The notes under the pieces are model-generated. The model did not search any database, had not been told where the DNA came from, and worked only from the letters and a program-made list of their open reading frames with translations. Positions 1-64,000 of a stretch of DNA of 64,000 nucleotides are shown here, piece by piece. Both the position numbers and the translations under genes were made by a program. How positions within the stretch are numbered: the stretch's first letter is position 1; each line of letters starts with the position of its first letter. The stretch is from Hoylesella buccalis ATCC 35310 (GTDB lineage: Bacteria; Bacteroidota; Bacteroidia; Bacteroidales; Bacteroidaceae): assembly GCF_025151385.1 (NCBI RefSeq), contig NZ_CP102287.1, positions 2,914,001-2,978,000 on the forward strand, written 5' to 3'.

Positions 1-2
1 CC

Positions 3-3000
3 ATGAGAGGAAAATACCTTTATTATTCGCTTCTTGCCGTGTTCCTTCTGTGTCCTGTCAGAGCCCTTTCCCAGACAGTCACGAAGGTGTTTAGTAAAAC
101 TCCACTGAAGACCGTTCTGAAAGAGGTGGAAAAACAAACCCGGATGTCTGTCATCTACAAGGTAAAGGAAGTAGATGCCAACAAGAAAATCTCAGCGTCA
201 TTCAAGAATGAGCCAGTCAGCAAGGTGCTTGACAAAGTGCTTGATCCGTCATTAACGTATACGATAGAGAATAAGATGATTACCATCTATCGCCGCGGCA
301 CACGTCCGCAGGGAGGGACCACGGTGACCAACAGTGTGGGACAACCGCGCAAAATCCATGGAACCGTTGTAGACGCCAGCGGTGAGCCGCTCATCGGTGT
401 GACGGTCAGGATAAGAAACTCGAAAGAGGGGGTGGTAACCGATATTGACGGAAACTACTCTCTTACGACGAAAGAGACGGCTCCCACGTTGGAGTTCTCG
501 TACATAGGCTATGCTCCGCAGACATTGGTGGCCACTGGCGCAACACTGAATGTCACCCTGAGCGAGGAGAGCAGTACGCTTAACGAAGTGGTGGTTACCG
601 CCATGGGTATTCAGCGTAAGGAGAAATCGCTGACCTATGCTACGCAACAGGTAAAGGCAGAAGACTTGATGCGTGTACAAGATCCCAACGCAGTGAACTC
701 TTTGGAAGGTAAGGTGTCGGGCGTCGTTATCACGCCAAGTGCCGGTGGCGCCGGTGGTGCATCCAAGATTATCCTCCGCGGTAACAAGTCGGTGTTGGGA
801 AACAGCTCTCCACTCATTGTATTGGACGGAGTTCCGATGAGCAATGGTACGCGTGGGCAAATCAATGGTTCGAACATCGAGTACTCAGGTGTTTCAGAAG
901 GTGCTGACCCTTTGTCGATGATCAACCCTGACGATATTGAGTCGATGAACGTACTGAAGGGTGCCAATGCTGCCGCTCTCTACGGTTCGGCAGCCGCTAA
1001 CGGTGTGGTGATGATTACGACAAAGAAAGGAAAGGAAGGAAAGCTATCAGTAAGCGTTACGTCCAACATTACTTTCGACACGCCACTGCTCACACCTAAG
1101 ATACAAGACGTTTATGGTGCACGCATCAAATCAGCTGGTGGACTTGATATTGGTAGCTGGGGAGACAAGGTGGCTAACCGCCCTGCCGACCAGTTAACCT
1201 TGCAATCGTCCTTTGACTCGTCGGCACCTTTTGCCCCGGGTTTCGTCAATACCGTTCATTTGCGTAATGCTGCCAAGAACGACTTGGACGACTTCTACCG
1301 CACAGGTACCACGATCAACAACTCGGTATCGTTTTCAGGAGGTACAGAGAAGATACAGAGTTACTTCTCTTTCTCTAACTCGCACGCCAACGGTATGCTG
1401 GTTAGCAATTCATACAACCGTAATACGGTGAATTTCCGACAGTCGTACAACTTCCTCAAACGACTACATATCAATACTGCTATCAACTATATCCAGACCA
1501 TTACCAACAACCGTCCTGGTGGAGGTACGGTGATGAACCCAGTGTACCACATGTACACAGCACCACGCAACTTGGACATGGACTACTATCGCAACCATTA
1601 CTATCGTGAAAATGGTACGTGGATGGCGAAGAACGTTCCTGCATACGTACAGCAAAATGGTAGTATCTACGAGCTTACCACCACTGATTTGACATTCAAT
1701 GGTCCGATGCAAGACTGGGCATACTTGGAGAAGAGCCAGAACAACCCTTATTGGCTTACCCGCATGAACAATACCAAGCAGCGCACCGACCGTGTGTTTG
1801 GAACGGTGAGTGGTAAGATTGACATTTATGATGGTTTGGATTTCCAGGCACGTCTTAGCATTGACCACACCAAGTACGACAATGACGGAAAACGATACGC
1901 TACCACCTTCACCCCTGGAGGTATTGAGCCTTATGGTATCTATTCAAAGACTTTGGACCGCACTTCGGAAATTTATACAGACTACTTGCTGTCTTACAAT
2001 AAGACATTTGAAGACACATGGAGTGTTTCAGCAACAGCAGGATGGGTGGCTCACCTTATCAAGACCAAGTTTCAGAATACTTATACCACTGCAACGCCGA
2101 AGGATGGCAACAAGATAAGATTCTCCAAACTCGTGAACTATTTTGAGACCGATGCTGCCACAGCAGGTGAAACGCGTGCTTCGGTAAACACCAACTGGGA
2201 CAAGGCTGCCCTGTTCACTGCTCAAATTGGTTGGAAAGACATGGTGTACTTTGATGCTTCCTATCGTCAGGACTGGTATCGTGCCTTCAGACAGTTCAAG
2301 AATCGCGGCACATCCGAAAGCTATGGTTACTTTGGTTTTGGTGCCAATGCCATTGTTAGCTCTATGGTCAAGCTGCCAGAGGTGATTTCTTACTTGAAAT
2401 ATCGTGCTTCTTATTCAGAGGTAGGTAACTCTATTCCTAACAAGGTACTGGCGAGATCGTCGCGTGATACGTTCACCGGAGCTGTTCCACCGTCACCATA
2501 CTCATCATTCAAGAATCCTAAACCCGAGAAAACTCGCTCATTCGAGACAGGTATTGAGTCGTCATGGTTCGGCAGTCGTCTCGACTTCGACTTCACGTTC
2601 TACCATGCCCTCTCTACCGATCAATATATGGAGGGAGCCAATGCTTCTGGAAAAATTGAGCCGATGAACTCTGGAAAGATTCGAAACATGGGTGTGGAGA
2701 CGACCCTTGGCTATAACTTCCGCTTTGGTAAAGACTGGCGTTGGAAGACTTCTTACAACCTGTCGTACAACGATAACGAAATTTTGGAGACCACCTACAA
2801 CCCTGATGGCACCGAGAAGTTGGTGTTCCAAGATGTGGCTGAGGTGCGCGTAAGATATAAGAAAGGTGGATCGATTGGTGACATGTATGTAACCGATTAC
2901 AAACGCAATGCCGACGGAACACTCGTTACGACGAAAGACGGAAGACTGAGTTTTGAGTCTGAGGCTTCTAAAAAATACACGGTATATGCCGGCAACATGA

Positions 3001-3533
3001 ACTCTAAGTGGCAAATGGGTTGGAGCAACACCCTTAGCTATAAGAACTTCCAGTTGTTCTTCCTCATCAATGGTCGCATTGGTGGTAAGGTGATTTCGCT
3101 CACCGAGTCGTACCTTGACAACTTAGGATTGTCACAGCGTACCGCAGATGCACGCTTGTATGCCGAGCAACACAAGTTGACAGCCAATGGACAACTGGCA
3201 ATGCCTCTGCCCGATGGTAGTGGCAGGTTGGTTCCTATTGAGAGTTATTACACCAGTATCGGTGGTGTGAAGAAGAGTCCATTGGAGTATATCTATGATG
3301 CCACTAACTTCCGCTTGCGCGAGTTGTCTATGGGCTATACGTTCCAAAATCTCTTTAAGAGCAATGCCAGCCTCAATGTGTCGTTCATTGCACGCAACTT
3401 ATTCTTCTTGTACAAGAATTCACCCGTTGATCCTGATGTATCTTTGTCAACTGGTAACGGATTAGGTGCGTTCGAAATGTTCAACATGCCTTCTTCACGC
3501 TCGTATGGATTATCAATGAAACTAACATTCTAA
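3..3533 (+). CDS. SusC/RagA-family TonB-dependent outer-membrane receptor
   Basis: A 1176-residue outer-membrane transporter that should import oligosaccharides with the SusD-like partner encoded next. A signal peptide (about 1-23) is followed by an STN domain (about 30-97), a carboxypeptidase-like regulatory domain (about 115-195, with GTVVDASGEPLIGVTV), then the plug and a 22-strand type barrel. The SusC signature LKGANAAALYGSAAANGVV lies in the plug at about 315-335. The STN domain usually means transduction to an anti-sigma factor (FecR/sigma pair), which would lie outside the window. The ATG at base 3 fits a normal signal peptide, so the gene looks complete, but its promoter is not visible. 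Family certain; substrate inferred only from the endoglycosidase downstream. Confidence 0.95.
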   Translation: MRGKYLYYSLLAVFLLCPVRALSQTVTKVFSKTPLKTVLKEVEKQTRMSVIYKVKEVDANKKISASFKNEPVSKVLDKVLDPSLTYTIENKMITIYRRGTRPQGGTTVTNSVGQPRKIHGTVVDASGEPLIGVTVRIRNSKEGVVTDIDGNYSLTTKETAPTLEFSYIGYAPQTLVATGATLNVTLSEESSTLNEVVVTAMGIQRKEKSLTYATQQVKAEDLMRVQDPNAVNSLEGKVSGVVITPSAGGAGGASKIILRGNKSVLGNSSPLIVLDGVPMSNGTRGQINGSNIEYSGVSEGADPLSMINPDDIESMNVLKGANAAALYGSAAANGVVMITTKKGKEGKLSVSVTSNITFDTPLLTPKIQDVYGARIKSAGGLDIGSWGDKVANRPADQLTLQSSFDSSAPFAPGFVNTVHLRNAAKNDLDDFYRTGTTINNSVSFSGGTEKIQSYFSFSNSHANGMLVSNSYNRNTVNFRQSYNFLKRLHINTAINYIQTITNNRPGGGTVMNPVYHMYTAPRNLDMDYYRNHYYRENGTWMAKNVPAYVQQNGSIYELTTTDLTFNGPMQDWAYLEKSQNNPYWLTRMNNTKQRTDRVFGTVSGKIDIYDGLDFQARLSIDHTKYDNDGKRYATTFTPGGIEPYGIYSKTLDRTSEIYTDYLLSYNKTFEDTWSVSATAGWVAHLIKTKFQNTYTTATPKDGNKIRFSKLVNYFETDAATAGETRASVNTNWDKAALFTAQIGWKDMVYFDASYRQDWYRAFRQFKNRGTSESYGYFGFGANAIVSSMVKLPEVISYLKYRASYSEVGNSIPNKVLARSSRDTFTGAVPPSPYSSFKNPKPEKTRSFETGIESSWFGSRLDFDFTFYHALSTDQYMEGANASGKIEPMNSGKIRNMGVETTLGYNFRFGKDWRWKTSYNLSYNDNEILETTYNPDGTEKLVFQDVAEVRVRYKKGGSIGDMYVTDYKRNADGTLVTTKDGRLSFESEASKKYTVYAGNMNSKWQMGWSNTLSYKNFQLFFLINGRIGGKVISLTESYLDNLGLSQRTADARLYAEQHKLTANGQLAMPLPDGSGRLVPIESYYTSIGGVKKSPLEYIYDATNFRLRELSMGYTFQNLFKSNASLNVSFIARNLFFLYKNSPVDPDVSLSTGNGLGAFEMFNMPSSRSYGLSMKLTF

Positions 3534-3548
3534 ACAATCGTTCAAACA

Positions 3549-5351
3549 ATGAAAAGAATACAATATATTGCAATAGCAGCACTTACTACAGGGTTCATGA
3601 CCCTGCAGTCGTGCTTGGACTTTGATGAGCCGACTGATGATTTCCGCCCAAATGACATCACTATTGATGAGGGTGACATTGTAGGCGAAGCTGACTCTGT
3701 AAATCTCATCAACTATAAAGCGTTGTACACAGAGGAGCAAGTAGATGCAGCAGCCAAGAGCTTGGATAAGTACTTAGGTATGCTGAAAGTAGCCCAATAC
3801 TGTATGCGAGGTGGAAAGGAAGGACAATATCCTGTTTCACATGCTTACCAGCGTATTTATACGTTGCCCGATGTGTACGCACAATATGGTGTTGTTCCCC
3901 ATTCTGACTTCGCTTTTGCCAGTGAATTGATATCTTCCTATCATGCCAGTCAGGATTGGATTTCTGGACCTAACAGTCAGTTTATGGGAGCACGTACCAG
4001 TTTAACACCATTGCTCAACCACAAATCTTGCGACTCAATTCCTGAGGTGAAGGCGATTGCCTTGTTGTTATACAACTATGCAGCGATTGAAAATGTAGAC
4101 ATGTATGGAACCATTCCTTACAATGACTTCAAGGCTAACAAGGTGGATCCACCTTTCAAGTACGATGACATGAAGACCATCTACACAGGTGCCGAAGCCA
4201 ATATTGATACCATTGTTAATTGTCTGCGTTACTTTGATAGCAAGCCTGCTTGGTATCAAGCCAAGGTAAAGGACATTGTCAACAAGTTTAGCGAGGTGAC
4301 GCATGATCAAAGAAATGGTGTGAAAAACATGGAAACATGGGTTCGCTTTGCCAATTCGCTGAAGTTGCGTATGGCCATGCACATGGTCAAGGCAGAGCCA
4401 CAGTTGGCACAAAAGTGGGCAGAGGAAGCAGTGAAGAGTGGAGTGATTGACGATTTGAAGTATGAAGTGGCACTCTTCCCCTCTATATACGGAGGTGTTC
4501 ATCCTTTGGTAGAAATTTCCGATGGCTGGGGTGACATGCGCTTTAGTGCCTCGTTTGTTAGTATGCTGAAGAGTTTGACACACCCTTATCGTTTCTCCCT
4601 TTGCATGAAAAACAGTGGAGACTTGAGTAATGATCAAGGGGTCACCTTGCCTGCAGAAACAGACGAAGTAGGTATCCGTTCGGGTATACACACGGGCAAG
4701 GGACAGTCTTACGGTTCTAACCAGTTTATTGGCTTTAGCCGAATCAACAAGTTGCTGATTGATAAAGCACCTTTGTACCTGTTTAAGTGGGCAGAAATCG
4801 ACTTCTTGCGTGCCGAAGGTGCCTTGCGAGGATGGGATATGGGTGGAAAAGCCGAGCAGTTCTATACCCGCGCCATCGAAAACTCTGCTTTCTTGGAGCC
4901 AGGTTCAGATATTTACAATGCACTAAAGCCAGTACTCTCACAATATGCAAATGTGGAAGAGCCGGTTGCTTATACGTATAAGGATCCAACTGGCTCATCG
5001 CCTGATATGGAAAGCGTGACGAAGATTGGCGTCAAATGGAATGAAGCCGATGACAAGGAAACGAAGTTAGAGAAAATCATCACGCAGAAATACATCGCAC
5101 TCTTCCCTAACAGTATGGAGGCATGGGGCGAAATGCGACGCACTGGTTATCCCAAGATGTTCCCCGTTCTAAACGTTGAGGAAGGAGACGGCAGTTTGAA
5201 ATCAGGCGATTTGGTTCGGCGCATTCTCTTCCCCAATAGCGATGATGCTTCGTTGAAAGACATTCAGGCTACTGGACTTAAAGCCTTGGGTGGTCCCGAC
5301 CAGCAAGCTACGCGTGTATGGTGGGATGTGAAAGGAAAAGGAAACTTTTAA
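3549..5351 (+). CDS. SusD/RagB-family surface lipoprotein
   Basis: A 600-residue glycan-binding lipoprotein that caps the SusC-like receptor. The N-terminus is a lipoprotein signal with lipobox LQSC (Cys about 22) followed by acidic residues DFDEPTDD, typical of Bacteroidetes surface export. The remainder has the long helical SusD layout, with segments such as RFANSLKLRMAMHMV and a conserved C-terminal QKYIALFPNSMEAWGEMRRT. It starts 15 bp after susC and is certainly co-transcribed. A hairpin follows in the gap before the endoglycosidase gene. Ligand not determinable from sequence; an N-glycan is suggested by context. Confidence 0.95.
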   Translation: MKRIQYIAIAALTTGFMTLQSCLDFDEPTDDFRPNDITIDEGDIVGEADSVNLINYKALYTEEQVDAAAKSLDKYLGMLKVAQYCMRGGKEGQYPVSHAYQRIYTLPDVYAQYGVVPHSDFAFASELISSYHASQDWISGPNSQFMGARTSLTPLLNHKSCDSIPEVKAIALLLYNYAAIENVDMYGTIPYNDFKANKVDPPFKYDDMKTIYTGAEANIDTIVNCLRYFDSKPAWYQAKVKDIVNKFSEVTHDQRNGVKNMETWVRFANSLKLRMAMHMVKAEPQLAQKWAEEAVKSGVIDDLKYEVALFPSIYGGVHPLVEISDGWGDMRFSASFVSMLKSLTHPYRFSLCMKNSGDLSNDQGVTLPAETDEVGIRSGIHTGKGQSYGSNQFIGFSRINKLLIDKAPLYLFKWAEIDFLRAEGALRGWDMGGKAEQFYTRAIENSAFLEPGSDIYNALKPVLSQYANVEEPVAYTYKDPTGSSPDMESVTKIGVKWNEADDKETKLEKIITQKYIALFPNSMEAWGEMRRTGYPKMFPVLNVEEGDGSLKSGDLVRRILFPNSDDASLKDIQATGLKALGGPDQQATRVWWDVKGKGNF

Positions 5352-5372
5352 CTTATTAATAATACGGTGACA

Positions 5373-5414
5373 GGGAACTACTGTCTGTTCGCTGAATATG
5401 AACAGACGGTTCCC
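5373..5414 (+). other. intercistronic hairpin between SusD-like gene and endoglycosidase
   Basis: GGGAAC...GTCTGTTC (5373-5390) pairs with GAACAGAC.GTTCCC (5400-5414) around a 9-nt loop. No T-run follows, so it is more likely a processing or stability hairpin, or a partial attenuator setting the ratio of SusCD to enzyme, than a full terminator. Confidence 0.5.
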
Positions 5415-5466
5415 CTAACCATTAATTTAACATTTACAACTTAACCATTAAAAAACAACCAAATCT

Positions 5467-8400
5467 ATGAAGAAAAGATTTTTACCCCTGGTGCTTTTGG
5501 CTTGTTTGGCTGGATCTGCAAATGCACAGTCTGACATGTCGCCAACGGCAACATCCACGATTTATGATTTCGCTGGATTTAATGAGGTTACTCTGCTGAA
5601 CCTTTTCGATAAGGCTTTGCAGAACGGTCGTAACTATCCTACAAAGGCTGAATTTGAGGCTGCAGGTATTCAAGCTTCTGACATTGCTTTTGTGCGTTCG
5701 CACGTTAAGCAGCGTGCCATCTTGGATCGCAAAGACCGTTTGGTGAAAGACACCTACGAGAAGCGTAACCTGTTTATGAATATTCCGAGCGGTTCGGGTA
5801 AGGGCATCGGTGGCTATCCATCGTCCAACTTTGCCAATGATGTGTTCTCTATGTGGAACTACACCAACCTCTTTGGTTCTTGGAACCATGGCTTGTTCCA
5901 GGCTCCGGGAGCATGGACTGATGCGGCACACAAGAATGGTACCGACATCATGAGTGGTATCAAGTTTTTTGAAAGCTGGACAGCAGGTTCTGGTGATGGA
6001 GCTTATGTAAGTTTTATCCAAACCAAAAACTCGGATGGCACCTATAAGTATGTTAAACCCATGCTCAACTGTCTGCTGTTCTTCGGGTTTGACGGTATCA
6101 ACTACAACTGGGAAGATAACTCATACTCTAATTCTGATGTAACAGGTTTCCACAAGGCTTTGTACAAGGAAGCAGAGAAGATGGGCTTCAATAACTTCCA
6201 CGCAGCTCTTTATACGCAAGGCTCCAGCCTGTCGAGTGCGGCAGTTGACTATTTATATGGTACAAAAGCCACTGGCAAGACTTTCGACCTGTTCCTCAAC
6301 TATGCTGGAGGTGACTTTGCTGTCCAGGGTTATGAAAGTTCTGTACAAACTGCAGAACAAGCTTTGGGAACCGCAGAAGGCCTTTACGGAGGCGCTTGGA
6401 TTGTTAGTATGAATCGCAATTGGCAAGGTTTGGTAGGAAAAGCAAAATACGATTGGACCACGGGTACCTATACTTACGAACCTAACGAAACCGTGAAGCG
6501 AATTGGTATCTGCCTTTGGGGTGAGCATGGAGATAGCCGTTTCTGGAGTTACAACTCTGGTTCGGATGCGCTCAATGCACAGTACAACTACCAACGCCTG
6601 TTGGAGCGTGGTTTCTCTGGCGGTAACAGAAGTCCATTGAATCGTCCTGCTATAAAAAACACAGGACATGAGTGGGAAGGTGAGAACGCATTGAAGACAT
6701 TCTGTGGTTTGGCTTCGTTCATTCCAGAGCGTTCAGCGATACAAGGCAATCTTCCTTTCTTGACACACTTCAACTTGGGTAATGGAGAGCGTTACAACTA
6801 TAAAGGTAAGAAAACGGCTGGTACATGGTACAACATGGCGAACCAAGATGTAGTGCCTACTTATCGCTGGTTGGTTTATGGCGAAGGAACAGAAACTGTT
6901 TCAAATGCTTTGCAGCCAGAATTTACACACATCGACTCGTATAACGGTGGTTCATGCTTACTGTTGAAAGGACAGTCTTCAGCATCGGGTGTTGATGTAG
7001 TTCTGTTTAGAACCGACCTTAACGTGAGTGCAGCTAATCCTATTGCAAAAGTAGCTTTGAAGACAAAACAAGCTGGCGAGTCTAACTTGTACCTGATTGT
7101 TAAGGTGAACAATCAGTGGAAAGAAGTGGCTGTTGGTGCTACTGACGACAAGACATGGCAAGAGAAGAAGGTGAGCCTGCCTGTCAACATGGGCGACCGC
7201 ATTACTCACATTGGTTTGCGTGCCAAGAACGTAACAGACAAGTACAATGTGTTGGTAGGTAAGCTCGAACTCAACGACGACGTGAAGGCTACACCTGCTA
7301 ATGTTAAGAATCTCATGGTAGAAGTGAAAGAAGAGTCACAGAAGAGTCTTTCTGCAAAGCTGCATTGGGATGTAGACCATTCTACAGGTGAACGTTCAGC
7401 TTATGGTATGATTTACAACTGCGAGGCTAACATCGATCACTTCGAGATTATGTATAAGAATGGTAAAGACGGACGTGTTTCAGAAGTAGGTCGTACTACA
7501 CAGTGGGGTACCTATATTCCTAACATAGTATTTACTGATGCTGCTAACGAAAAACCATTTATTGGTGTACGCTCTGTATCAACAGACTTGAAGACTTATT
7601 CACCCGTCGAATGGGTAGAGATTACGCGTGCCGACGCTTCTCAATTGCCAGAAGAAACAGTTGGTGGAACAGATACTTATGGAATTAGTAAGATTAATCC
7701 AAATGCTGATGGATTCAAGACAGCTGTAGAACAAAGATTCTTGACAAGCGTTACAACTACTGGTGCCGTACAAAACTTAAACTATACAGCTACGGAGTCG
7801 CCACGCGACAGCTCACAGTATGCAAACGCACGCGACCACAAGTTGATTGTCAAGCAAGGACAAGAGATTACGATGACCTTTAAGGCTCCCAATGAAAAAG
7901 ACGGTTTGAAGTGGTGCTTTGCAGGTGGTTGGTTAGACTTAGACGGTAGTGGTACATTTAACTATCCAGATGCCCCTGATGTAGACCCAATGGGTGAGCG
8001 TATCTTCTTTGCTGGTAGAGTACGTGCAGCAAGTCCTGAGATACAAGATCCGAACGGCTATACATTTAAGTTTACAGTACCTCAAGATGCTCACGTAGGT
8101 ACAAGTCGTTTGCGTATTGTGTTTGCAGATGCTTGGTTTGGCGGAACTTTCTTGCCAACTGGCTTGACAGCCAAAGGATTTACCATCGACTTTGATGTAG
8201 AGATACAAGGTAAGAAAGACGGACAGCGTCAATATGTGGATACACAGCATGACCAGGGTGTTGCTGAGCAGCCCGAAGGATTGAATGAAACGACTGGCGT
8301 AGACAACACCGTATTTGCTGGTGGTGTTTCCAACGTGACAGTAAATGGTAATGACATCCTCTTTACCAATGTAGAGAAGGCTTGGATTTACACTGTTGAC

Positions 8401-8526
8401 GGAAAGATGGTACAATATCTTACAAACCCAACATCAGTTAGCCGAAACGAGCTTCAAGAAGGTGTTTACCTTGTAAAGATGCAAAACAAGAATGTAATAA
8501 GAACTGAAAAGTTAGTGGTTAAATAA
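5467..8526 (+). CDS. secreted GH85-like endo-beta-N-acetylglucosaminidase with GEVED-like and T9SS domains
   Basis: A 1019-residue enzyme predicted to cut the chitobiose core of N-glycans and release oligosaccharides for the SusCD pair upstream. A signal peptide (about 1-20, ...GSANA/QS) precedes a GH85-type barrel (about 110-480). In FFGFDGINYNWED, N214 and E216 align with the Asn/Glu catalytic pair of GH85 (the F-D-G-W-x-x-N-x-E motif). Other family-like segments are NLFGSWNHGLFQAPGAW and PFLTHFNLGNGERYNYKG. A jelly-roll-like region, an FN3-like region (about 613-715) and a GEVED-like domain (about 735-915) follow. The last 75 residues form a type A T9SS sorting domain (VYTVDGK-like, ...GVYLVKMQNKN...). 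GH85 is assigned from motif and layout; a GH18 relative is less likely. Confidence 0.82.
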   Translation: MKKRFLPLVLLACLAGSANAQSDMSPTATSTIYDFAGFNEVTLLNLFDKALQNGRNYPTKAEFEAAGIQASDIAFVRSHVKQRAILDRKDRLVKDTYEKRNLFMNIPSGSGKGIGGYPSSNFANDVFSMWNYTNLFGSWNHGLFQAPGAWTDAAHKNGTDIMSGIKFFESWTAGSGDGAYVSFIQTKNSDGTYKYVKPMLNCLLFFGFDGINYNWEDNSYSNSDVTGFHKALYKEAEKMGFNNFHAALYTQGSSLSSAAVDYLYGTKATGKTFDLFLNYAGGDFAVQGYESSVQTAEQALGTAEGLYGGAWIVSMNRNWQGLVGKAKYDWTTGTYTYEPNETVKRIGICLWGEHGDSRFWSYNSGSDALNAQYNYQRLLERGFSGGNRSPLNRPAIKNTGHEWEGENALKTFCGLASFIPERSAIQGNLPFLTHFNLGNGERYNYKGKKTAGTWYNMANQDVVPTYRWLVYGEGTETVSNALQPEFTHIDSYNGGSCLLLKGQSSASGVDVVLFRTDLNVSAANPIAKVALKTKQAGESNLYLIVKVNNQWKEVAVGATDDKTWQEKKVSLPVNMGDRITHIGLRAKNVTDKYNVLVGKLELNDDVKATPANVKNLMVEVKEESQKSLSAKLHWDVDHSTGERSAYGMIYNCEANIDHFEIMYKNGKDGRVSEVGRTTQWGTYIPNIVFTDAANEKPFIGVRSVSTDLKTYSPVEWVEITRADASQLPEETVGGTDTYGISKINPNADGFKTAVEQRFLTSVTTTGAVQNLNYTATESPRDSSQYANARDHKLIVKQGQEITMTFKAPNEKDGLKWCFAGGWLDLDGSGTFNYPDAPDVDPMGERIFFAGRVRAASPEIQDPNGYTFKFTVPQDAHVGTSRLRIVFADAWFGGTFLPTGLTAKGFTIDFDVEIQGKKDGQRQYVDTQHDQGVAEQPEGLNETTGVDNTVFAGGVSNVTVNGNDILFTNVEKAWIYTVDGKMVQYLTNPTSVSRNELQEGVYLVKMQNKNVIRTEKLVVK

Positions 8527-8556
8527 TTCACATAAAACTTTAATCACATGAAATAT

Positions 8557-8633
8557 AACCGTTAGGTAGTTGGTAGAACTTCAATGCGATGAGCGCAACA
8601 ATATTGAGAGTTCCAATTACCTAACGGTTTTTT
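8557..8633 (+). terminator. intrinsic terminator of the SusCD-endoglycosidase operon
   Basis: AACCGTTAGGTAGTTGGTAGAACT (first 20 bases 8557-8576) pairs with AGTTCCAATTACCTAACGGTT (8609-8629) and runs into TTTTTT. It lies about 30 bp after the endoglycosidase stop. Confidence 0.85.
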
Positions 8634-8641
8634 GTTAATCG

Positions 8642-8715
8642 TAAGCATCCAACATTGCCGCTTTTGTGTAGTTAAGTAGGAAGATAACACAAAGGCCGCA
8701 AATGTTGGATGCTTA
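8642..8715. repeat. long hairpin (about 27-bp arms) in accessory region
   Basis: TAAGCATCCAACATT-GCCGC-TTTTGTG is repeated in inverted orientation as CACAAAGG-CCGC-AAATGTTGGATGCTTA around a 20-nt loop. The first 15 bases of each arm match perfectly. There is no T-run on either side, so it is not an obvious terminator. It may be a mobile-element end or a recombination remnant at the border of the decayed region. Confidence 0.55.
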
Positions 8716-8830
8716 TGGTTTGACGCTAATGGGTTGCCAGTTTCAGAGAGAATCCCTGATACAAAATCAGCCTACCAAATGTCCATTGCACGCGAATCTT
8801 TGGTTTCATCAGGCTTTAGTTATGGCTCAA

Positions 8831-9021
8831 GGGCGGTTCTATAAATTAGCTTTGACAGATCGTGAGACTATTTTTGAGATCAATTTGTTTGTGAGTGAAG
8901 GAGTATAGCGAGCTATACGACTGAACGAACAAGCAAATTGAACCAAAAAGAGTCCACAAGATGACAAAACGTAAAAAGACTGACATAAAAAACTTTACGG
9001 TGGTAATTTATAGAACCGCCC
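8831..9021. mobile_element. 191-bp foldback MITE with 18-bp TIRs and TCAA target duplication
   Basis: The perfect terminal inverted repeats are GGGCGGTTCTATAAATTA (8831-8848) and its complement (9004-9021). They are flanked by direct TCAA repeats at 8827-8830 and 9022-9025. The related uninterrupted sequence at about 33330-33390 has a single TCAA at 33356-33359, so it serves as an empty site. Internally the element is palindromic: CAATTTGTTTGT pairs with ACAAGCAAATTG and the centre is GTATAGC-GA-GCTATAC. No transposase is encoded, and the IS5-family element at 57.8 kb has different ends, so the mobilising enzyme is not in this window. Confidence 0.85.
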
Positions 9022-9043
9022 TCAAATAAACCTTGCGGTTCAA

Positions 9044-9119
9044 TCAAGCACCGTGGAACAGATATTCGACCTGAATGTCTTTGGTGAGCTCTGTGAACAA
9101 CCACTCTTGCAACTTGTCG
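9044..9119 (-). pseudogene. 3'-terminal remnant of a C69 dipeptidase gene
   Basis: Read on the minus strand this encodes the last roughly 25 residues of a C69 dipeptidase (ADKLQEWLFTELTKDIQ..., ending EYLFHGA and stop). It is nearly identical to the C-terminus of the intact gene at 33378-34817. The stop here is TGA rather than TAA. Similarity continues past the stop into the 3' flank (8800-8830 and 9022-9043), where the MITE has inserted. The rest of the gene is absent. Confidence 0.8.
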
Positions 9120-9259
9120 GCTCGTATCACCGAATTCTTAATCGAACAGAGCTTTACGCTCACGTCATTAGAATATATTGCCATCCATCGCCGATTATTT
9201 GAAGACATCTATGAACAGGCGCTAAGATAAGAGATTACAATATTCAAGAAGTGTTATGA
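9120..9259 (+). pseudogene. Fic-family gene fragment
   Basis: Translation from 9120 gives ARITEFLIEQSFTLTSLEYI, then AIHRRLFEDIYEQA. A stop follows at 9228, but a one-base shift continues as AKIRDYNIQEVL. This matches the helix region before the catalytic loop of Fic/DOC proteins (IHRRLFEDIY.WAG.IR). The Fic motif and both ends are missing. The fragment abuts the dipeptidase remnant directly, so a recombination junction lies at about 9119. Confidence 0.7.
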
Positions 9260-9326
9260 TACATCACCTTTTTGGCATATTATACAATAATATTTACTAT
9301 ATTTGCATATCATCTTATCTATATTT

Positions 9327-9520
9327 ATGGAAAGTCCAACCAACAGAACAAAAGAGGTGTTGACCGAAAAAAGGATGAAGCAAAGATGGTTTGCAAAAAA
9401 GCTGGACGAGAGTTTTCGATAGAAAACTCTTACGTTTGCAATCGTCATCAGCCAGCCTTACATTGCTATTCCAAATAACAGAGATCTTGCAGGTGAATCC
9501 AAAAGAATGGATTAATACTC
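9327..9520 (+). pseudogene. decayed XRE-type helix-turn-helix regulator
   Basis: The start NRTKEVLTEKRMKQRWFAKK resembles the first helices of small Bacteroidetes XRE repressors. A TAG follows at about 9420. The expected continuation appears in other frames: NSYVCNRHQPALH, then [17 protein letters not shown] to about 9520. At least two frameshifts are needed to join the parts. It probably once controlled the adjacent Fic gene. Confidence 0.65.
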
Positions 9521-9541
9521 CAAATGAATACTTTTTTCATT

Positions 9542-10500
9542 ATGGTAAAATATAAAGAACAACATAAGAAATCAATTCGCTTCTTCAACGACCGTGAAGT
9601 ACGTGCCGTATGGGATGAAGAGAACAGCAAGTGGTGGTTCTCAGTGCTTGATATTATTGCTGCCATCAACGAGCAAGATGATTACCAAAAGACGAGGAAC
9701 TATTGGAAGTATCTTAAGACCAAACTGCGAAAGGAAGATAGTGAAGTGGTTAGTGCTACTAACCAGTTGAAGCTCGTAGCCCCTGATGGTAAATATCGAT
9801 TGACAGACACACTTGATGCAGAGGGTGTAACCCTTTTGGCAAAGCATATCAATAATACCAAGGCTATGAACTTTCTTGACTGGTTCCTCTATAGTGATAA
9901 CACTATTGACGGACAGAGCAAGAAAAAGGCTTATCAGCTTTTTGAAAGTGGTATCTTAAAGACTGTAGACCCAGGTACAATCAAATGTTTACAACAAATA
10001 CACGCTTATCTCTTTGGTGGTCTTTACGATTTTGCAGGGCAGATACGTACGAAGAATATCTCCAAAGGAGGTTTTACCTTTGCTAATTGTATGCACTTCC
10101 CTGCTACGCTGCAAACGATTGAGCGAATGCCCGAAACCACCTTTGATGAGATAATGGACAAATATGTGGAGATGAAAATTCGTGCAAACGAGTACCATGT
10201 GAACTCGTTCACTAATGGTCGAGTGCAGCCGAATTTATACAACGTAGCCCATCCTTTTATGGAGGGTAATGGTCGCAGTACTCGCATTTGGCTCGACCTC
10301 ATGCTAAAGCGTTCTCTCAAGCGGTGTGTGGATTGGAGCCAAATAGACAAACCGACTATCTCAAAGCTATGCGTGAGAGTGTTGCAGACAGCACGCACAT
10401 CAAAGCCTTGGTGCAACCTGCACTCACCACCAAGATCAATGATCGAGAAATGTTTATGAAGGGTATTGATTATTCATATTATTATGAACAAAATGATTAA
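9542..10500 (+). pseudogene. Bro-N/Fic-domain protein, frameshifted near the C-terminus
   Basis: Residues about 1-110 form a Bro-N-like phage-antirepressor domain ([20 protein letters not shown], then [13 protein letters not shown]). A Fic domain follows with [20 protein letters not shown] and the complete AMP-transferase motif [13 protein letters not shown]. Near 10348-10351, SQIDK should continue [20 protein letters not shown], but one base is missing from an A-run, so the reading frame runs off to a stop at 10459. The tail (ending GIDYSYYYEQND, stop 10500) sits in the next frame. About 22 residues ([19 protein letters not shown]...) precede the Fic motif where I recall relatives having none. 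The upstream ATG at 9524 is possible but would lie in the XRE remnant. Catalytic residues are intact, so a C-terminally altered active protein is possible. Confidence 0.8.
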
Positions 10501-10589
10501 TCAATAGAATGAGAAGTAATCTGCTAAAGCATTGAGCTATTACATATAAAGAGGAGAGAAGGTAAAATAAAAAATACAAACAACTATAT

Positions 10590-11429
10590 ATGAAAAAAGA
10601 AGTAATTCAAGAACTCTACAACGATTTTGAAGCCGCAGCTGCGGAAGTAGAAGGAGTGGAGTGTTGGAGCGCACGTGAACTCCAAACTCTGTTAGGCTAT
10701 TCCAAGTGGGAGAATTTTTCTAAAGTCATAGACAAAGCTAAAACAGCCTGCGACAAAGCAGGACAACAGATATCCGACCATTTTCCTGACGTCAAGAAAA
10801 TGGTTAATCTCGGTTCTGGGTCAGAAAGAGAAATCAACGACATGCTATTAACTCGATACGCCTGTTATCTCATTGCACAAAATGGAGACCCACGTAAGGA
10901 ACAAATTGCTTTTGCACAAACCTATTTTGCCATTCAAACGCGTAAAACCGAGCTAATAGAACAAAGATTACTGGAGATTGAACGAATCAAAGCTCGTACA
11001 AAACTACAAGAAACAGAGAAGCATCTTTCTGGAGTACTCTATGAAAGAGGTATCGACAATAAAGGTTTTGCAACAATTCGCTCTAAAGGAGATCAGGCTC
11101 TGTTTCGTTTGAATACGGCACAAATGAAAAGAAAGATGGGAGTACCAGTGAGCAGACCAATAGCCGACTTTTTGCCCACAATAAGCATCAAGGCGAAGGA
11201 TTTTGCAGCAGAAATGACAAATGTCAATGTGCAACAAAAAGATTTATACGGAGAGGGTCAAATCAGCAAAGAACATATAGAGAACAATAAAGCAGTTCGG
11301 CAAATAATGATTCAACGAGGAATCATCCCCGAAAATCTCCCTCCCGCTGAGGATGTAAAAAAGGTTGAAAGGAGATTGGCGAGTGAGGAGAAAAAAGCAC
11401 TGATCAACAAAACAAAAAAGAAATCATGA
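10590..11429 (+). CDS. dinD: DNA-damage-inducible protein D (DinD)
   Basis: A 279-residue DinD homologue. The N-terminal half (about 15-115) carries the Bro-N-like fold with WSARELQTLLGYSKWENF and MLLTRYACYLIAQNGDPRK. The C-terminal half is helical and ends in a lysine-rich tail. In Escherichia coli DinD is SOS-induced and inhibits RecA, but its role in Bacteroidetes is unknown. The gene starts 90 bp after the broken Fic gene and lies between two copies of the Fic C-terminal coding sequence, which suggests it arrived by insertion or tandem duplication. No LexA-like box is evident upstream. Confidence 0.85.
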   Translation: MKKEVIQELYNDFEAAAAEVEGVECWSARELQTLLGYSKWENFSKVIDKAKTACDKAGQQISDHFPDVKKMVNLGSGSEREINDMLLTRYACYLIAQNGDPRKEQIAFAQTYFAIQTRKTELIEQRLLEIERIKARTKLQETEKHLSGVLYERGIDNKGFATIRSKGDQALFRLNTAQMKRKMGVPVSRPIADFLPTISIKAKDFAAEMTNVNVQQKDLYGEGQISKEHIENNKAVRQIMIQRGIIPENLPPAEDVKKVERRLASEEKKALINKTKKKS

Positions 11430-11432
11430 TAT

Positions 11433-11639
11433 ATGAACAACATTTATCCTTCAACTTATCGTGACTGTGTGGATTGGAGCCAAATTGATAAGAACGAATA
11501 TTTGTCTGCGATGCGTGAGAGTGTTGCAGACAGCACGCACATCAAAGCCTTGGTACAACCTGCCCTTACCACTAAGATCAATGACCGAGAAATGTTTATG
11601 AAGGGTATTGACTATTCGTACTATTATGAACAAGAATGA
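11433..11639 (+). pseudogene. duplicated Fic C-terminal tail
   Basis: A 68-residue open frame starting 3 bp after dinD. From [20 protein letters not shown] to the end it repeats the tail of the Fic gene at about 10324-10500, including GIDYSYYYEQ. Nucleotide identity is high (about 170 bp) but not complete. This copy has no frameshift, yet it lacks the Fic motif and any catalytic part. It is a C-terminal fragment left by a duplication that flanks dinD. Confidence 0.75.
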
Positions 11640-11746
11640 GAAACAATAAGTTATGGCACAACTAACGATAAAAAAATCAATAAAAAAATATTATCAATAA
11701 CCCGTGATTAAGGAAGATAACACTAACACTAAAAATTCAAAACGCC

Positions 11747-12649
11747 ATGGACAAAGACTTATTGAAAAAATTAACTGCCGAACCAGGGAAGAAACACAAG
11801 GTGTCGGATTTCGATACGAACTACACGGCAGACCTGAACAAGAAAGAGGGCAAAAAACTATTGAAAGAAAACGTCAAGACGATGACGGCTTTGCAAAACA
11901 TGCTTTATGCACATAACCGGCATGCTGTGCTAATTATCTTTCAGGCTATGGATGCGGCGGGAAAAGACGGAACGATTAAACACGTTATGTCGGGCATCAA
12001 CCCGCAGGGATGCCAGGTGTTTTCGTTCAAACAACCCTCAGCTGTGGAACTCGACCACGGCTATCTGTGGCGCATCCAAAAGAATGTTCCTGAACGGGGG
12101 CGCATCGGCATCTTCAACCGTTCGCATTATGAAGACGTGTTGGTGGGAAGAGTTCATCCGGAGATTATCCTCGGAGGACAAATTCCGGGGATGAAAAAAT
12201 TGGATGATGTCAATGAGGATTTTTGGGAAAAGCGATATCAACACATCAATGATTTCGAACGTTATTTGACGGAAACTGGTACGACCGTAATCAAATTCTT
12301 CCTCAATGTGTCGAAAGAAGAACAAAAAGAGCGTTTCCTGAAGCGACTGAACAACAAAGAAAAGAATTGGAAATTTTCTGCCAGTGATGTTGAGGAACGC
12401 CAACATTGGGACGACTATATGGACGCTTATGGCAAGATGCTCACCAAAACGTCAACCGATTATGCTCCGTGGTTCGTCATTCCAGCTGACCATAAATGGT
12501 TTATGCGTTACGCCGTTGGCGAGATTATCAGTCAACACTTGGACAAGTTGAAGATGTGTTATCCGCAACTTACCAATGAGGAAACGGAAAATTTAAAGGT
12601 ATATCGCAAGCTATTGGAGGAAGAGGATAAAGCTGAAAAGAAGGATTGA
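11747..12649 (+). CDS. polyphosphate kinase 2 family (PPK2) phosphotransferase
   Basis: A 300-residue cytoplasmic P-loop kinase that uses polyphosphate to phosphorylate nucleoside mono- or diphosphates. The Walker A-like loop is FQAMDAAGKDGTIK (about 65-78) and the Walker B/lid region is GIFNRSHYEDVLVGRVH (about 121-137), both diagnostic of PPK2. ERGRIGIFNRS and KIFFLNVSKEEQ-like segments complete the core. ATG at 11747 follows an AT-rich leader without Shine-Dalgarno. The gene stands alone between the Fic/dinD region and the repeat protein. AMP/ADP specificity cannot be fixed from sequence alone. Confidence 0.93.
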   Translation: MDKDLLKKLTAEPGKKHKVSDFDTNYTADLNKKEGKKLLKENVKTMTALQNMLYAHNRHAVLIIFQAMDAAGKDGTIKHVMSGINPQGCQVFSFKQPSAVELDHGYLWRIQKNVPERGRIGIFNRSHYEDVLVGRVHPEIILGGQIPGMKKLDDVNEDFWEKRYQHINDFERYLTETGTTVIKFFLNVSKEEQKERFLKRLNNKEKNWKFSASDVEERQHWDDYMDAYGKMLTKTSTDYAPWFVIPADHKWFMRYAVGEIISQHLDKLKMCYPQLTNEETENLKVYRKLLEEEDKAEKKD

Positions 12650-12758
12650 ATACCAGCAAAACGTTGATATCCCTATGAAAAAGCAGCAAATCGTGAATTA
12701 TACATGACATTTTTAATAAATATTCGTAAAAATATACTGGTAATTCATTTGTTTTTAT

Positions 12759-12766
12759 TATATTTG
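12759..12766 (+). promoter_or_regulatory. putative -7 box upstream of the repeat-protein gene
   Basis: TATATTTG fits the Bacteroidetes -7 consensus TAnnTTTG, 71 bp before the ATG at 12837. No well-spaced TTTG -33 element was found. Confidence 0.4.
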
Positions 12767-12836
12767 TATAGATAATTAACATAAAAGTCCTACTGCCTCG
12801 ATGGTTTGTAGGTATCACCTTTTAACACATAAAAAT

Positions 12837-13652
12837 ATGAAAGAAGATGTGAAAAAGACTGCTGAAGAAGTGAAAGACAAGGCAGAAAAACAAGCAAATA
12901 AAGTTGAAAAGAAAGTAGAAAAAGCGGCAGAAAATATTGCCAAGAAGGCCGATGATGCGAAGGATAAAGCTGAGAAGAAAGTAGAAAAGGCAGCAGAAAA
13001 TATTGCCAAGAAGGCCGATGATGCGAAGGATAAAGCTGAGAAGAAAGTAGAAAAGGCAGCAGAAAATATTGCCAAGAAGGCCGATGATGCGAAAGATAAA
13101 GCTGAGAAGAAAGTAGAAAAGGCGGCTGACGACATCGCCAAGAAGGCTGACGAGGCAAAAGACAAGGCTGACAAAGCTATTGACAAAGCCAAGGACAAGG
13201 TTGAAAAAGGAATTGATGACTTGGAGAAAAACGAGCATGTACAGGAAGCCAAGAAGAAGGTAGAAGAAGTGGTGAACGACCACAATAAAACCGAGTGCAA
13301 GAAAGAAACTGAAAAGAAAGTTGAGCAAGCAGCAAAAGACTTAAAAGAGAAAGCGAAAGAAACGGCTGACGATGTGAAGGAAAAGGCCAAGGATGCCGTT
13401 GAAAACGCAAAAGAAAACACCAAGGACGCCGTTGAAAATTTGCGAGATAAAGCAAAAGATATCACTGAAACTGTGAAAGAAAAGACGGATGAGGTGGCCG
13501 ACAAGCTGAAAGACAATGAGAAGGTGCAAAACGCAGCTAAGTTTGTAAAAGAGAAGAGCGACGACGTTTCTCAGGCTGTTGACGAGGCTGCTGACAAGGT
13601 AGAACGCTCTGGCTTTTGGCAGAAACTGAAAGACATCTTTGGGTTTAAATAA
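12837..13652 (+). CDS. lysine/alanine/glutamate-rich helical repeat protein (LEA/YtxH-like)
   Basis: A 271-residue, highly charged, almost entirely helical protein with no signal peptide, Trp only near the end, and no catalytic motif. Its 11-residue periodicity (AAENIAKKADDAKDKAEKKV) resembles LEA-type stress proteins and apolipoprotein-like amphipathic helices. Three near-identical and one diverged 22-residue units fill residues about 25-112. The end (SGFWQKLKDIFGFK) could be an amphipathic membrane-binding helix. The ATG at 12837 gives MKEDVKKTAEEVKDKAEKQ; an upstream in-frame ATG at 12801 adds residues unlike the rest. Role unknown; desiccation, osmotic or envelope stress is a guess. The lipoprotein at 60077 has a similar C-terminal composition. 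Confidence 0.75.
   Translation: MKEDVKKTAEEVKDKAEKQANKVEKKVEKAAENIAKKADDAKDKAEKKVEKAAENIAKKADDAKDKAEKKVEKAAENIAKKADDAKDKAEKKVEKAADDIAKKADEAKDKADKAIDKAKDKVEKGIDDLEKNEHVQEAKKKVEEVVNDHNKTECKKETEKKVEQAAKDLKEKAKETADDVKEKAKDAVENAKENTKDAVENLRDKAKDITETVKEKTDEVADKLKDNEKVQNAAKFVKEKSDDVSQAVDEAADKVERSGFWQKLKDIFGFK
12909..13172 (+). repeat. four tandem 66-bp coding repeats
   Basis: Units start at 12909, 12975, 13041 and 13107, each beginning AAGAAAGTAGAAAA. The first three are almost identical, the fourth diverged. Each encodes two 11-residue helical units, so copy number can change without breaking the frame. Confidence 0.9.
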
Positions 13653-13679
13653 CCCGTAGGCGCGAATCATTCAATGATG

Positions 13680-13720
13680 GCAACATGCGTGACTGGACGC
13701 ACGCGTTGTTGTGTTTTTTG
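13680..13720 (+). terminator. intrinsic terminator after the repeat-protein gene
   Basis: CAACATGCGTG pairs imperfectly with CGCACGCGTTGTTG and is followed by TGTTTTTTG. It lies 28 bp after the stop codon at 13652. Confidence 0.65.
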
Positions 13721-13760
13721 ACCAATTATTGCCTCAAAAACAGCACCTGTAAACTTTCAA

Positions 13761-14103
13761 ACTAGAAAAAAACGATAGGCAAGCAGGCTGCAAGGTGGGG
13801 ATGATTTGGCCAGGAAAAGCAAATTTTAGCGGTAAAGCATTGACTTTACCCGTTAAACAGCATCACTTTGGTTGACAATCTGCATGACTTTGCTGCGCAA
13901 AAGCATGCAGATATTACTCTTAATGCAATGCTTTTGCCTTTCAAAAAGCCTGCCATGCGGGGCCAAAATCGTGCGATAGACGTTTAAACCGCTATGTATT
14001 AACGATATACAAGTATGCCGAATCTTGGGCGTATTCACGGCAAGAGGCAGGTTTGTTTGCAAATTCTTCAAGCATGAAGAGATAGGTTGTCAAAAAATAT
14101 TCA
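13761..14103 (+). repeat. dispersed ~340-bp intergenic repeat, copy a
   Basis: This noncoding stretch aligns by eye along its length with 23609-23950 in the same orientation, and more weakly with 35055-35395 inverted. Shared landmarks are CTAGAAAAAA, a central AAAAGCATGC...GCAATGCTTTT inverted pair, GGCGTATT near the far end and GTTGTCAAAAAATATT at the end. It lies between convergent genes, and no credible gene is seen in the 595 bp from 13653 to 14247. A TAACTTTG box on the minus strand (14149-14156) could read into it. Confidence 0.6.
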
Positions 14104-14247
14104 TGTCAATTGGTCGGCATATAGTCATTCGCAACTACACCTTAGTTGCAAAGTTAGTAGGGAAGCACCAGTCGTGTTTCCCTATATTTTTCTCCCTAAA
14201 AAAGACATAACGGTATGGATAGGCAAAACTCGTGGCAGCATGAGGAC

Positions 14248-14508
14248 TCATGTTGCTATGCCATTTATCATTTTCTCCAATTGTTGTACAGCCTCAGCCA
14301 TTTCACTTGCAAATGTTTCTGATGGCTGCAAAAAGGATTCACGTCCCCTTGCCAGCAGGGCATACAATTCTTTGTTCATGCCGTCTACATACGAACTGAT
14401 GGCATATTCAATATCTTCTTTCTGCCACTGCATGGTTGAATAACGATACACCTGCCACTTTTGATGGAAAAAACTATAGGCTGTTTCTATGCTGTCTTTG
14501 GGAATCAT
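14248..14508 (-). CDS. conserved small hypothetical protein (86 aa)
   Basis: A soluble 86-residue protein, MIPKDSIETAYSFFHQKW..., rich in aromatic residues at its N-terminus and helical after (DIEYAISSYVDGMNKELYAL). I recall similar short hypotheticals in Bacteroidales, but no function is known to me. There is no signal peptide or membrane segment. It precedes an array of AGTT-type repeats that form its leader, and the DUF4250 gene lies upstream on the same strand. Confidence 0.65.
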   Translation of the reverse strand: MIPKDSIETAYSFFHQKWQVYRYSTMQWQKEDIEYAISSYVDGMNKELYALLARGRESFLQPSETFASEMAEAVQQLEKMINGIAT

Positions 14509-14511
14509 GAG

Positions 14512-14655
14512 GTGAGTTTGTGAGTTTGTAAGTTTATAAGTTGGTGAGTTTGTGAGTTAATAAGTTGGTAAGTTTTTGAGTTTTTGAGTTGACAAGTTGG
14601 TGAGTTTGTAATATAATAAGTTGATGAGTTCTTGAGTTAATGAGTTAAAAGTTTA
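14512..14655. repeat. degenerate tandem GAGTTnnTnA array
   Basis: About fourteen imperfect copies of an 8-11-bp unit such as GTGAGTTTGTGAGTTTGTAA fill the gap between the 86-aa gene and the DUF4250 gene. Units are not separated by unique spacers, so this is not CRISPR. Shorter related runs occur at 43057-43105, 54660-54735 and 56825-56872. Confidence 0.75.
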
Positions 14656-14711
14656 TGTGTTAAGAACTTACTCTATCAACGCATGACGCACCGTTGATGC
14701 AACATCAACCA

Positions 14712-14897
14712 CTACCAAACCCTGTTCAGCTCGGCTGAATATTGAAATCCGCCAGCTGCCAGACGCTTTTCAAGATCAGCTCTATCAACATTGAAGTGAT
14801 AACAGATTTGGTCGAGATTATCAAACTCCTCATCACGCAACAAAAAGTTGATGGCCGATACCAACATCGGCGTATCATGTAATGGCAAATGATCCAT
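14712..14897 (-). CDS. DUF4250 domain protein
   Basis: A 61-residue protein, MDHLPLHDTPMLVSAINFLL..., ending GFQYSAELNRVW. The PMLxSxxNxxLRDE...LxxLCxxxxxDxxxLxxRLxxxGxxYxxxxN pattern fits DUF4250. I choose the ATG at 14897 because AGGAG lies 8 nt upstream; a TTG start six codons earlier would place that ribosome binding site inside the gene. Function unknown. Divergent from the TonB-receptor gene. Confidence 0.75.
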   Translation of the reverse strand: MDHLPLHDTPMLVSAINFLLRDEEFDNLDQICYHFNVDRADLEKRLAAGGFQYSAELNRVW

Positions 14898-15103
14898 GTT
14901 TCTTTCTCCTATCAATTAATGAATGCAAGGAAAGTTACAACTACCTACATCCATGTTCCCTGCGACCAAGAGCCTCAAACGGGCATGTCTTTTAGGAAAT
15001 ACAAAGGTAATCAAAAAATTATCATCAATACTGATGTGCATCAAAAAACAAGCGATGGTCAAAATAAAGATGGAGCCAAAGGGGCTGCATCCAACATTTT
15101 TAC

Positions 15104-15111
15104 TAATTTTG
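15104..15111 (+). promoter_or_regulatory. putative -7 box of the TonB-receptor/DUF4249 operon
   Basis: TAATTTTG matches TAnnTTTG and would start transcription about 65 nt before the ATG at 15183. The -33 element is not clear. Confidence 0.45.
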
Positions 15112-15182
15112 CAACCAATATTCTTACAACTAATTCTTTAGTAACGCCTTCGAAGCAAGAAGGCAAGACGTTTTTTGTATTT

Positions 15183-17549
15183 ATGAACATTTGGAAGAAA
15201 TGTGTATTATGCTTGGCCGCCGTATTGTGTCTTGCGGCCTCAGCCCAAAAGCGGTTCACCATCAGCGGATATGTCAAGGACATCCACTCCAGTGAAACGC
15301 TCCTCGGGGCAACCATCCAGGACGCTGGCAGCCACATGGGGACGACGACCAACTCGTATGGATTCTACACGCTGACGCTCCCCGCCGGACAGGTTCGGGT
15401 GGACTATTCGTACGTAGGCTACGCACGCATGCAGAAGTCATTTGTGCTGGACAAAGATACCGTCATCAACATCCAGCTGACACCATCGGCCAACCTGCCC
15501 GAGGTAGTGGTGTCATCGGCGAAAGACAATGCAGGAATCCTCGCCACTGGCATGGGCGTGACAGACATCGGTGTGAGCCAGATAGAACACACGCCCTCAC
15601 TGCTCGGTGAAACGGATGTCATCAGAACCATTCAGCTCATGCCTGGCGTGCAACCGGGATCCGATGGCGGATCGGCTCTCTATGTCAGGGGAGGCAATGG
15701 TGACGAGAACCTGATTTTGCTCGACGGTACGCCCATCTACAAGATTGACCACCTGTTTGGTTTCTTCTCGGTGTTTACACCAGAGGCTTTGAAGAAGGTC
15801 ACCTTCTACAAAAGTTCCTACCCCGCACGCTACAACGGGCGGTTGTCATCGGTCATTGACGTGCGAACAAAGGATGGCGACATGAACCACTTTCACGGAA
15901 CGGCATCGCTGGGTTTGCTCACCAGTAGGGTGCAGTTGGAAGGGCCTATCGTAAAGAATCGCACCTCGTTCAACTTCTCAGCGCGCACCACCTACATCAA
16001 CTGGGTGTTGCAACCGTTTATGAAGAGCGACGAGAAGTTTGGCTATCAATTCTACGACCTTCACTTCAAGCTCAACCACCGCTTCTCGCATACAGACCGA
16101 TTGTATCTGAGTGTGTACCGAGGACACGACATGTTGAAAGAAGACTACAAGGACCGCTATAGCTCATCCAGCTTCGAAATCAATTCTGCCTACGGCGACG
16201 ACATCAACTGGGGAAACACCATCGCCTCACTGCGATGGAACCACATCTTCAGTAACAACCTCTTTGCCAACATCACGGCGGCCTATAACCATTACAACAT
16301 GCACTTGGACAGCTACGATCACTCATGGCGTACCGATGTACTTGAGAAGAACAGTGCCAGCTACCGGTCGAAAATACGTGACTGGTCGGCAGCCATCGAC
16401 TTTGATTACGAGCCGCTTCCCTCACATAGAATCAAGTTCGGGTCGTCCTACACCTATCATACCTTCAGTCCAGAGACCTCTGGAAGCAGCTTCACCGAAG
16501 AGGGAAAGGACGGAAAGGTCAACAGATCGGGCGAGTATTCTTCCCCCGGCAATCCCATCTACGCACACGAAGCCTTGGCTTATGCCGAAGACGATTGGCG
16601 GATTCTGCCATCTCTTACCCTCAATGCGGGTGGGTCTGTATCGATGTTCCATGTCAGAAACAAGTCGTACCTCACGTTTCAACCGCGTGTTTCGCTGCGC
16701 TGGCAAGCCCTGTCCGACGTGGCATTGAAGGCATCGTACAGCGAGATGTCGCAATATATCCACCTGCTCACCTCGATGCCCATTGCCCTTCCCACCGACT
16801 TGTGGGTTCCTATCACCGACAATATCAAACCAGAAAGGTCGAGACAATACAGTGTTGGCGCCTACTACACGGGCTGGAAAGGATGGGAATTGTCGGCGGA
16901 AGGCTATTACAAGCAGCTCGACAACGTACTGGAATACAAGGATGGCATGAGCTTTATGGGATTCTCGGGCAACTGGGAGCGTTTGGTTAGCATGGGTGAG
17001 GGACGTTCAAAAGGCATCGAACTGATGTTGCGACGCACCACAGGTCGTGCAACTGGCTGGCTATCGTACACGCTTTCCAAGAGTGACCGCAAGTTCAGCG
17101 AGGACAGTGGCGTGAATGGTGGAGAGCGATTCCCCTTCACCTACGACAGACGACACAACGTGAATATGGTGGCAAACTGGAAGATGACCAAGCGCATTGA
17201 CTTAGATGCGACATGGTCGTTCTACTCTGGAGCAACCGCAACGATATCCTTGCAGAGAGGATACGAGATGACTCCCGAAAGCATCGGAGAGAGTAGTTAT
17301 GTATCAAGCCGCAACAATTACAGGCTTCCGCCTACGCACCTGCTCTGCTTAGGCATCAACTTCCGCAAGACATTGAAACGAGGCGTTGAGCGAACATGGA
17401 ACGTCAGCGTGTACAACGCCTACAATGCGATGAACCCAAACTTCATACTGAGAAAGACTGACGAGTACGGAAGGGAAGTGCCGAACAAGCTGTCCAAATA
17501 CACGTTGCTGCCCTGTCTGCCGTCGTTCACCCTCACTTATAAATTCTAA
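15183..17549 (+). CDS. TonB-dependent receptor with carboxypeptidase-like regulatory domain
   Basis: A 788-residue outer-membrane receptor. The signal peptide is MNIWKKCVLCLAAVLCLAAS, followed by a CarboxypepD_reg-like domain (FTISGYVKDIHSSETLLGAT), the plug (RTIQLMPGVQPGSDGGSALY, then VRGGNGDENLILLDG) and a barrel ending in FTLTYKF. There is no STN domain. The frame is open from 14889, but only the ATG at 15183 gives a signal peptide and lies downstream of a TAnnTTTG box. The DUF4249 lipoprotein gene overlaps its end by one base, a pairing often seen in Bacteroidetes. The substrate is unknown; metal or a small ligand is possible. Confidence 0.92.
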   Translation: MNIWKKCVLCLAAVLCLAASAQKRFTISGYVKDIHSSETLLGATIQDAGSHMGTTTNSYGFYTLTLPAGQVRVDYSYVGYARMQKSFVLDKDTVINIQLTPSANLPEVVVSSAKDNAGILATGMGVTDIGVSQIEHTPSLLGETDVIRTIQLMPGVQPGSDGGSALYVRGGNGDENLILLDGTPIYKIDHLFGFFSVFTPEALKKVTFYKSSYPARYNGRLSSVIDVRTKDGDMNHFHGTASLGLLTSRVQLEGPIVKNRTSFNFSARTTYINWVLQPFMKSDEKFGYQFYDLHFKLNHRFSHTDRLYLSVYRGHDMLKEDYKDRYSSSSFEINSAYGDDINWGNTIASLRWNHIFSNNLFANITAAYNHYNMHLDSYDHSWRTDVLEKNSASYRSKIRDWSAAIDFDYEPLPSHRIKFGSSYTYHTFSPETSGSSFTEEGKDGKVNRSGEYSSPGNPIYAHEALAYAEDDWRILPSLTLNAGGSVSMFHVRNKSYLTFQPRVSLRWQALSDVALKASYSEMSQYIHLLTSMPIALPTDLWVPITDNIKPERSRQYSVGAYYTGWKGWELSAEGYYKQLDNVLEYKDGMSFMGFSGNWERLVSMGEGRSKGIELMLRRTTGRATGWLSYTLSKSDRKFSEDSGVNGGERFPFTYDRRHNVNMVANWKMTKRIDLDATWSFYSGATATISLQRGYEMTPESIGESSYVSSRNNYRLPPTHLLCLGINFRKTLKRGVERTWNVSVYNAYNAMNPNFILRKTDEYGREVPNKLSKYTLLPCLPSFTLTYKF

Positions 17550-18610
17550 TGGCAATGAACAGAATGAAAACTTACCTATATTGTTGCCTCTCAGTTATGC
17601 TCTTCGGTCTGTCAGCATGCGAGAACGAGTTGGAACTTGACACGAAGACGGCCAGCAAGCAACTGTCGGTGAACGGATTCATCAATGCCGACAGCACCGT
17701 TAACAGACTGTTGGTGTCGTTCACGGGCATTGACCGTCCTACGATTGTCACCGATGCCACCATCAAAGTATCGGTCAACGGGAGCTTGCGAGAGACTGTT
17801 CATGAGCTTCCAGCGGGTTCGGAACAATATATCATCCATGGCCGCTTCAACCCTGGTGACCATGTTCGCATCGAGGTGTCTACACCTGATAACAACTATC
17901 AGGCTTCCATAGAGGAGACGGTGCCGCAGCCCATTGACAAGATTGAGCGCATCAGCACCGAGTTTGTCAAGGATGTAAGCTATGTGGACGAATATGAAAT
18001 GGCGCGGGTAGACGACTTGCAAAAAATCAATCTCTCATTTCAAGACAATGGACAGCGGGTTGATTATTACCGTCTGACACTAACAGGATACCAGACTATC
18101 ATGAACACACAGTTTAACTACACGCTGCGAAGAAAAGAGCCCACCTATCGATATTTCGTCAACGACATGGGCAGTTCGTACATTGCCACGGGCGACCCAA
18201 TCATCATGGAAGGCAGGGTATGCACACCTTCAACAGACATGGGCTTTGCCTCGCCCAACAATGTGGTGAACCAGATGGGCGTCTTCAACGACCTTTTGTT
18301 CAACGGACAGGAATGTTCCATCAGCGTATATTCCAAACTATACCTATTCAATAGGATGTCTGATCCAGATATGAAGACATCACTTGACTTGGTAGCAACC
18401 ATCTCATCGTATACATCAGCGGCCTATTACTATCTGAAAGCCATGAATCTGAAGAAGTCAACGTATTATAGTGACTATAACGATTTGACCGGTCCCATCA
18501 AGATGCCGTCCAATGTTAAGGGCGGAACAGGCTTGGTAGGATTCTACACTTCGAAGTCGATACCAGTTCATGTTTACGGAACTGATCGATATCCGCACCT
18601 ATACGAGTGA
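17549..18610 (+). CDS. DUF4249 lipoprotein, partner of the TonB receptor
   Basis: A 353-residue lipoprotein with signal LFGLSAC (Cys about 25; start at 17549 or 17561, MKTYLYCC...). The DUF4249 region shows LSVNGFINADSTVNRLLVSF near its N-terminus and ends GGTGLVGFYTSKSIPV.... DUF4249 proteins are encoded directly after TonB receptors and are thought to assist them at the cell surface, though the biochemistry is undefined. It shares one base with the receptor stop codon. A perfect hairpin follows at 18634-18683. Confidence 0.88.
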   Translation: MAMNRMKTYLYCCLSVMLFGLSACENELELDTKTASKQLSVNGFINADSTVNRLLVSFTGIDRPTIVTDATIKVSVNGSLRETVHELPAGSEQYIIHGRFNPGDHVRIEVSTPDNNYQASIEETVPQPIDKIERISTEFVKDVSYVDEYEMARVDDLQKINLSFQDNGQRVDYYRLTLTGYQTIMNTQFNYTLRRKEPTYRYFVNDMGSSYIATGDPIIMEGRVCTPSTDMGFASPNNVVNQMGVFNDLLFNGQECSISVYSKLYLFNRMSDPDMKTSLDLVATISSYTSAAYYYLKAMNLKKSTYYSDYNDLTGPIKMPSNVKGGTGLVGFYTSKSIPVHVYGTDRYPHLYE

Positions 18611-18633
18611 TAGGATAGGAAGACAAAATATGC

Positions 18634-18683
18634 GAAATGCCGTGTATCAATACCCCAATTGTGCTATTGATACACGGCATTTC
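18634..18683. terminator. perfect 19-bp inverted repeat between convergent genes
   Basis: GAAATGCCGTGTATCAATA (18634-18652) is repeated exactly inverted at 18665-18683 around a 12-nt loop. It lies between the DUF4249 gene (+) and the carboxypeptidase gene (-, ends 18700), so it can terminate both. T-runs are weak on both sides. Confidence 0.7.
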
Positions 18684-18699
18684 CGTAAGAATACACATG

Positions 18700-19941
18700 T
18701 CACTCTACCAGTTTCTCGCACAATCTACGTTGCAGCACGCGGGCATCAAGGACAGACATCTCGCTGCTCATTACGGCAAATGCCAGGTCGTGTCCGTTGC
18801 TTCCGCGGCAATAACCCGCTAATGAGCTGATGCCATAAGGATGAGACAGGGTGCCCGTCTTGGCGTGTATCTTGCCTCTTGTCTTTGGTCCTGTCATCTC
18901 ATGTGCCAACGAACCATCAACGCCAGCTATCGCAAGGTTTTGCATGAGCATGGTATGAATACTCTTATCCTGATAGCCATACACGAGAATCGCCGTCAAT
19001 GCTTGAGGAGAAAGATGATTGTAGGTACACAAACCACACCCATCGTGTACAACCAATGAGGTGTCAGTCATGCCGAGATCTTCTCTTAAAAACTTTCTAA
19101 GATATTCTACCCCCGTAGCTGTTGGGTCGGCTTGTGTGTTAATATGGTGGCCAATGGTGTACAGTAATGCGGTGGACTGCGTGTTGGAACTGTTCTTCCA
19201 CATGCGCTTAATAATGCGATGGATGGGGGTGCCGTATCTGTAAATAACCTTTGAACCGGCAGGCATCGTACCTAATACCACCTGACTGTCAGCGAAAGCG
19301 ATACCTTGAGTGCGCATCACACTCTTCAAACTCTTCACCACTCGAGGCGCACCTTTGTAAAACAAACCGTATCGACTGAAAGATAAATCCCATGGATACC
19401 AATGCTCTTCGCTTTTAACAGGTTCCTGAATCACGAGATCTACATAAATTTTGCCATTCACCTTATTGATTCCGCTCTTCTTTGCAGCCTGCCCAAATCG
19501 CACAAGCTCTTGTTCGTTGAGCTGTGGATCGAGGCTTCCCTTGAAGGTTAGGTCGCCCTGAAGGACGCCATCAGACACCTTTCCCCGCTGATACAAGCCC
19601 GTAATATACAGATAATCGCTGCCCAAGAGGTGTAACCCCGCCACGCCACAAAGCAACTTCAAGCACGAGGCTGAAGGTTGTGACAAGGTTTCTTGGTAGC
19701 CATATACGGGCTTATCCGCAGTAAGGTCGTACACATGAAAGGCAAACTTGCCCTGCACTCTGGGGCTTTGTGCGAATGCTGCCAAGCGCGAACGCAAGCT
19801 ATCGTCAATCGCTATATCAGTTTTCTTTTCTTTTGTTTCTTTCTGATGCTTATCGCTACAAGCCGCAAACAGCAGCGCAACACTCATCAAAATCATTAAC
19901 GGAGTTGGCGCAACCGCCATCGTTCTAAAGACTTTCCTCAT
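18700..19941 (-). CDS. D-alanyl-D-alanine carboxypeptidase/endopeptidase (PBP4/S13 family) lipoprotein
   Basis: A penicillin-binding protein that trims or cuts peptidoglycan crosslinks in the periplasm. All three active-site motifs are visible: SxxK in PSASCLKLL, SxN in WKNSSNTQS and KTG in HAKTGTLSH. The signal ends in a lipobox (LLFAAC), suggesting an anchored form. Start choice is uncertain: ATG at 19950, 19941 or 19920. A minus-strand TACCTTTG box at 19948-19955 would place +1 at about 19941, so 19941 would be leaderless and 19920 (MAVAPTPLMI) would have a 20-nt leader. I use 19941 because it gives a basic n-region. Confidence 0.9.
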   Translation of the reverse strand: MRKVFRTMAVAPTPLMILMSVALLFAACSDKHQKETKEKKTDIAIDDSLRSRLAAFAQSPRVQGKFAFHVYDLTADKPVYGYQETLSQPSASCLKLLCGVAGLHLLGSDYLYITGLYQRGKVSDGVLQGDLTFKGSLDPQLNEQELVRFGQAAKKSGINKVNGKIYVDLVIQEPVKSEEHWYPWDLSFSRYGLFYKGAPRVVKSLKSVMRTQGIAFADSQVVLGTMPAGSKVIYRYGTPIHRIIKRMWKNSSNTQSTALLYTIGHHINTQADPTATGVEYLRKFLREDLGMTDTSLVVHDGCGLCTYNHLSPQALTAILVYGYQDKSIHTMLMQNLAIAGVDGSLAHEMTGPKTRGKIHAKTGTLSHPYGISSLAGYCRGSNGHDLAFAVMSSEMSVLDARVLQRRLCEKLVE

Positions 19942-19947
19942 AGGCTG

Positions 19948-19955
19948 CAAAGGTA
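19948..19955 (-). promoter_or_regulatory. -7 box of the PBP4-type gene
   Basis: TACCTTTG on the minus strand, an exact TAnnTTTG match. It overlaps the most upstream possible start codon, so that start is unlikely. Confidence 0.55.
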
Positions 19956-20016
19956 ATCATTTCTTTCCTAAACAACTTATCACAAAGGAAAGAATGAAAA
20001 CCGCCCAGGTACTCAT

Positions 20017-20670
20017 CTACTCAAATGTGATTTCACCGAAGAAATCGGGACGATGGAAATCGGGTTTCTCGATGTTGATGGGGCTCCAAGACAGGAAATG
20101 TGGCTTCTTCAGCGCGTCGCCACATTTGTAGAAGTTGGCGCGGATGGTTTTCCCACCCAAGGATTTGATGTCATGCATGAAGAAAGTCTTGAGCGGAATG
20201 ATGAAAGCCATCTGCCAATCATAAGGCCCTTTGAGTTCTTCAAAAGGTCTACGACCAAGCGATGACCAACGGTCAACCTGATCCAATACCGTCTGAGGGG
20301 CTAACGTTCTGCCTTCTCTTCCTTTGCCACATCCCACCAAGATGGTTCCTCCACAATTGCATTCTATATTATAATAGGTGCCATCATCGGCAGGTTGTGA
20401 GAAAAACTCACAACAAGAGTCTTCCCACACGCGCCCGTTATCCTGAGAAGCCGCCGCGCGAATGGAGTCCTCTTTCACACGATAATGCAAGAAGATAGCA
20501 CGGTCACTATAAGCAATTCGGAAGACTACCTGTGGCGTATAGGGATATTTCTCGGCCCAGTTGGCTTGATCAATAACATGATAATCCACCCCCTCCTCAT
20601 CCATCATAGAAGGAATGATAGCTGCGGCATAAGGATGCTGCTTGAGTTTTTTTACTGTTAGTTTTTCCAT
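20017..20670 (-). CDS. CBM9-like (DUF1083-type) carbohydrate-binding domain protein
   Basis: A 217-residue protein that looks like a single carbohydrate-binding family 9-like beta-sandwich: VVFRIAYSDRAIFLHYRVKE, then VWEDSCCEFF and YYNIECNCGG, and the closing FLSWSPINIEKPDFHRPDFFG. There is no signal peptide, so a cytoplasmic role is likely. It is 7 bp from, and in the same direction as, the hexosamine-kinase-like gene, so the two are probably one operon for sugar handling. Confidence 0.85.
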   Translation of the reverse strand: MEKLTVKKLKQHPYAAAIIPSMMDEEGVDYHVIDQANWAEKYPYTPQVVFRIAYSDRAIFLHYRVKEDSIRAAASQDNGRVWEDSCCEFFSQPADDGTYYNIECNCGGTILVGCGKGREGRTLAPQTVLDQVDRWSSLGRRPFEELKGPYDWQMAFIIPLKTFFMHDIKSLGGKTIRANFYKCGDALKKPHFLSWSPINIEKPDFHRPDFFGEITFE

Positions 20671-20677
20671 GACAGAT

Positions 20678-21775
20678 TTATTGATTCAGACAAGTATGAA
20701 TGAAGGACACCATTTCGGGTTCATGAGCGCAAACACGGCGGAACAAACACAACTGATTCTGCGTGCGTACCAAATTATGCTTGTCGTAGTTAATCTTATA
20801 ATAGGTATCGCCATTGATGTAATCGGCCAGAAACCTCACGCACTGCATGTAGGGGAAAAGCTTGGCAGCATACGGCAGATTCTCTATTTCGATGGGTTCC
20901 AAGAAGCGTTGAGCCGATTCGAGATAGCCTCTCGTGAACGCCTCAAAGATATCCATCCTAAAGTCTATTTGGTCAAACTCTTTTGAATCTTCGGCAACGG
21001 TATTGGCCCCTGTGCGCAGAAAATCGCCGTAATCGGAGAACACGAAGCTGGGCATCACCGTATCCAAATCGATGACACACAGCACCTTTCCATCCTGGTC
21101 GAACATCATGTTGTTCACCTTGGTGTCACAATGACAGATGCGTTTCTTCAATTTTCCCTCGCGATACAAGCGTTCGGCCTTGCACATCTCCTCGGCATAC
21201 TGCTCCAGTTCGTCCAAAATGGGCTGCACCTCTGCCACTCTTCCCACCTTATCTTCGGCTACGGCCTCGCGCAATTGGCGCATGCGCAGTTCCATGTTGT
21301 GGAAATCGGGAATAGTTTCGCCCAGCTGTTCAGGCACGTCTACCAGCATCGACTCGAAGTTTCCAAAGGCCTTTCCGGCATGATAAGAGTATTCAGGATT
21401 GACGGTTTCATAGGTTTTGGCATCAGGAATGAACAAAGAGATCCGCCAATACAGGCCTTCATCATCCTTGTAATAAGTTTTTCCCTCAGCCGTTTGAACA
21501 AACCGCAGCACCTTTCTGTCCAAGTCGTCCTCACCCTTTTCTTCCAGTTTTTGGCGGATGTGCGCCGTCACCACCTCTATGTTGCGCTGCAACAGGTCTA
21601 CATCCGTAAAGATGGCGTCGTTGATGCGTTGCAACACATAATCAGGAGTGTCCTGACCTTGTGTCACCACTCGATAGGTATCGTTAATCAAACCATTGCC
21701 CAAAGGCAATATGCGGTCTACCGTCCCCACGGTTTCAAAGTGAGAAACAATCTGTTTAAGTTGTTCATTTTCCAT
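20678..21775 (-). CDS. aminoglycoside-phosphotransferase-fold sugar kinase (N-acetylhexosamine 1-kinase-like)
   Basis: A 365-residue cytoplasmic kinase. The Brenner motif is HCDTKVNNMMF (H215, D217, N222), followed by the metal-binding CVIDLDTVMPSF (D236) and DYGDFLRTGAN. The N-terminus PLGNGLINDTYRV resembles N-acetylhexosamine 1-kinases (NahK), which salvage GlcNAc/GalNAc. That would suit an organism releasing N-glycans, but specificity is inferred. Start at 21775 (MENEQLKQIV) is preferred over the upstream in-frame extension. It precedes the CBM9-like gene in the operon. Confidence 0.85.
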   Translation of the reverse strand: MENEQLKQIVSHFETVGTVDRILPLGNGLINDTYRVVTQGQDTPDYVLQRINDAIFTDVDLLQRNIEVVTAHIRQKLEEKGEDDLDRKVLRFVQTAEGKTYYKDDEGLYWRISLFIPDAKTYETVNPEYSYHAGKAFGNFESMLVDVPEQLGETIPDFHNMELRMRQLREAVAEDKVGRVAEVQPILDELEQYAEEMCKAERLYREGKLKKRICHCDTKVNNMMFDQDGKVLCVIDLDTVMPSFVFSDYGDFLRTGANTVAEDSKEFDQIDFRMDIFEAFTRGYLESAQRFLEPIEIENLPYAAKLFPYMQCVRFLADYINGDTYYKINYDKHNLVRTQNQLCLFRRVCAHEPEMVSFIHTCLNQ

Positions 21776-21908
21776 GCATCTTGTTGTTTGATGGTTGATT
21801 TTTTCAATAGATACGGCGCATTTCAAGACCAATCCATTGCCTCCTGTTCATGATCGTAATAGATACCGCAAAAATAAAGAATTATTCCCAAACGACAAAA
21901 TGCGATGG

Positions 21909-23297
21909 CTAAGAAGATGCCTGTTGCATCTTATGGAGCCACTTGCCACTGAACAATCGGTACAAGAAAATACAGCCTCGGAAGGCCAATTCAATGGCCA
22001 TGGCCGTCCAAACGCCCGCCAGTCCATATTGAGGAGCCAGCATGGCGGCCAAGGTGAGGCGCACGCACCACATGGACAGCAGGTTCATCATGGCAGGTTT
22101 CAGGGTGTCACCAGCCCCAACGCACACACTGTAAACAACGATGGCAGCAGCAAAGAAAGGTTCGGCAAAGGCTTCGATGCGCAGGCTCTGGATGCCCAAT
22201 ACACGGATTTCCTCCACCGGTGTGAGCACACCAATCATCTCCGGAGCGAAGATGTACATCAGTATACCCATGAAAGCCATGACGCCCATGCCCAGCCACA
22301 CCGTCATGTGAGCGAAGCTCTTGCAGATGTCATACCGCCTGGCACCCGCACTTTGTCCCACCAACGTGGTTGCCGCTTCACCGATACCATATCCCGGCAT
22401 GTAGCAAAGGCTCTCGGCGGTGATGGCGAAAGTATTGGCTGCGATTGCCACTTTACCCAAAGGTGCCACGATGATAATGCTGACAATCTGCGCGCCACTC
22501 ATCAGAATAGATTGTGCAGCCATCGGTGCACCTATCTTCAAAGCGTTCGTGACATAGTTTGACATCCATCTGAATGGACCCTCGTCTTGCTTCAAAGCCA
22601 ATATCTTGTTGCGGAAGATGGCGAAGTAGGCCTGCATCACCGAACCAATGAGGTAGGCAGTTGCGGTTCCAAAAGCTGCTCCCAACACCCCTAAATGCAA
22701 AATGTAGATGAAAAAATAATTAAAACACACGTCCATGATGCACATGCCCACACTCATCATACTGGGTATTTGCATGTTGCCCGAGCATTTGAGCATAGCC
22801 CCAGTGAGGTTGGCCAGTTGGATGAAAGGCATGGCTAAAGCAAACACCAGGAAATAAAGCGAGGCATCATGTGCGATGTCTTCCGTTCCGCCCAGCCAGT
22901 AGGGTAGTGGTTGATAAATAAACAGTGCAATGACCGCAATAACCACACTTAACAGAAGACAACAGATAAGTCCATGCCTGAACACTTGTCGTGCTTTCAC
23001 AAAGTCGTTGGCTCCGATAAAATGGGCTACCTGCACGGAGAAGCCCATGGATGCCGAGGCGGTGATGCTGCCCAACAACCAGGTAGTGCTTTCTACCAAA
23101 CCAATAGATGCTGACGGATTGGTTCCCAAATGTCCCACCATCGATGCGTCGATGAAGAACATCAGTACGGTGGTGATTTGGGCAAGAATAGACGGAATAC
23201 TCAACTGTACAATCAAGTTGAGTTTCTCCCCATTCGTCATGACTCTGCCCTCACGAATGCTGGCCAGCAGCGCATCTGTCTTGGTTGTTGAAAACAT
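21909..23297 (-). CDS. MATE-family multidrug/cation efflux transporter
   Basis: A 462-residue inner-membrane protein with about 12 hydrophobic segments and the MATE layout (LSIPSILAQITTVLMFFIDA near the N-terminus; GASMGFSVQVAHFIGA-like; VGAGDTLKPAMMN near the C-terminus). It should export cationic compounds by Na+ or H+ antiport. The frame is open to 23513, but the upstream part is a 66-bp direct repeat carrying promoter boxes, so I start at 23297 (MFSTTKTDALLASI). The substrate is unknown. Confidence 0.9.
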   Translation of the reverse strand: MFSTTKTDALLASIREGRVMTNGEKLNLIVQLSIPSILAQITTVLMFFIDASMVGHLGTNPSASIGLVESTTWLLGSITASASMGFSVQVAHFIGANDFVKARQVFRHGLICCLLLSVVIAVIALFIYQPLPYWLGGTEDIAHDASLYFLVFALAMPFIQLANLTGAMLKCSGNMQIPSMMSVGMCIMDVCFNYFFIYILHLGVLGAAFGTATAYLIGSVMQAYFAIFRNKILALKQDEGPFRWMSNYVTNALKIGAPMAAQSILMSGAQIVSIIIVAPLGKVAIAANTFAITAESLCYMPGYGIGEAATTLVGQSAGARRYDICKSFAHMTVWLGMGVMAFMGILMYIFAPEMIGVLTPVEEIRVLGIQSLRIEAFAEPFFAAAIVVYSVCVGAGDTLKPAMMNLLSMWCVRLTLAAMLAPQYGLAGVWTAMAIELAFRGCIFLYRLFSGKWLHKMQQASS

Positions 23298-23318
23298 CTC
23301 GTTTAATTCTGTGATACA

Positions 23319-23450
23319 GATAGTGCCAGCCGAAGACAAACGAAGTTTACTTGCTTTGTTGAGGCGCAGCCTATCATTTGCAAAGATAGTGCAAGCCGAG
23401 TGCAATGAAAGTTTACTTGCTTTGTTAAAGCGCAGCCTATCTTCTGCAAA
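23319..23450 (-). repeat. tandem 66-bp promoter/leader duplication before the MATE gene
   Basis: Copy 1 (23319-23384) and copy 2 (23385-23450) share GATAGTGCnAGCCGA, GTTTACTTGCTTTGTT and GCGCAGCCTATC. On the minus strand the boundaries carry TACCTTTG (23447-23454) and TATCTTTG (23381-23388), both exact -7 boxes. The matching position at the inner end is degraded (TATCTG). Confidence 0.85.
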
Positions 23451-23608
23451 GGTACGGATTATAATTTGTTTTGGGTGAGATTTTCCAGAAAATCCTTTAC
23501 GATTACGTTCCATGTATCAACACATCGTCCAGACAGGCGGAACGTGATGAATTACGCCTCTACATTGTTCGAAAAAATGACAATAAAATTGAACGTGTGA
23601 ATGTGAAA

Positions 23609-23950
23609 TCTAGAAAAAATCAATAGGCTTATGGTAGACAAGCGGCCACCATTTGCAGTAAGAAATCTGCATTTTTGTGTCACAACCATTAGTTTTACCC
23701 AATTAGTAGGGTCACTTTGCGATGTAATAGATACCATATTGAGGGGTAAAAGCATGCTTATTGAGCCTAAAGAGCAATGCTTTTTCGCATAAGTGCAGCG
23801 AAAACTTATTGAATAGTCCACAAATAATCCTCAATTTACTGACATTCAACAATTTACAAAACCATCTTATTTTTGGCGTATTTTCGAAACAGGCCAGAGG
23901 TTGATGACTTAGAAGCAAATTATAGAAGGCTTGTTGTCAAGAATATTTCC
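23609..23950 (+). repeat. dispersed ~340-bp intergenic repeat, copy b
   Basis: Aligns with copy a at 13761-14103 over nearly equal length. The core here is AAAAGCATGC...GCAATGCTTTTT, followed by TTTTTGGCGTATTTTCG and ending GTTGTCAAGAATATT. No protein-coding gene is credible in this stretch. Confidence 0.6.
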
Positions 23951-24042
23951 ACTATTCATCATTCTTTTCAGGTGCCATTGCCTGCTCAACTACAACGTCG
24001 CAGGGGGCATCATCAAACAAGCAGATGGTGAAAACAAGACAT

Positions 24043-24546
24043 AAAAAAAGCGATTCACCTCTTCAGTGTAATCGCTCCTTATCATATTGATTTCTTTCTA
24101 TAATCTCTCAAAAAGGGAAGTATTTTTGTTTCTCTCACGCCCCTCCCGCGGCGTAGCCAGTGCAGCATATTGCTGCGACTAGGCTTTTCATCCAATCCTA
24201 AACAATCTTTTACCTAACCTTCTCCAACGCTTATCGTGTGGTTGGAGCCTTTTACTATTGAAGATTTCTCCTTACTAACAACCTTAAACTTTACCTTAAC
24301 TAACCCTATTTTCGTCTATCCTAAAACACTTTTACCTTGACTAAACCTATCTTCTGTCTATCCTAAATCTTATTTACCTTGACTAATACCTTTTCTATGT
24401 TATCCTCTGTCAAACCTTCTCTTTACCAACTAATACCTGATATCTTCATCTTTTACCTTTGGGTCTAATACCTATGATATCTCTCAAATTTTCAATTGAA
24501 TCGATTTTATTTCGAACGTCTCCCGACATCCTTTTTGTCTCATTGA
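24043..24546 (-). ncRNA. candidate regulated orphan transcript with ~43-nt repeats
   Basis: The minus strand has a -7 box TATCTTTG (24552-24559) with a TTG exactly 20 bp upstream, and a hairpin plus seven T's at 24043-24075, defining a roughly 500-nt transcript. Inside, GGTATTAG, GGTTTAG or GGGTTAG recurs at about 35-47-nt steps (plus-strand marks near 24472, 24437, 24390, 24347 and 24306, again at 24219), mostly followed by AAGGTAAA. A stable GCAGCA-ATA-TGCTGC hairpin lies near 24170. The only ORF of note is a 27-codon frame at 24446-24529 (MSGDVRNKIDSIENLRDIIG...). No match to tmRNA, RNase P or 6S RNA was recognised. Confidence 0.45.
24050..24075 (-). terminator. intrinsic terminator of the orphan transcript
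   Basis: On the minus strand GCGATTACAC, loop TGAAGAG, GTGAATCGC (one bulge), then TTTTTTTAT. A strong Rho-independent terminator with no ORF directly upstream. Confidence 0.8.
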
Positions 24547-24551
24547 CGTTG

Positions 24552-24592
24552 CAAAGATACTGCTGTTTCCGCGCACAACCAAGAAACAGCAG
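24552..24592 (-). promoter_or_regulatory. promoter with palindromic operator in its spacer
   Basis: Minus-strand TTG (24580-24582), 20 bp, then TATCTTTG (24552-24559). CTGCTGTTTC (24583-24592 read on minus) and GAAACAGCAG (24560-24569) form a perfect 10-bp inverted repeat with a 13-bp centre, occupying the spacer and the -33 element. This is the geometry expected for a dimeric repressor site. Confidence 0.65.
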
Positions 24593-24661
24593 GTAGTTTT
24601 TACACAAAAACAGTGTTTCTTGATGTAAATCAAAATGAAATTGATATATCCATATAACGGC

Positions 24662-24709
24662 AAAAGGCCAAGCAAGTCGTCCGAATTTGAAGGACTTGCT
24701 TGGCCTTTT
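24662..24709 (-). terminator. terminator of the FKBP lipoprotein gene
   Basis: AAAAGGCCAAGCAAGTC (24662-24678) and its exact complement (24693-24709) flank a 14-nt loop, 16 bp after the FKBP stop on the minus strand. Confidence 0.85.
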
Positions 24710-24724
24710 AAGCTGGCATTCAGC

Positions 24725-25384
24725 CTATTTCTTGATCCAAGAACCTGATACCACACCGGCTCGGGTAGGAGCTTTGGGGCGATAATAACCCGCCAAACCG
24801 ATATCGAAGATCAGCGTTGAATAGCCGGGGATTTCGCTTTTGGGAGCTTTCTCCGTACCATAGCCCAATTTATAAGGTATGTAAACCTCCCAACGGTCAC
24901 CAACAGACATGTGCAACAGAGCCGTGGTAAAGCCGTCGACAAGTCCGCTCACCGCAAATTTGGCAGGATTCATGGTCTGCGGATTGTACGCACCCGAATA
25001 GCTACGGTCGAACAAATAGCCTGCTGTATAGGTGGCTGAGGGGATGAGGCGGCCACGGTAGTTCACCATCACCGAATCGGTGTACAGCGGACTGCCAGAG
25101 GTACTGTTGCCACGTTCCAACACATGCACGATGATATAATTGTTCAAATCGGCATGAAAGTTCTGTCCGTCGGCTGGCAACGACCAGTTGCGAATGATCA
25201 TCCAGTTCTGGTCGCCCTTCGCAATTCGCTCTTGCGTGGCGGCATGAAGCTGTGCGAAATAGGTTTCGTTCTTATGTTGCCAATCGGCAAACTCTTCCAC
25301 CTCGCCGCTGTCTTCGCTACACGATGCCATCGTGAAGACAGCCATCATGAGCAGGAGAAGGTAGCATATTGAATTTTTCTTCAT
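24725..25384 (-). CDS. FKBP-type peptidyl-prolyl isomerase lipoprotein
   Basis: A 219-residue envelope lipoprotein (lipobox TMASC, Cys about 22). After an acidic linker and a helical N-terminal region it has an FKBP fold at about 100-205: SVMVNYRGRLI, LFDRSYSG, GLVDGFTTALLHMSVGDRWE and YIPYKLGYG, with closing STLIFDIGLAGY. The order FDxS...GxxxGxxxALxxMxxGxxxxxxIPxxLxYG is diagnostic. It probably assists folding of exported proteins. Located just downstream of glyS on the same strand. Confidence 0.93.
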   Translation of the reverse strand: MKKNSICYLLLLMMAVFTMASCSEDSGEVEEFADWQHKNETYFAQLHAATQERIAKGDQNWMIIRNWSLPADGQNFHADLNNYIIVHVLERGNSTSGSPLYTDSVMVNYRGRLIPSATYTAGYLFDRSYSGAYNPQTMNPAKFAVSGLVDGFTTALLHMSVGDRWEVYIPYKLGYGTEKAPKSEIPGYSTLIFDIGLAGYYRPKAPTRAGVVSGSWIKK

Positions 25385-25441
25385 TGTCGTTTCGTTCTAA
25401 TCTGCCTGCATAAGCTTGGAATGGCTTGCGGGCAGTGGGAT

Positions 25442-26983
25442 TTATTGCATTTTCTTTAACAAGCTGGTAATACTTACCTTTTCTTCTATCACCGAGCACA
25501 ACTCGCTGATGTCCACGCGCTGCTGTTCCATGGTGTCACGATGGCGCAGCGTCACCTTGTTGTCTTTCAGCGTGTCAAAGTCAACCGTCACACAATAAGG
25601 TGTGCCAACCGCATCCTGACGGCGATAACGCTTACCGATAGAATCCTTCTCATCGTAGCTCGTATTGAAGTGGAACTTGAGCAAGTCTACTATCTCGCGC
25701 GCCTTCTCGGGCAAGCCCTCCTTACGCACCAAAGGCATCACCGCACATTTTACAGGTGCCAAAGCCGCCGGCAAACGAAGCACAACGCGCTTTTCACCGT
25801 TCTCCAATTCTTCTTCCTGATAGCTGTGGCACATCACGGAGAGGAACATGCGGTCTACGCCAATGGAGGTCTCGATGACGTAAGGCACATAGCTCTCGCT
25901 GGTCTCTGGGTCGAAATATTTCAGGTTCTTGCCACTGAACTTCTCGTGTTGCGACAAGTCGAAGTTGGTACGCGAGTGTATGCCTTCCACCTCTTTGAAT
26001 CCAAATGGCATCTTAAACTCGATGTCGGTGGCTGCATTGGCGTAGTGGGCCAGCTTCTCATGGTCGTGGAAACGATAGTTTTCCGCACCGAAGCCCAGTG
26101 CCTGATGCCACGCCATGCGTGTCTGCTTCCATTGCTTGAACCACTCCAACTCGGTGCCGGGCTTTACGAAGAACTGCATCTCCATCTGCTCGAACTCGCG
26201 CATACGGAAGATAAACTGGCGCGCCACAATCTCGTTGCGGAAAGCCTTGCCGATTTGTGCAATACCAAAAGGCAACTTCATGCGCCCCGTTTTCTGCACG
26301 TTGAGATAGTTCACAAAGATGCCTTGCGCCGTCTCTGGTCGCAGATATATCTTATTGGTAGCGTCCGAGAGCGAACCCATTTCGGTGGAGAACATCAGGT
26401 TGAACTGGCGCACGTCGGTCCAGTTCTTGGTGCCACTGATGGGGTCTACGATGCCTTCATCCAGGATAATCTGTTTCAGTTCTGCCAAATCAGGTCCTTG
26501 CATGGCCTGTGTGTAACGCTCATGCAGGGCATCACGCTTGGCCTGATAGTCCAAAACACGTTTGTTGGTCGACTTAAATTGTGCCTCATCGAAAGCATCA
26601 CCAAACCGCTTAGCAGCCTTAGCTACCTCCTTATCGATTTTTTCTTCGTACTTAGCAATCTGATCCTCTATCAGCACATCGGCCCGATAGCGCTTCTTCG
26701 AGTCGCGGTTGTCTATCAAAGGGTCGTTGAAAGCGTCCACGTGTCCACTGGCTTTCCAGATGGTGGGATGCATGAAGATGGCCGAGTCGATGCCCACGAT
26801 GTTGTCGTGCAGCAGCACCATGCTCTTCCACCAATATTCTTTGATGTTCTTTTTCAGCTCAACACCATTCTGTCCATAATCGTAAACGGCTGCCAAACCA
26901 TCGTATATATCACTGCTGGGAAACACAAAACCGTATTCCTTGCAGTGGCTCACAATCTTTTTGAAAACATCTTCCTGTGCCAT
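25442..26983 (-). CDS. glyS: glycine--tRNA ligase, single-chain (alpha2) type
   Basis: A 513-residue class II synthetase that charges tRNA-Gly. Motif 2 is AFRNEIVARQFIFRMREFEQ and motif 3 is ETSIGVDRMFLSVM, with the glycine-binding region ETAQGIFVNYLNV. The C-terminal anticodon-binding domain starts near 400 (LAPVKCAVMPL). This is the dimeric type of eukaryotes, archaea and Bacteroidetes rather than alpha2beta2. Start MAQEDVFKKIV at 26983. A TACCTTTG box at 27017-27024 (-) supplies the promoter. Confidence 0.97.
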   Translation of the reverse strand: MAQEDVFKKIVSHCKEYGFVFPSSDIYDGLAAVYDYGQNGVELKKNIKEYWWKSMVLLHDNIVGIDSAIFMHPTIWKASGHVDAFNDPLIDNRDSKKRYRADVLIEDQIAKYEEKIDKEVAKAAKRFGDAFDEAQFKSTNKRVLDYQAKRDALHERYTQAMQGPDLAELKQIILDEGIVDPISGTKNWTDVRQFNLMFSTEMGSLSDATNKIYLRPETAQGIFVNYLNVQKTGRMKLPFGIAQIGKAFRNEIVARQFIFRMREFEQMEMQFFVKPGTELEWFKQWKQTRMAWHQALGFGAENYRFHDHEKLAHYANAATDIEFKMPFGFKEVEGIHSRTNFDLSQHEKFSGKNLKYFDPETSESYVPYVIETSIGVDRMFLSVMCHSYQEEELENGEKRVVLRLPAALAPVKCAVMPLVRKEGLPEKAREIVDLLKFHFNTSYDEKDSIGKRYRRQDAVGTPYCVTVDFDTLKDNKVTLRHRDTMEQQRVDISELCSVIEEKVSITSLLKKMQ

Positions 26984-27016
26984 ATCTATTTCTATTTATG
27001 ATTCTATAATGTCTGG

Positions 27017-27024
27017 CAAAGGTA
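27017..27024 (-). promoter_or_regulatory. -7 box of glyS
   Basis: TACCTTTG on the minus strand, 34 bp before the glyS ATG; no clear -33 box. Confidence 0.55.
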
Positions 27025-27109
27025 CTGATTATTTTCGAGTAAGTGGACATCTCGCCTGTAATTCTTTGTGTTTCGTGTCATTTTAAGCGAGTTTCTACCA
27101 ATCATTTTG

Positions 27110-27117
27110 TATTTTTG
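27110..27117 (+). promoter_or_regulatory. -7 box of yaaA
   Basis: TATTTTTG fits TAnnTTTG, 20 bp before the ATG at 27138. Confidence 0.5.
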
Positions 27118-27137
27118 TAAGCAAAAAGAATCGTCCT

Positions 27138-27899
27138 ATGCAAATACTTCTTTCGTGCGCCAAGGACATGACGGATACCGCTGCCGCCACAGACTTGGGC
27201 ACCACACAGCCCATCTTTCAGCGAGAAGCCGAGCAAACGGCCGTGCAACTCACGAGATACAGCGCTGAAGAGCTGGCTGAAATGTTGCACGTCAATCCAC
27301 AATTGGCGGCGCTCAACAAACTGCGTTATGCTCATTTCTTAGATCCCAGTCCTACTCTTCAGGCCGCATGGGCCTATCACGGCATTGCCTTTAAGAAGTT
27401 GGATGCCGCCACCATGACTGCCGAACAACTGCTTTTCGCCGAACGCCACCTATGGATTACCTCGTTTTTGTACGGATTGCTCCGCCCGCTCAATGGCATC
27501 AAAAACTACCGACTGGAAGGCAATGTGCGGCTACCCGAATACGACGACCAGACGATGTTTGACTTTTGGAAACCGCGTCTGACAGATGTTCTCATCCAAT
27601 CGGTTCTCGATGATGACGGCATCTTGCTGAACTTGGCGAGCGGGGAGATGAAGAATCTGTTCGACTGGAAGCGCATTCGAAAGGCGGTGTGCATCATTGA
27701 GCCAGCCTTCAAGGTACGCAAAGGTGACAAACTGCGCACCGTCGTGGTGTATACCAAGATGTGTCGGGGAGCCATGGCGCGCCATGTCATCGTGCAACAA
27801 ACACACAACCCCAACGCACTCAAAGCGTTTGAATATGAAGGATTTGCATACGATGAGCAAGAAAGCAAAGGTGATCATTGGGTGTTCACCATGCTTTAA
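27138..27899 (+). CDS. yaaA: YaaA family (UPF0246) peroxide-stress protein
   Basis: A 253-residue cytoplasmic protein of the YaaA/DUF328 family: MQILLSCAKDM at the start, HLWITSFLYGLLRPLNGIKN (YGLLRPLD-type motif) in the middle and VVVYTKMCRGAMARHVI towards the end, all at the expected positions. In Escherichia coli YaaA lowers intracellular iron and limits peroxide damage; this role is inferred by family. Monocistronic and divergent from glyS. Confidence 0.93.
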   Translation: MQILLSCAKDMTDTAAATDLGTTQPIFQREAEQTAVQLTRYSAEELAEMLHVNPQLAALNKLRYAHFLDPSPTLQAAWAYHGIAFKKLDAATMTAEQLLFAERHLWITSFLYGLLRPLNGIKNYRLEGNVRLPEYDDQTMFDFWKPRLTDVLIQSVLDDDGILLNLASGEMKNLFDWKRIRKAVCIIEPAFKVRKGDKLRTVVVYTKMCRGAMARHVIVQQTHNPNALKAFEYEGFAYDEQESKGDHWVFTML

Positions 27900-27964
27900 G
27901 GTCAGCTGTGCGGTTTAACATCTACCCCGTTGTGCTGACATTTCGGCAGCAAAGCGAGCTGTCT

Positions 27965-27996
27965 TTTGCACATTTGGCTTATTTTTCTTACTTTTG
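27965..27996 (+). promoter_or_regulatory. promoter of parC
   Basis: TTTG (27965-27968), 20 bp, TACTTTTG (27989-27996). Both elements match the Bacteroidetes consensus with the same spacing seen at the 24.5-kb promoter. +1 should be near 28003, giving a 30-nt leader. Confidence 0.65.
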
Positions 27997-28032
27997 CATA
28001 TTGACTTTTCATCCTCTTTTTAATTCACGATA

Positions 28033-30768
28033 ATGAGCGATAAAACAACAGATATAGACAACCCGGAAACAGAAGACGACGAGTTGCAGACCGACCAGCA
28101 TTCTGATTACCAACCAGCCGACCGATTTGACGCCTCGGCAGTACATCATTTGAGTGGGATGTACAAGAATTGGTTCTTGGATTATGCCTCGTATGTGATC
28201 TTAGAGCGTGCCGTTCCACACATCGAAGATGGCCTGAAACCTGTTCAGCGGCGCATTCTGCACTCGATGAAGCGCATGGACGACGGCCGATATAACAAGG
28301 TGGCGAACATTGTTGGACACACCATGCAGTTTCATCCCCACGGCGATGCGTCCATCGGAGACGCCTTGGTACAGATGGGACAGAAAGACCTCTTGGTAGA
28401 CACGCAAGGTAACTGGGGAAACATTCTCACGGGCGACCGCGCCGCCGCACCCCGATACATCGAAGCACGATTGTCGAAATTCGCACTCGACGTGGTGTTC
28501 AATCCCAAAACCACCCATTGGCAACTGAGCTATGACGGGCGCAACAAGGAGCCCATCACACTGCCGGCAAAGTTTCCTTTGCTGTTGGCGCAGGGTGCGG
28601 AAGGTATTGCCGTAGGACTGAGTTCGAAGATTCTGCCACACAACCTGAATGAGATTTGCGAGGCTGCAATACATTATCTCCGAGGCGAAAAGTTCCAATT
28701 GTATCCCGACTTCCCCACGGGTGGCAGCATTGACGTGGAGAAATACAACGACGGACAGCGTGGCGGAACGCTGAAAGTGAGGGCCAAGATTGAGAAACTG
28801 GACAACAAGACGCTGGTTATCAGGGAGATTCCGTTTAGCAAAACCACCACCACCCTTATAGACTCGATACTGAGAGCGATAGATAAAGGTAAGATTAAGG
28901 CCAAGAAAGTGGACGACAACACGGCTGCGGAGGTGGAAATTCAGGTGCATTTGGCGCCAGGAGTGAGCAGCGACAAGACCATTGATGCGCTGTATGCTTT
29001 CTCCGACTGCGAAATCAACGTGTCACCCAACTGTTGCGTTATCGAGGACGACAAGCCTGGTTTTCTGACCATCAGTGATGTGCTGCGGCACAACGTGGAC
29101 AGCACCATGGGACTGCTTCGCAAGGAATTGGAAATACGTAAGAACGAATTACTGGAACAATTGTTCTTCGCCTCGTTGGAGAAAATCTTCATCGAAGAAC
29201 GTATTTACAAAGACAAGAAATTTGAAGAGGCCAAGGATTTAGACTCCGTGGTGGCTCATGTAGACAACAGATTGGAGCCATTCAAGCCCAACTTTATCCG
29301 CGAAGTGACCCGCGATGACATCTTGCGACTGCTGGAAATCAAGATGAACCGCATCTTGAAGTTCAACAAAGACAAGGCCAACGACTTCATCGCACGCACG
29401 AAAGCCGACATCAAGAGCATTGACCACGACTTGGCTCACATGACGGACGTGACCATCCATTGGTTCGAATTCATCCGTGACAAGTACGGAAAAGACCATC
29501 CCCGACTGACCGAAATCAGGAGTTTTGAAACCATCGAGGCCACCAAGGTAGTGGAGGCTAATGAGAAGCTGTACATCGACCGACAAGAAGGATTTGTGGG
29601 AACCGGACTGAAAAAGAACGAGTTTGTATGCAACTGCTCCGACATCGACGACATCATCATCTTCTATAAGGACGGAAAGTTCAAGATTATCAGGGTGGCC
29701 GACAAGATATTTGTGGGCAAGAACGTGATTCACGTGCAGGTGTTCAAGAAGAATGACAAGCGCACTATTTATAATGTAGTGTACCAAGATGGCAAAAAAG
29801 GCACTTACTTCATCAAGCGTTTCAACGTGACCAGCATCACGCGAGACCGGGACTACGACCTGACACAGGGGAAGCCTGGATCGAGAGTGATGTATTTCAC
29901 GGCCAATCCGAATGGCGAGGCCGAAACCATCAAGGTGACGCTGGACCCCGACCCGAAGAAGAAAAAGCAGAACATCTTCTTGGAAAAAGATTTCTCTGAG
30001 ATACTTATCAAGGGCAGAGGAGCCAAAGGCAACATCCTGACTAAGAAGGCTGTTCATCGCATTGGCCTGAAGAGTCATGGACACAGTACGCTTGGTGGCC
30101 GAAAAGTTTGGTTCGATCCCGATGTCAACCGCATCAATTACGAAGAGCATGGACGGTTCTTGGGCGAGTTCAACGACGATGATGCGATACTGGTTGTGCT
30201 GACCAATGGTGACTTCTATATCACCAACTTTGATCCCAACAACCACTACGAGGACAACATCCAGGTGCTGGAGAAATGGGACGAGCGTAAGGTATGGAGC
30301 GCCGTGTTGTTCGATGCCGACAACCAAAGCTATCCATACGTCAAGCGATTCACGATGGAAGCGACCAAGAAAAAGCAGAACTACATCGGAGATAATCCAG
30401 ACAGCAAGCTGGTCTTTCTCACCGACGTGGTCTATCCGAGGCTGTTGGTGACCTTCGGTGGGAACGATGCCACGCGCCCTGCACAAGAAATTGACGTGGA
30501 AGAGTTTATTGCCGTCAAAGGATTCAAGGCCAAAGGCAAGCGCATCACCACATGGGAAGTGAACAAGATTGAAGAACTTGAACCCACACGTTTCCCCGAA
30601 CCACCGGCTGACGAACGCGACAACGACCCGGAGGAAGAGGGCGAAGGCCAAGAGGATGCTGATGCAAACGAAGAAAATCTCGACCCGGATGCAGGAAAAA
30701 GTCAACAGCAGGTGATTGACGAAATATCGGGACAACTCAACCTGTTCAGCGATGAAGACTTGGGATAA
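28033..30768 (+). CDS. parC: DNA topoisomerase IV subunit A (ParC type)
   Basis: A 911-residue type IIA topoisomerase A subunit, which cuts and rejoins DNA with ParE to decatenate chromosomes. The catalytic tyrosine is Y142 in RAAAPRYIEARL. The quinolone-determining loop reads HPHGDASIGDALVQM. The C-terminal half is a beta-pinwheel-like domain without the GyrA box, followed by an acidic tail ending GQLNLFSDEDLG. Absence of a GyrA box and the divergent N-terminus (HHLSGMYKNWFLDYASYVI) favour ParC over GyrA. parE is not adjacent. Its last 17 bases overlap the next gene. Confidence 0.9.
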   Translation: MSDKTTDIDNPETEDDELQTDQHSDYQPADRFDASAVHHLSGMYKNWFLDYASYVILERAVPHIEDGLKPVQRRILHSMKRMDDGRYNKVANIVGHTMQFHPHGDASIGDALVQMGQKDLLVDTQGNWGNILTGDRAAAPRYIEARLSKFALDVVFNPKTTHWQLSYDGRNKEPITLPAKFPLLLAQGAEGIAVGLSSKILPHNLNEICEAAIHYLRGEKFQLYPDFPTGGSIDVEKYNDGQRGGTLKVRAKIEKLDNKTLVIREIPFSKTTTTLIDSILRAIDKGKIKAKKVDDNTAAEVEIQVHLAPGVSSDKTIDALYAFSDCEINVSPNCCVIEDDKPGFLTISDVLRHNVDSTMGLLRKELEIRKNELLEQLFFASLEKIFIEERIYKDKKFEEAKDLDSVVAHVDNRLEPFKPNFIREVTRDDILRLLEIKMNRILKFNKDKANDFIARTKADIKSIDHDLAHMTDVTIHWFEFIRDKYGKDHPRLTEIRSFETIEATKVVEANEKLYIDRQEGFVGTGLKKNEFVCNCSDIDDIIIFYKDGKFKIIRVADKIFVGKNVIHVQVFKKNDKRTIYNVVYQDGKKGTYFIKRFNVTSITRDRDYDLTQGKPGSRVMYFTANPNGEAETIKVTLDPDPKKKKQNIFLEKDFSEILIKGRGAKGNILTKKAVHRIGLKSHGHSTLGGRKVWFDPDVNRINYEEHGRFLGEFNDDDAILVVLTNGDFYITNFDPNNHYEDNIQVLEKWDERKVWSAVLFDADNQSYPYVKRFTMEATKKKQNYIGDNPDSKLVFLTDVVYPRLLVTFGGNDATRPAQEIDVEEFIAVKGFKAKGKRITTWEVNKIEELEPTRFPEPPADERDNDPEEEGEGQEDADANEENLDPDAGKSQQQVIDEISGQLNLFSDEDLG

Positions 30769-31591
30769 TCACAGGAAGCCAACATGGCAGTGGGCGTGTA
30801 TCGCACTAATGCTATGTTGGTCAATGAGCATGGCGGCGCAAACAGGCGCCACACCGTTGGACAAAATAACCACCAATGCCAAGATGATTGGCTGGGGCTA
30901 TGTGGACATGCTCGACACTTATCTATCTCCAGAACGCTATAAGGGTTGGCAAGTCAACTATCTATCGCATACCTTGCACGAGCGCGAAGACCGTTGCATC
31001 AGCACATTGAGCGTGCACCAAGGTAGTTTTGCACACGCCGATAACAGGGCAGGTAACGCAAACGAAATGCAGGCGATGTACCATTTTGCATACGCCTGGC
31101 ATTACAATTGGCACTTATTGAACCGACGTTTGAACGTCAAGGCCGGCGGCATGCTCAACACACACCTTGGCATGTTGTACAATACCCGCAACTCAAACAA
31201 TCCCATGCAGGCGAAAGTGGGGCTGAACGTGGCTCTATCAGTCATGGCAAGCTATCGTTTCAGCATCAAGAACAAGCCGCTGACGGTGCGCTATGAGGCT
31301 GACGCACCACTGTTGGGCATGATGTTTTCGCCCAACTACGGGCAGTCATATTACGAGATTTTCTCAGAAGGAAATTACGATCACAACGTTGTTGTCACTC
31401 ATCCAGTCAACGCTCTTTCACTACGACAGATGCTCACACTCGACTTCTCATTATACAAAACCACGTTTAGGATAGGTTATCTGGGTGACTATCAGCAAGC
31501 CCATGTGAACCATTTGAGATACCACACCTATTCGCACGTGCTCGTATTGGGCCTTGTGAAGAAATTCACTTTAAACCATCTCCGCCCATGA
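30752..31591 (+). CDS. DUF3316 family exported protein
   Basis: A 279-residue protein with signal peptide (WQWACIALMLCWSMSMAAQ) and a DUF3316-like body: alternating short beta segments, HYNWHLLNRRLNVKAGGML, and a closing FRIGYLGDYQQA. It reads like a small outer-membrane beta-barrel, but its function is unknown. The ATG at 30752 lies within parC, whose last codons it overlaps; an earlier in-frame ATG at 30716 would lengthen the overlap. The 3' end overlaps the S41 peptidase gene by four bases (ATGA), indicating translational coupling. Confidence 0.8.
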   Translation: MKTWDNHRKPTWQWACIALMLCWSMSMAAQTGATPLDKITTNAKMIGWGYVDMLDTYLSPERYKGWQVNYLSHTLHEREDRCISTLSVHQGSFAHADNRAGNANEMQAMYHFAYAWHYNWHLLNRRLNVKAGGMLNTHLGMLYNTRNSNNPMQAKVGLNVALSVMASYRFSIKNKPLTVRYEADAPLLGMMFSPNYGQSYYEIFSEGNYDHNVVVTHPVNALSLRQMLTLDFSLYKTTFRIGYLGDYQQAHVNHLRYHTYSHVLVLGLVKKFTLNHLRP

Positions 31592-32661
31592 AACAGTTGT
31601 TCTACCTATTGATGGCCTGTTTTTGTTTAATTGGCTGCGTCGACGAAGAGCAGTTGCCAGACACTCCTCGGGGCAACATGGAAGCCTTGTGGCGCATCAT
31701 CGACGAGCATTACTGCTTTTTTGAATACAAAAACATTGATTGGCAAGAGGTGTATCAGCGTTATTCTAAGCAGATGGAAGAACGCATGGGACCAGAGCAA
31801 CAGTTTGAAGTGCTGTCGAACATGCTGGCCGAACTGAAGGATGGACACGTCAACCTTTACACCAGTTTTGACCATGGACGCTATTGGAAGTGGCACGAAA
31901 ACTACCCATCCAACTTCAGTGATACCCTGCTGAACAAATATCTCGGCACCGATTACCGCATCGCCACGGGCATGCGATACCGCATATTGGACGACAATAT
32001 TGGCTATGTTTACCTGGCATCATTCAGCAACGGCATGGGTGCGGGCAATCTTGACAATGTGTTGTACCACCTGGCACCGTGCAACGGTCTCATCATTGAC
32101 ATCCGCAACAATGGCGGGGGCATGCTGACATCGGCCGAACAGCTGGCCGCACGATTTACCAACAAAGAGCTGCTGGTGGGCTTCATGCAGCACAAGACGG
32201 GCAAAGGCCATCGGGATTTCTCCGAACTACGGGAACAACGACTCAAGCCGAGCAAAGGATTGAGATGGCAGAAGAACGTGGTGGTGCTGACCAACCGACA
32301 GGTGTTCAGTGCGGCCAACGAGTTTGTAAAATACATGAAGGAGTGTCCAAACGTCACGATTGTAGGCGACCGTACAGGCGGAGGAGCCGGACTTCCATTC
32401 TCCAGTGAGCTGCCTAACGGCTGGGGCGTTCGTTTCTCCGCCTGTCCCATGTACGATGCGAACAAACAGAGTACGGAGTTTGGCATCGATCCCGATTATC
32501 GCGTGGACATCTCCCATGAAGACTTTCTACGAGGAAAAGACACCATCATTGAGTTCGCCCGCCGCATTCTCAGCGCACACGACAAGCAGACAACAATAAC
32601 AAGCCATGCCAAAGCTTACAAAGAGCAAATGGGTCGTAACAATCCTATAACCAGACATTGA
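31588..32661 (+). CDS. S41 family (CtpA/tricorn-like) peptidase lipoprotein
   Basis: A 357-residue envelope serine protease. It has a lipobox CLIGC (C17), a short helical cap (GNMEALWRIIDEHYCFFEY), no clear PDZ domain, and an S41 core: NGLIIDIRNNGGGMLTSAEQ, then NVVVLTNRQVFSAANEFV with probable nucleophile S241, and GDRTGGGAGLP. The substrate is unknown. Coupled by ATGA overlap to the DUF3316 gene; a small membrane protein gene follows 2 bp later. Confidence 0.92.
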   Translation: MKQLFYLLMACFCLIGCVDEEQLPDTPRGNMEALWRIIDEHYCFFEYKNIDWQEVYQRYSKQMEERMGPEQQFEVLSNMLAELKDGHVNLYTSFDHGRYWKWHENYPSNFSDTLLNKYLGTDYRIATGMRYRILDDNIGYVYLASFSNGMGAGNLDNVLYHLAPCNGLIIDIRNNGGGMLTSAEQLAARFTNKELLVGFMQHKTGKGHRDFSELREQRLKPSKGLRWQKNVVVLTNRQVFSAANEFVKYMKECPNVTIVGDRTGGGAGLPFSSELPNGWGVRFSACPMYDANKQSTEFGIDPDYRVDISHEDFLRGKDTIIEFARRILSAHDKQTTITSHAKAYKEQMGRNNPITRH

Positions 32662-32663
32662 CA

Positions 32664-32951
32664 ATGAAACAAATAGTTAGCCACACGAAACAATGGCTGC
32701 AAGGACTGTCTTTCCGCACAGGCGTGATAGTGCTGTGTATCTGCATCCCCTGTTACATTCTCTCTTTCGCCCAGATGCTGCTTCCCATCAGTCATGCCTC
32801 CAAAGGTGCGTTGTGGGTGGTGTTCTTTGGATTGGCCAAAACCTTCCAATATGGTGGCCTTACGATTCTTGGAGTGGATGGCTACAAACGACTGAAGAAT
32901 AAATTCGGTCATCACAATGAGAACAAAAAGCCACGAACGCCACAAGAATAA
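32664..32951 (+). CDS. small membrane protein with two predicted transmembrane segments
   Basis: A 95-residue protein, MKQIVSHTKQW..., with hydrophobic stretches TGVIVLCICIPCYILSF and GALWVVFFGLAKTFQYGGL, then a basic tail (GYKRLKNKFGHHNENKKP). I recognise no family with confidence; it loosely resembles short transporter-suffix type proteins. It begins 2 bp after the S41 peptidase stop and closes the parC-led operon. Confidence 0.65.
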   Translation: MKQIVSHTKQWLQGLSFRTGVIVLCICIPCYILSFAQMLLPISHASKGALWVVFFGLAKTFQYGGLTILGVDGYKRLKNKFGHHNENKKPRTPQE

Positions 32952-33026
32952 GACCTGCACATGAAGGATATTTCGTTAGAAAGCAAAAAAACAGCTCAAA
33001 ACAAACTAAAATAGAATATTATTCAT

Positions 33027-33034
33027 TACCTTTG
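33027..33034 (+). promoter_or_regulatory. -7 box of tRNA-Leu
   Basis: TACCTTTG, 11 bp before the mature 5' end, an exact TAnnTTTG match. Confidence 0.6.
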
Positions 33035-33045
33035 CATCCGCCCGA

Positions 33046-33127
33046 GCGCCCGTGGCGAAATTGGTAGACGCGCTAGACTTAGGATCTAGTGTTTTGCGAC
33101 GTGTAGGTTCGAGTCCTATCGGGCGCA
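33046..33127 (+). tRNA. tRNA-Leu (anticodon TAG)
   Basis: A class II tRNA of 82 nt. Acceptor GCGCCCG/CGGGCGC with discriminator A, D-arm with AAATTGGTAGACGC, anticodon stem CTAGA/TCTAG around loop CTTAGGA (anticodon TAG, reads CUA), variable arm TGTTTTGCGACGT, and T-arm GTAGG-TTCGAGT-CCTAT. The 3' CCA is not encoded. Confidence 0.97.
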
Positions 33128-33133
33128 CTTAAT

Positions 33134-33172
33134 GAAATCCTAACTGCTTGAACATGAGCGGTTAGGATTTTT
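33134..33172 (+). terminator. terminator after tRNA-Leu
   Basis: AAATCCTAAC.GC pairs with GCGGTTAGGATTT and ends in TTTTT, 7 bp after the tRNA. Confidence 0.8.
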
Positions 33173-33254
33173 CATTCGCGCTTTTTTGAATTTTAGATTC
33201 GATAGTATATCTACAACATTAGTTGTTCAACAACATTCCTTTTAGATGATAAAG

Positions 33255-33339
33255 CCGTGGGTATGGTGGTGAGCCACGGAAAAAACCAGATGAAACCAAA
33301 AGCTCTGTCTTAACATAAGATAGGAGAATTGGTTTCATC
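33255..33339 (-). terminator. terminator region of the C69 dipeptidase gene
   Basis: On the minus strand GATGAAACCAA (33329-33339) pairs with TTGGTTTCATC (33289-33299), then TGGTTTTTT. A second small hairpin, CCGTGG/CCACGG, follows at 33255-33279. Confidence 0.7.
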
Positions 33340-33377
33340 AGGTTTTATTTATGGTTCAAATAAACCTCGCGGTTCAA

Positions 33378-34817
33378 TTAAGCACCGTGGAACAGATATT
33401 CGGCTTGAATGTCTTTGGTGAGCTCTGTGAACAACCGCTCTTGCAGTTTGTCGGCTACACATAGCGCACGAGTCAACACCTTGTCAGAAAATTCTTGCAG
33501 CAAATCTTTCGCACGTAACGGCTGTGTTTTGTATATACGCAAATACTCTTCTTCCATTTCACGTTGCCGTTGGTCGGTTTCCTCCTCAAATTTGCGATAC
33601 GTCTCTTTAATCATGGGCGCATATTTGTTGTAGTTCACCATACCCAGCGTCATCACCTTACGGAATTTCCAATAAGCAGAATCGGCACTCGACTGGTCGG
33701 TTCCCTGCGTATATTCAACTGGATATGAGCTGATGCCCTGATACAGCGGCAAGAACAAACCTAAGTCGGCCATGCCCATGGCAACGTAAGCAACACACCC
33801 AATGGCCTGAGGCAGTTCGGGACGCACCTGTAGGATGTGGGTCTGTGTGGTTCTGAAGATAGATACCGGGCGATAAGGCTCTTTTGGATTGCTATGTAGA
33901 TAAGGGTCGTGTTCGGTATTATCGTAGTGGAAACGGAATGCTGTACGCAAATCTGTGATGCTGATAGGCTTCTCGGCTTTGGCGTAAACAGGGAATGTAT
34001 TTTTGGTTACGTCATTCTTAATCGCTGGTGAAAACATCTTTTGCAGACCCCATACGCGCGGATAGTTATAGGTAGTGTCGAGTTTGACATCGCGTGCATA
34101 CGATACATGGAAATCAAATTCTCCCTTCTTTGGGTCGTGTAATCCATGTTTCTCGGCAAATTCAATCAAGTCGGCAGATGCCAAATAGTTTTCTTTGTCG
34201 TTAGGGTCGTACTGGCGGAAACGGCTCTGGTTGCCCGTGACGAAATATTGCTCTTTCGGCATTCTGCAAGCCAACCACCGATGTCCGCAGGCCGTTTCCA
34301 AGTACCATATTTCTTGTGTGTCTACGAATCCGATGCCGAAACCTTCTGCGATACCATGTTTCTCGATGAGCATGCCCAAGCGCTCAACGCCTTCGCGCGC
34401 GGTGTGAACGTAGGGCAGTACGACGTTGAACACGGCATTTTCGGCCAAACCCGTTTCAACCAACGGATCATGTTTTAACACCTCATCGCTGCTGAATATG
34501 CTTTCAGTTGCACTCATGCCCACGCCGGCGGTGTTGAATCCTGCGCTTCCCCAGTGGCGTGGTAGGTTGAAGGGTGCCAATGCACTGTAACCCAATGCTT
34601 CTTTGGGCAGTTCACAGCGGAACGGACTGTCCAAGGCGATAAATTCTTTCGGTCCCTCTTTTGTGTCTTCGTACAGTTCGTAGTTTTTGGCTTCCATGGC
34701 ATCCCAGTCTTCCGAACGGGCTACGATCATGGAACCGTCGGCTGTCATCTCTCTACCTACTATGATGGTAGTACATTCTGATGGTAATTCACTTACTTGG
34801 TTGTTCTTCTTTTTCAT
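33378..34817 (-). CDS. C69 family dipeptidase
   Basis: A 479-residue Ntn-hydrolase-type dipeptidase. The N-terminal block CTTIIVGREMTADGSMIVAR, then SEDWD, supplies the nucleophile Cys15, which becomes N-terminal on processing. LETACGHRWLACRMPKEQYF and GNQSRFRQYDP are family segments. There is no convincing signal peptide before Cys15, only a short polar leader, so it may be cytoplasmic. It suits an amino-acid-fermenting organism. The 3' end and flank have a partial second copy at 8.8-9.1 kb. A minus-strand TAAATTTG box lies at 34882-34889. Confidence 0.93.
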   Translation of the reverse strand: MKKKNNQVSELPSECTTIIVGREMTADGSMIVARSEDWDAMEAKNYELYEDTKEGPKEFIALDSPFRCELPKEALGYSALAPFNLPRHWGSAGFNTAGVGMSATESIFSSDEVLKHDPLVETGLAENAVFNVVLPYVHTAREGVERLGMLIEKHGIAEGFGIGFVDTQEIWYLETACGHRWLACRMPKEQYFVTGNQSRFRQYDPNDKENYLASADLIEFAEKHGLHDPKKGEFDFHVSYARDVKLDTTYNYPRVWGLQKMFSPAIKNDVTKNTFPVYAKAEKPISITDLRTAFRFHYDNTEHDPYLHSNPKEPYRPVSIFRTTQTHILQVRPELPQAIGCVAYVAMGMADLGLFLPLYQGISSYPVEYTQGTDQSSADSAYWKFRKVMTLGMVNYNKYAPMIKETYRKFEEETDQRQREMEEEYLRIYKTQPLRAKDLLQEFSDKVLTRALCVADKLQERLFTELTKDIQAEYLFHGA

Positions 34818-34881
34818 AGTTGCTGTGTGTGATATTATGATTTGAATGATGATGTTGTGCGGTATTAGTCCCCGCTACTTG

Positions 34882-34889
34882 CAAATTTA
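34882..34889 (-). promoter_or_regulatory. -7 box of the C69 dipeptidase gene
   Basis: TAAATTTG on the minus strand, 64 bp before the dipeptidase ATG. Confidence 0.5.
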
Positions 34890-35054
34890 TGAATATTTTT
34901 TGGATGATGTATCAATAGGGTTGTAAATTTTTCCAGAATTACACGGCTTTTTCATTTAATAATGTCGGTTTGCGTTTGTAGCCTATCAATCGAAACGTTT
35001 TTCGATGAAATGGCTTCCGCTGCAACAACTTTTTAACACAAATGCTGGGTGTTT

Positions 35055-35395
35055 TTTCAACCAACTTGCTCACTCGGTGAAAATATGCGAAAAATAGAGG
35101 CGTTTTGTTATTTTGCTGATTATTAGATGATTATGCGATTTGAAAACTTAAAACACCATGAAAAGGTGAAGTGGTTTGAATGTGAGATACCTTCTTTTAG
35201 TACAAAAAGGCCGGCTATAGGATGTAAATTGGGACTTAAAAGCATGCACATTAAGCGCCAAGAGCATACCTATTGTAAGGAAAAAGCATGCATATTGCCG
35301 ATTTGTTCTTTGTGAATGTGGTACAAGATGGTGATTTCATGGCTTTGAACACCTAAAGCATCTCCCTATTTTATCTATTTCGCAATTTTGTTTTG
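35055..35395 (-). repeat. dispersed ~340-bp intergenic repeat, inverted diverged copy c
   Basis: In reverse orientation this matches copy b: GAAAATATGCGAAAAATAG against GAAAATACGCCAAAAATAA, then GTTTTGTTATTTTGCTGATT, a core with two GCATGC sites, and CCTATTTTATCTATTTC at the far end. The rest of the 620-bp gap from 34818 holds only the dipeptidase promoter and AT-rich sequence. Confidence 0.45.
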
Positions 35396-35439
35396 TCAAA
35401 GAAAACGAATCGATTTAACAAACGAAAGGTTTATTAATA

Positions 35440-36066
35440 CATACAAGTAGCGATGTCTACATCTATAACATCATCCACAATGACACAACAGGGGAACTTG
35501 CCAAGCACACAAGGCATAAGATGAAGTACAGGCATCGTCCCAAGGGCAGACATCTTCCAATCAAAGACAGGTTGAGTATCCATGAAAGAAGTAAGGAAGT
35601 TGACGGGAAGAGATTCGGAGATTTTGAGATGGACTTGATAGTAGACCCTGACCAGCACGCCATACTCACGCTGGTGGAGAAGTCCACCAATATGCTGCTC
35701 ATGCAGAAACTGCCATTCGGGAAGCAGTCAAAGCCCCTGGCAAAGGTGGTCAGGAAACTGCTGTTACCATACAAGGACAGTCTGAAGACCATTACAACAA
35801 ACAACGGGCCTGAATTTGCGGCACATAAGGACATTACCAAGTACTTAGGCGTACCTGTGTACTTCGCCGATCCATATTGCTCATGGCAAAAGGGAGCGAT
35901 TGAGAATACAAATAAGCTGATCAGACAATATATACCGAAAAAGGATTCGTTTGAACATTACACAGACAAGAGAATTATGTCGATACAAAAGAAACTGAAC
36001 GAAAGACCGAGAGAAAAATTAAACTTTTCTACACCAAAACGAGAATTCTTCAAACACGATTTGTAA
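35440..36066 (+). pseudogene. 5'-truncated IS30-family transposase
   Basis: The frame runs from about 35440 (VYIYNIIHNDTTGELAKHTR) through the IS30 DDE core: GDFEMDLIVDPDQHAILTLV, then TITTNNGPEFAAHKDI, DPYCSWQKGAIENTNKLIRQ and LNERPREKLNFSTPKREFF. The N-terminal helix-turn-helix part is missing, so it is inactive. The sequence TTTTGCACTTGCTGGTTGACTC just after the stop resembles the right end of IS4351-type elements; no matching left end was found. Confidence 0.85.
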
Positions 36067-36099
36067 TTTTGCACTTGCTGGTTGACTCTACATGAAGGT

Positions 36100-36270
36100 A
36101 TGACAAGTAATGGGCATGTAATGAAAATTACAGAAAAGGCAGAAGTACACATCTATATGCCTAAAGAGAATGCAACTGCTGATTTGCAAAAGGAATGGCA
36201 TAACAAACTTGATGCCATTCATCCCAAAATAAAGTTTGAAATTCACATATTGGAGGATTATATAAAATAA
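36100..36270 (+). pseudogene. possible C-terminal remnant of a larger protein (toxin end?)
   Basis: 56 codons, MTSNGHVMKITEKAEVHIYM then PKENATADLQKEWHNKLDAI..., starting right after the IS30 end. Composition and position before small paralogous genes suggest the C-terminal stub of a polymorphic toxin cut by the IS. No family is recognised, so the toxin idea is inference only. Confidence 0.35.
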
Positions 36271-36277
36271 TGGTAGT

Positions 36278-36736
36278 ATGTTTACTATAGGGAAATTGAC
36301 ATATTTGAATATAGATAAAAAGAGTTTTAGTTTTGTGACAGATACTAAAGGCTCTATAGATTATCAAAAATGGGTAAAATACATTGATAAAAATCAGGGA
36401 CTATTTGTATGGTATGAAGATACAGAAGATGGAAAAAATATCTTAAAAAACATTAAAGATGTTCCAGAGGAATTTCAAAAGCATGCTCTTGCTTTGTTGA
36501 ATAAGGTGCGGTGTTTTGCTAAATTTAATAGCAAAAAGAATTATTATGATATAAGTGTAGGATGTTCCGAAGAAAGCCAAAGAGTAACTATCACCTTTGA
36601 GCGAAGACCTCAAATAGAGGAGATTAGACTATTTTTAAACATGGCAAAATATTTAGATGCTATGCTCCTATACAGGGGAGAAAAAAAGATAGATGAAAAG
36701 ATTATCGAGGAGTTGGAATACAACAGCAAAAAATGA
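36278..36736 (+). CDS. immunity-like small cytoplasmic protein
   Basis: A 152-residue acidic protein without signal peptide: MFTIGKLTYLNIDKKSF..., with WVKYIDKNQGLFVWYEDTED and FERRPQIEEIRLFLNMAKYL. No domain is recognised. The next gene begins with a clear paralogue of residues about 10-60, as in duplicated immunity-gene arrays beside polymorphic toxins. AT content is higher than in the flanking core genes, consistent with transfer. It starts 7 bp after the 36100-36270 fragment and overlaps the next gene by four bases. Confidence 0.6.
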   Translation: MFTIGKLTYLNIDKKSFSFVTDTKGSIDYQKWVKYIDKNQGLFVWYEDTEDGKNILKNIKDVPEEFQKHALALLNKVRCFAKFNSKKNYYDISVGCSEESQRVTITFERRPQIEEIRLFLNMAKYLDAMLLYRGEKKIDEKIIEELEYNSKK

Positions 36737-36954
36737 CAGCAATGAGAAATTTGTATATTACAATAAATAAGTTTAGTACTCTTAATCGTTCAAGATTACA
36801 AGCATTAGACTACAATAAATGGGTGAAGTATATAGAAAGTAACTCATCATATTTCATATGGTATTCAGATACAGAATCTGGCAGAAGACTCGCTGAGTCT
36901 ATCACGAATTATCCCAAAACCCTGAATACCGATTATTCAGAAACATCATATTAA
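36733..36954 (+). pseudogene. truncated paralogue of the preceding immunity-like gene
   Basis: A 73-residue frame overlapping the previous gene by ATGA. KWVKYIESNSSYFIWYSDTE, then SGRRLAESI parallels KWVKYIDKNQGLFVWYEDTE of the upstream protein, but the copy ends after about half the length (TDYSETSY). It is probably a decayed duplicate; a short functional protein is not excluded. Confidence 0.55.
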
Positions 36955-36973
36955 CAACAAAATAGTTTCAAGT

Positions 36974-38011
36974 ATGAGATATATTGAGTCACAAAAAATA
37001 GAAAATGTCAAAAGCTTCTGTCCCAGTAATGGGGACTATGCCTATACCAAAGAGCAGAAAGGTTATTTGTATATCGATGGCGTGCTTTTAGAAAAAGATG
37101 ATGCACCTTTAGAGCTTTCTCTTAGAGGTAAGTATATGTATGTATGGTATAGTCATTTGGGGAGTCTTGAACTATACGAGGGGCACACACTTTTGAACAG
37201 TATAGAACGTAATGTTATTCTGCTAAATGAGCAAACTCAATATATAGGTAAGACCTATGAGGAATTTAATCCTTTTCGACAGGGTTATAACTTCGCATCT
37301 CCAATTGATGGACAACTGATATTGCCTGAGTTTATTCCGTACATGCTGTATGTGGAAGATGATATAATTATCGCCTATGATAATTTTAGCGGAGAGTTCA
37401 AGCGAATAAATACTCAAATCGAAACTCTCTGGCAATTTCCTCTTTCTTTATTGGGAGGGACGGAATATGAACCTGACGGAACCGACAAAATAGACAAGAT
37501 ATTGGGAGTTATTCACGGGAACATCTGGTTTTATACAGATTTTTATAGATTGGTAGCTTTGGACTTGGAAACGGGAAACAAAGTATATTCATTTGATTGC
37601 TTTGGTGTCTATTTAGACAAAAGAACAAACAACATATTTGCAATTTCATCAAATGTGATTACGATAATCGACACGGAAAAGTTAGCAGTTATAGAACGGT
37701 ATGATTTCCTTGAAACTGATCCCACGGGTATAGGAACATACCGAAGAGTATTCAGTCCGATGCTTCAAGGAGACTATTTTACCTTTTTGGGTGAGAAAGA
37801 GGAGGACTTCGGTAGCAACATGCGTCGGATCGGCATTTTCGATTATAAAGCTCGCAAGCTGGTTTGGGAATATGAACTCATCAGCATAGATGAATACGAA
37901 CAAACACGTAACCACTTAGTGCCTTCCAAGCCTTTGTATATGATAGGCAATAAATTATACATAAAGGACTTTAAAAATACTTTACACATCTTTGAACGAG
38001 AAGATATTTGA
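36974..38011 (+). CDS. beta-propeller-like protein of an immunity cluster
   Basis: A 345-residue protein, MRYIESQKIENVKSFCPSNG..., made of repeated short beta strands (YLYIDGVLLEKDD; GNIWFYTDFYRLVALDLETG; NNIFAISSNVITIIDTEKLA; KLYIKDFKNTLHIFEREDI), suggesting a WD40- or PQQ-like propeller. There is no signal peptide. I recognise no named family. Its place after small paralogous genes and an IS-cut stub suggests an immunity or toxin-island protein. The 3' end overlaps the PKD lipoprotein gene by four bases. Confidence 0.6.
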   Translation: MRYIESQKIENVKSFCPSNGDYAYTKEQKGYLYIDGVLLEKDDAPLELSLRGKYMYVWYSHLGSLELYEGHTLLNSIERNVILLNEQTQYIGKTYEEFNPFRQGYNFASPIDGQLILPEFIPYMLYVEDDIIIAYDNFSGEFKRINTQIETLWQFPLSLLGGTEYEPDGTDKIDKILGVIHGNIWFYTDFYRLVALDLETGNKVYSFDCFGVYLDKRTNNIFAISSNVITIIDTEKLAVIERYDFLETDPTGIGTYRRVFSPMLQGDYFTFLGEKEEDFGSNMRRIGIFDYKARKLVWEYELISIDEYEQTRNHLVPSKPLYMIGNKLYIKDFKNTLHIFEREDI

Positions 38012-38627
38012 TGATAACAGAAAATATGAAGAAAATTAAGATGCAGAATAGGAATGAATTAATATTTATGTTTGCTTTCTTAGTCTCTTCCTGTCTCAAG
38101 GAGACTGCTGTTCCTATCGAATCGGCATTCACCATAGAGACATCAGAAGATAAGACCTCACCTGTAACTATTCAACTAAAAAACGAGAGTTATGGGGCAG
38201 ATGAGTATGAATGGACATTTGAAGGAGGACAGCCTGGTAGTTTTACGGACAAAAGTCCGGGTAAGGTTGTGTTCACACAGGCAGGTGAGCACAAAATTAC
38301 CTTACGAGTCTGGAATGCTGTAGAGGAAAAGACAAGTCAGCAGACCCTCAGAGTTGACTCCGCCATGACGATAGACTTTGATTTTACCGTGGCAATCAAT
38401 GTGCTCCGGGAACTGTCTCCATCATCAACAAAAGCAAAGGTGGAAGCCAATACGAGTGGGCATTTGAAGGTAGCATTCCCTCTACATCCAACCGACAGCA
38501 TCCTGGCGCGATGACCTTTGCGGACGGTGGTGAGCATAAGATTCACCTAAGAGTATTCAATGGCAGTAAAAACGAGGAACGTACTAAGGTGCTAACCCTA
38601 CAACCTCCAATTCAAGCCGACTTTTAA
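38008..38627 (+). pseudogene. PKD-domain lipoprotein, frameshifted in the second domain
   Basis: A signal with lipobox LVSSC (start 38008 or 38026) is followed by one PKD-like domain (YEWTFEGGQPGSFTDKSPGK, then VFTQAGEHKITLRV). Around 38395-38405 the frame shifts. In frame 38008 translation stops at 38514, but the shifted frame continues a second PKD repeat (YEWAFEGSIPSTSNRQHPG, TFADGGEHKIHLRVFNG) to a stop at 38625-38627. One indel therefore split a two-repeat surface lipoprotein. It overlaps the upstream propeller-like gene by ATGA. Confidence 0.75.
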
Positions 38628-38998
38628 GTCGTACTTCCCTAACGCTGTTTCTTACAACCGTTTTGTTGAACTTGAATGTAGGGCGTTTTTCCCTCTTATG
38701 TTCTTTCTTAATCTGCGTGCATTTGGAAGATGTGCAGGTGTTACATTTGTTGACTCAGCAATGAACATTACGCTTAACTTGTCAGAATAAGGTCGGGATG
38801 AACCCGAATTGGGGTATAAAATATAATACACGAGAGTACGTTTTACGGATTCTTTTCGCGCCCTTCACGAACGATAAGTGATGTTGATATACATTTGTTT
38901 TCGACGTAAATTATTGAAACGAATGCTATATTTTGTTAAATTTTCAAGCTCGTGAAAAATTGAACTTATTATTTTGTACGAGTTTTAATTATTATTTG
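38628..38998. other. intergenic leader region before the ribosomal block
   Basis: About 370 bp without a credible gene. A weak hairpin with GGCGTTTTTCCC (about 38680-38693) could terminate the PKD gene. The rest is AT-rich and leads into the rpsL promoter. Confidence 0.4.
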
Positions 38999-39050
38999 TA
39001 CCTTTGCAGCCCGAAAAGGTTCATTGTATCCAATTCATTAAAGGGGATAC
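38973..39050 (+). promoter_or_regulatory. rpsL promoter and leader hairpin
   Basis: TTTG (38973-38976), 22 bp, TACCTTTG (38999-39006). The leader then holds GTATCC (39026-39031) pairing with GGATAC (39045-39050). This is the only clear promoter before the 18-kb ribosomal block. Confidence 0.6.
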
Positions 39051-39115
39051 TGTGTCCTCTTTCGATATTGCTTCGATAATATACAAAATAATATATAAAA
39101 TTAAAAAGTAAAATT

Positions 39116-39499
39116 ATGCCTACTATTTCACAGTTAGTAAGAAAAGGCAGACGGGTGATTGAAAGCTCAAGCAAGTCGCCGGCTTTGGACAACTGTCCTC
39201 AGCGTCGTGGCGTATGCGTGCGCGTGTATACAACCACTCCTAAAAAGCCTAATTCGGCGATGCGTAAGGTCGCCCGTGTTCGTTTGACCAACCAAAAGGA
39301 AGTAAACTCTTACATCCCAGGAGAAGGACACAACTTGCAAGAGCATAGTATCGTGCTGGTTCGTGGCGGTCGTGTTAAAGATCTTCCTGGTGTGCGTTAC
39401 CACATCGTTCGCGGAACATTGGATACCGCCGGCGTTGCAAACCGCACACAGCGACGTTCTAAATATGGAGCGAAGCGTCCTAAGGCAGCTAAGAAGTAA
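39116..39499 (+). CDS. rpsL: 30S ribosomal protein S12
   Basis: 127 residues. Contains the decoding-centre loop [20 protein letters not shown] with the lysine whose change gives streptomycin resistance, and [19 protein letters not shown]. First gene of the str cluster. A 253-bp structured gap separates it from rpsG, unusually long for this junction. Confidence 0.98.
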
Positions 39500-39511
39500 G
39501 CTGAATACAAG

Positions 39512-39619
39512 AAAGATTCTAAATCAGTGGGTTCTGTGGTTGGTAAGAATGTAGGTGATACATGACTTCAGAACCGGAGATTGGAAAATGGCTCAAGAGC
39601 CCAGTGACTTAGAATCTTT
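39512..39619 (+). promoter_or_regulatory. multi-branched RNA element between rpsL and rpsG
   Basis: An outer stem AAAGATTCTAA (39512-39522) with TTAGAATCTTT (39609-39619) closes a region with two inner hairpins: GGTTCTG/CAGAACC (39530-39536, 39569-39575) and GGCTC-AA-GAGCC (39590-39601). In Escherichia coli S7 represses its operon by binding the rpsL-rpsG gap, so a functional analogue is plausible, but no sequence match to that site was seen. Confidence 0.5.
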
Positions 39620-39752
39620 TCTTTATCCCATTAAAATAATATTTATCGTTTTGCTGGAGAATTATTATCAAGGTTGAGTAAATGCTCAAGAGTGAGTGTT
39701 GAAGATCAAAACAATAACAGCCTCCGCAGACACAATTTTTTATTAAGTAAAA

Positions 39753-40229
39753 ATGAGAAAAGCAAAACCAAAGAAGCGTGTGATCTTGCCAGATCCAGTC
39801 TTCAATGACAAGAATGTATCTAAGTTTGTCAATCACTTGATGTACGATGGAAAGAAAAATACAGCGTACGAAATCTTCTACAAAGCTCTGGACACCGTAA
39901 AGGCTAAGATGGGCAATGAAGAGAAGTCTCCATTAGAAATTTGGAAGCAGGCGTTGGATAACATCACTCCGCAGGTGGAAGTGAAAAGCCGTCGTATCGG
40001 TGGTGCCACATTCCAGGTTCCAACGGAAATTCGTCCTGATCGTAAGCAGAGTGTTTCGATGAAAAACTTGATACAGTACGCACGGAAGCGTGGCGGAAAG
40101 AGCATGGCGGATAAGCTCGCAGCAGAGATTATGGATGCCTTTAACAACCAGGGTGGCGCTTATAAGCGTAAAGAAGATATGCACCGTATGGCTGAGGCAA
40201 ACCGCGCATTCGCTCACTTCAGATTTTAA
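39753..40229 (+). CDS. rpsG: 30S ribosomal protein S7
   Basis: 158 residues; primary binder of the 16S rRNA 3' major domain. Recognised by [35 protein letters not shown] and the C-terminal [13 protein letters not shown]. Follows the structured gap after rpsL and precedes fusA by 23 bp. Confidence 0.98.
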
Positions 40230-40252
40230 TGATATAATAAGGTAAAAAGACA

Positions 40253-42367
40253 ATGGCAAATCGCGATTTACATTTAACACGTAACATAGGTATCATGGCC
40301 CACATCGATGCCGGTAAAACAACAACTTCTGAGCGTATCTTGTTCTATACAGGAAAGACTCATAAGATTGGTGAGGTGCATGATGGAGCAGCTACCATGG
40401 ACTGGATGGCCCAGGAACAGGAGCGTGGTATTACCATTACTTCTGCTGCGACAACCTGTAACTGGAAATATTTGGGCAAAGATTTCAAGATCAACCTGAT
40501 TGATACTCCGGGACACGTCGACTTTACCGCTGAGGTAGAACGTTCATTGCGTGTGCTGGATGGTGCAGTAGCAACCTATTCTGCAGCTGATGGTGTTCAG
40601 CCACAGTCGGAAACAGTGTGGCGTCAGGCTGATAAATATAATGTACCGCGCATAGGATATGTGAACAAGATGGACCGTTCTGGTGCTAACTTCTTCGAGA
40701 CGGTTCAGCAGATGAGAGACATCTTGGGTGCGAATCCTTGTCCAATTCAGATACCAATCGGTGCTGAAGAAAACTTCAAGGGTGTAGTTGACCTTATTAA
40801 AATGAAGGCGATGTATTGGCACGACGAAACCATGGGTGCTGAATATGACATAGCTGATATCCCTGCTGAATTGGTGGACGAAGCAAACGAGTGGAGAGAG
40901 AAATTGTTAGATTCTGCTGCAAGTTTTGACGATGACTTGATGGAGAAATACCTTGAAGGTCAGGAAATCGATGAGATGCAGTTGATCAAAGCAATCCGTA
41001 AGGGAACTTGTGCCATGGAGCTGACTCCGATGGTACTGGGATCATCCTATAAAAACAAGGGTGTTCAGCCTTTATTGGATTATATTTGTGCATTCTTGCC
41101 ATCACCTTTGGATACTGAGGCTGTTGTAGGTACTAATCCTGATACAGATGAGGAAGAGGATCGTAAGCCTTCTGAAGAAGAGCCGACAGCTGCTTTGGCA
41201 TTCAAGATTGCGACGGACCCATTCATGGGACGTTTGGTATTCTTCCGTGTATATTCGGGTAAAGTGACAGCAGGATCGTATGTCTACAATCCTCGCACAG
41301 GTAAAAAAGAGCGTATCAGTCGTTTGTTCCAGATGGACTCTCATAAAGAAATTCCGATGGACTCGATTGATGCGGGTGATATCGGCGCCGGTGTTGGATT
41401 CAAGGATATTCGTACGGGTGACACCTTGTGCGATGAGGCTAAGCCTATCGTATTGGAGTCTATGACATTCCCCGATACCGTGATATCGATTGCCGTTGAA
41501 CCCAAGAGTCAGGCAGATATCGCTAAGTTGGATAACGGTTTGGCCAAGTTGGCAGAAGAAGACCCAACATTTACCGTTCGTACCGACGAGCAGAGTGGTC
41601 AGACGATTATCTCTGGTATGGGTGAGCTGCACTTGGATATCATTATTGACCGTTTGAAGCGTGAATTCAAGGTTGAATGTAACCAGGGTAAACCACAGGT
41701 TAACTATAAGGAGGCTATCACCAAGGATGTAACCTTGCGTGAAGTTTACAAGAAGCAGAGTGGTGGTCGTGGTAAATTCGCCGACATTATCGTTACTGTT
41801 GGTCCTAAGGATGAGGATTATACCGAAGGCGACTTGCAGTTTGTTAACGAGGTAAAAGGTGGTAACGTGCCTAAGGAGTTTATTCCTTCTGTACAGAAGG
41901 GTTTCCAAGATTGCCTAAAGAATGGTGTTTTGGGTGGTTTCCCTGTTACTGGCTTAAAGGTTACGTTAACAGATGGATCTTTCCACCCTGTTGACTCTGA
42001 CCAATTGTCTTTCGAGCTTGCCGCACACAATGCGTTCAAGAATGCTTGTCCGAAGGCTGGTCCTGTTTTGATGGAGCCTATCATGAAAGTGGAAGTGGTG
42101 ACACCAGAAGAGAACATGGGTGACGTAATTGGCGACTTGAATAAGCGCCGCGGTCTTGTACAAGGCATGGATGAAGCACGCAGTGGTGCCCGTATCGTTA
42201 AAGCGATGGTGCCATTGGCAGAGATGTTTGGTTATGTAACCGCATTGCGTACCATTACCTCAGGACGTGCAACCAGTTCGATGGAATATGACCATCATGC
42301 ACCCGTCTCTACTTCTATTGCGAAGACAGTGCTTGAGGAGGTTAATGGTAAAGCAGATCTTCTGTAA
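40253..42367 (+). CDS. fusA: elongation factor G
   Basis: A 704-residue translocation GTPase. G motifs: [15 protein letters not shown] (G1), [10 protein letters not shown] (G2), DTPGHVDF (G3), NKMDRSGA (G4). Domains II-V follow in the usual order with [18 protein letters not shown] and a C-terminal [18 protein letters not shown]. Length is normal. It lies between rpsG and rpsJ, so str and S10 gene sets are contiguous here. Confidence 0.98.
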
Positions 42368-42385
42368 GAAATCAAAATCAGGAAA

Positions 42386-42429
42386 GAGAATCACGTCTTA
42401 GCGTATGACTCTTAAGACGTGTATCTCTC
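42386..42429 (+). other. hairpin between fusA and rpsJ
   Basis: ACGTCTTA (42393-42400) pairs with TAAGACGT (42413-42420), extended by GAGA/TCTC outside. No T-run follows, so it may be a processing site or part of the rpsJ leader rather than a terminator. Confidence 0.5.
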
Positions 42430-42461
42430 TCCTCTTAATAAATAACTAACAAATATCAAAG

Positions 42462-42767
42462 ATGAGTCAAAAAATTAGAATTAAGCTGAAGTCTTACGAC
42501 CACCAGTTGGTTGACAAATCAGCCGAGAAAATTGTGAAGGCAGTAAAGGCGACAGGTGCCATTGTCAGTGGTCCTATTCCATTGCCTACTCACAAGCGAA
42601 TTTTCACCGTGAACCGCAGTACTTTCGTGAACAAGAAAGCACGTGAGCAGTTTCAACTCTCAAACTTTAAGCGTTTGATAGATATCTATAGCTCATCAGC
42701 CAAAACTGTAGATGCTTTGATGAAGTTGGATTTGCCAAGTGGTGTTGAGGTTGAAATCAAGGTGTAA
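42462..42767 (+). CDS. rpsJ: 30S ribosomal protein S10
   Basis: 101 residues; also a NusA/NusB partner in antitermination. Recognised by [34 protein letters not shown] and a C-terminal [12 protein letters not shown] 348-bp gap separates it from rplC, much more than is usual in S10 operons. Confidence 0.98.
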
Positions 42768-43115
42768 AGGTGATATGGTCGTGCAATGGACATAGAGGGC
42801 TTTTTGAATCCATTTATTTGGATGTTTTTTTTGGATTGTGCTTACACCTATTTCTATTTATAGATTATGGAACGAGTTGCAAAAACCAAAAAATCGCAAT
42901 GTAAGTGGTATTATAGAATCTTCTCTAGTGTTGCTTGCTTCTATTATCTATATAGTGATTAAAGTACTGAAGTGAAATATAACTTATATACATTTTTGTC
43001 GTGTCTTCTTTAGCATTATTATCTTGTTCGCATGAGATAAATACTTTAGAAGTATAAACTCGTCAACTAAAAAACTCATAAACTAAAAAACTCATAAACT
43101 AATAATTTTATTGAA
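42768..43115 (+). other. 348-bp AT-rich gap between rpsJ and rplC
   Basis: Holds ATCCA/TGGAT with a following run of eight T's (42806-42832), a possible attenuator, and AACTCATAAACTAAAAA repeats at 43057-43105 just before rplC. A 31-codon frame at about 42867 (MERVAKTKKSQCKWYY...) has no recognisable product. Confidence 0.5.
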
Positions 43116-43730
43116 ATGCCAGGATTAATTGGAAGAAAAATCGGAATGACATCCGTTTTCAGTGCCGACGGTAAAAATATACCGTGCACTGTTATCGAAG
43201 CTGGTCCTTGTGTTGTAACCCAGGTAAAAACAGAAGAAACTGATGGTTACAAGGCTCTTCAATTAGGTTTCGGAGAAGCAAAGGAAAAGAGAACAACCAA
43301 ACCTTTGTTGGGAACCTTCAAGAAAGCCGGCACAACACCTAAAAAGCACTTGGTCGAGTTCAAATTTGATGGGGAGTATAACCTGGGTGACACTATTACA
43401 GTTGAGTTGTTCAACGATACAGAATTCGTTGACGTAATAGGCACCTCTAAAGGTAAAGGCTTCCAGGGCGTAGTTAAGCGTCATGGATTCGGCGGCGTTG
43501 GTCAGCGTACACACGGTCAGGATGACCGAGCTCGTAAGCCGGGTGCTATTGGTGCATGTTCTTATCCAGCTAAAGTGTTTAAGGGCATGCGCATGGGCGG
43601 CCAGATGGGTGGTGACAGAGTCACAACTCAGAATCTGAGAGTGTTAAAAGTGATTCCAGAGAAGAACCTCTTGATTGTCAAGGGCTCGTTTGCTGGATGC
43701 AATGGTTCAACTGTTTTAATTGAGAAATAA
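43116..43730 (+). CDS. rplC: 50S ribosomal protein L3
   Basis: 204 residues. [20 protein letters not shown] at the start and the extended loop with [20 protein letters not shown], then [17 protein letters not shown]. Stop and next start share one base (TAATG), coupling it to rplD. Confidence 0.98.
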
Positions 43731-44359
43731 TGGAAGTTAGCGTATTAAATATCAATGGTCAGGAAACTGGAAGAAAGGTTACGTTGAACGAAGCTATCTT
43801 CGGAATAGAGCCAAACGACCATGTGCTATATCTTGATGTAAAGCAGTATCTTGCCAATCAGCGTCAAGGAACAGCCAAGTCGAAAGAGAGAAGTGAGATG
43901 AGTGGTTCTACTCGCAAACTTGGTCGCCAGAAAGGTGGTGGTGGAGCACGTCGTGGTGACATCAACTCGCCAGTACTTGTTGGTGGCGCTCGCGTGTTTG
44001 GTCCAAAACCACGTGACTATCGCTTTAAATTGAATAAAAAAGTAAAGAATCTTGCTCGTAAATCAGCTTTGTCATACAAAGCGCAGGAGAACGCAATCGT
44101 TATCGTGGAGGACTTTACTTTGGATGCCCCAAAGACTAAAGATTTCGTAAATATTGCAAAAAATCTTAAAGTTGAGGGCAAGAAGTCGCTCCTGGTTTTG
44201 CCAGAAGCAAATAAAAATGTATATTTGTCGGCTCGTAATCTGCAACAAGCAGAAGTGATGACGGCATCTACACTCAATACTTATAAAGTTTTGAATGCAG
44301 ATGTTCTTGTTGTGACAGAAAACTCGTTGAAGGTGATCGACAATATCTTAATTAAATAA
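43730..44359 (+). CDS. rplD: 50S ribosomal protein L4
   Basis: 209 residues. The tunnel-lining loop reads [20 protein letters not shown], followed by [14 protein letters not shown]. In Gammaproteobacteria L4 regulates its operon; no equivalent can be judged here. Overlaps the rplC stop by one base. Confidence 0.98.
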
Positions 44360-44374
44360 AGGAGACAATAGAAA

Positions 44375-44719
44375 ATGGCATATATCATTAAACCACTGGT
44401 CACTGAGAAGATGACTAAGATTACAGACAAGTCTTCTATTGAAAAAACTTATAAGGTGAAAGGTGAGAACCGCACTAAGGTTGCAGAACTGAAGTATGGT
44501 TTCATCGTACGTCCTGAAGCCGATAAGCTCCAAATTAAGAAAGAGATTGAAAGTCTGTACAACGTTACAGTAATAAATGTGAACACAGCTCGCTATGCTG
44601 GGAAGCGCTCAAGCCGCTATACTCGCGCTGGACTTGTGAAAGGTCAGAAAGCTGCGTTCAAGAAAGCAATCGTCACTCTGAAAGAGGGCGATACAATTGA
44701 TTTTTACAGCAATATTTAA
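44375..44719 (+). CDS. rplW: 50S ribosomal protein L23
   Basis: 114 residues. MAYIIKPLVTEKMTKI at the N-terminus and VINVNTARYAGKRSSRYTRA, then KKAIVTLKEGDTIDFY. Docking site for trigger factor and SRP at the tunnel exit. A GGAG lies 12 nt before the ATG. Confidence 0.97.
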   Translation: MAYIIKPLVTEKMTKITDKSSIEKTYKVKGENRTKVAELKYGFIVRPEADKLQIKKEIESLYNVTVINVNTARYAGKRSSRYTRAGLVKGQKAAFKKAIVTLKEGDTIDFYSNI

Positions 44720-44727
44720 AATAAAAA

Positions 44728-45552
<825 letters not shown>

Positions 45553-45574
45553 TCAAGTAAACTAAGAGTAAAAT

Positions 45575-45841
45575 ATGAGTCGTTCACTTAAGAAAGGTCC
45601 GTATATCAACGTAGCTCTGGAAAAGAAAATTCTCGCTATGAATGAGAGTGGAAAGAAGAGCGTTGTTAAGACATGGGCAAGAGCTTCAATGATTTCCCCT
45701 GATTTCGTGGGACACACTGTTGCAGTCCATAACGGAAATAAATTTATCCCTGTTTACGTTACAGAAAACATGGTTGGACACAAGTTGGGAGAGTTCTCTC
45801 CAACTCGTCGTTTTGGTGGCCACGCTGGTAACAAGAAATAA
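45575..45841 (+). CDS. rpsS: 30S ribosomal protein S19
   Basis: 88 residues: [20 protein letters not shown], then [20 protein letters not shown] and [14 protein letters not shown]. Normal length and position between rplB and rplV. Confidence 0.98.
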
Positions 45842-45874
45842 TAGGGACAAACCATTTAAAAAGTAAAATTAATA

Positions 45875-46279
45875 ATGGGAGCAAGAAAGCATATAGCGGC
45901 TGAAAAATTAAAAGAAGCCCGCAAAAATTTATACTTCGCAAAGCTCAAAGGTGTTCCTTCATCACCCCGGAAAATGCGCTATGTAGTAGACATGATCCGA
46001 GGAATGGAAGTAAACCGCGCTCTCGGAGTATTGAGATTCTCAAATAAGCAAGCTGCTCAAGATATAGAGAAGTTACTTCTTTCTGCAATTGCTAACTGGG
46101 AAGCTAAGAATGATCGTAAGGCTGAAGATGGAGAGTTATTCGTCAGCCGTGTCTTCGTAGATGAAGGTGTTACGATGAAGCGTATGAGACCGGCACCGCA
46201 GGGTCGTGGGTACAGAATTCGTAAGCGTAGTAACCATGTTACTTTGTTTGTTGATGCCAAAACTAATGACGAAAAATAA
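45875..46279 (+). CDS. rplV: 50S ribosomal protein L22
   Basis: 134 residues. [20 protein letters not shown] near the start and the tunnel-hairpin region [20 protein letters not shown]. The N-terminal [17 protein letters not shown] extension is usual for Bacteroidetes. Confidence 0.97.
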
Positions 46280-46287
46280 TAAATAGA

Positions 46288-47019
46288 ATGGGACAGAAAG
46301 TTAATCCAATAAGCAATCGACTTGGAATTATCCGTGGTTGGGATTCAAATTGGTTCGGTGGTAATGACTTCGGAGGCAACCTTGTTGAGGACAGGAAAAT
46401 CCGCAAGTATCTTAATGAGCGATTGGCTAAAGCAAGCCTTTCACGCATTATCATTGAACGTACCTTGAAGCTCGTTACCATTACTATTTGTACAGCAAGA
46501 CCTGGTATCGTCATTGGTAAGGGTGGTCAAGATGTAGATAAACTTAAGGAAGAATTGAAGAATCTTTTCAATAAAGAAATTCAAATCAATATCTTTGAGG
46601 TGAAGAAGCCTGAGCTCGACGCCAACATTGTAGCAAACAATATCGCTCGTCAAGTAGAAGGTAAAATCGCTTACCGCCGTGCTATCAAGATGGCCATCCA
46701 AAATACCATGCGCGCAGGTGCAGAGGGTATTAAAGTCCAAATATCTGGACGTTTGAATGGTGCAGAAATGGCACGTAAGGAAATGTACAAAGAAGGTCGT
46801 ACACCTTTGCATACATTCCGTGCTGACATCGATTACTGCCAGACAGAAGCGCTTACGAAAGTAGGTTTGCTTGGCATCAAAGTTTGGATTTGTCGTGGAG
46901 AAGTTTATGGTAAGCAAGAATTGACACCAAACTTCACACAGGATAAGACGAATAATGGTCGTCCAAACGGTGGCCGTAACGGTGGTCGTGGTAATCGTAG
47001 AAGAAACAATAACCGTTAA
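46288..47019 (+). CDS. rpsC: 30S ribosomal protein S3
   Basis: 243 residues. KH domain with [20 protein letters not shown] and the mRNA-entry-side [21 protein letters not shown] basic Arg/Asn/Gly-rich tail ([19 protein letters not shown]) ends the protein. Confidence 0.98.
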
Positions 47020-47033
47020 AAGAAAAAGTTATC

Positions 47034-47462
47034 ATGTTACAGCCAAAAAGAGTAAAATATAGAAGACCTCAAGATGGACGTGGAAATAAAGGAAACGCCC
47101 ACAGAGGAACACAGCTCGTTTTCGGTTCGTTCGGTATCAAGACGCTTGAGCCCAAATGGATCGATAGCCGACAGATAGAAGCTGCACGTGTAGCAGTAAA
47201 CCGTTACATGCAGCGTGAAGGACAAGTCTGGATACGAATCTTCCCAGACAAGCCAATCACTCGTAAGCCTGCCGATGTCCGCATGGGTAAAGGTAAAGGT
47301 GATCCCATGGGATGGGTGGCTCCGGTTACGCCGGGACGTATCCTCTTTGAAGTAGAAGGTGTAAGCTTTGATGTAGCTAAAGAGGCACTGCGCTTAGCTG
47401 CTCAGAAGTTGCCTGTGAAGACAAAGTTTGTTGTACGACGTGATTACGATAAAAACGCTTAA
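47034..47462 (+). CDS. rplP: 50S ribosomal protein L16
   Basis: 142 residues: [40 protein letters not shown] and [20 protein letters not shown]. Normal length. Confidence 0.98.
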
Positions 47463-47465
47463 GCT

Positions 47466-47660
47466 ATGAAGATGACAGAATTAAAAGGACTCGCTGAAAA
47501 GGACTTGCGAGAGAAGCTAGAGAATGCAGAGGCAGCTTACAATCAGATGAAGCTAAATCATGCAGTATCTCCTTTGGAGAATCCATCTCAGATTAAGATA
47601 GCTCGTCGTGACATCGCACGTATGAAAACTGAACTGCAGCAGAGAGAACTTAATAAATAA
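47466..47660 (+). CDS. rpmC: 50S ribosomal protein L29
   Basis: 64 residues, helical hairpin: [20 protein letters not shown], then [20 protein letters not shown]. Three bases after rplP and two before rpsQ. Confidence 0.97.
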
Positions 47661-47662
47661 CA

Positions 47663-47929
47663 ATGGTTCAGATGGAAACAAGAAATTTAAGAAAAGTAAG
47701 ACAGGGTGTCGTTGTTAGCAACAGCATGGATAAGACCATCGTCATTGCATCAAAGTTCAAGGAGAAGCACCCTATATATGGTAAGTTTGTTCAGAAAACA
47801 AAAAAATACCATGTACACGATGAAAAGAATGAGGCTAATGTAGGTGATACAGTTCTCATTATGGAGACACGTCCTTTGTCAAGAACAAAGAGATGGAGAT
47901 TAGTTCAAATAGTAGAAAAAGCTAAGTAA
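47663..47929 (+). CDS. rpsQ: 30S ribosomal protein S17
   Basis: 88 residues from 47663, or 85 if the ATG at 47672 ([17 protein letters not shown]) is used, which matches relatives as I recall them better. [20 protein letters not shown] and [20 protein letters not shown] are diagnostic. Confidence 0.97.
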
Positions 47930-47931
47930 TT

Positions 47932-48297
47932 ATGATACAGGCAGAATCAAAACTTACAGTATGTGATAACAGCGGCGCACGTGAAGCTCTTTGCATCCGT
48001 GTTCTCGGTGGTACCGGTCGCCGTTATGCAAGTGTGGGAGACGTTATTGTTGTTTCAGTGAAAAACGTAATTCCATCAAGTGATTTGAAAAAAGGTGCAG
48101 TATCTAAGGCTTTAGTCGTTCGTACAAAGAAAGAGATTCGTCGTCCGGATGGTTCATACATTCGTTTCGACGATAATGCTTGTGTTTTGTTGAACAATGC
48201 TGGGGAGATAAGAGGAAGCCGTATCTTCGGTCCTGTCGCTCGTGAGCTGCGTGCAATAAATATGAAAGTGGTTTCTTTGGCACCAGAGGTTCTTTAA
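47932..48297 (+). CDS. rplN: 50S ribosomal protein L14
   Basis: 121 residues: [39 protein letters not shown] and [20 protein letters not shown]. Normal length. Confidence 0.98.
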
Positions 48298-48316
48298 TTA
48301 TTAAAATAACAAGCAA

Positions 48317-48634
48317 ATGAGTAAGTTACATATAAAGAAAGACGATACAGTGATTGTACTGTCCGGTTCGGATAAAGGCAAGACTGGAAAGGTGCTCAAA
48401 GTGTTGGTCGACGAAGAACGTGCCATCGTTGAGGGGGTGAATATAGTAGCCAGAAGTACTAAACCTTCTGCTAAGACTCCTCAAGGAGGCATTGTTAGGC
48501 AGGAAGCACCTATACATATTTCTAATTTGAGTTTAATTGACCCAAAGAGTGGCAAGGCTACTCGTGTTTCTATCAAACGAGATGGAAAGAAAGTGATACG
48601 AATCGCCAAAAAATCAGGGGAGGAAATCAAATAA
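48317..48634 (+). CDS. rplX: 50S ribosomal protein L24
   Basis: 105 residues with a KOW motif: [20 protein letters not shown], then [20 protein letters not shown]. One base separates its stop from the rplE start. Confidence 0.97.
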
Positions 48635-48635
48635 T

Positions 48636-49190
48636 ATGGATACAGCGCAATTCAAGAAAACTTATAAAGAGAAAATCGCTCCAGCATTGAAGGAACAGTT
48701 TCACTACTCTTCAACCATGGAGGTTCCCGTTCTCAAAAAAATCGTCATCAATCAAGGACTTGGTAATGCAACTGAGGACAAGAAGATTATTGACGTTGCG
48801 ATGAATGAAATTTCATCTATTACCGGTCAGAAAGCTGTTACGACGTATTCTAAGAAGGATATTGCAAACTTCAAACTTCGTAAGAAAATGCCGATTGGTG
48901 TGATGGTAACCTTACGTCGCGAGCGTATGTATGAGTTCTTGGAAAAACTCGTACGTGTAGCTTTGCCTCGTATTCGTGACTTCAAAGGTATTGAAAGCAA
49001 GTTTGATGGACGCGGTAATTATACGCTGGGTATCGAAGAACAAATCATCTTCCCGGAAATCAATATCGATGCGATTGATCGTATACAGGGTATGAACATT
49101 ACTTTTGTCACGTCTGCCAAGACTGATGAAGAGGGATATGCATTGCTCAAAGGTTTCGGTCTTCCATTTAAGAACGCAAAAAACGATTAA
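48636..49190 (+). CDS. rplE: 50S ribosomal protein L5
   Basis: 184 residues, binds 5S r[43 protein letters not shown] and [20 protein letters not shown] identify it. Confidence 0.98.
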
Positions 49191-49196
49191 AAGAAT

Positions 49197-49499
49197 ATGG
49201 CAAAAGAATCAATGAAAGCTCGCGAAATTAAGCGTGCGAAGCTAGTAGCTCGCTACGCTGAAAAACGCGCAGCTCTTAAAAAGGTTATTGCAACAACAGA
49301 GGATCCTGCAGAAGCTTACGAGGCTGCTCGTAAATTGCAGTCAATTCCTAAGAATGCGAATCCTATCCGCCTTCATAACCGTTGCAAGGTAACGGGACGT
49401 CCAAAAGGATATATCCGCCAGTTCGGCCTTTCTCGTATTCAATTCAGAGAAATGGCTTCGGCAGGATTGATTCCGGGCGTTAAGAAGGCTAGTTGGTAA
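49197..49499 (+). CDS. rpsN: 30S ribosomal protein S14 (zinc-free type)
   Basis: 100 residues. [20 protein letters not shown] and the C-terminal IPGVKKASW. It is the long form lacking the CxxC zinc ribbon (one Cys only), which is normal for Bacteroidetes. Confidence 0.97.
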
Positions 49500-49551
49500 T
49501 TGTTAACGCAATACTGACACCATACATCAAAAAGATGCTAATTTAATATTG

Positions 49552-49567
49552 TCGGGGTAGTCCCGAT
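49552..49567 (+). other. small hairpin between rpsN and rpsH
   Basis: TCGGGGTAGTCCCGA forms a short GC stem in an 86-bp AT-rich gap, 19 bp before rpsH. It could take part in translational control; no T-run. Confidence 0.35.
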
Positions 49568-49585
49568 TAATTAAACTTTTATAAA

Positions 49586-49981
49586 ATGACAGATCCAATA
49601 GCAGATTATCTGACAAGACTCAGAAATGCGATTATGGCACATCACCGTGTCGTTGAGATTCCTGCGTCTAACTTGAAAAAGGAGATTACTAAGATCCTTT
49701 TCGAGAAGGGATACATCTTGAACTATAAGTTCATTGAAGATGGTCCTCAGGGAACAATTAAAGTTGCTTTGAAGTATGATCCTACTACAAAGCAGAACGC
49801 TATCAAGAAATTGAAGCGAGTGTCTACACCCGGTTTGCGCCAGTATACCGGTTACAAAGACATGCCGAGAGTAATTAACGGACTAGGTATTGCAATATTA
49901 TCTACGTCTCAGGGTGTAATGACTGACAAGGAAGCTACCGCACAAAAAATTGGCGGTGAGGTTCTTTGCTACGTATATTAA
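49586..49981 (+). CDS. rpsH: 30S ribosomal protein S8
   Basis: 131 residues: MTDPIADYLTRLRNAIMAHH, YKFIEDGPQGTIKVALKY and LSTSQGVMTDKEATAQKIGG. Central 16S rRNA binder. Confidence 0.98.
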   Translation: MTDPIADYLTRLRNAIMAHHRVVEIPASNLKKEITKILFEKGYILNYKFIEDGPQGTIKVALKYDPTTKQNAIKKLKRVSTPGLRQYTGYKDMPRVINGLGIAILSTSQGVMTDKEATAQKIGGEVLCYVY

Positions 49982-49995
49982 TTGGAGGTTAGAAT

Positions 49996-50568
49996 ATGTC
50001 TAGAATAGGAAAATTGCCAATTAGTATTCCTGCAGGAGTAACAGTGAATTTCGACGAGAAGACTAATGTCTTTACCGTCAAGGGACCCAAAGGTGAATTG
50101 TCTCAGGAGATAAATCCTTCTATCAAACCATCCATTAGCGATGGACAAATTACTTTCGAGGTAGATGAGAAAAGTCCGGTAGATTATAAGCAAAAGCAAG
50201 CTTACCATGGTTTGTATCGTTCTTTAGTCAACAATATGGTCGTTGGCGTAAGCGAAGGCTATAGTAAGACACTCGAACTCATCGGTGTTGGTTTCCGTGT
50301 ATCCAATCAAGGTAACCTTGTAGAGTTCTCTCTCGGATATACTCACCCAATCTTTATCCAGCTTCCTAGTGAAGTGAAAGTAGAAACTAAGTCAGAAAGA
50401 AACCAAAATCCGCTCATTAAGTTAGAGTCGTGTGATAAGCAACTGTTAGGTCTCATTTGTGCTAAAATTCGTTCTTTCCGTATGCCTGAGCCTTACAAGG
50501 GAAAAGGTATTCTCTTCAAGGGAGAGGTTATTCGTAGAAAGTCTGGAAAGACAGCTGCGGCTAAGTAA
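49996..50568 (+). CDS. rplF: 50S ribosomal protein L6
   Basis: 190 residues: MSRIGKLPISIPAGVTVNFD, NMVVGVSEGYSKTLELIGVG and the C-terminal PEPYKGKGILFKGEVIRRKS, GKTAAAK. Confidence 0.98.
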   Translation: MSRIGKLPISIPAGVTVNFDEKTNVFTVKGPKGELSQEINPSIKPSISDGQITFEVDEKSPVDYKQKQAYHGLYRSLVNNMVVGVSEGYSKTLELIGVGFRVSNQGNLVEFSLGYTHPIFIQLPSEVKVETKSERNQNPLIKLESCDKQLLGLICAKIRSFRMPEPYKGKGILFKGEVIRRKSGKTAAAK

Positions 50569-50586
50569 TTTTAATTTTTTACGATT

Positions 50587-50931
50587 ATGACAACAAAGAA
50601 AGAAAAAAGACGAATGAAGATAAAGTTCCGTATTCGTAAGAATGTAAACGGAACAGCTGAGCGCCCACGTCTAAGTGTTTTCCGCTCTAATAAACAGATT
50701 TACGCTCAGGTAATTAATGATATAACTGGTACAACTCTTGCTTCTGCTTCCTCTTTAGGCTTAGAAAAGATGCCAAAGGATGAACAGGCACAGAAGGTTG
50801 GTGAACTCATTGCACAAAAGGCTCAAGCAGCTGGAATAGAAGCTGTTGTCTTTGACCGTAATGGTTACCTCTACCATGGTCGTGTTAAAGAGTTGGCTGA
50901 TGCTGCTCGCAAGGGTGGACTTAATTTTTAA
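50587..50931 (+). CDS. rplR: 50S ribosomal protein L18
   Basis: 114 residues, 5S rRNA binder: [20 protein letters not shown] and [20 protein letters not shown]. Normal position between rplF and rpsE. Confidence 0.98.
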
Positions 50932-50937
50932 ACGGTT

Positions 50938-51450
50938 ATGGCAATGAATAAAGTAAAGATAAATAGCGACGTAGAATTAAAAGATCGTTTGGTTGCAATC
51001 AACCGTGTTACAAAAGTGACAAAAGGTGGCCGAACATTCACTTTTGCTGCTATTGTCGTCGTAGGTGATGGCAACGGAATTATTGGCTACGGACTTGGTA
51101 AGGCTGGTGAAGTAACATCTGCCATCGCCAAGGGCACTGAAGCTGCCAAGAAGAATTTGGTGAAGGTTCCGGTATTGAAAGGTACTATTCCTCATGAGAT
51201 AGAAGCACGTTATAGCGGTGCACGCGTATTCTTGCGTCCGGCTGCTGCTGGTACAGGACTGGTTGCCGGCGGTGCTATGCGCGCAGTGTTGGATAGTGTT
51301 GGTATTACAGATGTGTTGGCTAAGTCGAAGGGATCTTCTAACCCTCACAACTTGGTTAAAGCCACGATTTTAGCGTTGAGTCAGGTTCGTGATGCATACA
51401 CCGTTGCAGGCGCACGTGGCATCGATATGAATAAGGTATTTAACGGATAA
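50938..51450 (+). CDS. rpsE: 30S ribosomal protein S5
   Basis: 170 residues (second in-frame ATG at 50944). [40 protein letters not shown] and the spectinomycin-loop region near the N-terminus are present. Confidence 0.98.
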
Positions 51451-51462
51451 GGAAACTGAAGA

Positions 51463-51639
51463 ATGGCAACAATAAAAGTAAAGCAAATCAAGAGTAAAAT
51501 TGGTGCTCCTGTGGACCAGAAGAAAACGCTGCTGGCACTGGGACTTCATAAAATCTCTCAGATTGTTGAAGTCGAGGATACTCCAAGTATGCGTGGTATG
51601 ATTCGGAAGGTACATCATTTGGTAACCGTCGTTGAATAG
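51463..51639 (+). CDS. rpmD: 50S ribosomal protein L30
   Basis: 58 residues read directly from the sequence: [20 protein letters not shown], then [20 protein letters not shown] and a closing [13 protein letters not shown]. Starts 12 bp after rpsE. Short but certain from family pattern and operon slot. Confidence 0.97.
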
Positions 51640-51661
51640 TAATCTTTTAAGAAGTAAAATC

Positions 51662-52108
51662 ATGAAATTATATAATTTGAAACCAGCAGAAGGCTCTACT
51701 CATTCACGTCGTCGTATTGGTCGTGGTCCAGGTTCTGGACTTGGCGGAACTTCTACCCGTGGACACAAAGGAGCAAAATCTCGTTCTGGTTATAAAAAGA
51801 AGATTGGATTTGAAGGTGGCCAGATGCCACTTCAACGCCGTGTACCCAAAGGTGGCTTCAAGAATATCAATCGCAAGGAATATTTCGCTGTAAACTTGTC
51901 GACACTCCAGACATTAGCAGAAGAAAAGAACCTTACCAAGATTGGTATCGCCGAGTTGGTGGCAGCTGGCCTAACCAATGGCAAGAAGCTTGTAAAAATC
52001 TTAGGAAACGGTGAACTGACAGCTAAAATTGATGTAGAAGCAAATGCATTCTCAAAAACTGCTGAAGAGGCAATCAAGGCAGTAGGTGGTAACACAACTA
52101 GAATCTAA
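51662..52108 (+). CDS. rplO: 50S ribosomal protein L15
   Basis: 148 residues from the ATG at 51662 ([20 protein letters not shown]); the frame is open further upstream but that part overlaps the rpmD end. [20 protein letters not shown] and [19 protein letters not shown] are diagnostic. Confidence 0.97.
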
Positions 52109-52111
52109 GTA

Positions 52112-53449
52112 ATGAAAAAGTTTATTGAGACACTAAAGAACTGTTGGAAGATTGAGGATTTGCGCCAGCGTCTCCTCATAACTCTTCTGTTTACGGCCAT
52201 CTATCGTTTTGGCTCGTTTGTAGTACTGCCGGGTATTAATCCTGCTTCGTTAGGACAACTCCAAAAGCAGACTGAAGGCGGCTTGATGTCGCTGCTTGAC
52301 ATGTTCTCTGGTGGTGCATTCTCAAATGCGTCCATATTCGCACTTGGGATTATGCCCTATATCTCAGCTTCTATCGTTATGCAACTTCTAGCTGTTGCTG
52401 TACCTTATTTCCAAAAGATGCAACGCGAGGGTGAGAGTGGTCGGAAGAAGATTAGCATGTACACTCGGTATCTGACAGTATTCATTTTGCTGTTGCAGGC
52501 TCCTAGTTACTTGATGAACCTGAAGTATCAGGCTTCACAGGCTTTGGCTACAGGTATCTCATGGACAGTTTTTATGATTCCGGCTACCATTATCTTGGCT
52601 GCAGGCAGCATGTTCATCCTTTGGCTAGGTGAACGGATAACAGATAAGGGTGTTGGTAACGGTATCTCATTAATCATCATGATTGGTATCATCGCCCGCC
52701 TTCCTCAGGCTTTCGTTCAAGAGGCAGGTTCACGCTTAACAGCCATCAGCGGTGGTGGATTAATCATGTTTATCGTTGAGTTGCTGATTCTCTTTGGCGT
52801 GGTCTGTGCTGCAATCTTGCTGGTACAGGGAACACGTAAAGTTCCTGTGCAATATGCCAAACGTCTGGTGGGCAACAAGCAATATGGAGGTGCACGTCAG
52901 TACATCCCATTAAAACTGTTTGCGGCCAACGTAATGCCTATCATCTTTGCTCAAGCATTGATGTTCATTCCTTTGGCTATTGTTCAGTATCAGTCTGATA
53001 ATGCATCTCCGATAGTTCGTTCTCTCATGGACCCTCACAGCTTGTTGTATAATGTCATCTATGTGATTCTGATTATAGCATTCACGTATTTCTATACGGC
53101 CATTACTTTGAATCCTGTTCAGATGGCAGAAGACATGAAGCGCAATAATGGTTTCATTCCGGGGATTAGACCTGGTAAGGATACTGCCGAGTACATTGAT
53201 ACGATTATGTCTCGCTTGACCTTCCCTGGCTCGTTGTTCATTGCTTTTATAGCGATTATGCCTGCTTTAGCTGGTCTGTTGAACGTACAGCAAGGTTTCT
53301 CACAGTTCTTCGGAGGTACATCTCTCTTGATTCTCGTTGGTGTCGTTATAGATACGCTGCAGCAAATAGAGAGCCACTTATTGATGCGTCATTACGATGG
53401 ACTGCTAAACGTGGGACACACTAGAGGGAATCATGTATCAGCCTACTAA
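52112..53449 (+). CDS. secY: preprotein translocase subunit SecY
   Basis: A 445-residue inner-membrane protein with ten transmembrane segments, the channel of Sec export. RFGSFVVLPGINPASL, GIMPYISASIVMQLL (the plug/TM2 region), VPVQYAKRLVGNKQYGGAR and NPVQMAEDMKRNNGFIPGIR are conserved. Three bases after rplO. Normally map would follow; here only its remnant does. Confidence 0.98.
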   Translation: MKKFIETLKNCWKIEDLRQRLLITLLFTAIYRFGSFVVLPGINPASLGQLQKQTEGGLMSLLDMFSGGAFSNASIFALGIMPYISASIVMQLLAVAVPYFQKMQREGESGRKKISMYTRYLTVFILLLQAPSYLMNLKYQASQALATGISWTVFMIPATIILAAGSMFILWLGERITDKGVGNGISLIIMIGIIARLPQAFVQEAGSRLTAISGGGLIMFIVELLILFGVVCAAILLVQGTRKVPVQYAKRLVGNKQYGGARQYIPLKLFAANVMPIIFAQALMFIPLAIVQYQSDNASPIVRSLMDPHSLLYNVIYVILIIAFTYFYTAITLNPVQMAEDMKRNNGFIPGIRPGKDTAEYIDTIMSRLTFPGSLFIAFIAIMPALAGLLNVQQGFSQFFGGTSLLILVGVVIDTLQQIESHLLMRHYDGLLNVGHTRGNHVSAY

Positions 53450-53463
53450 TCTTTAGTCTGAGA

Positions 53464-53835
53464 GTGAATATATTCTTAAAGACTGAAGATGAAATTGACT
53501 TGATGTATGAGACGAACCAACCGGTAGGAGCAACGCTCGCTGAAGTTGGCAAGCACATTAAAGAAGGTGGTCACTACCCCTCATTTGATTGCTTTGCACA
53601 CAAATTCATCAGAGACCATGGTTGCCCCGAGCTTTCTGAATTTTCAAGTTTTGGAGATTTTTTTTCGGGGAAGTACCTATACCTCTGTCAATTATGTAGT
53701 TGCACATGGCATTCCAACGAGCAAACCATTTTGCGTGAGGGTGACATCAGCCCAATCGCAGTTGCCATTCATCATGGCCAAGTGGAGATTTTATCAACGT
53801 TTAAGAATATTGAACTTTTAGAAAGAAATAATTAA
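53464..53835 (+). pseudogene. map: decayed type I methionine aminopeptidase gene
   Basis: From GTG 53464 the frame gives IFLKTEDEIDLMYETNQPVG, then TLAEVGKHIKEG, a clear MetAP N-terminus. After that, family segments appear in two frames: FAHKFIRDHGCP and ILREGDIS in one; PSFLNFQ, STYTSVNYVVAHGIPT in another. The metal-binding half (about 150 residues) is missing entirely. In relatives map lies intact between secY and infA. As the enzyme is generally essential, another copy should exist elsewhere in the genome. Confidence 0.85.
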
Positions 53836-53837
53836 TT

Positions 53838-54056
53838 ATGGCTAAACAGTCCGCAATAGAGCAAGACGGAACCATCGTGGAGAGTTTATCTAACGCAATG
53901 TTTCGCGTAGAGCTTGAAAACGGTGTGGAGATTATAGCACATATCTCAGGAAAAATGAGAATGCACTATATCAAGATCCTGCCTGGTGACAAGGTGAAGG
54001 TCGAAATGAGTCCTTACGATTTGACTAAAGGCAGAATCGTTTTCAGATATAAATAA
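53838..54056 (+). CDS. infA: translation initiation factor IF-1
   Basis: 72 residues, one S1-like OB fold: [39 protein letters not shown] and [16 protein letters not shown]. Two bases after the map remnant, so transcription evidently still passes through it. Confidence 0.98.
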
Positions 54057-54069
54057 TCAAGTATAAGAT

Positions 54070-54186
54070 ATGAAGACAAGAGCATCATTAAAGAAACGTA
54101 CACCCGACTGTAAGATAGTTCGTCGTAAAGGTCGCCTGTTCGTCATTAACAAGAAAAACCCGAAGTTTAAATTACGTCAGGGCTAA
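54070..54186 (+). CDS. rpmJ: 50S ribosomal protein L36 (zinc-free type)
   Basis: 38 residues read directly: [20 protein letters not shown], then [18 protein letters not shown]. Only one Cys (C14) remains of the zinc ribbon, the usual Bacteroidetes form. Confidence 0.97.
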
Positions 54187-54278
54187 AGAAGATGAAGTGT
54201 TGTATATCTTTCAATGAGAATTGAAGTGTACAGCTCAAATCCAATTAAAGTTATTTATTTTATTAATTTTATCAACAA

Positions 54279-54659
54279 ATGGCAATAAGAATTGTTGGAG
54301 TAGATTTGCCCCAGAATAAGCGTGGCGAAATCGCATTGACCTATATCTATGGTATTGGTCGAAGTAGTTCAGCAAAGATATTGGATAAGGCTGGTGTAAA
54401 CCGTGACTTGAAGGTTAGTGAATGGACTGACGATCAAGCAGCCAAGATCCGTGAAATTATCGGTGCTGAATTCAAAGTAGAAGGTGATCTCCGTTCAGAG
54501 ATCCAGATGAATATCAAGCGACTGATGGATATTGGTTGTTATCGTGGCGTTAGACATCGTAATGGTCTTCCAGTTCGTGGTCAGAGCACCAAAAACAATG
54601 CTCGTACACGTAAGGGTAGAAAGAAGACTGTTGCTAATAAGAAGAAGGCTACTAAGTAA
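54279..54659 (+). CDS. rpsM: 30S ribosomal protein S13
   Basis: 126 residues: [37 protein letters not shown] and [20 protein letters not shown]. Starts the alpha cluster after a 92-bp gap. Confidence 0.98.
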
Positions 54660-54743
54660 ATTTAGTTGAGAGTTGAGGGTTGAGAATACATTTTTCTCAA
54701 TACATTAAAACTTAAACTCCTAACTTTTAAACTAAAAAAGATT

Positions 54744-55133
54744 ATGGCAAAGAAAACAACAGCTTCAAAGAAGAGGAATGTAAGAGTTGATGCACTGGGA
54801 CAGTTGCATGTTCACAGCTCATTTAATAATATTATCGTTTCATTGGCTAACAGCGAAGGTCAGGTTATATCCTGGTCTTCAGCAGGAAAGATGGGTTTCC
54901 GTGGCTCAAAGAAAAATACTCCCTACGCTGCACAGATGGCAGGTGAAGATTGCGCTAAAGTCGCTTTCGACTTGGGATTGCGTAAGGTTAGGGCATTTGT
55001 TAAAGGGCCTGGTAACGGTCGTGAGTCGGCTATTCGTGCGGTTCATGCTGCAGGAATTGAGATTACAGAGATTATTGATGTAACCCCATTGCCACACAAT
55101 GGATGCCGTCCACCAAAGAGACGTAAGGTATAA
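54744..55133 (+). CDS. rpsK: 30S ribosomal protein S11
   Basis: 129 residues: [40 protein letters not shown] and the C-terminal [18 protein letters not shown]. The preceding gap (54660-54743) holds GTTGAGAGTTGAGGGTTGAG repeats. Confidence 0.98.
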
Positions 55134-55144
55134 ATTCTTATCTT

Positions 55145-55168
55145 GAGCCTGGTTTAACTGTCAGGCTC
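55145..55168 (+). promoter_or_regulatory. hairpin upstream of rpsD
   Basis: GAGCCTG (55145-55151) pairs exactly with CAGGCTC (55162-55168), 40 bp before the rpsD start, with no direct T-run. S4 autoregulates in other bacteria, so a regulatory role is possible but untested. Confidence 0.4.
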
Positions 55169-55207
55169 CTGATATTATCACTAGAATAAGTTTATTTTTT
55201 TTATATT

Positions 55208-55813
55208 ATGGCTAGATACATAGGTCCGAAATCTAAAATTGCACGTCGATTTGGTGAACCAATTTTCGGCGCTGACAAAGTTTTGTCCAAGAGAAACTTC
55301 CCTCCTGGACAGCATGGTAATAACAGACGCAGGAAGATGTCTGAGTTTGGTGCCATGTTGGCAGAGAAGCAAAAGGCAAAGTACACATATGGTGTGCTTG
55401 AGCGCCAGTTCCGTAATATGTTTGAGAAGGCTGCAAAGTCTGATGGAATTACCGGTGAGGTTCTCCTTCAGAACCTTGAATGCCGTCTTGACAATGTTGT
55501 ATTCCGTTTGGGTATTGCCCCAACGCGTGCCGCAGCTCGTCAAATGGTAGGGCATAAGCACATCGTCGTTGATGGAAAAGTTGTCAATATTCCTTCTTAT
55601 GCCGTTAAGCCAGGCCAAATTGTTGGTGTACGTGAGAAAGCGAAGTCTCTCGAGGTCATCGAGGCTTCTCTGGCTGGTTTCAACCATAGTAAATATCCTT
55701 GGATCGAGTGGGATGAGAATTCAAAGAGTGGTAAGTTCTTGCATCTGCCAGAACGTGCTGACATCCCTGAGAATATTAAGGAACAGTTAATCGTTGAGTT
55801 GTACTCTAAATAA
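55208..55813 (+). CDS. rpsD: 30S ribosomal protein S4
   Basis: 201 residues: [60 protein letters not shown] and the S4 RNA-binding domain [20 protein letters not shown]. The N-terminal zinc site is absent. Confidence 0.98.
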
Positions 55814-55825
55814 ATCATTAAATTA

Positions 55826-56818
55826 ATGGCGATATTAGCATTTCAAAAACCTGATAAAGTAGTAATGTTGGAGGCTGACGACAAGTTCGGTAAATTCGAA
55901 TTCCGTCCACTTGAGCCTGGCTTTGGTATTACCATCGGTAATTCATTGCGCCGCATTCTCCTTTCATCACTTGAAGGCTATGCTATCAATACCATCCGTA
56001 TAGCTGGTGTTGAGCATGAGTTTTCTTCAGTACCTGGTGTAAAGGAAGATGTTACCAACATTATCTTGAATCTCAAGCAAGTTCGATTCAAGCAAGTAGT
56101 AGAAGAATTCGAGAATGAGAAAGTTAGTATCACCGTAGAGAATTCCACTGAGTTCAAAGCGGGCGATATCGGTAAGTATCTGACTGGATTTGAAGTGTTA
56201 AATCCTGATTTGGTGATTTGTCATTTAGATGCTAAAGCTTCCATGCAGATAGACTTGACCATCAATCAAGGACGTGGATACGTTCCCGCTGATGAGAACC
56301 GTCAATTCTGCACGGATGTCAATGTCCTCCCAATCGATTCAATCTACACCCCAATCCGTAATGTTAAATACTCAGTAGAGCCTTATCGTGTTGAACAAAA
56401 AACCGACTATGATAAGCTTGTTATTGAGGTAACCACGGATGGTTCCCTATCCCCAAAGGATGCACTGAAAGAAGCTGCCAAGATTCTTATCTATCACTTC
56501 ATGTTGTTCTCGGATGAAAAGATAACACTCGAAAATCCAGATCAAGACGACAACCAGGAGTTTGATGAGGAAGTGTTGCGCATGCGTCAATTGCTAAAGA
56601 CGAAACTTATTGACTTGAACCTTAGTGTTCGCGCACTCAATTGCCTCAAGGCAGCTGAAGTTGAAACTCTCGGTGACTTGGTGCAGTACAACAAGACAGA
56701 CTTATTGAAGTTCCGCAACTTTGGAAAGAAATCGCTTTCAGAGCTTGATGATTTGCTCGAAAGTCTGAATCTATCATTTGGAACCGATACATCAAAGTAT
56801 AAACTGGATAAGGAGTAA
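55826..56818 (+). CDS. rpoA: RNA polymerase alpha subunit
   Basis: 330 residues. N-terminal assembly domain ([40 protein letters not shown]) and C-terminal domain ([40 protein letters not shown]), joined by an acidic linker. Twelve bases after rpsD. Confidence 0.98.
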
Positions 56819-56990
56819 GGTTTTAGTATGTGAGTTATTAAGTTTTTAAGTAGTTGAGTTTAGAAGTTTAGGTTTGGATGTATTGAGTAATCAATAGTCA
56901 GAACTATGAATGAGTAAACCTTCCATCTACTTGAATCTATAACGTCTATATTAGTAAATCCACTCTCATCCAAAACGAACAAAACAAAAA

Positions 56991-57596
56991 ATGAGACACA
57001 ATAAAAAATTCAACCACTTAGGTCGTACTGCATCTCATCGTGATGCTATGCTTGCTAACATGGCAGTATCCCTGATTATGCACAAAAGAATCACTACGAC
57101 CCTCGCAAAAGCAAAGGCTTTAAAAAAGTATGTAGAGCCACTGATTACCCGTTCAAAGGACGATACGACCAATTCGCGTCGTGTTGTTTTCCGCTACCTC
57201 CAGAAAAAGGAAGCTGTAACAGAACTGTACAAGACTGTAGCTCCAAAAGTAGGTGATCGTCCAGGCGGTTATACCCGTGTAATCAAGCTGGGTACTCGTC
57301 AAGGTGATGCTGCTCAGATTGCTTTTATTGAGTTAGTTGATTTTGATGACAATATGGCAAAGACTGAGAAAACAGCTAAGAAAACTCGTCGTAGCCGTCG
57401 TTCTTCAGGTAAGAAGAATGATGAAGCTGCTAAGGCTGAAAGTGCTGTTGAAACAGACGATGTTGTTAAGGCAGAGACAGCCGAAGAAACTTCGAAAGAG
57501 GCTTCTGAAGCTAAAGCCAAAGAAGATGTTTCTGAAGCAACAGCTAAAGAAGATGCTTCTGAAGCAAAGGCACAAGACGAAAAGGAAGCTAAGTAA
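56991..57596 (+). CDS. rplQ: 50S ribosomal protein L17 with long low-complexity tail
   Basis: 201 residues. The L17 core (about 1-120) is [40 protein letters not shown] and [21 protein letters not shown] basic stretch ([13 protein letters not shown]) and then about 60 residues of Ala/Glu/Lys repeats ([20 protein letters not shown]) follow, far beyond the bacterial core length. Such tails occur in Bacteroidetes, but this one has visible EDxSEAxAK repeats. Last gene of the block. Confidence 0.97.
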
Positions 57597-57622
57597 ATTT
57601 TACCATATTGGTTTCAATATAA

Positions 57623-57657
57623 ACGCTCTCATCCAATTGGGTTGAGAGCGTTTTTTA
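57623..57657 (+). terminator. terminator of the ribosomal block
   Basis: ACGCTCTCAtCC pairs with GGtTGAGAGCGT and runs into TTTTTT, 27 bp after rplQ. Confidence 0.88.
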
Positions 57658-57830
57658 TAAGTACACTCGGCATCAGCACTATCTAATGGGTAAGTCCCGA
57701 TTAAGTCCTTGTGGCAGAAACTACATAGTCGTACCTTGAAGACTATTTAGTCGTCCTTCTATCGCTCTCCGTATACTTTTTCAGATAATCATGCGTTATT
57801 GTCATAGCATCTTAAAAAAAAAGATAGAAT

Positions 57831-59075
57831 GAGACCTCTGCAAAACTCTTTGTTCAAGATTTGCTCATTTCATCATATTTTTGTACCTTTATAGTATGAA
57901 ACAACGTCCTTCTTCTCCGAGTTTTGCTGACCTAATAGTTGGTCATCGTAAGGTCAAACAGACCTTTTTCTTTCAAATTGATCAGATAATCGACTGGAAT
58001 CCCATTCGTGGACTTATTGAAATTGCTTACACCAAAGGCAACCGTCCCACTGGTCGTCCAAGCTATGACAGTCTTGTGTTGTTCAAGACCGAGCTTCTTC
58101 GTACATGGTATGGCTTGAGTGACGGCGAGGTCGAAGAGCAGGTAAATGACCGTCTGTCCTTCAGTCGCTTTGTTGGTTTAGGATTGGATGACTGCGCTCC
58201 AGATAGTACAACTGTATGCCGTTTCCGTAACATTTTGGTTGAAGCCGACCTTTACGACAATGTGCTGCAAGAGATAAATCGCCAGTTAGAGTTGGCTGGT
58301 GTTTTGATTAAGCGTGGTGCCATCGTTGATGCAAGTATCACGGATAGTCCTCGTCGACCTCGCGGCCGTAAGGAATACGAAGTAGTTGAGGATCGCAATG
58401 AGGAATCAGGCAGGGATGTGGCAGAAAAGGCAATGGTTAAAGAGATCGTCAAGCCCAATGTTGATGGAGAAGCACGTTGGGTAAAGAAGATGGGGAAGCT
58501 ACACTTCGGTTACAAGCGACATTCGGTTACAGATGAGAACGGTTTGGTGATAGCCGAGGAAACCACACCGGCTAACGAAAGTGACATCAAACATTTGGAA
58601 AAGCCATTAGAAAAAGCTAAACTTCCACAAGGTACACCTGTTTATGCCGACAAGGGTTATGATTCCACGGCAAACAAGGATGTACTTAAACGTATGAAGC
58701 TCAAGAGTCGTATCATGCACAAAGGAGTAAGGGGGCGTAAGCTAACGGAAAGAGAGCAGCGTATTAATGTAGCCATCAGCAAGACACGGTACAAAGTGGA
58801 ACGTACCTTTGGATCTATTCACAGATGGTTTCATGGTGGCATAGCCAGATATGTAGGTTTAGATAAGACTCACGCACAACACATCATGGAGGCTATTGCC
58901 TACAATTTATATCGAACTCCAGGGATAATTGTGTCTAATTCTCTCAAATAAGGGGAGAATATGAGATGAAATAGAGCATATACAGCATAAAAATCAAAAA
59001 TATAGACTGCAGGTGAGCCAATAGTGCTCAAAAACAAGAATGATAGAGAATGGGGTAAGGTTTTGCAGAGGTCTC
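57831..59075 (+). mobile_element. complete IS5-family insertion sequence
   Basis: A 1245-bp element bounded by 16-bp perfect inverted repeats GAGACCTCTGCAAAAC (57831-57846) and its complement (59060-59075). AGAAT is duplicated directly outside both ends (57826-57830, 59076-59080). It carries one transposase gene. The ends, target duplication and open reading frame are all intact, so it may be active. Confidence 0.93.
57896..58951 (+). CDS. IS5-family DDE transposase
   Basis: 351 residues from the ATG at 57896 (MKQRPSSPSFADLIVGHRKV). An N-terminal DUF772-like region has LSDGEVEEQVNDRLSFSRF and DDCAPDSTTVCRFRNIL. The catalytic triad fits VDASITDSPR (D), PVYADKGYDS (D) and YKVERTFGSIHRWF (E). 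Catalyses cut-and-paste or copy transposition of the surrounding element. An in-frame ATG at 57881 would add five residues. Confidence 0.95.
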   Translation: MKQRPSSPSFADLIVGHRKVKQTFFFQIDQIIDWNPIRGLIEIAYTKGNRPTGRPSYDSLVLFKTELLRTWYGLSDGEVEEQVNDRLSFSRFVGLGLDDCAPDSTTVCRFRNILVEADLYDNVLQEINRQLELAGVLIKRGAIVDASITDSPRRPRGRKEYEVVEDRNEESGRDVAEKAMVKEIVKPNVDGEARWVKKMGKLHFGYKRHSVTDENGLVIAEETTPANESDIKHLEKPLEKAKLPQGTPVYADKGYDSTANKDVLKRMKLKSRIMHKGVRGRKLTEREQRINVAISKTRYKVERTFGSIHRWFHGGIARYVGLDKTHAQHIMEAIAYNLYRTPGIIVSNSLK

Positions 59076-59078
59076 AGA

Positions 59079-59447
59079 ATGAGAGTTAAGATGATACTAC
59101 CTGCATTGCAGGAGGCAGAAAGTCCTTATTGGCGACCTATAAAGTATTCACTTTTTCCCCCTTTGGGACTGGCAACACTCGCTGCCTATTTCTCCTATGA
59201 TGACGATGTGGTGATTCAAGATCAGCATGTTGAGAAACTGGTCCTTGATGACACGCCTGATTTGGTTTGTATACAAGTGTATGTTACTAATGCCTATCGT
59301 GCCTATAAGATTGCGGATAGTTATCGACAAAGAGGGGTATTTGTAGCTCTGGGTGGTCTACATGTAACCAGTCTTCCTGATGAAGCATCACTTCATGCTG
59401 ATACCATATTATTAGGTCCAGGGGAGGAAGCATTTCCCGAAACTTAA
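59079..59447 (+). pseudogene. truncated B12-binding-domain radical-SAM gene
   Basis: 123 residues: MRVKMILPALQEAESPYWRP, SLFPPLGLATLAAYFSYDDD, VALGGLHVTSLPDEASLHAD and LGPGEEAFPET, then stop. This is the cobalamin-binding N-terminal domain of BchE-like radical-SAM proteins; the CxxxCxxC SAM domain is absent. The IS5-family element ends 3 bp before the start codon, and its target duplication includes the AT of that ATG, so the promoter was removed as well. Confidence 0.85.
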
Positions 59448-59468
59448 ATTTAAAAATATAAATAACAA

Positions 59469-59854
59469 ATGAACAAAAAACCCTTTTTAATTGGTATGTT
59501 GTCAGGAGTAGTCTTGACCATAGCCGCACTTTATGTTGTAAACTTTTTTATTCAAAAGGAAAGTAAAGACGAAGCTATACAGTATATTGAGAAACCTGTG
59601 AGTTATGAAAACAAAAACGAAACGTCTTTCAAAGTGTTTCAAGTCATTGGAGAAGATGCTGCGTTAGCAGATGAACTTTCCGATAAACAATCAGACTTGT
59701 ATCTTGGCAATACGGTTGTGCTTACTGGCAAGGATTTTTATACTGACCAAGTGGTTACAATAAAAAACCTCAGAGGATTGGAACTTATAACTATACAAGT
59801 AACCGCGGTTTACCTATGACGGTTCCTATAATAGAAGGTGATTTAGTAAATTAA
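59469..59854 (+). pseudogene. small membrane-anchored protein, frameshifted near the end
   Basis: One N-terminal membrane segment (FLIGMLSGVVLTIAALYVV) and a soluble domain (FKVFQVIGEDAALADELS..., TVVLTGKDFYTDQVVTIKN). After an A6 run at 59762-59767 the frame gives a stop at 59817-59819. In the next frame the tail PQRIGTYNYTSNRGLPMTVP continues to a stop at 59852-59854, matching the G-T-Y-x-Y-x-x-x-x-G-x-x-x-T-V-P-I ending I recall from related proteins. It may be a sequencing error or real. Confidence 0.7.
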
Positions 59855-60046
59855 AACCTACAGGTTTGAGGCGTTACCCAATGATAAGAATTCACACCGC
59901 TTTTTCAAAGAATTTTTGGGGAGCATCTTGCGGAATATAAAAGATAGTGATAAGGTGTCGTTGATAGTTACCAAATCCAAAGTTTCTGTTAATAATTCCC
60001 AACAATCGGCACAGCATGTTGCGAAAAATACTATATTTACCAACAA

Positions 60047-60054
60047 TAAATTTG
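60047..60054 (+). promoter_or_regulatory. -7 box of the helical lipoprotein gene
   Basis: TAAATTTG, 22 bp before the ATG at 60077. The 59855-60046 stretch upstream holds no gene I can support. Confidence 0.45.
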
Positions 60055-60076
60055 ACTAACCAAACAATTATTTGAG

Positions 60077-60715
60077 ATGAAGAAAGTATTTTTGATGGCA
60101 ATGGCAGCCATAGCGTTTATTTTTGCGGGCTGCGGAGACAAGAAGACATCACCTAACGACAATCAGGCAGACACTACGATTGTGATGGATGAAAGTGCAG
60201 ACGCAACCGCCGACTCCCTGACCTCTGAACTTGATACACAATTGTCGCAGAACAACACGGATGCCGTTCAGGCTACCTTGACATCGTTGCAAAACAAGTA
60301 TGCTGAGTTGGTGGCTTCTGGCAAGCTGGACACGGCCAAGGCCTATGCCGCCAAGATTCAGCAGTTTTTGAACGACAATGCAGAGAAAATCAAGGCTGCC
60401 ACAGCTAACAATGCCACTATTGCTGCGCTTGTATCGGGCATTCAGAACCTTCCTACAACAGCAGAAGCAACAGCCGAACAGGCTGAGGCAGCTGTAAAAA
60501 ACAATGCGGAGGAAATGATGAAAGAGGCTGAATTTGAAACCAACAAGGCCATTGATAAGGCCAAGCGGGAAGCCACGAAAGCCACTGACAAGGCCAATGC
60601 GAAAATGAATGAGGCCAAAGACAAAGCCGGCAAGGCGCTTGACAAAAGCGCAGAGGAAGCCAACAAGAAAGTAAACCATGCCAGGGGGCAAATCCGAAAA
60701 GGACTGGGGCTGTAA
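60077..60715 (+). CDS. alanine/lysine-rich helical lipoprotein
   Basis: A 212-residue envelope lipoprotein (lipobox IFAGC, C19) with an acidic linker, a helical domain (LQNKYAELVASGKLDTAKAY) and a tail of 11-residue repeats (AIDKAKREATKATDKANAKM, NEAKDKAGKALDKSAEEANK). The tail resembles the cytoplasmic LEA-like protein at 12837 in composition and periodicity. The function is unknown; it may stabilise or tether the envelope. Confidence 0.8.
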   Translation: MKKVFLMAMAAIAFIFAGCGDKKTSPNDNQADTTIVMDESADATADSLTSELDTQLSQNNTDAVQATLTSLQNKYAELVASGKLDTAKAYAAKIQQFLNDNAEKIKAATANNATIAALVSGIQNLPTTAEATAEQAEAAVKNNAEEMMKEAEFETNKAIDKAKREATKATDKANAKMNEAKDKAGKALDKSAEEANKKVNHARGQIRKGLGL

Positions 60716-60751
60716 TTCCAGAAGCTCTACCAACTGGATAGGTGGAGTTGT

Positions 60752-60808
60752 AAACACGTTAGCCCAGGGCATCTGCCCTGGGCTAACGTGTTTATGGGCT
60801 TTCAGCCC
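60752..60808. repeat. REP-like palindrome pair
   Basis: AAACACGTTAGCCCAGGGCA (60752-60771) and its exact complement (60774-60793) are separated by TC. GGGCT-TTC-AGCCC follows at 60797-60809. It lies between the converging lipoprotein and protease genes and could also terminate the former. Paired GC palindromes of this kind resemble REP elements moved by RAYT transposases; no RAYT gene is in the window. Confidence 0.7.
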
Positions 60809-60910
60809 GTCGTCATCTCGATCAACATTCGCATCGTACACCGCCAGAGGCAGTATGCGATTGAATCTAACCGGGTGGCGCAACGAAGAAGTCAAGAGGA
60901 AAAACGATTC

Positions 60911-62590
60911 CTACCTCACTATCTTCATGGTCTTTTTACCTTGCTTGACAATGTAGAGGCCATGCATGGGCAGTTGGTTTACAGAGAAGGCTGCTGCTGG
61001 GAGTTGCAATAGCTTGTGACCCTGCAAGTCGTACACGCTGACAGGTGCTTCGGTATCACTTACCGTTGGTGCTTCAATGGCTGTTACCCAGTCGTAATTG
61101 GTGCGGTTGTCCTTGATAGTGAAGGTGCCATTGGCGATGTTAATCACCACACTGTTGGGTTTGCCATACTCTGATCTTACCACTTGCCAGTTGGCATCGC
61201 GATCATCCTTGAAACGTAGATAGACTTGATAATCGCCATCGGGTAGGTCTTTAGGAAGTCTAATGTTTTGCCACGAAATTGAGTACCACTGGCTGTCATC
61301 GGCTTGATAGTTTGTTGTCTTAAGGTTGCGTTGTTGTCCATTGCCTTCGATAACTAAAGCCAGTGTACCATTGACAGGAGTGCTGCTCACGTTCCAAACC
61401 TTCGCTTCACCCATTCTGATAGCTTGCTTTCTGAATTTCTCGATGGTGAGCTGGCTGCCATAATACAGGGTGAGGTGACTCTTCCACGCTCCTTGCTGCT
61501 CTGGTTGAATGCCAACAATCATGTCTTGGTAGTAGCTATAGTTACTGCGAGCAGGTGTCAGGATGCCGATGTCGAAGTCGCCGTCTTGATAACCTCCCCA
61601 GCCCCAGTTGACATGCACTTTGCCGTCTTTGTTGTAGCCGTCAATAACAAAGGCATGGCCATTTTTCCAGTTACTATCGTTGCCCGAATAGTAAATGGGG
61701 CGTTGCTCAGACAACTCCTTATACACCATGTCCATCCATTCTTGTTCAGAATAGTAGTTGCGGGTGTAGCGGTTCATGTTGGGATTGTAGCCGAAATTGT
61801 TGATCAATGCGTTTTGTGCTGACATGGTGTATGAGGAACTGAAGCCTGGTTTATAATCCATATTGACGGAGATGCCCACCTGTCGCATCAGCTCTGACAC
61901 AGCTTTGGCCTCTTCGTCAGTGTATTTTCCTTTTTCATAGATAGGCAACATCTTGTCCCACTGATAAGGGGATGCGGAAAAGTCGGCGGAGAGTGTCTCA
62001 CCATTCATCGAATAGCTGTTCGACCCTTTGCCCACCGTGGGATACTTGTAATAGCGCATAATCTGCGTCATGGTGATGGCTACGCATCCCACAAGATAAG
62101 GTTTGCCTTTATCATCCTTTTGCACATCGTTGTTGAAGGGGGCTTCTTGTTGCCATCTGGTTTTTATGAGTGGTTCTACATGGTCGGGTAGGGGTGCTGA
62201 TGGTGCGATGGCGCCACTGTAGCCATGTCCACTGGCTATACGCGAGGCAATGGCTGCGTTGGCTGCCCGTAAGTACCATTGAAAGGAGGGATTGATGTTT
62301 GTGTCGGTGGTATATGGCTTGTTTGATACACCGACAACGGCTTCAATGGCGTCATCGTTGGCCAATACCACAAAACCCACATGGCGGTTGCCAATCACGG
62401 TTAAGTCTGACAGTTGCTGAAGCGTAGCCATACTGCCGGTGTTTGTGGCTCTCGTATCTTCGATAGTCGTAGATACTGAAAGTTCTCGAGCAGCAATGGC
62501 CTTGAGTTGTGCCATGGTGCGAGGCTTTGCCGATGACGAAAGACTAAGCAGCAAGCTAAGGAAAAAAGTAGTAAATAATCTGAATCTCAT
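60911..62590 (-). CDS. C10-family (streptopain/interpain-like) cysteine protease with T9SS tail
   Basis: 559 residues from MRFRLFTTFF. After a signal peptide (about 1-21) comes an inhibitory prodomain (about 22-140), then the papain-fold catalytic domain. Cys169 in YLVGCVAITMTQIMRYYKYP and His312 in WKNGHAFVIDGY form the catalytic dyad. Beta domains follow, and the last 45 residues are a type A T9SS sorting signal (VYDLQGHKLLQL...GLYIVKQGKK). Relatives include SpeB, periodontain and interpain A. Encoded downstream of a SusD-like protein, so it may supply peptides or glycopeptides. Start at 62590; the open frame extends upstream through a terminator. Confidence 0.93.
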   Translation of the reverse strand: MRFRLFTTFFLSLLLSLSSSAKPRTMAQLKAIAARELSVSTTIEDTRATNTGSMATLQQLSDLTVIGNRHVGFVVLANDDAIEAVVGVSNKPYTTDTNINPSFQWYLRAANAAIASRIASGHGYSGAIAPSAPLPDHVEPLIKTRWQQEAPFNNDVQKDDKGKPYLVGCVAITMTQIMRYYKYPTVGKGSNSYSMNGETLSADFSASPYQWDKMLPIYEKGKYTDEEAKAVSELMRQVGISVNMDYKPGFSSSYTMSAQNALINNFGYNPNMNRYTRNYYSEQEWMDMVYKELSEQRPIYYSGNDSNWKNGHAFVIDGYNKDGKVHVNWGWGGYQDGDFDIGILTPARSNYSYYQDMIVGIQPEQQGAWKSHLTLYYGSQLTIEKFRKQAIRMGEAKVWNVSSTPVNGTLALVIEGNGQQRNLKTTNYQADDSQWYSISWQNIRLPKDLPDGDYQVYLRFKDDRDANWQVVRSEYGKPNSVVINIANGTFTIKDNRTNYDWVTAIEAPTVSDTEAPVSVYDLQGHKLLQLPAAAFSVNQLPMHGLYIVKQGKKTMKIVR

Positions 62591-62616
62591 TATATACATA
62601 TTTGTTACAGTTGATA

Positions 62617-62665
62617 GAAAAACCCAATGGGCATTGGCAAGAGTTCTCCCACCGCCCATTGGGTT
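62617..62665 (-). terminator. terminator between the lipoprotein and C10 protease genes
   Basis: On the minus strand AACCCAATGGGC pairs exactly with GCCCATTGGGTT (arms 62621-62632 and 62654-62665) and runs into TTTTT. It lies after the SusD-lipoprotein operon and just before the protease gene, so that gene needs its own promoter or read-through. Confidence 0.8.
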
Positions 62666-62716
62666 GCAATTGATGACAACACAGTGTGTGTTATCTTTTT
62701 ATTGTTCGTTCATTTT

Positions 62717-63565
62717 TTAGTCCAAAAGCGCAATCCATTCTGGATTCCCATTGTTGGTCCACCATCCCCAATCAGGCGAGTACCAGTGTAGCCACAACTC
62801 AAAGGTGTCATCATCTGGATAATATTTGCCACATTCGTCTTTGGTCAAAGCGTCAATGTCTGCCTTCTTCCAAAGTTTCTCGCTATCACTATATAAACCA
62901 ACAATCCAAAAATCTTTCATGCCATCGTTGTTCCATTTCTGCGTATGGATGTACTGGGGTTTCATGTGAAGTATGTTTTCACTATCTTTCCAGAAAGTAA
63001 TGGTTCCCATGTCGCTGTCAATCCATTCAGCCTTTGCATGTAGACCTTTGATGGTGTAAGTTCCCTTAGGAAATTCCATGACATCAATATTCTTAAACAT
63101 CCATCCATAATACCAGCTGTCCCAATTGGCATGGTGCAGGATGTATCGGTTCACGGTGATATCAAGCTCGGTGTTACCATAATCGTAAGCTTGCGCATCA
63201 TCCACCTTGATGTTTACTTTCTCAGTGCTTGCGGGTTGCATGTCAAAGTTGACGTTGATCTTCTTTGTTTTTTCCCCAGCTTTAAACTCCACACTTTGTG
63301 GCACTTTGAACTTGCTGTTGTTGGTTATTAAATGAATGGTCGCAGCTGCAGAACCGTCAGGACGTCCCACCGTCAACTCAAGTTTTTGTGGCTCGCTGTT
63401 TTCCAAGTCTAAGACTGTTTTTGCAGTGAGGATATATGCTTTTTGTGTGGCAACGCTACTATCAGCTGTGGCAGGCTCATACTCGTACTCCTCTACGCAA
63501 GAAGCGAGAAGTGCTACGCTCACAAACAGTAGAATAGCCTTCATGGTTTGATATGTCTTTTTCAT
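62717..63565 (-). CDS. SusD-operon lipoprotein with Calx-beta-like N-terminal domain
   Basis: 282 residues (or 275 from the ATG at 63544, MKAILLFVSVALLASC). A lipobox LLASC is followed by an acidic stretch (VEEYEYEPA), a beta-sandwich region (LELTVGRPDGSAAATIHLIT, PQSVEFKAGEKTKKINVNFD) and a Trp/Tyr-rich C-terminal half (HHANWDSWYYGWMFK, LHWYSPDWGWWTNNG). Proteins in this place after SusD are usually surface ligand-binding lipoproteins; aromatic clusters fit that. No exact family assigned. Confidence 0.75.
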   Translation of the reverse strand: MKKTYQTMKAILLFVSVALLASCVEEYEYEPATADSSVATQKAYILTAKTVLDLENSEPQKLELTVGRPDGSAAATIHLITNNSKFKVPQSVEFKAGEKTKKINVNFDMQPASTEKVNIKVDDAQAYDYGNTELDITVNRYILHHANWDSWYYGWMFKNIDVMEFPKGTYTIKGLHAKAEWIDSDMGTITFWKDSENILHMKPQYIHTQKWNNDGMKDFWIVGLYSDSEKLWKKADIDALTKDECGKYYPDDDTFELWLHWYSPDWGWWTNNGNPEWIALLD

Positions 63566-63596
63566 AATTTCTAATGATATGATGTTACAATATTAA

Positions 63597-64000
63597 TTAC
63601 TTCACCCATGGCGTGTATTTGTTGGATGGGTCAGGGTTGTTCCATCCTACAAGCGCTTTATTGTTAATTTGCTCTTGGTCTACAAACACGATGTTCATCC
63701 ACGCTGGACGACCGTCGGTATTGAATCTGCATCTCTCATAGAAGTTTGTGCCAGGATAGCCACGTTTAACAGAGTAGTTCAAACGCTTTACATCGAAGAA
63801 TGTTTGTCCCTCGCCCCAAAGTTCCACACGTTTTTGGAAAACAATTTCCTCTACCAAAGCGTCTTTCGTGGATGCTGTGGCCGAATATTGCTTATCACGA
63901 TAGTTGCGCATGAAGTCTTCTACGAGCTTCTTTCCTCTTGCCATATCCTGATGTGCGGCTGCCTCGGCTTCGATAAAATACATTTCCTCAACACGCATGA
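63597..64000 (-). CDS. SusD/RagB-like lipoprotein, C-terminal part
   Basis: The gene runs off the window end; 133 C-terminal residues are seen from the internal Met at 63998. RVEEMYFIEAEAAAHQDMAR and EEIVFQKRVELWGEGQTFFD, then VKRLNYSVKRGYPGTNF, are the conserved C-terminal SusD motifs. A SusC partner should lie beyond 64000. It is 32 bp from, and in the same direction as, the next lipoprotein gene. Confidence 0.9.
   Translation of the reverse strand, partial: MRVEEMYFIEAEAAAHQDMARGKKLVEDFMRNYRDKQYSATASTKDALVEEIVFQKRVELWGEGQTFFDVKRLNYSVKRGYPGTNFYERCRFNTDGRPAWMNIVFVDQEQINNKALVGWNNPDPSNKYTPWVK

Follow-up and report, generated by a model that had tools for sequence, protein, structure and literature searches.

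Bacteria possess several RNA sponges, among them SroC, the chbBC intercistronic RNA and the tRNA 3' external spacers, whose sequence complements the seed of a small RNA (sRNA) encoded in trans. Tandem ligand sites within one noncoding RNA occur in CsrB and CsrC, where the ligand is a protein, and in animal microRNA sponges of the ciRS-7 type, where one small RNA has many sites in tandem. We describe a predicted RNA built around an array of ~42-nt repeats (the array RNA) that resembles each of these in part. It differs from the described bacterial sponges in being a stand-alone transcript with a regulated promoter and six near-full-length sites in tandem, and its titration of an sRNA is a prediction. 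The predicted ligand is an sRNA and not a protein as for CsrB and CsrC. Unlike ciRS-7, the array RNA is linear and bacterial, lacks Argonaute and would form near-full-length duplexes.

Among described sRNAs, FopS (RF04319, of B. thetaiotaomicron; PMC11697453) shares with the array RNA the GGTATTAG/AAGGT core motif and, in our genome, a promoter box. The array RNA is no FopS member: it is a long array without the UUUUUCAU seed, and a comparison with RF04319 in Rfam gave no match up to E 10. FopS targets susC-type mRNAs in B. thetaiotaomicron and is bound by RbpB at a 41-nt motif in its single-stranded parts, and both FopS and GibS pair with start regions (accessible parts of PMC11697453 and PMC7366714). 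The term "sponge" does not occur in the accessible part of the FopS paper (PMC11697453). BTnc060 (RF04184, a 213-nt model) is kin of the predicted partner, an sRNA gene that we call X, and not of the array RNA; we found no BTnc060 papers in the open-licence literature. Our main reading, at a probability of about 0.6, is that the array RNA is noncoding and acts as a multi-site sponge titrating the BTnc060-like sRNA X.

The locus and its predicted transcript

The analysed window is a stretch of 64,000 nucleotides from a genome (G000) consisting of a single contig of 3.31 Mb. The element is flanked by two minus-strand genes, named by resemblance: one for an FKBP-type lipoprotein (24725-25384) and one for a MATE transporter (21909-23513). 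The features outside the pairing sites are as follows.

24620..24633, minus strand: Crp/Fnr-type palindromic box TTGATTTACATCAA, from sequence
24560..24577, minus strand: conserved spacer element TGTGCGCGGAAACAGCAG, between -33 and -7, the right arm of the inverted repeat of the earlier note
24552..24559, minus strand: -7 box TATCTTTG, from sequence
24043..24545, minus strand: predicted transcript of ~503 nt, ends inferred from the -7 box and the terminator
24515..24530, minus strand: small hairpin GATGTC-GGGA-GACGTT; different stems with GNRA loops stand here in two relatives (L002, L012)
24155..24185, minus strand: hairpin AGCC.AGT.GCAGC...GCTGCACTGGCT, stem letters identical in L001, L020 and L002
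24043..24076, minus strand: intrinsic terminator, stem 24050-24076 followed by T7 at 24049-24043

An earlier note, made from the letters alone, had proposed an isolated transcript with a hairpin-T7 terminator and no long open reading frame. The terminator is real: it folds as the terminal stem of the RNA, and it is absent from the listing of a simple terminator scan. Isolation by an FKBP terminator is borne out by an inverted repeat at 24662-24709. The longest frame that the note had named, of 27 codons (24446-24529), is present; comparison with two relatives found it retained in the sister species (L020) and absent from L002. Searching the window against Rfam returned, as the sole gathering-level match in the window, one tRNA; matches below gathering were those expected by chance. 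The whole RNA folds somewhat better than its shuffles (z -2.2, 4 of 100). Covariation terms for its own structure were -0.67 and +1.34, giving that structure weak support, and the term was unfavourable for three close sequences. Ten MATE-linked relatives align well and leave many pairs invariant, so that covariation is hardly informative among them.

Two similar copies of ~60 nt, beginning CAAACGAAGTTTACTTGCTTTG and CAATGAAAGTTTACTTGCTTTG, lie at window positions 23315-23460, under the predicted MATE N-terminus. The MATE frame probably starts further downstream than predicted.

A conserved box marks the promoter

The promoter read in the earlier note, TTG-20 nt-TATCTTTG, is present on the minus strand. 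The perfect 10-bp inverted repeat that it placed in the spacer is also real (CTGCTGTTTC, 24560-24569, and GAAACAGCAG, 24583-24592, with a 13-nt gap), and each arm occurs once in the 64 kb, but the repeat fails as a conserved operator: among 69 related promoters, only 3 have at least 7 of the 10 positions complementary. The control element that is conserved, in place of the 10-bp repeat, is a TTGA-N6-TCAA box lying ~60 nt upstream of the -7 element. Its copy here, TTGATTTACATCAA, is the sole TTGAT-n4-ATCAA in the window and had been overlooked. With at most one mismatch, the box was found in 59 of 67 related promoter loci, 41-43 nt ahead of the conserved spacer element; six of the eight unboxed loci are etfB promoters. 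The etfB promoters (L024-L027, L030, L041) have the TGTGTGCGCAAAAAG spacer element in common and no TTGA-N6-TCAA box.

The exact promoter pattern was found in 45 stretches titled Prevotella, Prevotellaceae, Segatella, Xylanibacter and Marseilla. With up to three mismatches allowed, and the etfB promoters counted, 52 of 150 genus genomes contain it, against 0 for the reversed control.

At 56-64 nt from the -7 element, the box occurs four times in G000 and 35 times across six genomes, against 0 in each for the reversed-pattern control; a palindromic box at a fixed spacing in the promoter is the arrangement of a Crp/Fnr-type regulon. The four G000 promoters belong to the window RNA, a leader-like RNA (L095) and two FopS sRNAs. 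A 29-aa hydrophobic frame stands behind a fifth promoter, whose box differs by one letter and keeps the 60-nt spacing. G000 encodes two Crp/Fnr-type proteins: one resembles PDB 1zyb and the other, of 204 aa, has ETLSR in its recognition helix. The ExxSR signature recognises TTGAT in FNR. As a separate candidate for the box of the window we tried the published Cur consensus, wwwTATGTTnTAnAACATAwww (accessible part of PMC6989115), which does not fit.

The leader-like RNA (L095, G000:C1:2797057) and its counterparts L090, L098, L106, L116 and L125 combine the box promoter with a conserved leader AGATTGTTTAGGTTAGTAGTAATAGATTTAGG and a GCCGTGAGG hairpin. Its GibS-like score is weak (32.9 bits against a gathering score of 115), and its duplex with X reaches -34.7 (0 of 100 shuffles). 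A palindrome, TGTGTNCGNACACA (G000:C1:2797038-2797051 and places in five relatives), is rare and mostly adjoins the box, suggesting a second regulator.

The suspicion of an undescribed regulated RNA thus survives in part: the RNA has its own promoter and terminator, is kept in relatives and is probably noncoding, while the embedded 10-bp operator drops out. The evidence supports a regulated, probably noncoding RNA whose repeats fit a ligand.

The repeats match one partner sRNA

We counted AAGGTAAA four times and GGTATTAG three times in the 503-nt transcript; none of 2000 dinucleotide shuffles matched either count. Tandem Repeats Finder reported a period of 42 with 2.4-2.8 copies. The six or more degenerate ~43-nt repeats claimed from the letters are there, with a period of 42, since the more degenerate units bring the number to six upon comparison with the partner RNA X. 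Across 464 kb, GGTATTAG is intergenic five times, three of them in the window RNA and one in a FopS gene, a distribution that rules out the reading of a generic 5'-UTR motif. The one other intergenic copy in the window lies outside the array RNA, at 34861 on the plus strand. AAGGTAAA is less specific (11 intergenic copies, four of them in the window RNA, and 27 in coding sequence). The FopS core GTATTAG-n0-6-AAGGT[TA]A occurs four times in the 464 kb: in the two FopS genes and twice in the window RNA.

Among 150 genus genomes, GGTATTAG-n0-6-AAGGTAA was found in 74 and the reversed pattern in 10. The loci fall into two kinds, box-promoter leaders and a gene bearing the motif on its antisense strand. 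The latter is X, a conserved small-RNA gene that lies in G000 at about G000:C1:863128-863221, distant from the array locus, and whose 5' half is the reverse complement of the array repeat unit. On its own strand X carries TAnnTTTG, then GTTATCCTGAA[AT]ACAATCTTTTTACCTTA-n-CTAATACCTA and a terminator. We picked 45 loci for a 6-nt gap and confirmed X at 40, from 38 genomes; the other five (L220, L267-L270) are not X and were omitted from the conservation count. The search pattern was exact and the counts of X are lower bounds. In all 40 loci the core is unchanged save at a few positions and the -7 box stands at 33-34 nt. All six X loci scanned match BTnc060 (RF04184; E 2e-11 to 1e-7) at 59-78 bits, short of the gathering score of 228.9. 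X is therefore related to BTnc060 and no formal member of RF04184: it shares the conserved half of the model, whereas the first half has no good match in X. The X core had 0 matches in viral contigs; the short motif was scattered among the matches listed there, a result without a control that we did not use.

In two X promoters (L246, L250) a single nucleotide separates a perfect TTGAT-n4-ATCAA box from the -7 element downstream of it, a position typical of a repressor; the X gene of G000 has no such box. A box with at most one mismatch stands within 60 nt in 6 of 40 X promoters.

Predicted pairing places six consecutive, non-overlapping X sites in the array RNA, over 24190-24477.

24448..24477, minus strand: X site 1, -27.7 kcal/mol, 27 bp
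24397..24438, minus strand: X site 2, -41.1 kcal/mol, 35 bp
24356..24391, minus strand: X site 3, -35.7 kcal/mol, 35 bp
24314..24351, minus strand: X site 4, -34.5 kcal/mol, 38 bp
24261..24310, minus strand: X site 5, -32.2 kcal/mol, 39 bp
24190..24236, minus strand: X site 6, -27.7 kcal/mol, 35 bp

Sixty dinucleotide shuffles had on average 1.18 sites at or below -22 kcal/mol, with a maximum of 3, against the six observed, and the energy sum of the best six was -198.9 against -28.7 in shuffles (sd 21.7, lowest -72.0). The array RNA thus shows one trait expected of an sRNA sponge, extended complementarity beyond chance to a trans-encoded sRNA. The sites are slightly more unpaired than the rest of the RNA (0.53 vs 0.42). 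The X complement is as long as the repeat period of ~42 nt, and this accounts for the position of GGTATTAG and AAGGTAAA at the head of the units. We also scanned 464 kb of the 3.3 Mb of G000 for X targets, evaluating only windows with a 7-mer match (3,884 of 20,562). The top window and six of the ten best lie inside the array RNA. Energy alone is not specific: unrelated places account for three of the top ten windows (-36.9, -34.1, -31.5), and the best 25 do not include the second FopS gene. Together, complementarity and repeat structure support the view that the repeats match one specific partner, the BTnc060-like sRNA X.

Conservation of the sites in relatives

A DNA search of 60 genomes, the host included, matched 12, all of its own genus. 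One relative (L002) aligned over query positions 35-577 at 69% identity and with the same gene order; the other matches covered the promoter or the repeats only. The order glyS-FKBP-element-MATE recurs at several loci, and other loci of the promoter family adjoin ksgA or sit elsewhere. Predicted X sites were present in all 14 relatives tested: eight in L037, seven in the sister species L020, five each in L002 and L019, and two or three in the ten others. The sister species has one extra repeat unit. In L037 the ~8 sites form tandem units of ~54-59 nt, followed by a 26-aa hydrophobic frame.

Pairing with X divides the 59 boxed loci into two modes, 39 with z between -2.2 and -12.8 and 20 near zero (25 shuffles each, loci with <330 nt behind the promoter omitted), with the proviso that shuffles ignore relatedness among loci and that some tested relatives are close to one another. 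All 20 non-pairing loci have a short peptide frame, and 12 adjoin ksgA. The boxed peptide mRNA of G000 also pairs poorly with X (-21.7, matched by 24 of 100 shuffles). Box and X sites are therefore separable. None of the eight unboxed loci paired with X at z < -2.

Hydrophobic frames of 24-34 aa follow the same promoter class at ten loci (L005, L007, L009, L010, L029, L033, L039, L042, L108, L154), several of them beside ksgA; peptides from seven of these ten, searched against NCBIfam and Pfam, gave no match over cut-off.

Such frames bring in the main rival, in which the RNA is the long leader of an mRNA encoding a hydrophobic peptide of 26-27 aa, X binds the leader and affects stability or translation, and loss of the peptide in the lineage of the window has left a relic or by-product. 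Gene order speaks for it, since glyS-FKBP-element-MATE occurs together with the peptide frame in L029 and L070 and partially in L011, L022, L033, L054, L056, L058 and L065. Differences among the peptide genes fall mostly at third codon positions (134, 74, 247), and X sites are present in the peptide-gene leaders too. Their placement there is less favourable: across 15 relatives that have a peptide frame, 39 of 41 X sites stop no less than 57 nt short of the ATG and two weak ones lie behind it, so that X does not lie on the start site, which speaks against a plain start-site block. The conserved hydrophobic frame behind the leader, found in other relatives, is missing from L001, L020 and L002, where a candidate 18-aa frame changes residues or frame. 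It is also missing from the ten aligned MATE-linked relatives, and X sites are kept in those tested. The extra unit of the sister species, whether gained or kept, is hard to square with a relic. We regard this rival as unlikely.

FopS, RbpB and the protein alternative

FopS was found in 114 of the 121 family genomes examined. The two FopS sRNAs of G000 (L089, L101) score 80.2 and 72.2 bits against a gathering score of 56, and both genes have the box at the spacing of the array RNA, a promoter design in common. We also fetched 30 FopS loci, of which 29 come from other genera, and found a perfect TTGA-N6-TCAA in three. Ten of the 29 scored (L184 was too short and omitted) had a sequence with at most two mismatches to ATGTTnTAnAACAT, which forms the core of the Cur consensus (accessible part of PMC6989115). 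In five FopS promoters of other genera (L165, L171, L174, L175, L181), the -7 element is preceded at 41-42 nt by ATGTTnTAnAACAT-like boxes with 0-2 mismatches. Outside Prevotella, FopS may therefore be part of the Cur regulon.

The FopS core motif repeated in the array RNA, together with the binding of RbpB to a 41-nt FopS motif (accessible part of PMC11697453), would also fit a decoy of the CsrB/CsrC or RbpB-FopS kind, in which the purine-rich repeats and the FopS core would be bound by one and the same RNA-binding protein. We consider this improbable. No RRM_1 (RbpB-type) protein was detected in G000 at E 0.001, where the control, Bacteroides ihuae, was positive, and RRM_1 occurs in 28 of 121 family genomes (one of seven in the own genus) as against 114 of 121 for FopS. 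The repeats moreover equal the X complement in length, a match not required of a protein motif. The earlier note had also suggested that the repeats could bind a protein. Its further idea of pairing with many mRNAs, that is, a multi-seed antisense regulator acting on start regions as FopS and GibS do (accessible parts of PMC11697453 and PMC7366714), is very improbable, as the 20 best duplexes formed with 330 translation-initiation regions averaged -30.9 against -33.3 (sd 1.3) in 12 shuffles of the repeats, which thus pair less well than their own shuffles. The FopS 5' seed did slightly better on the same 330 regions than shuffled seeds (2 of 40 shuffles reach it).

A possible three-layer circuit

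X itself is predicted to pair with the two FopS genes of G000 (-35.0 and -30.2; 0 of 100 shuffles in either case). A duplex is likewise predicted between the BTnc060 and FopS consensus sequences of Rfam (-28.4, 0 of 200 shuffles), and the antisense relation is therefore not special to Prevotella. Under the sponge reading, one molecule of the array RNA would hold several X, and FopS would be left free for its own targets. A Crp/Fnr-family activator, for which the 204-aa protein at G000:C1:961440 is a candidate, would turn on FopS and the sponge jointly, so that the sponge would be made together with FopS and would shield it from X. More tentatively, and with somewhat less than even odds, we propose a three-layer circuit of the Prevotellaceae: a stand-alone tandem-array RNA titrates an antagonist of FopS that is BTnc060-like; one Crp/Fnr-type activator governs both sponge and FopS, which together replace the RbpB switch in RRM-less genomes; and sponge strength is adjusted as ~42-nt units are gained or lost.

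FopS sRNAs control glycan uptake in B. thetaiotaomicron. If the circuit holds, they would gain both an RNA antagonist and an RNA protector, which suggests a means of FopS control where RbpB is missing, and BTnc060 would gain a testable partner in Bacteroides. The array RNA would be a natural sRNA sponge of the tandem-array kind, its strength readable from the number of repeats, and a bacterial counterpart of the multi-site microRNA sponges.
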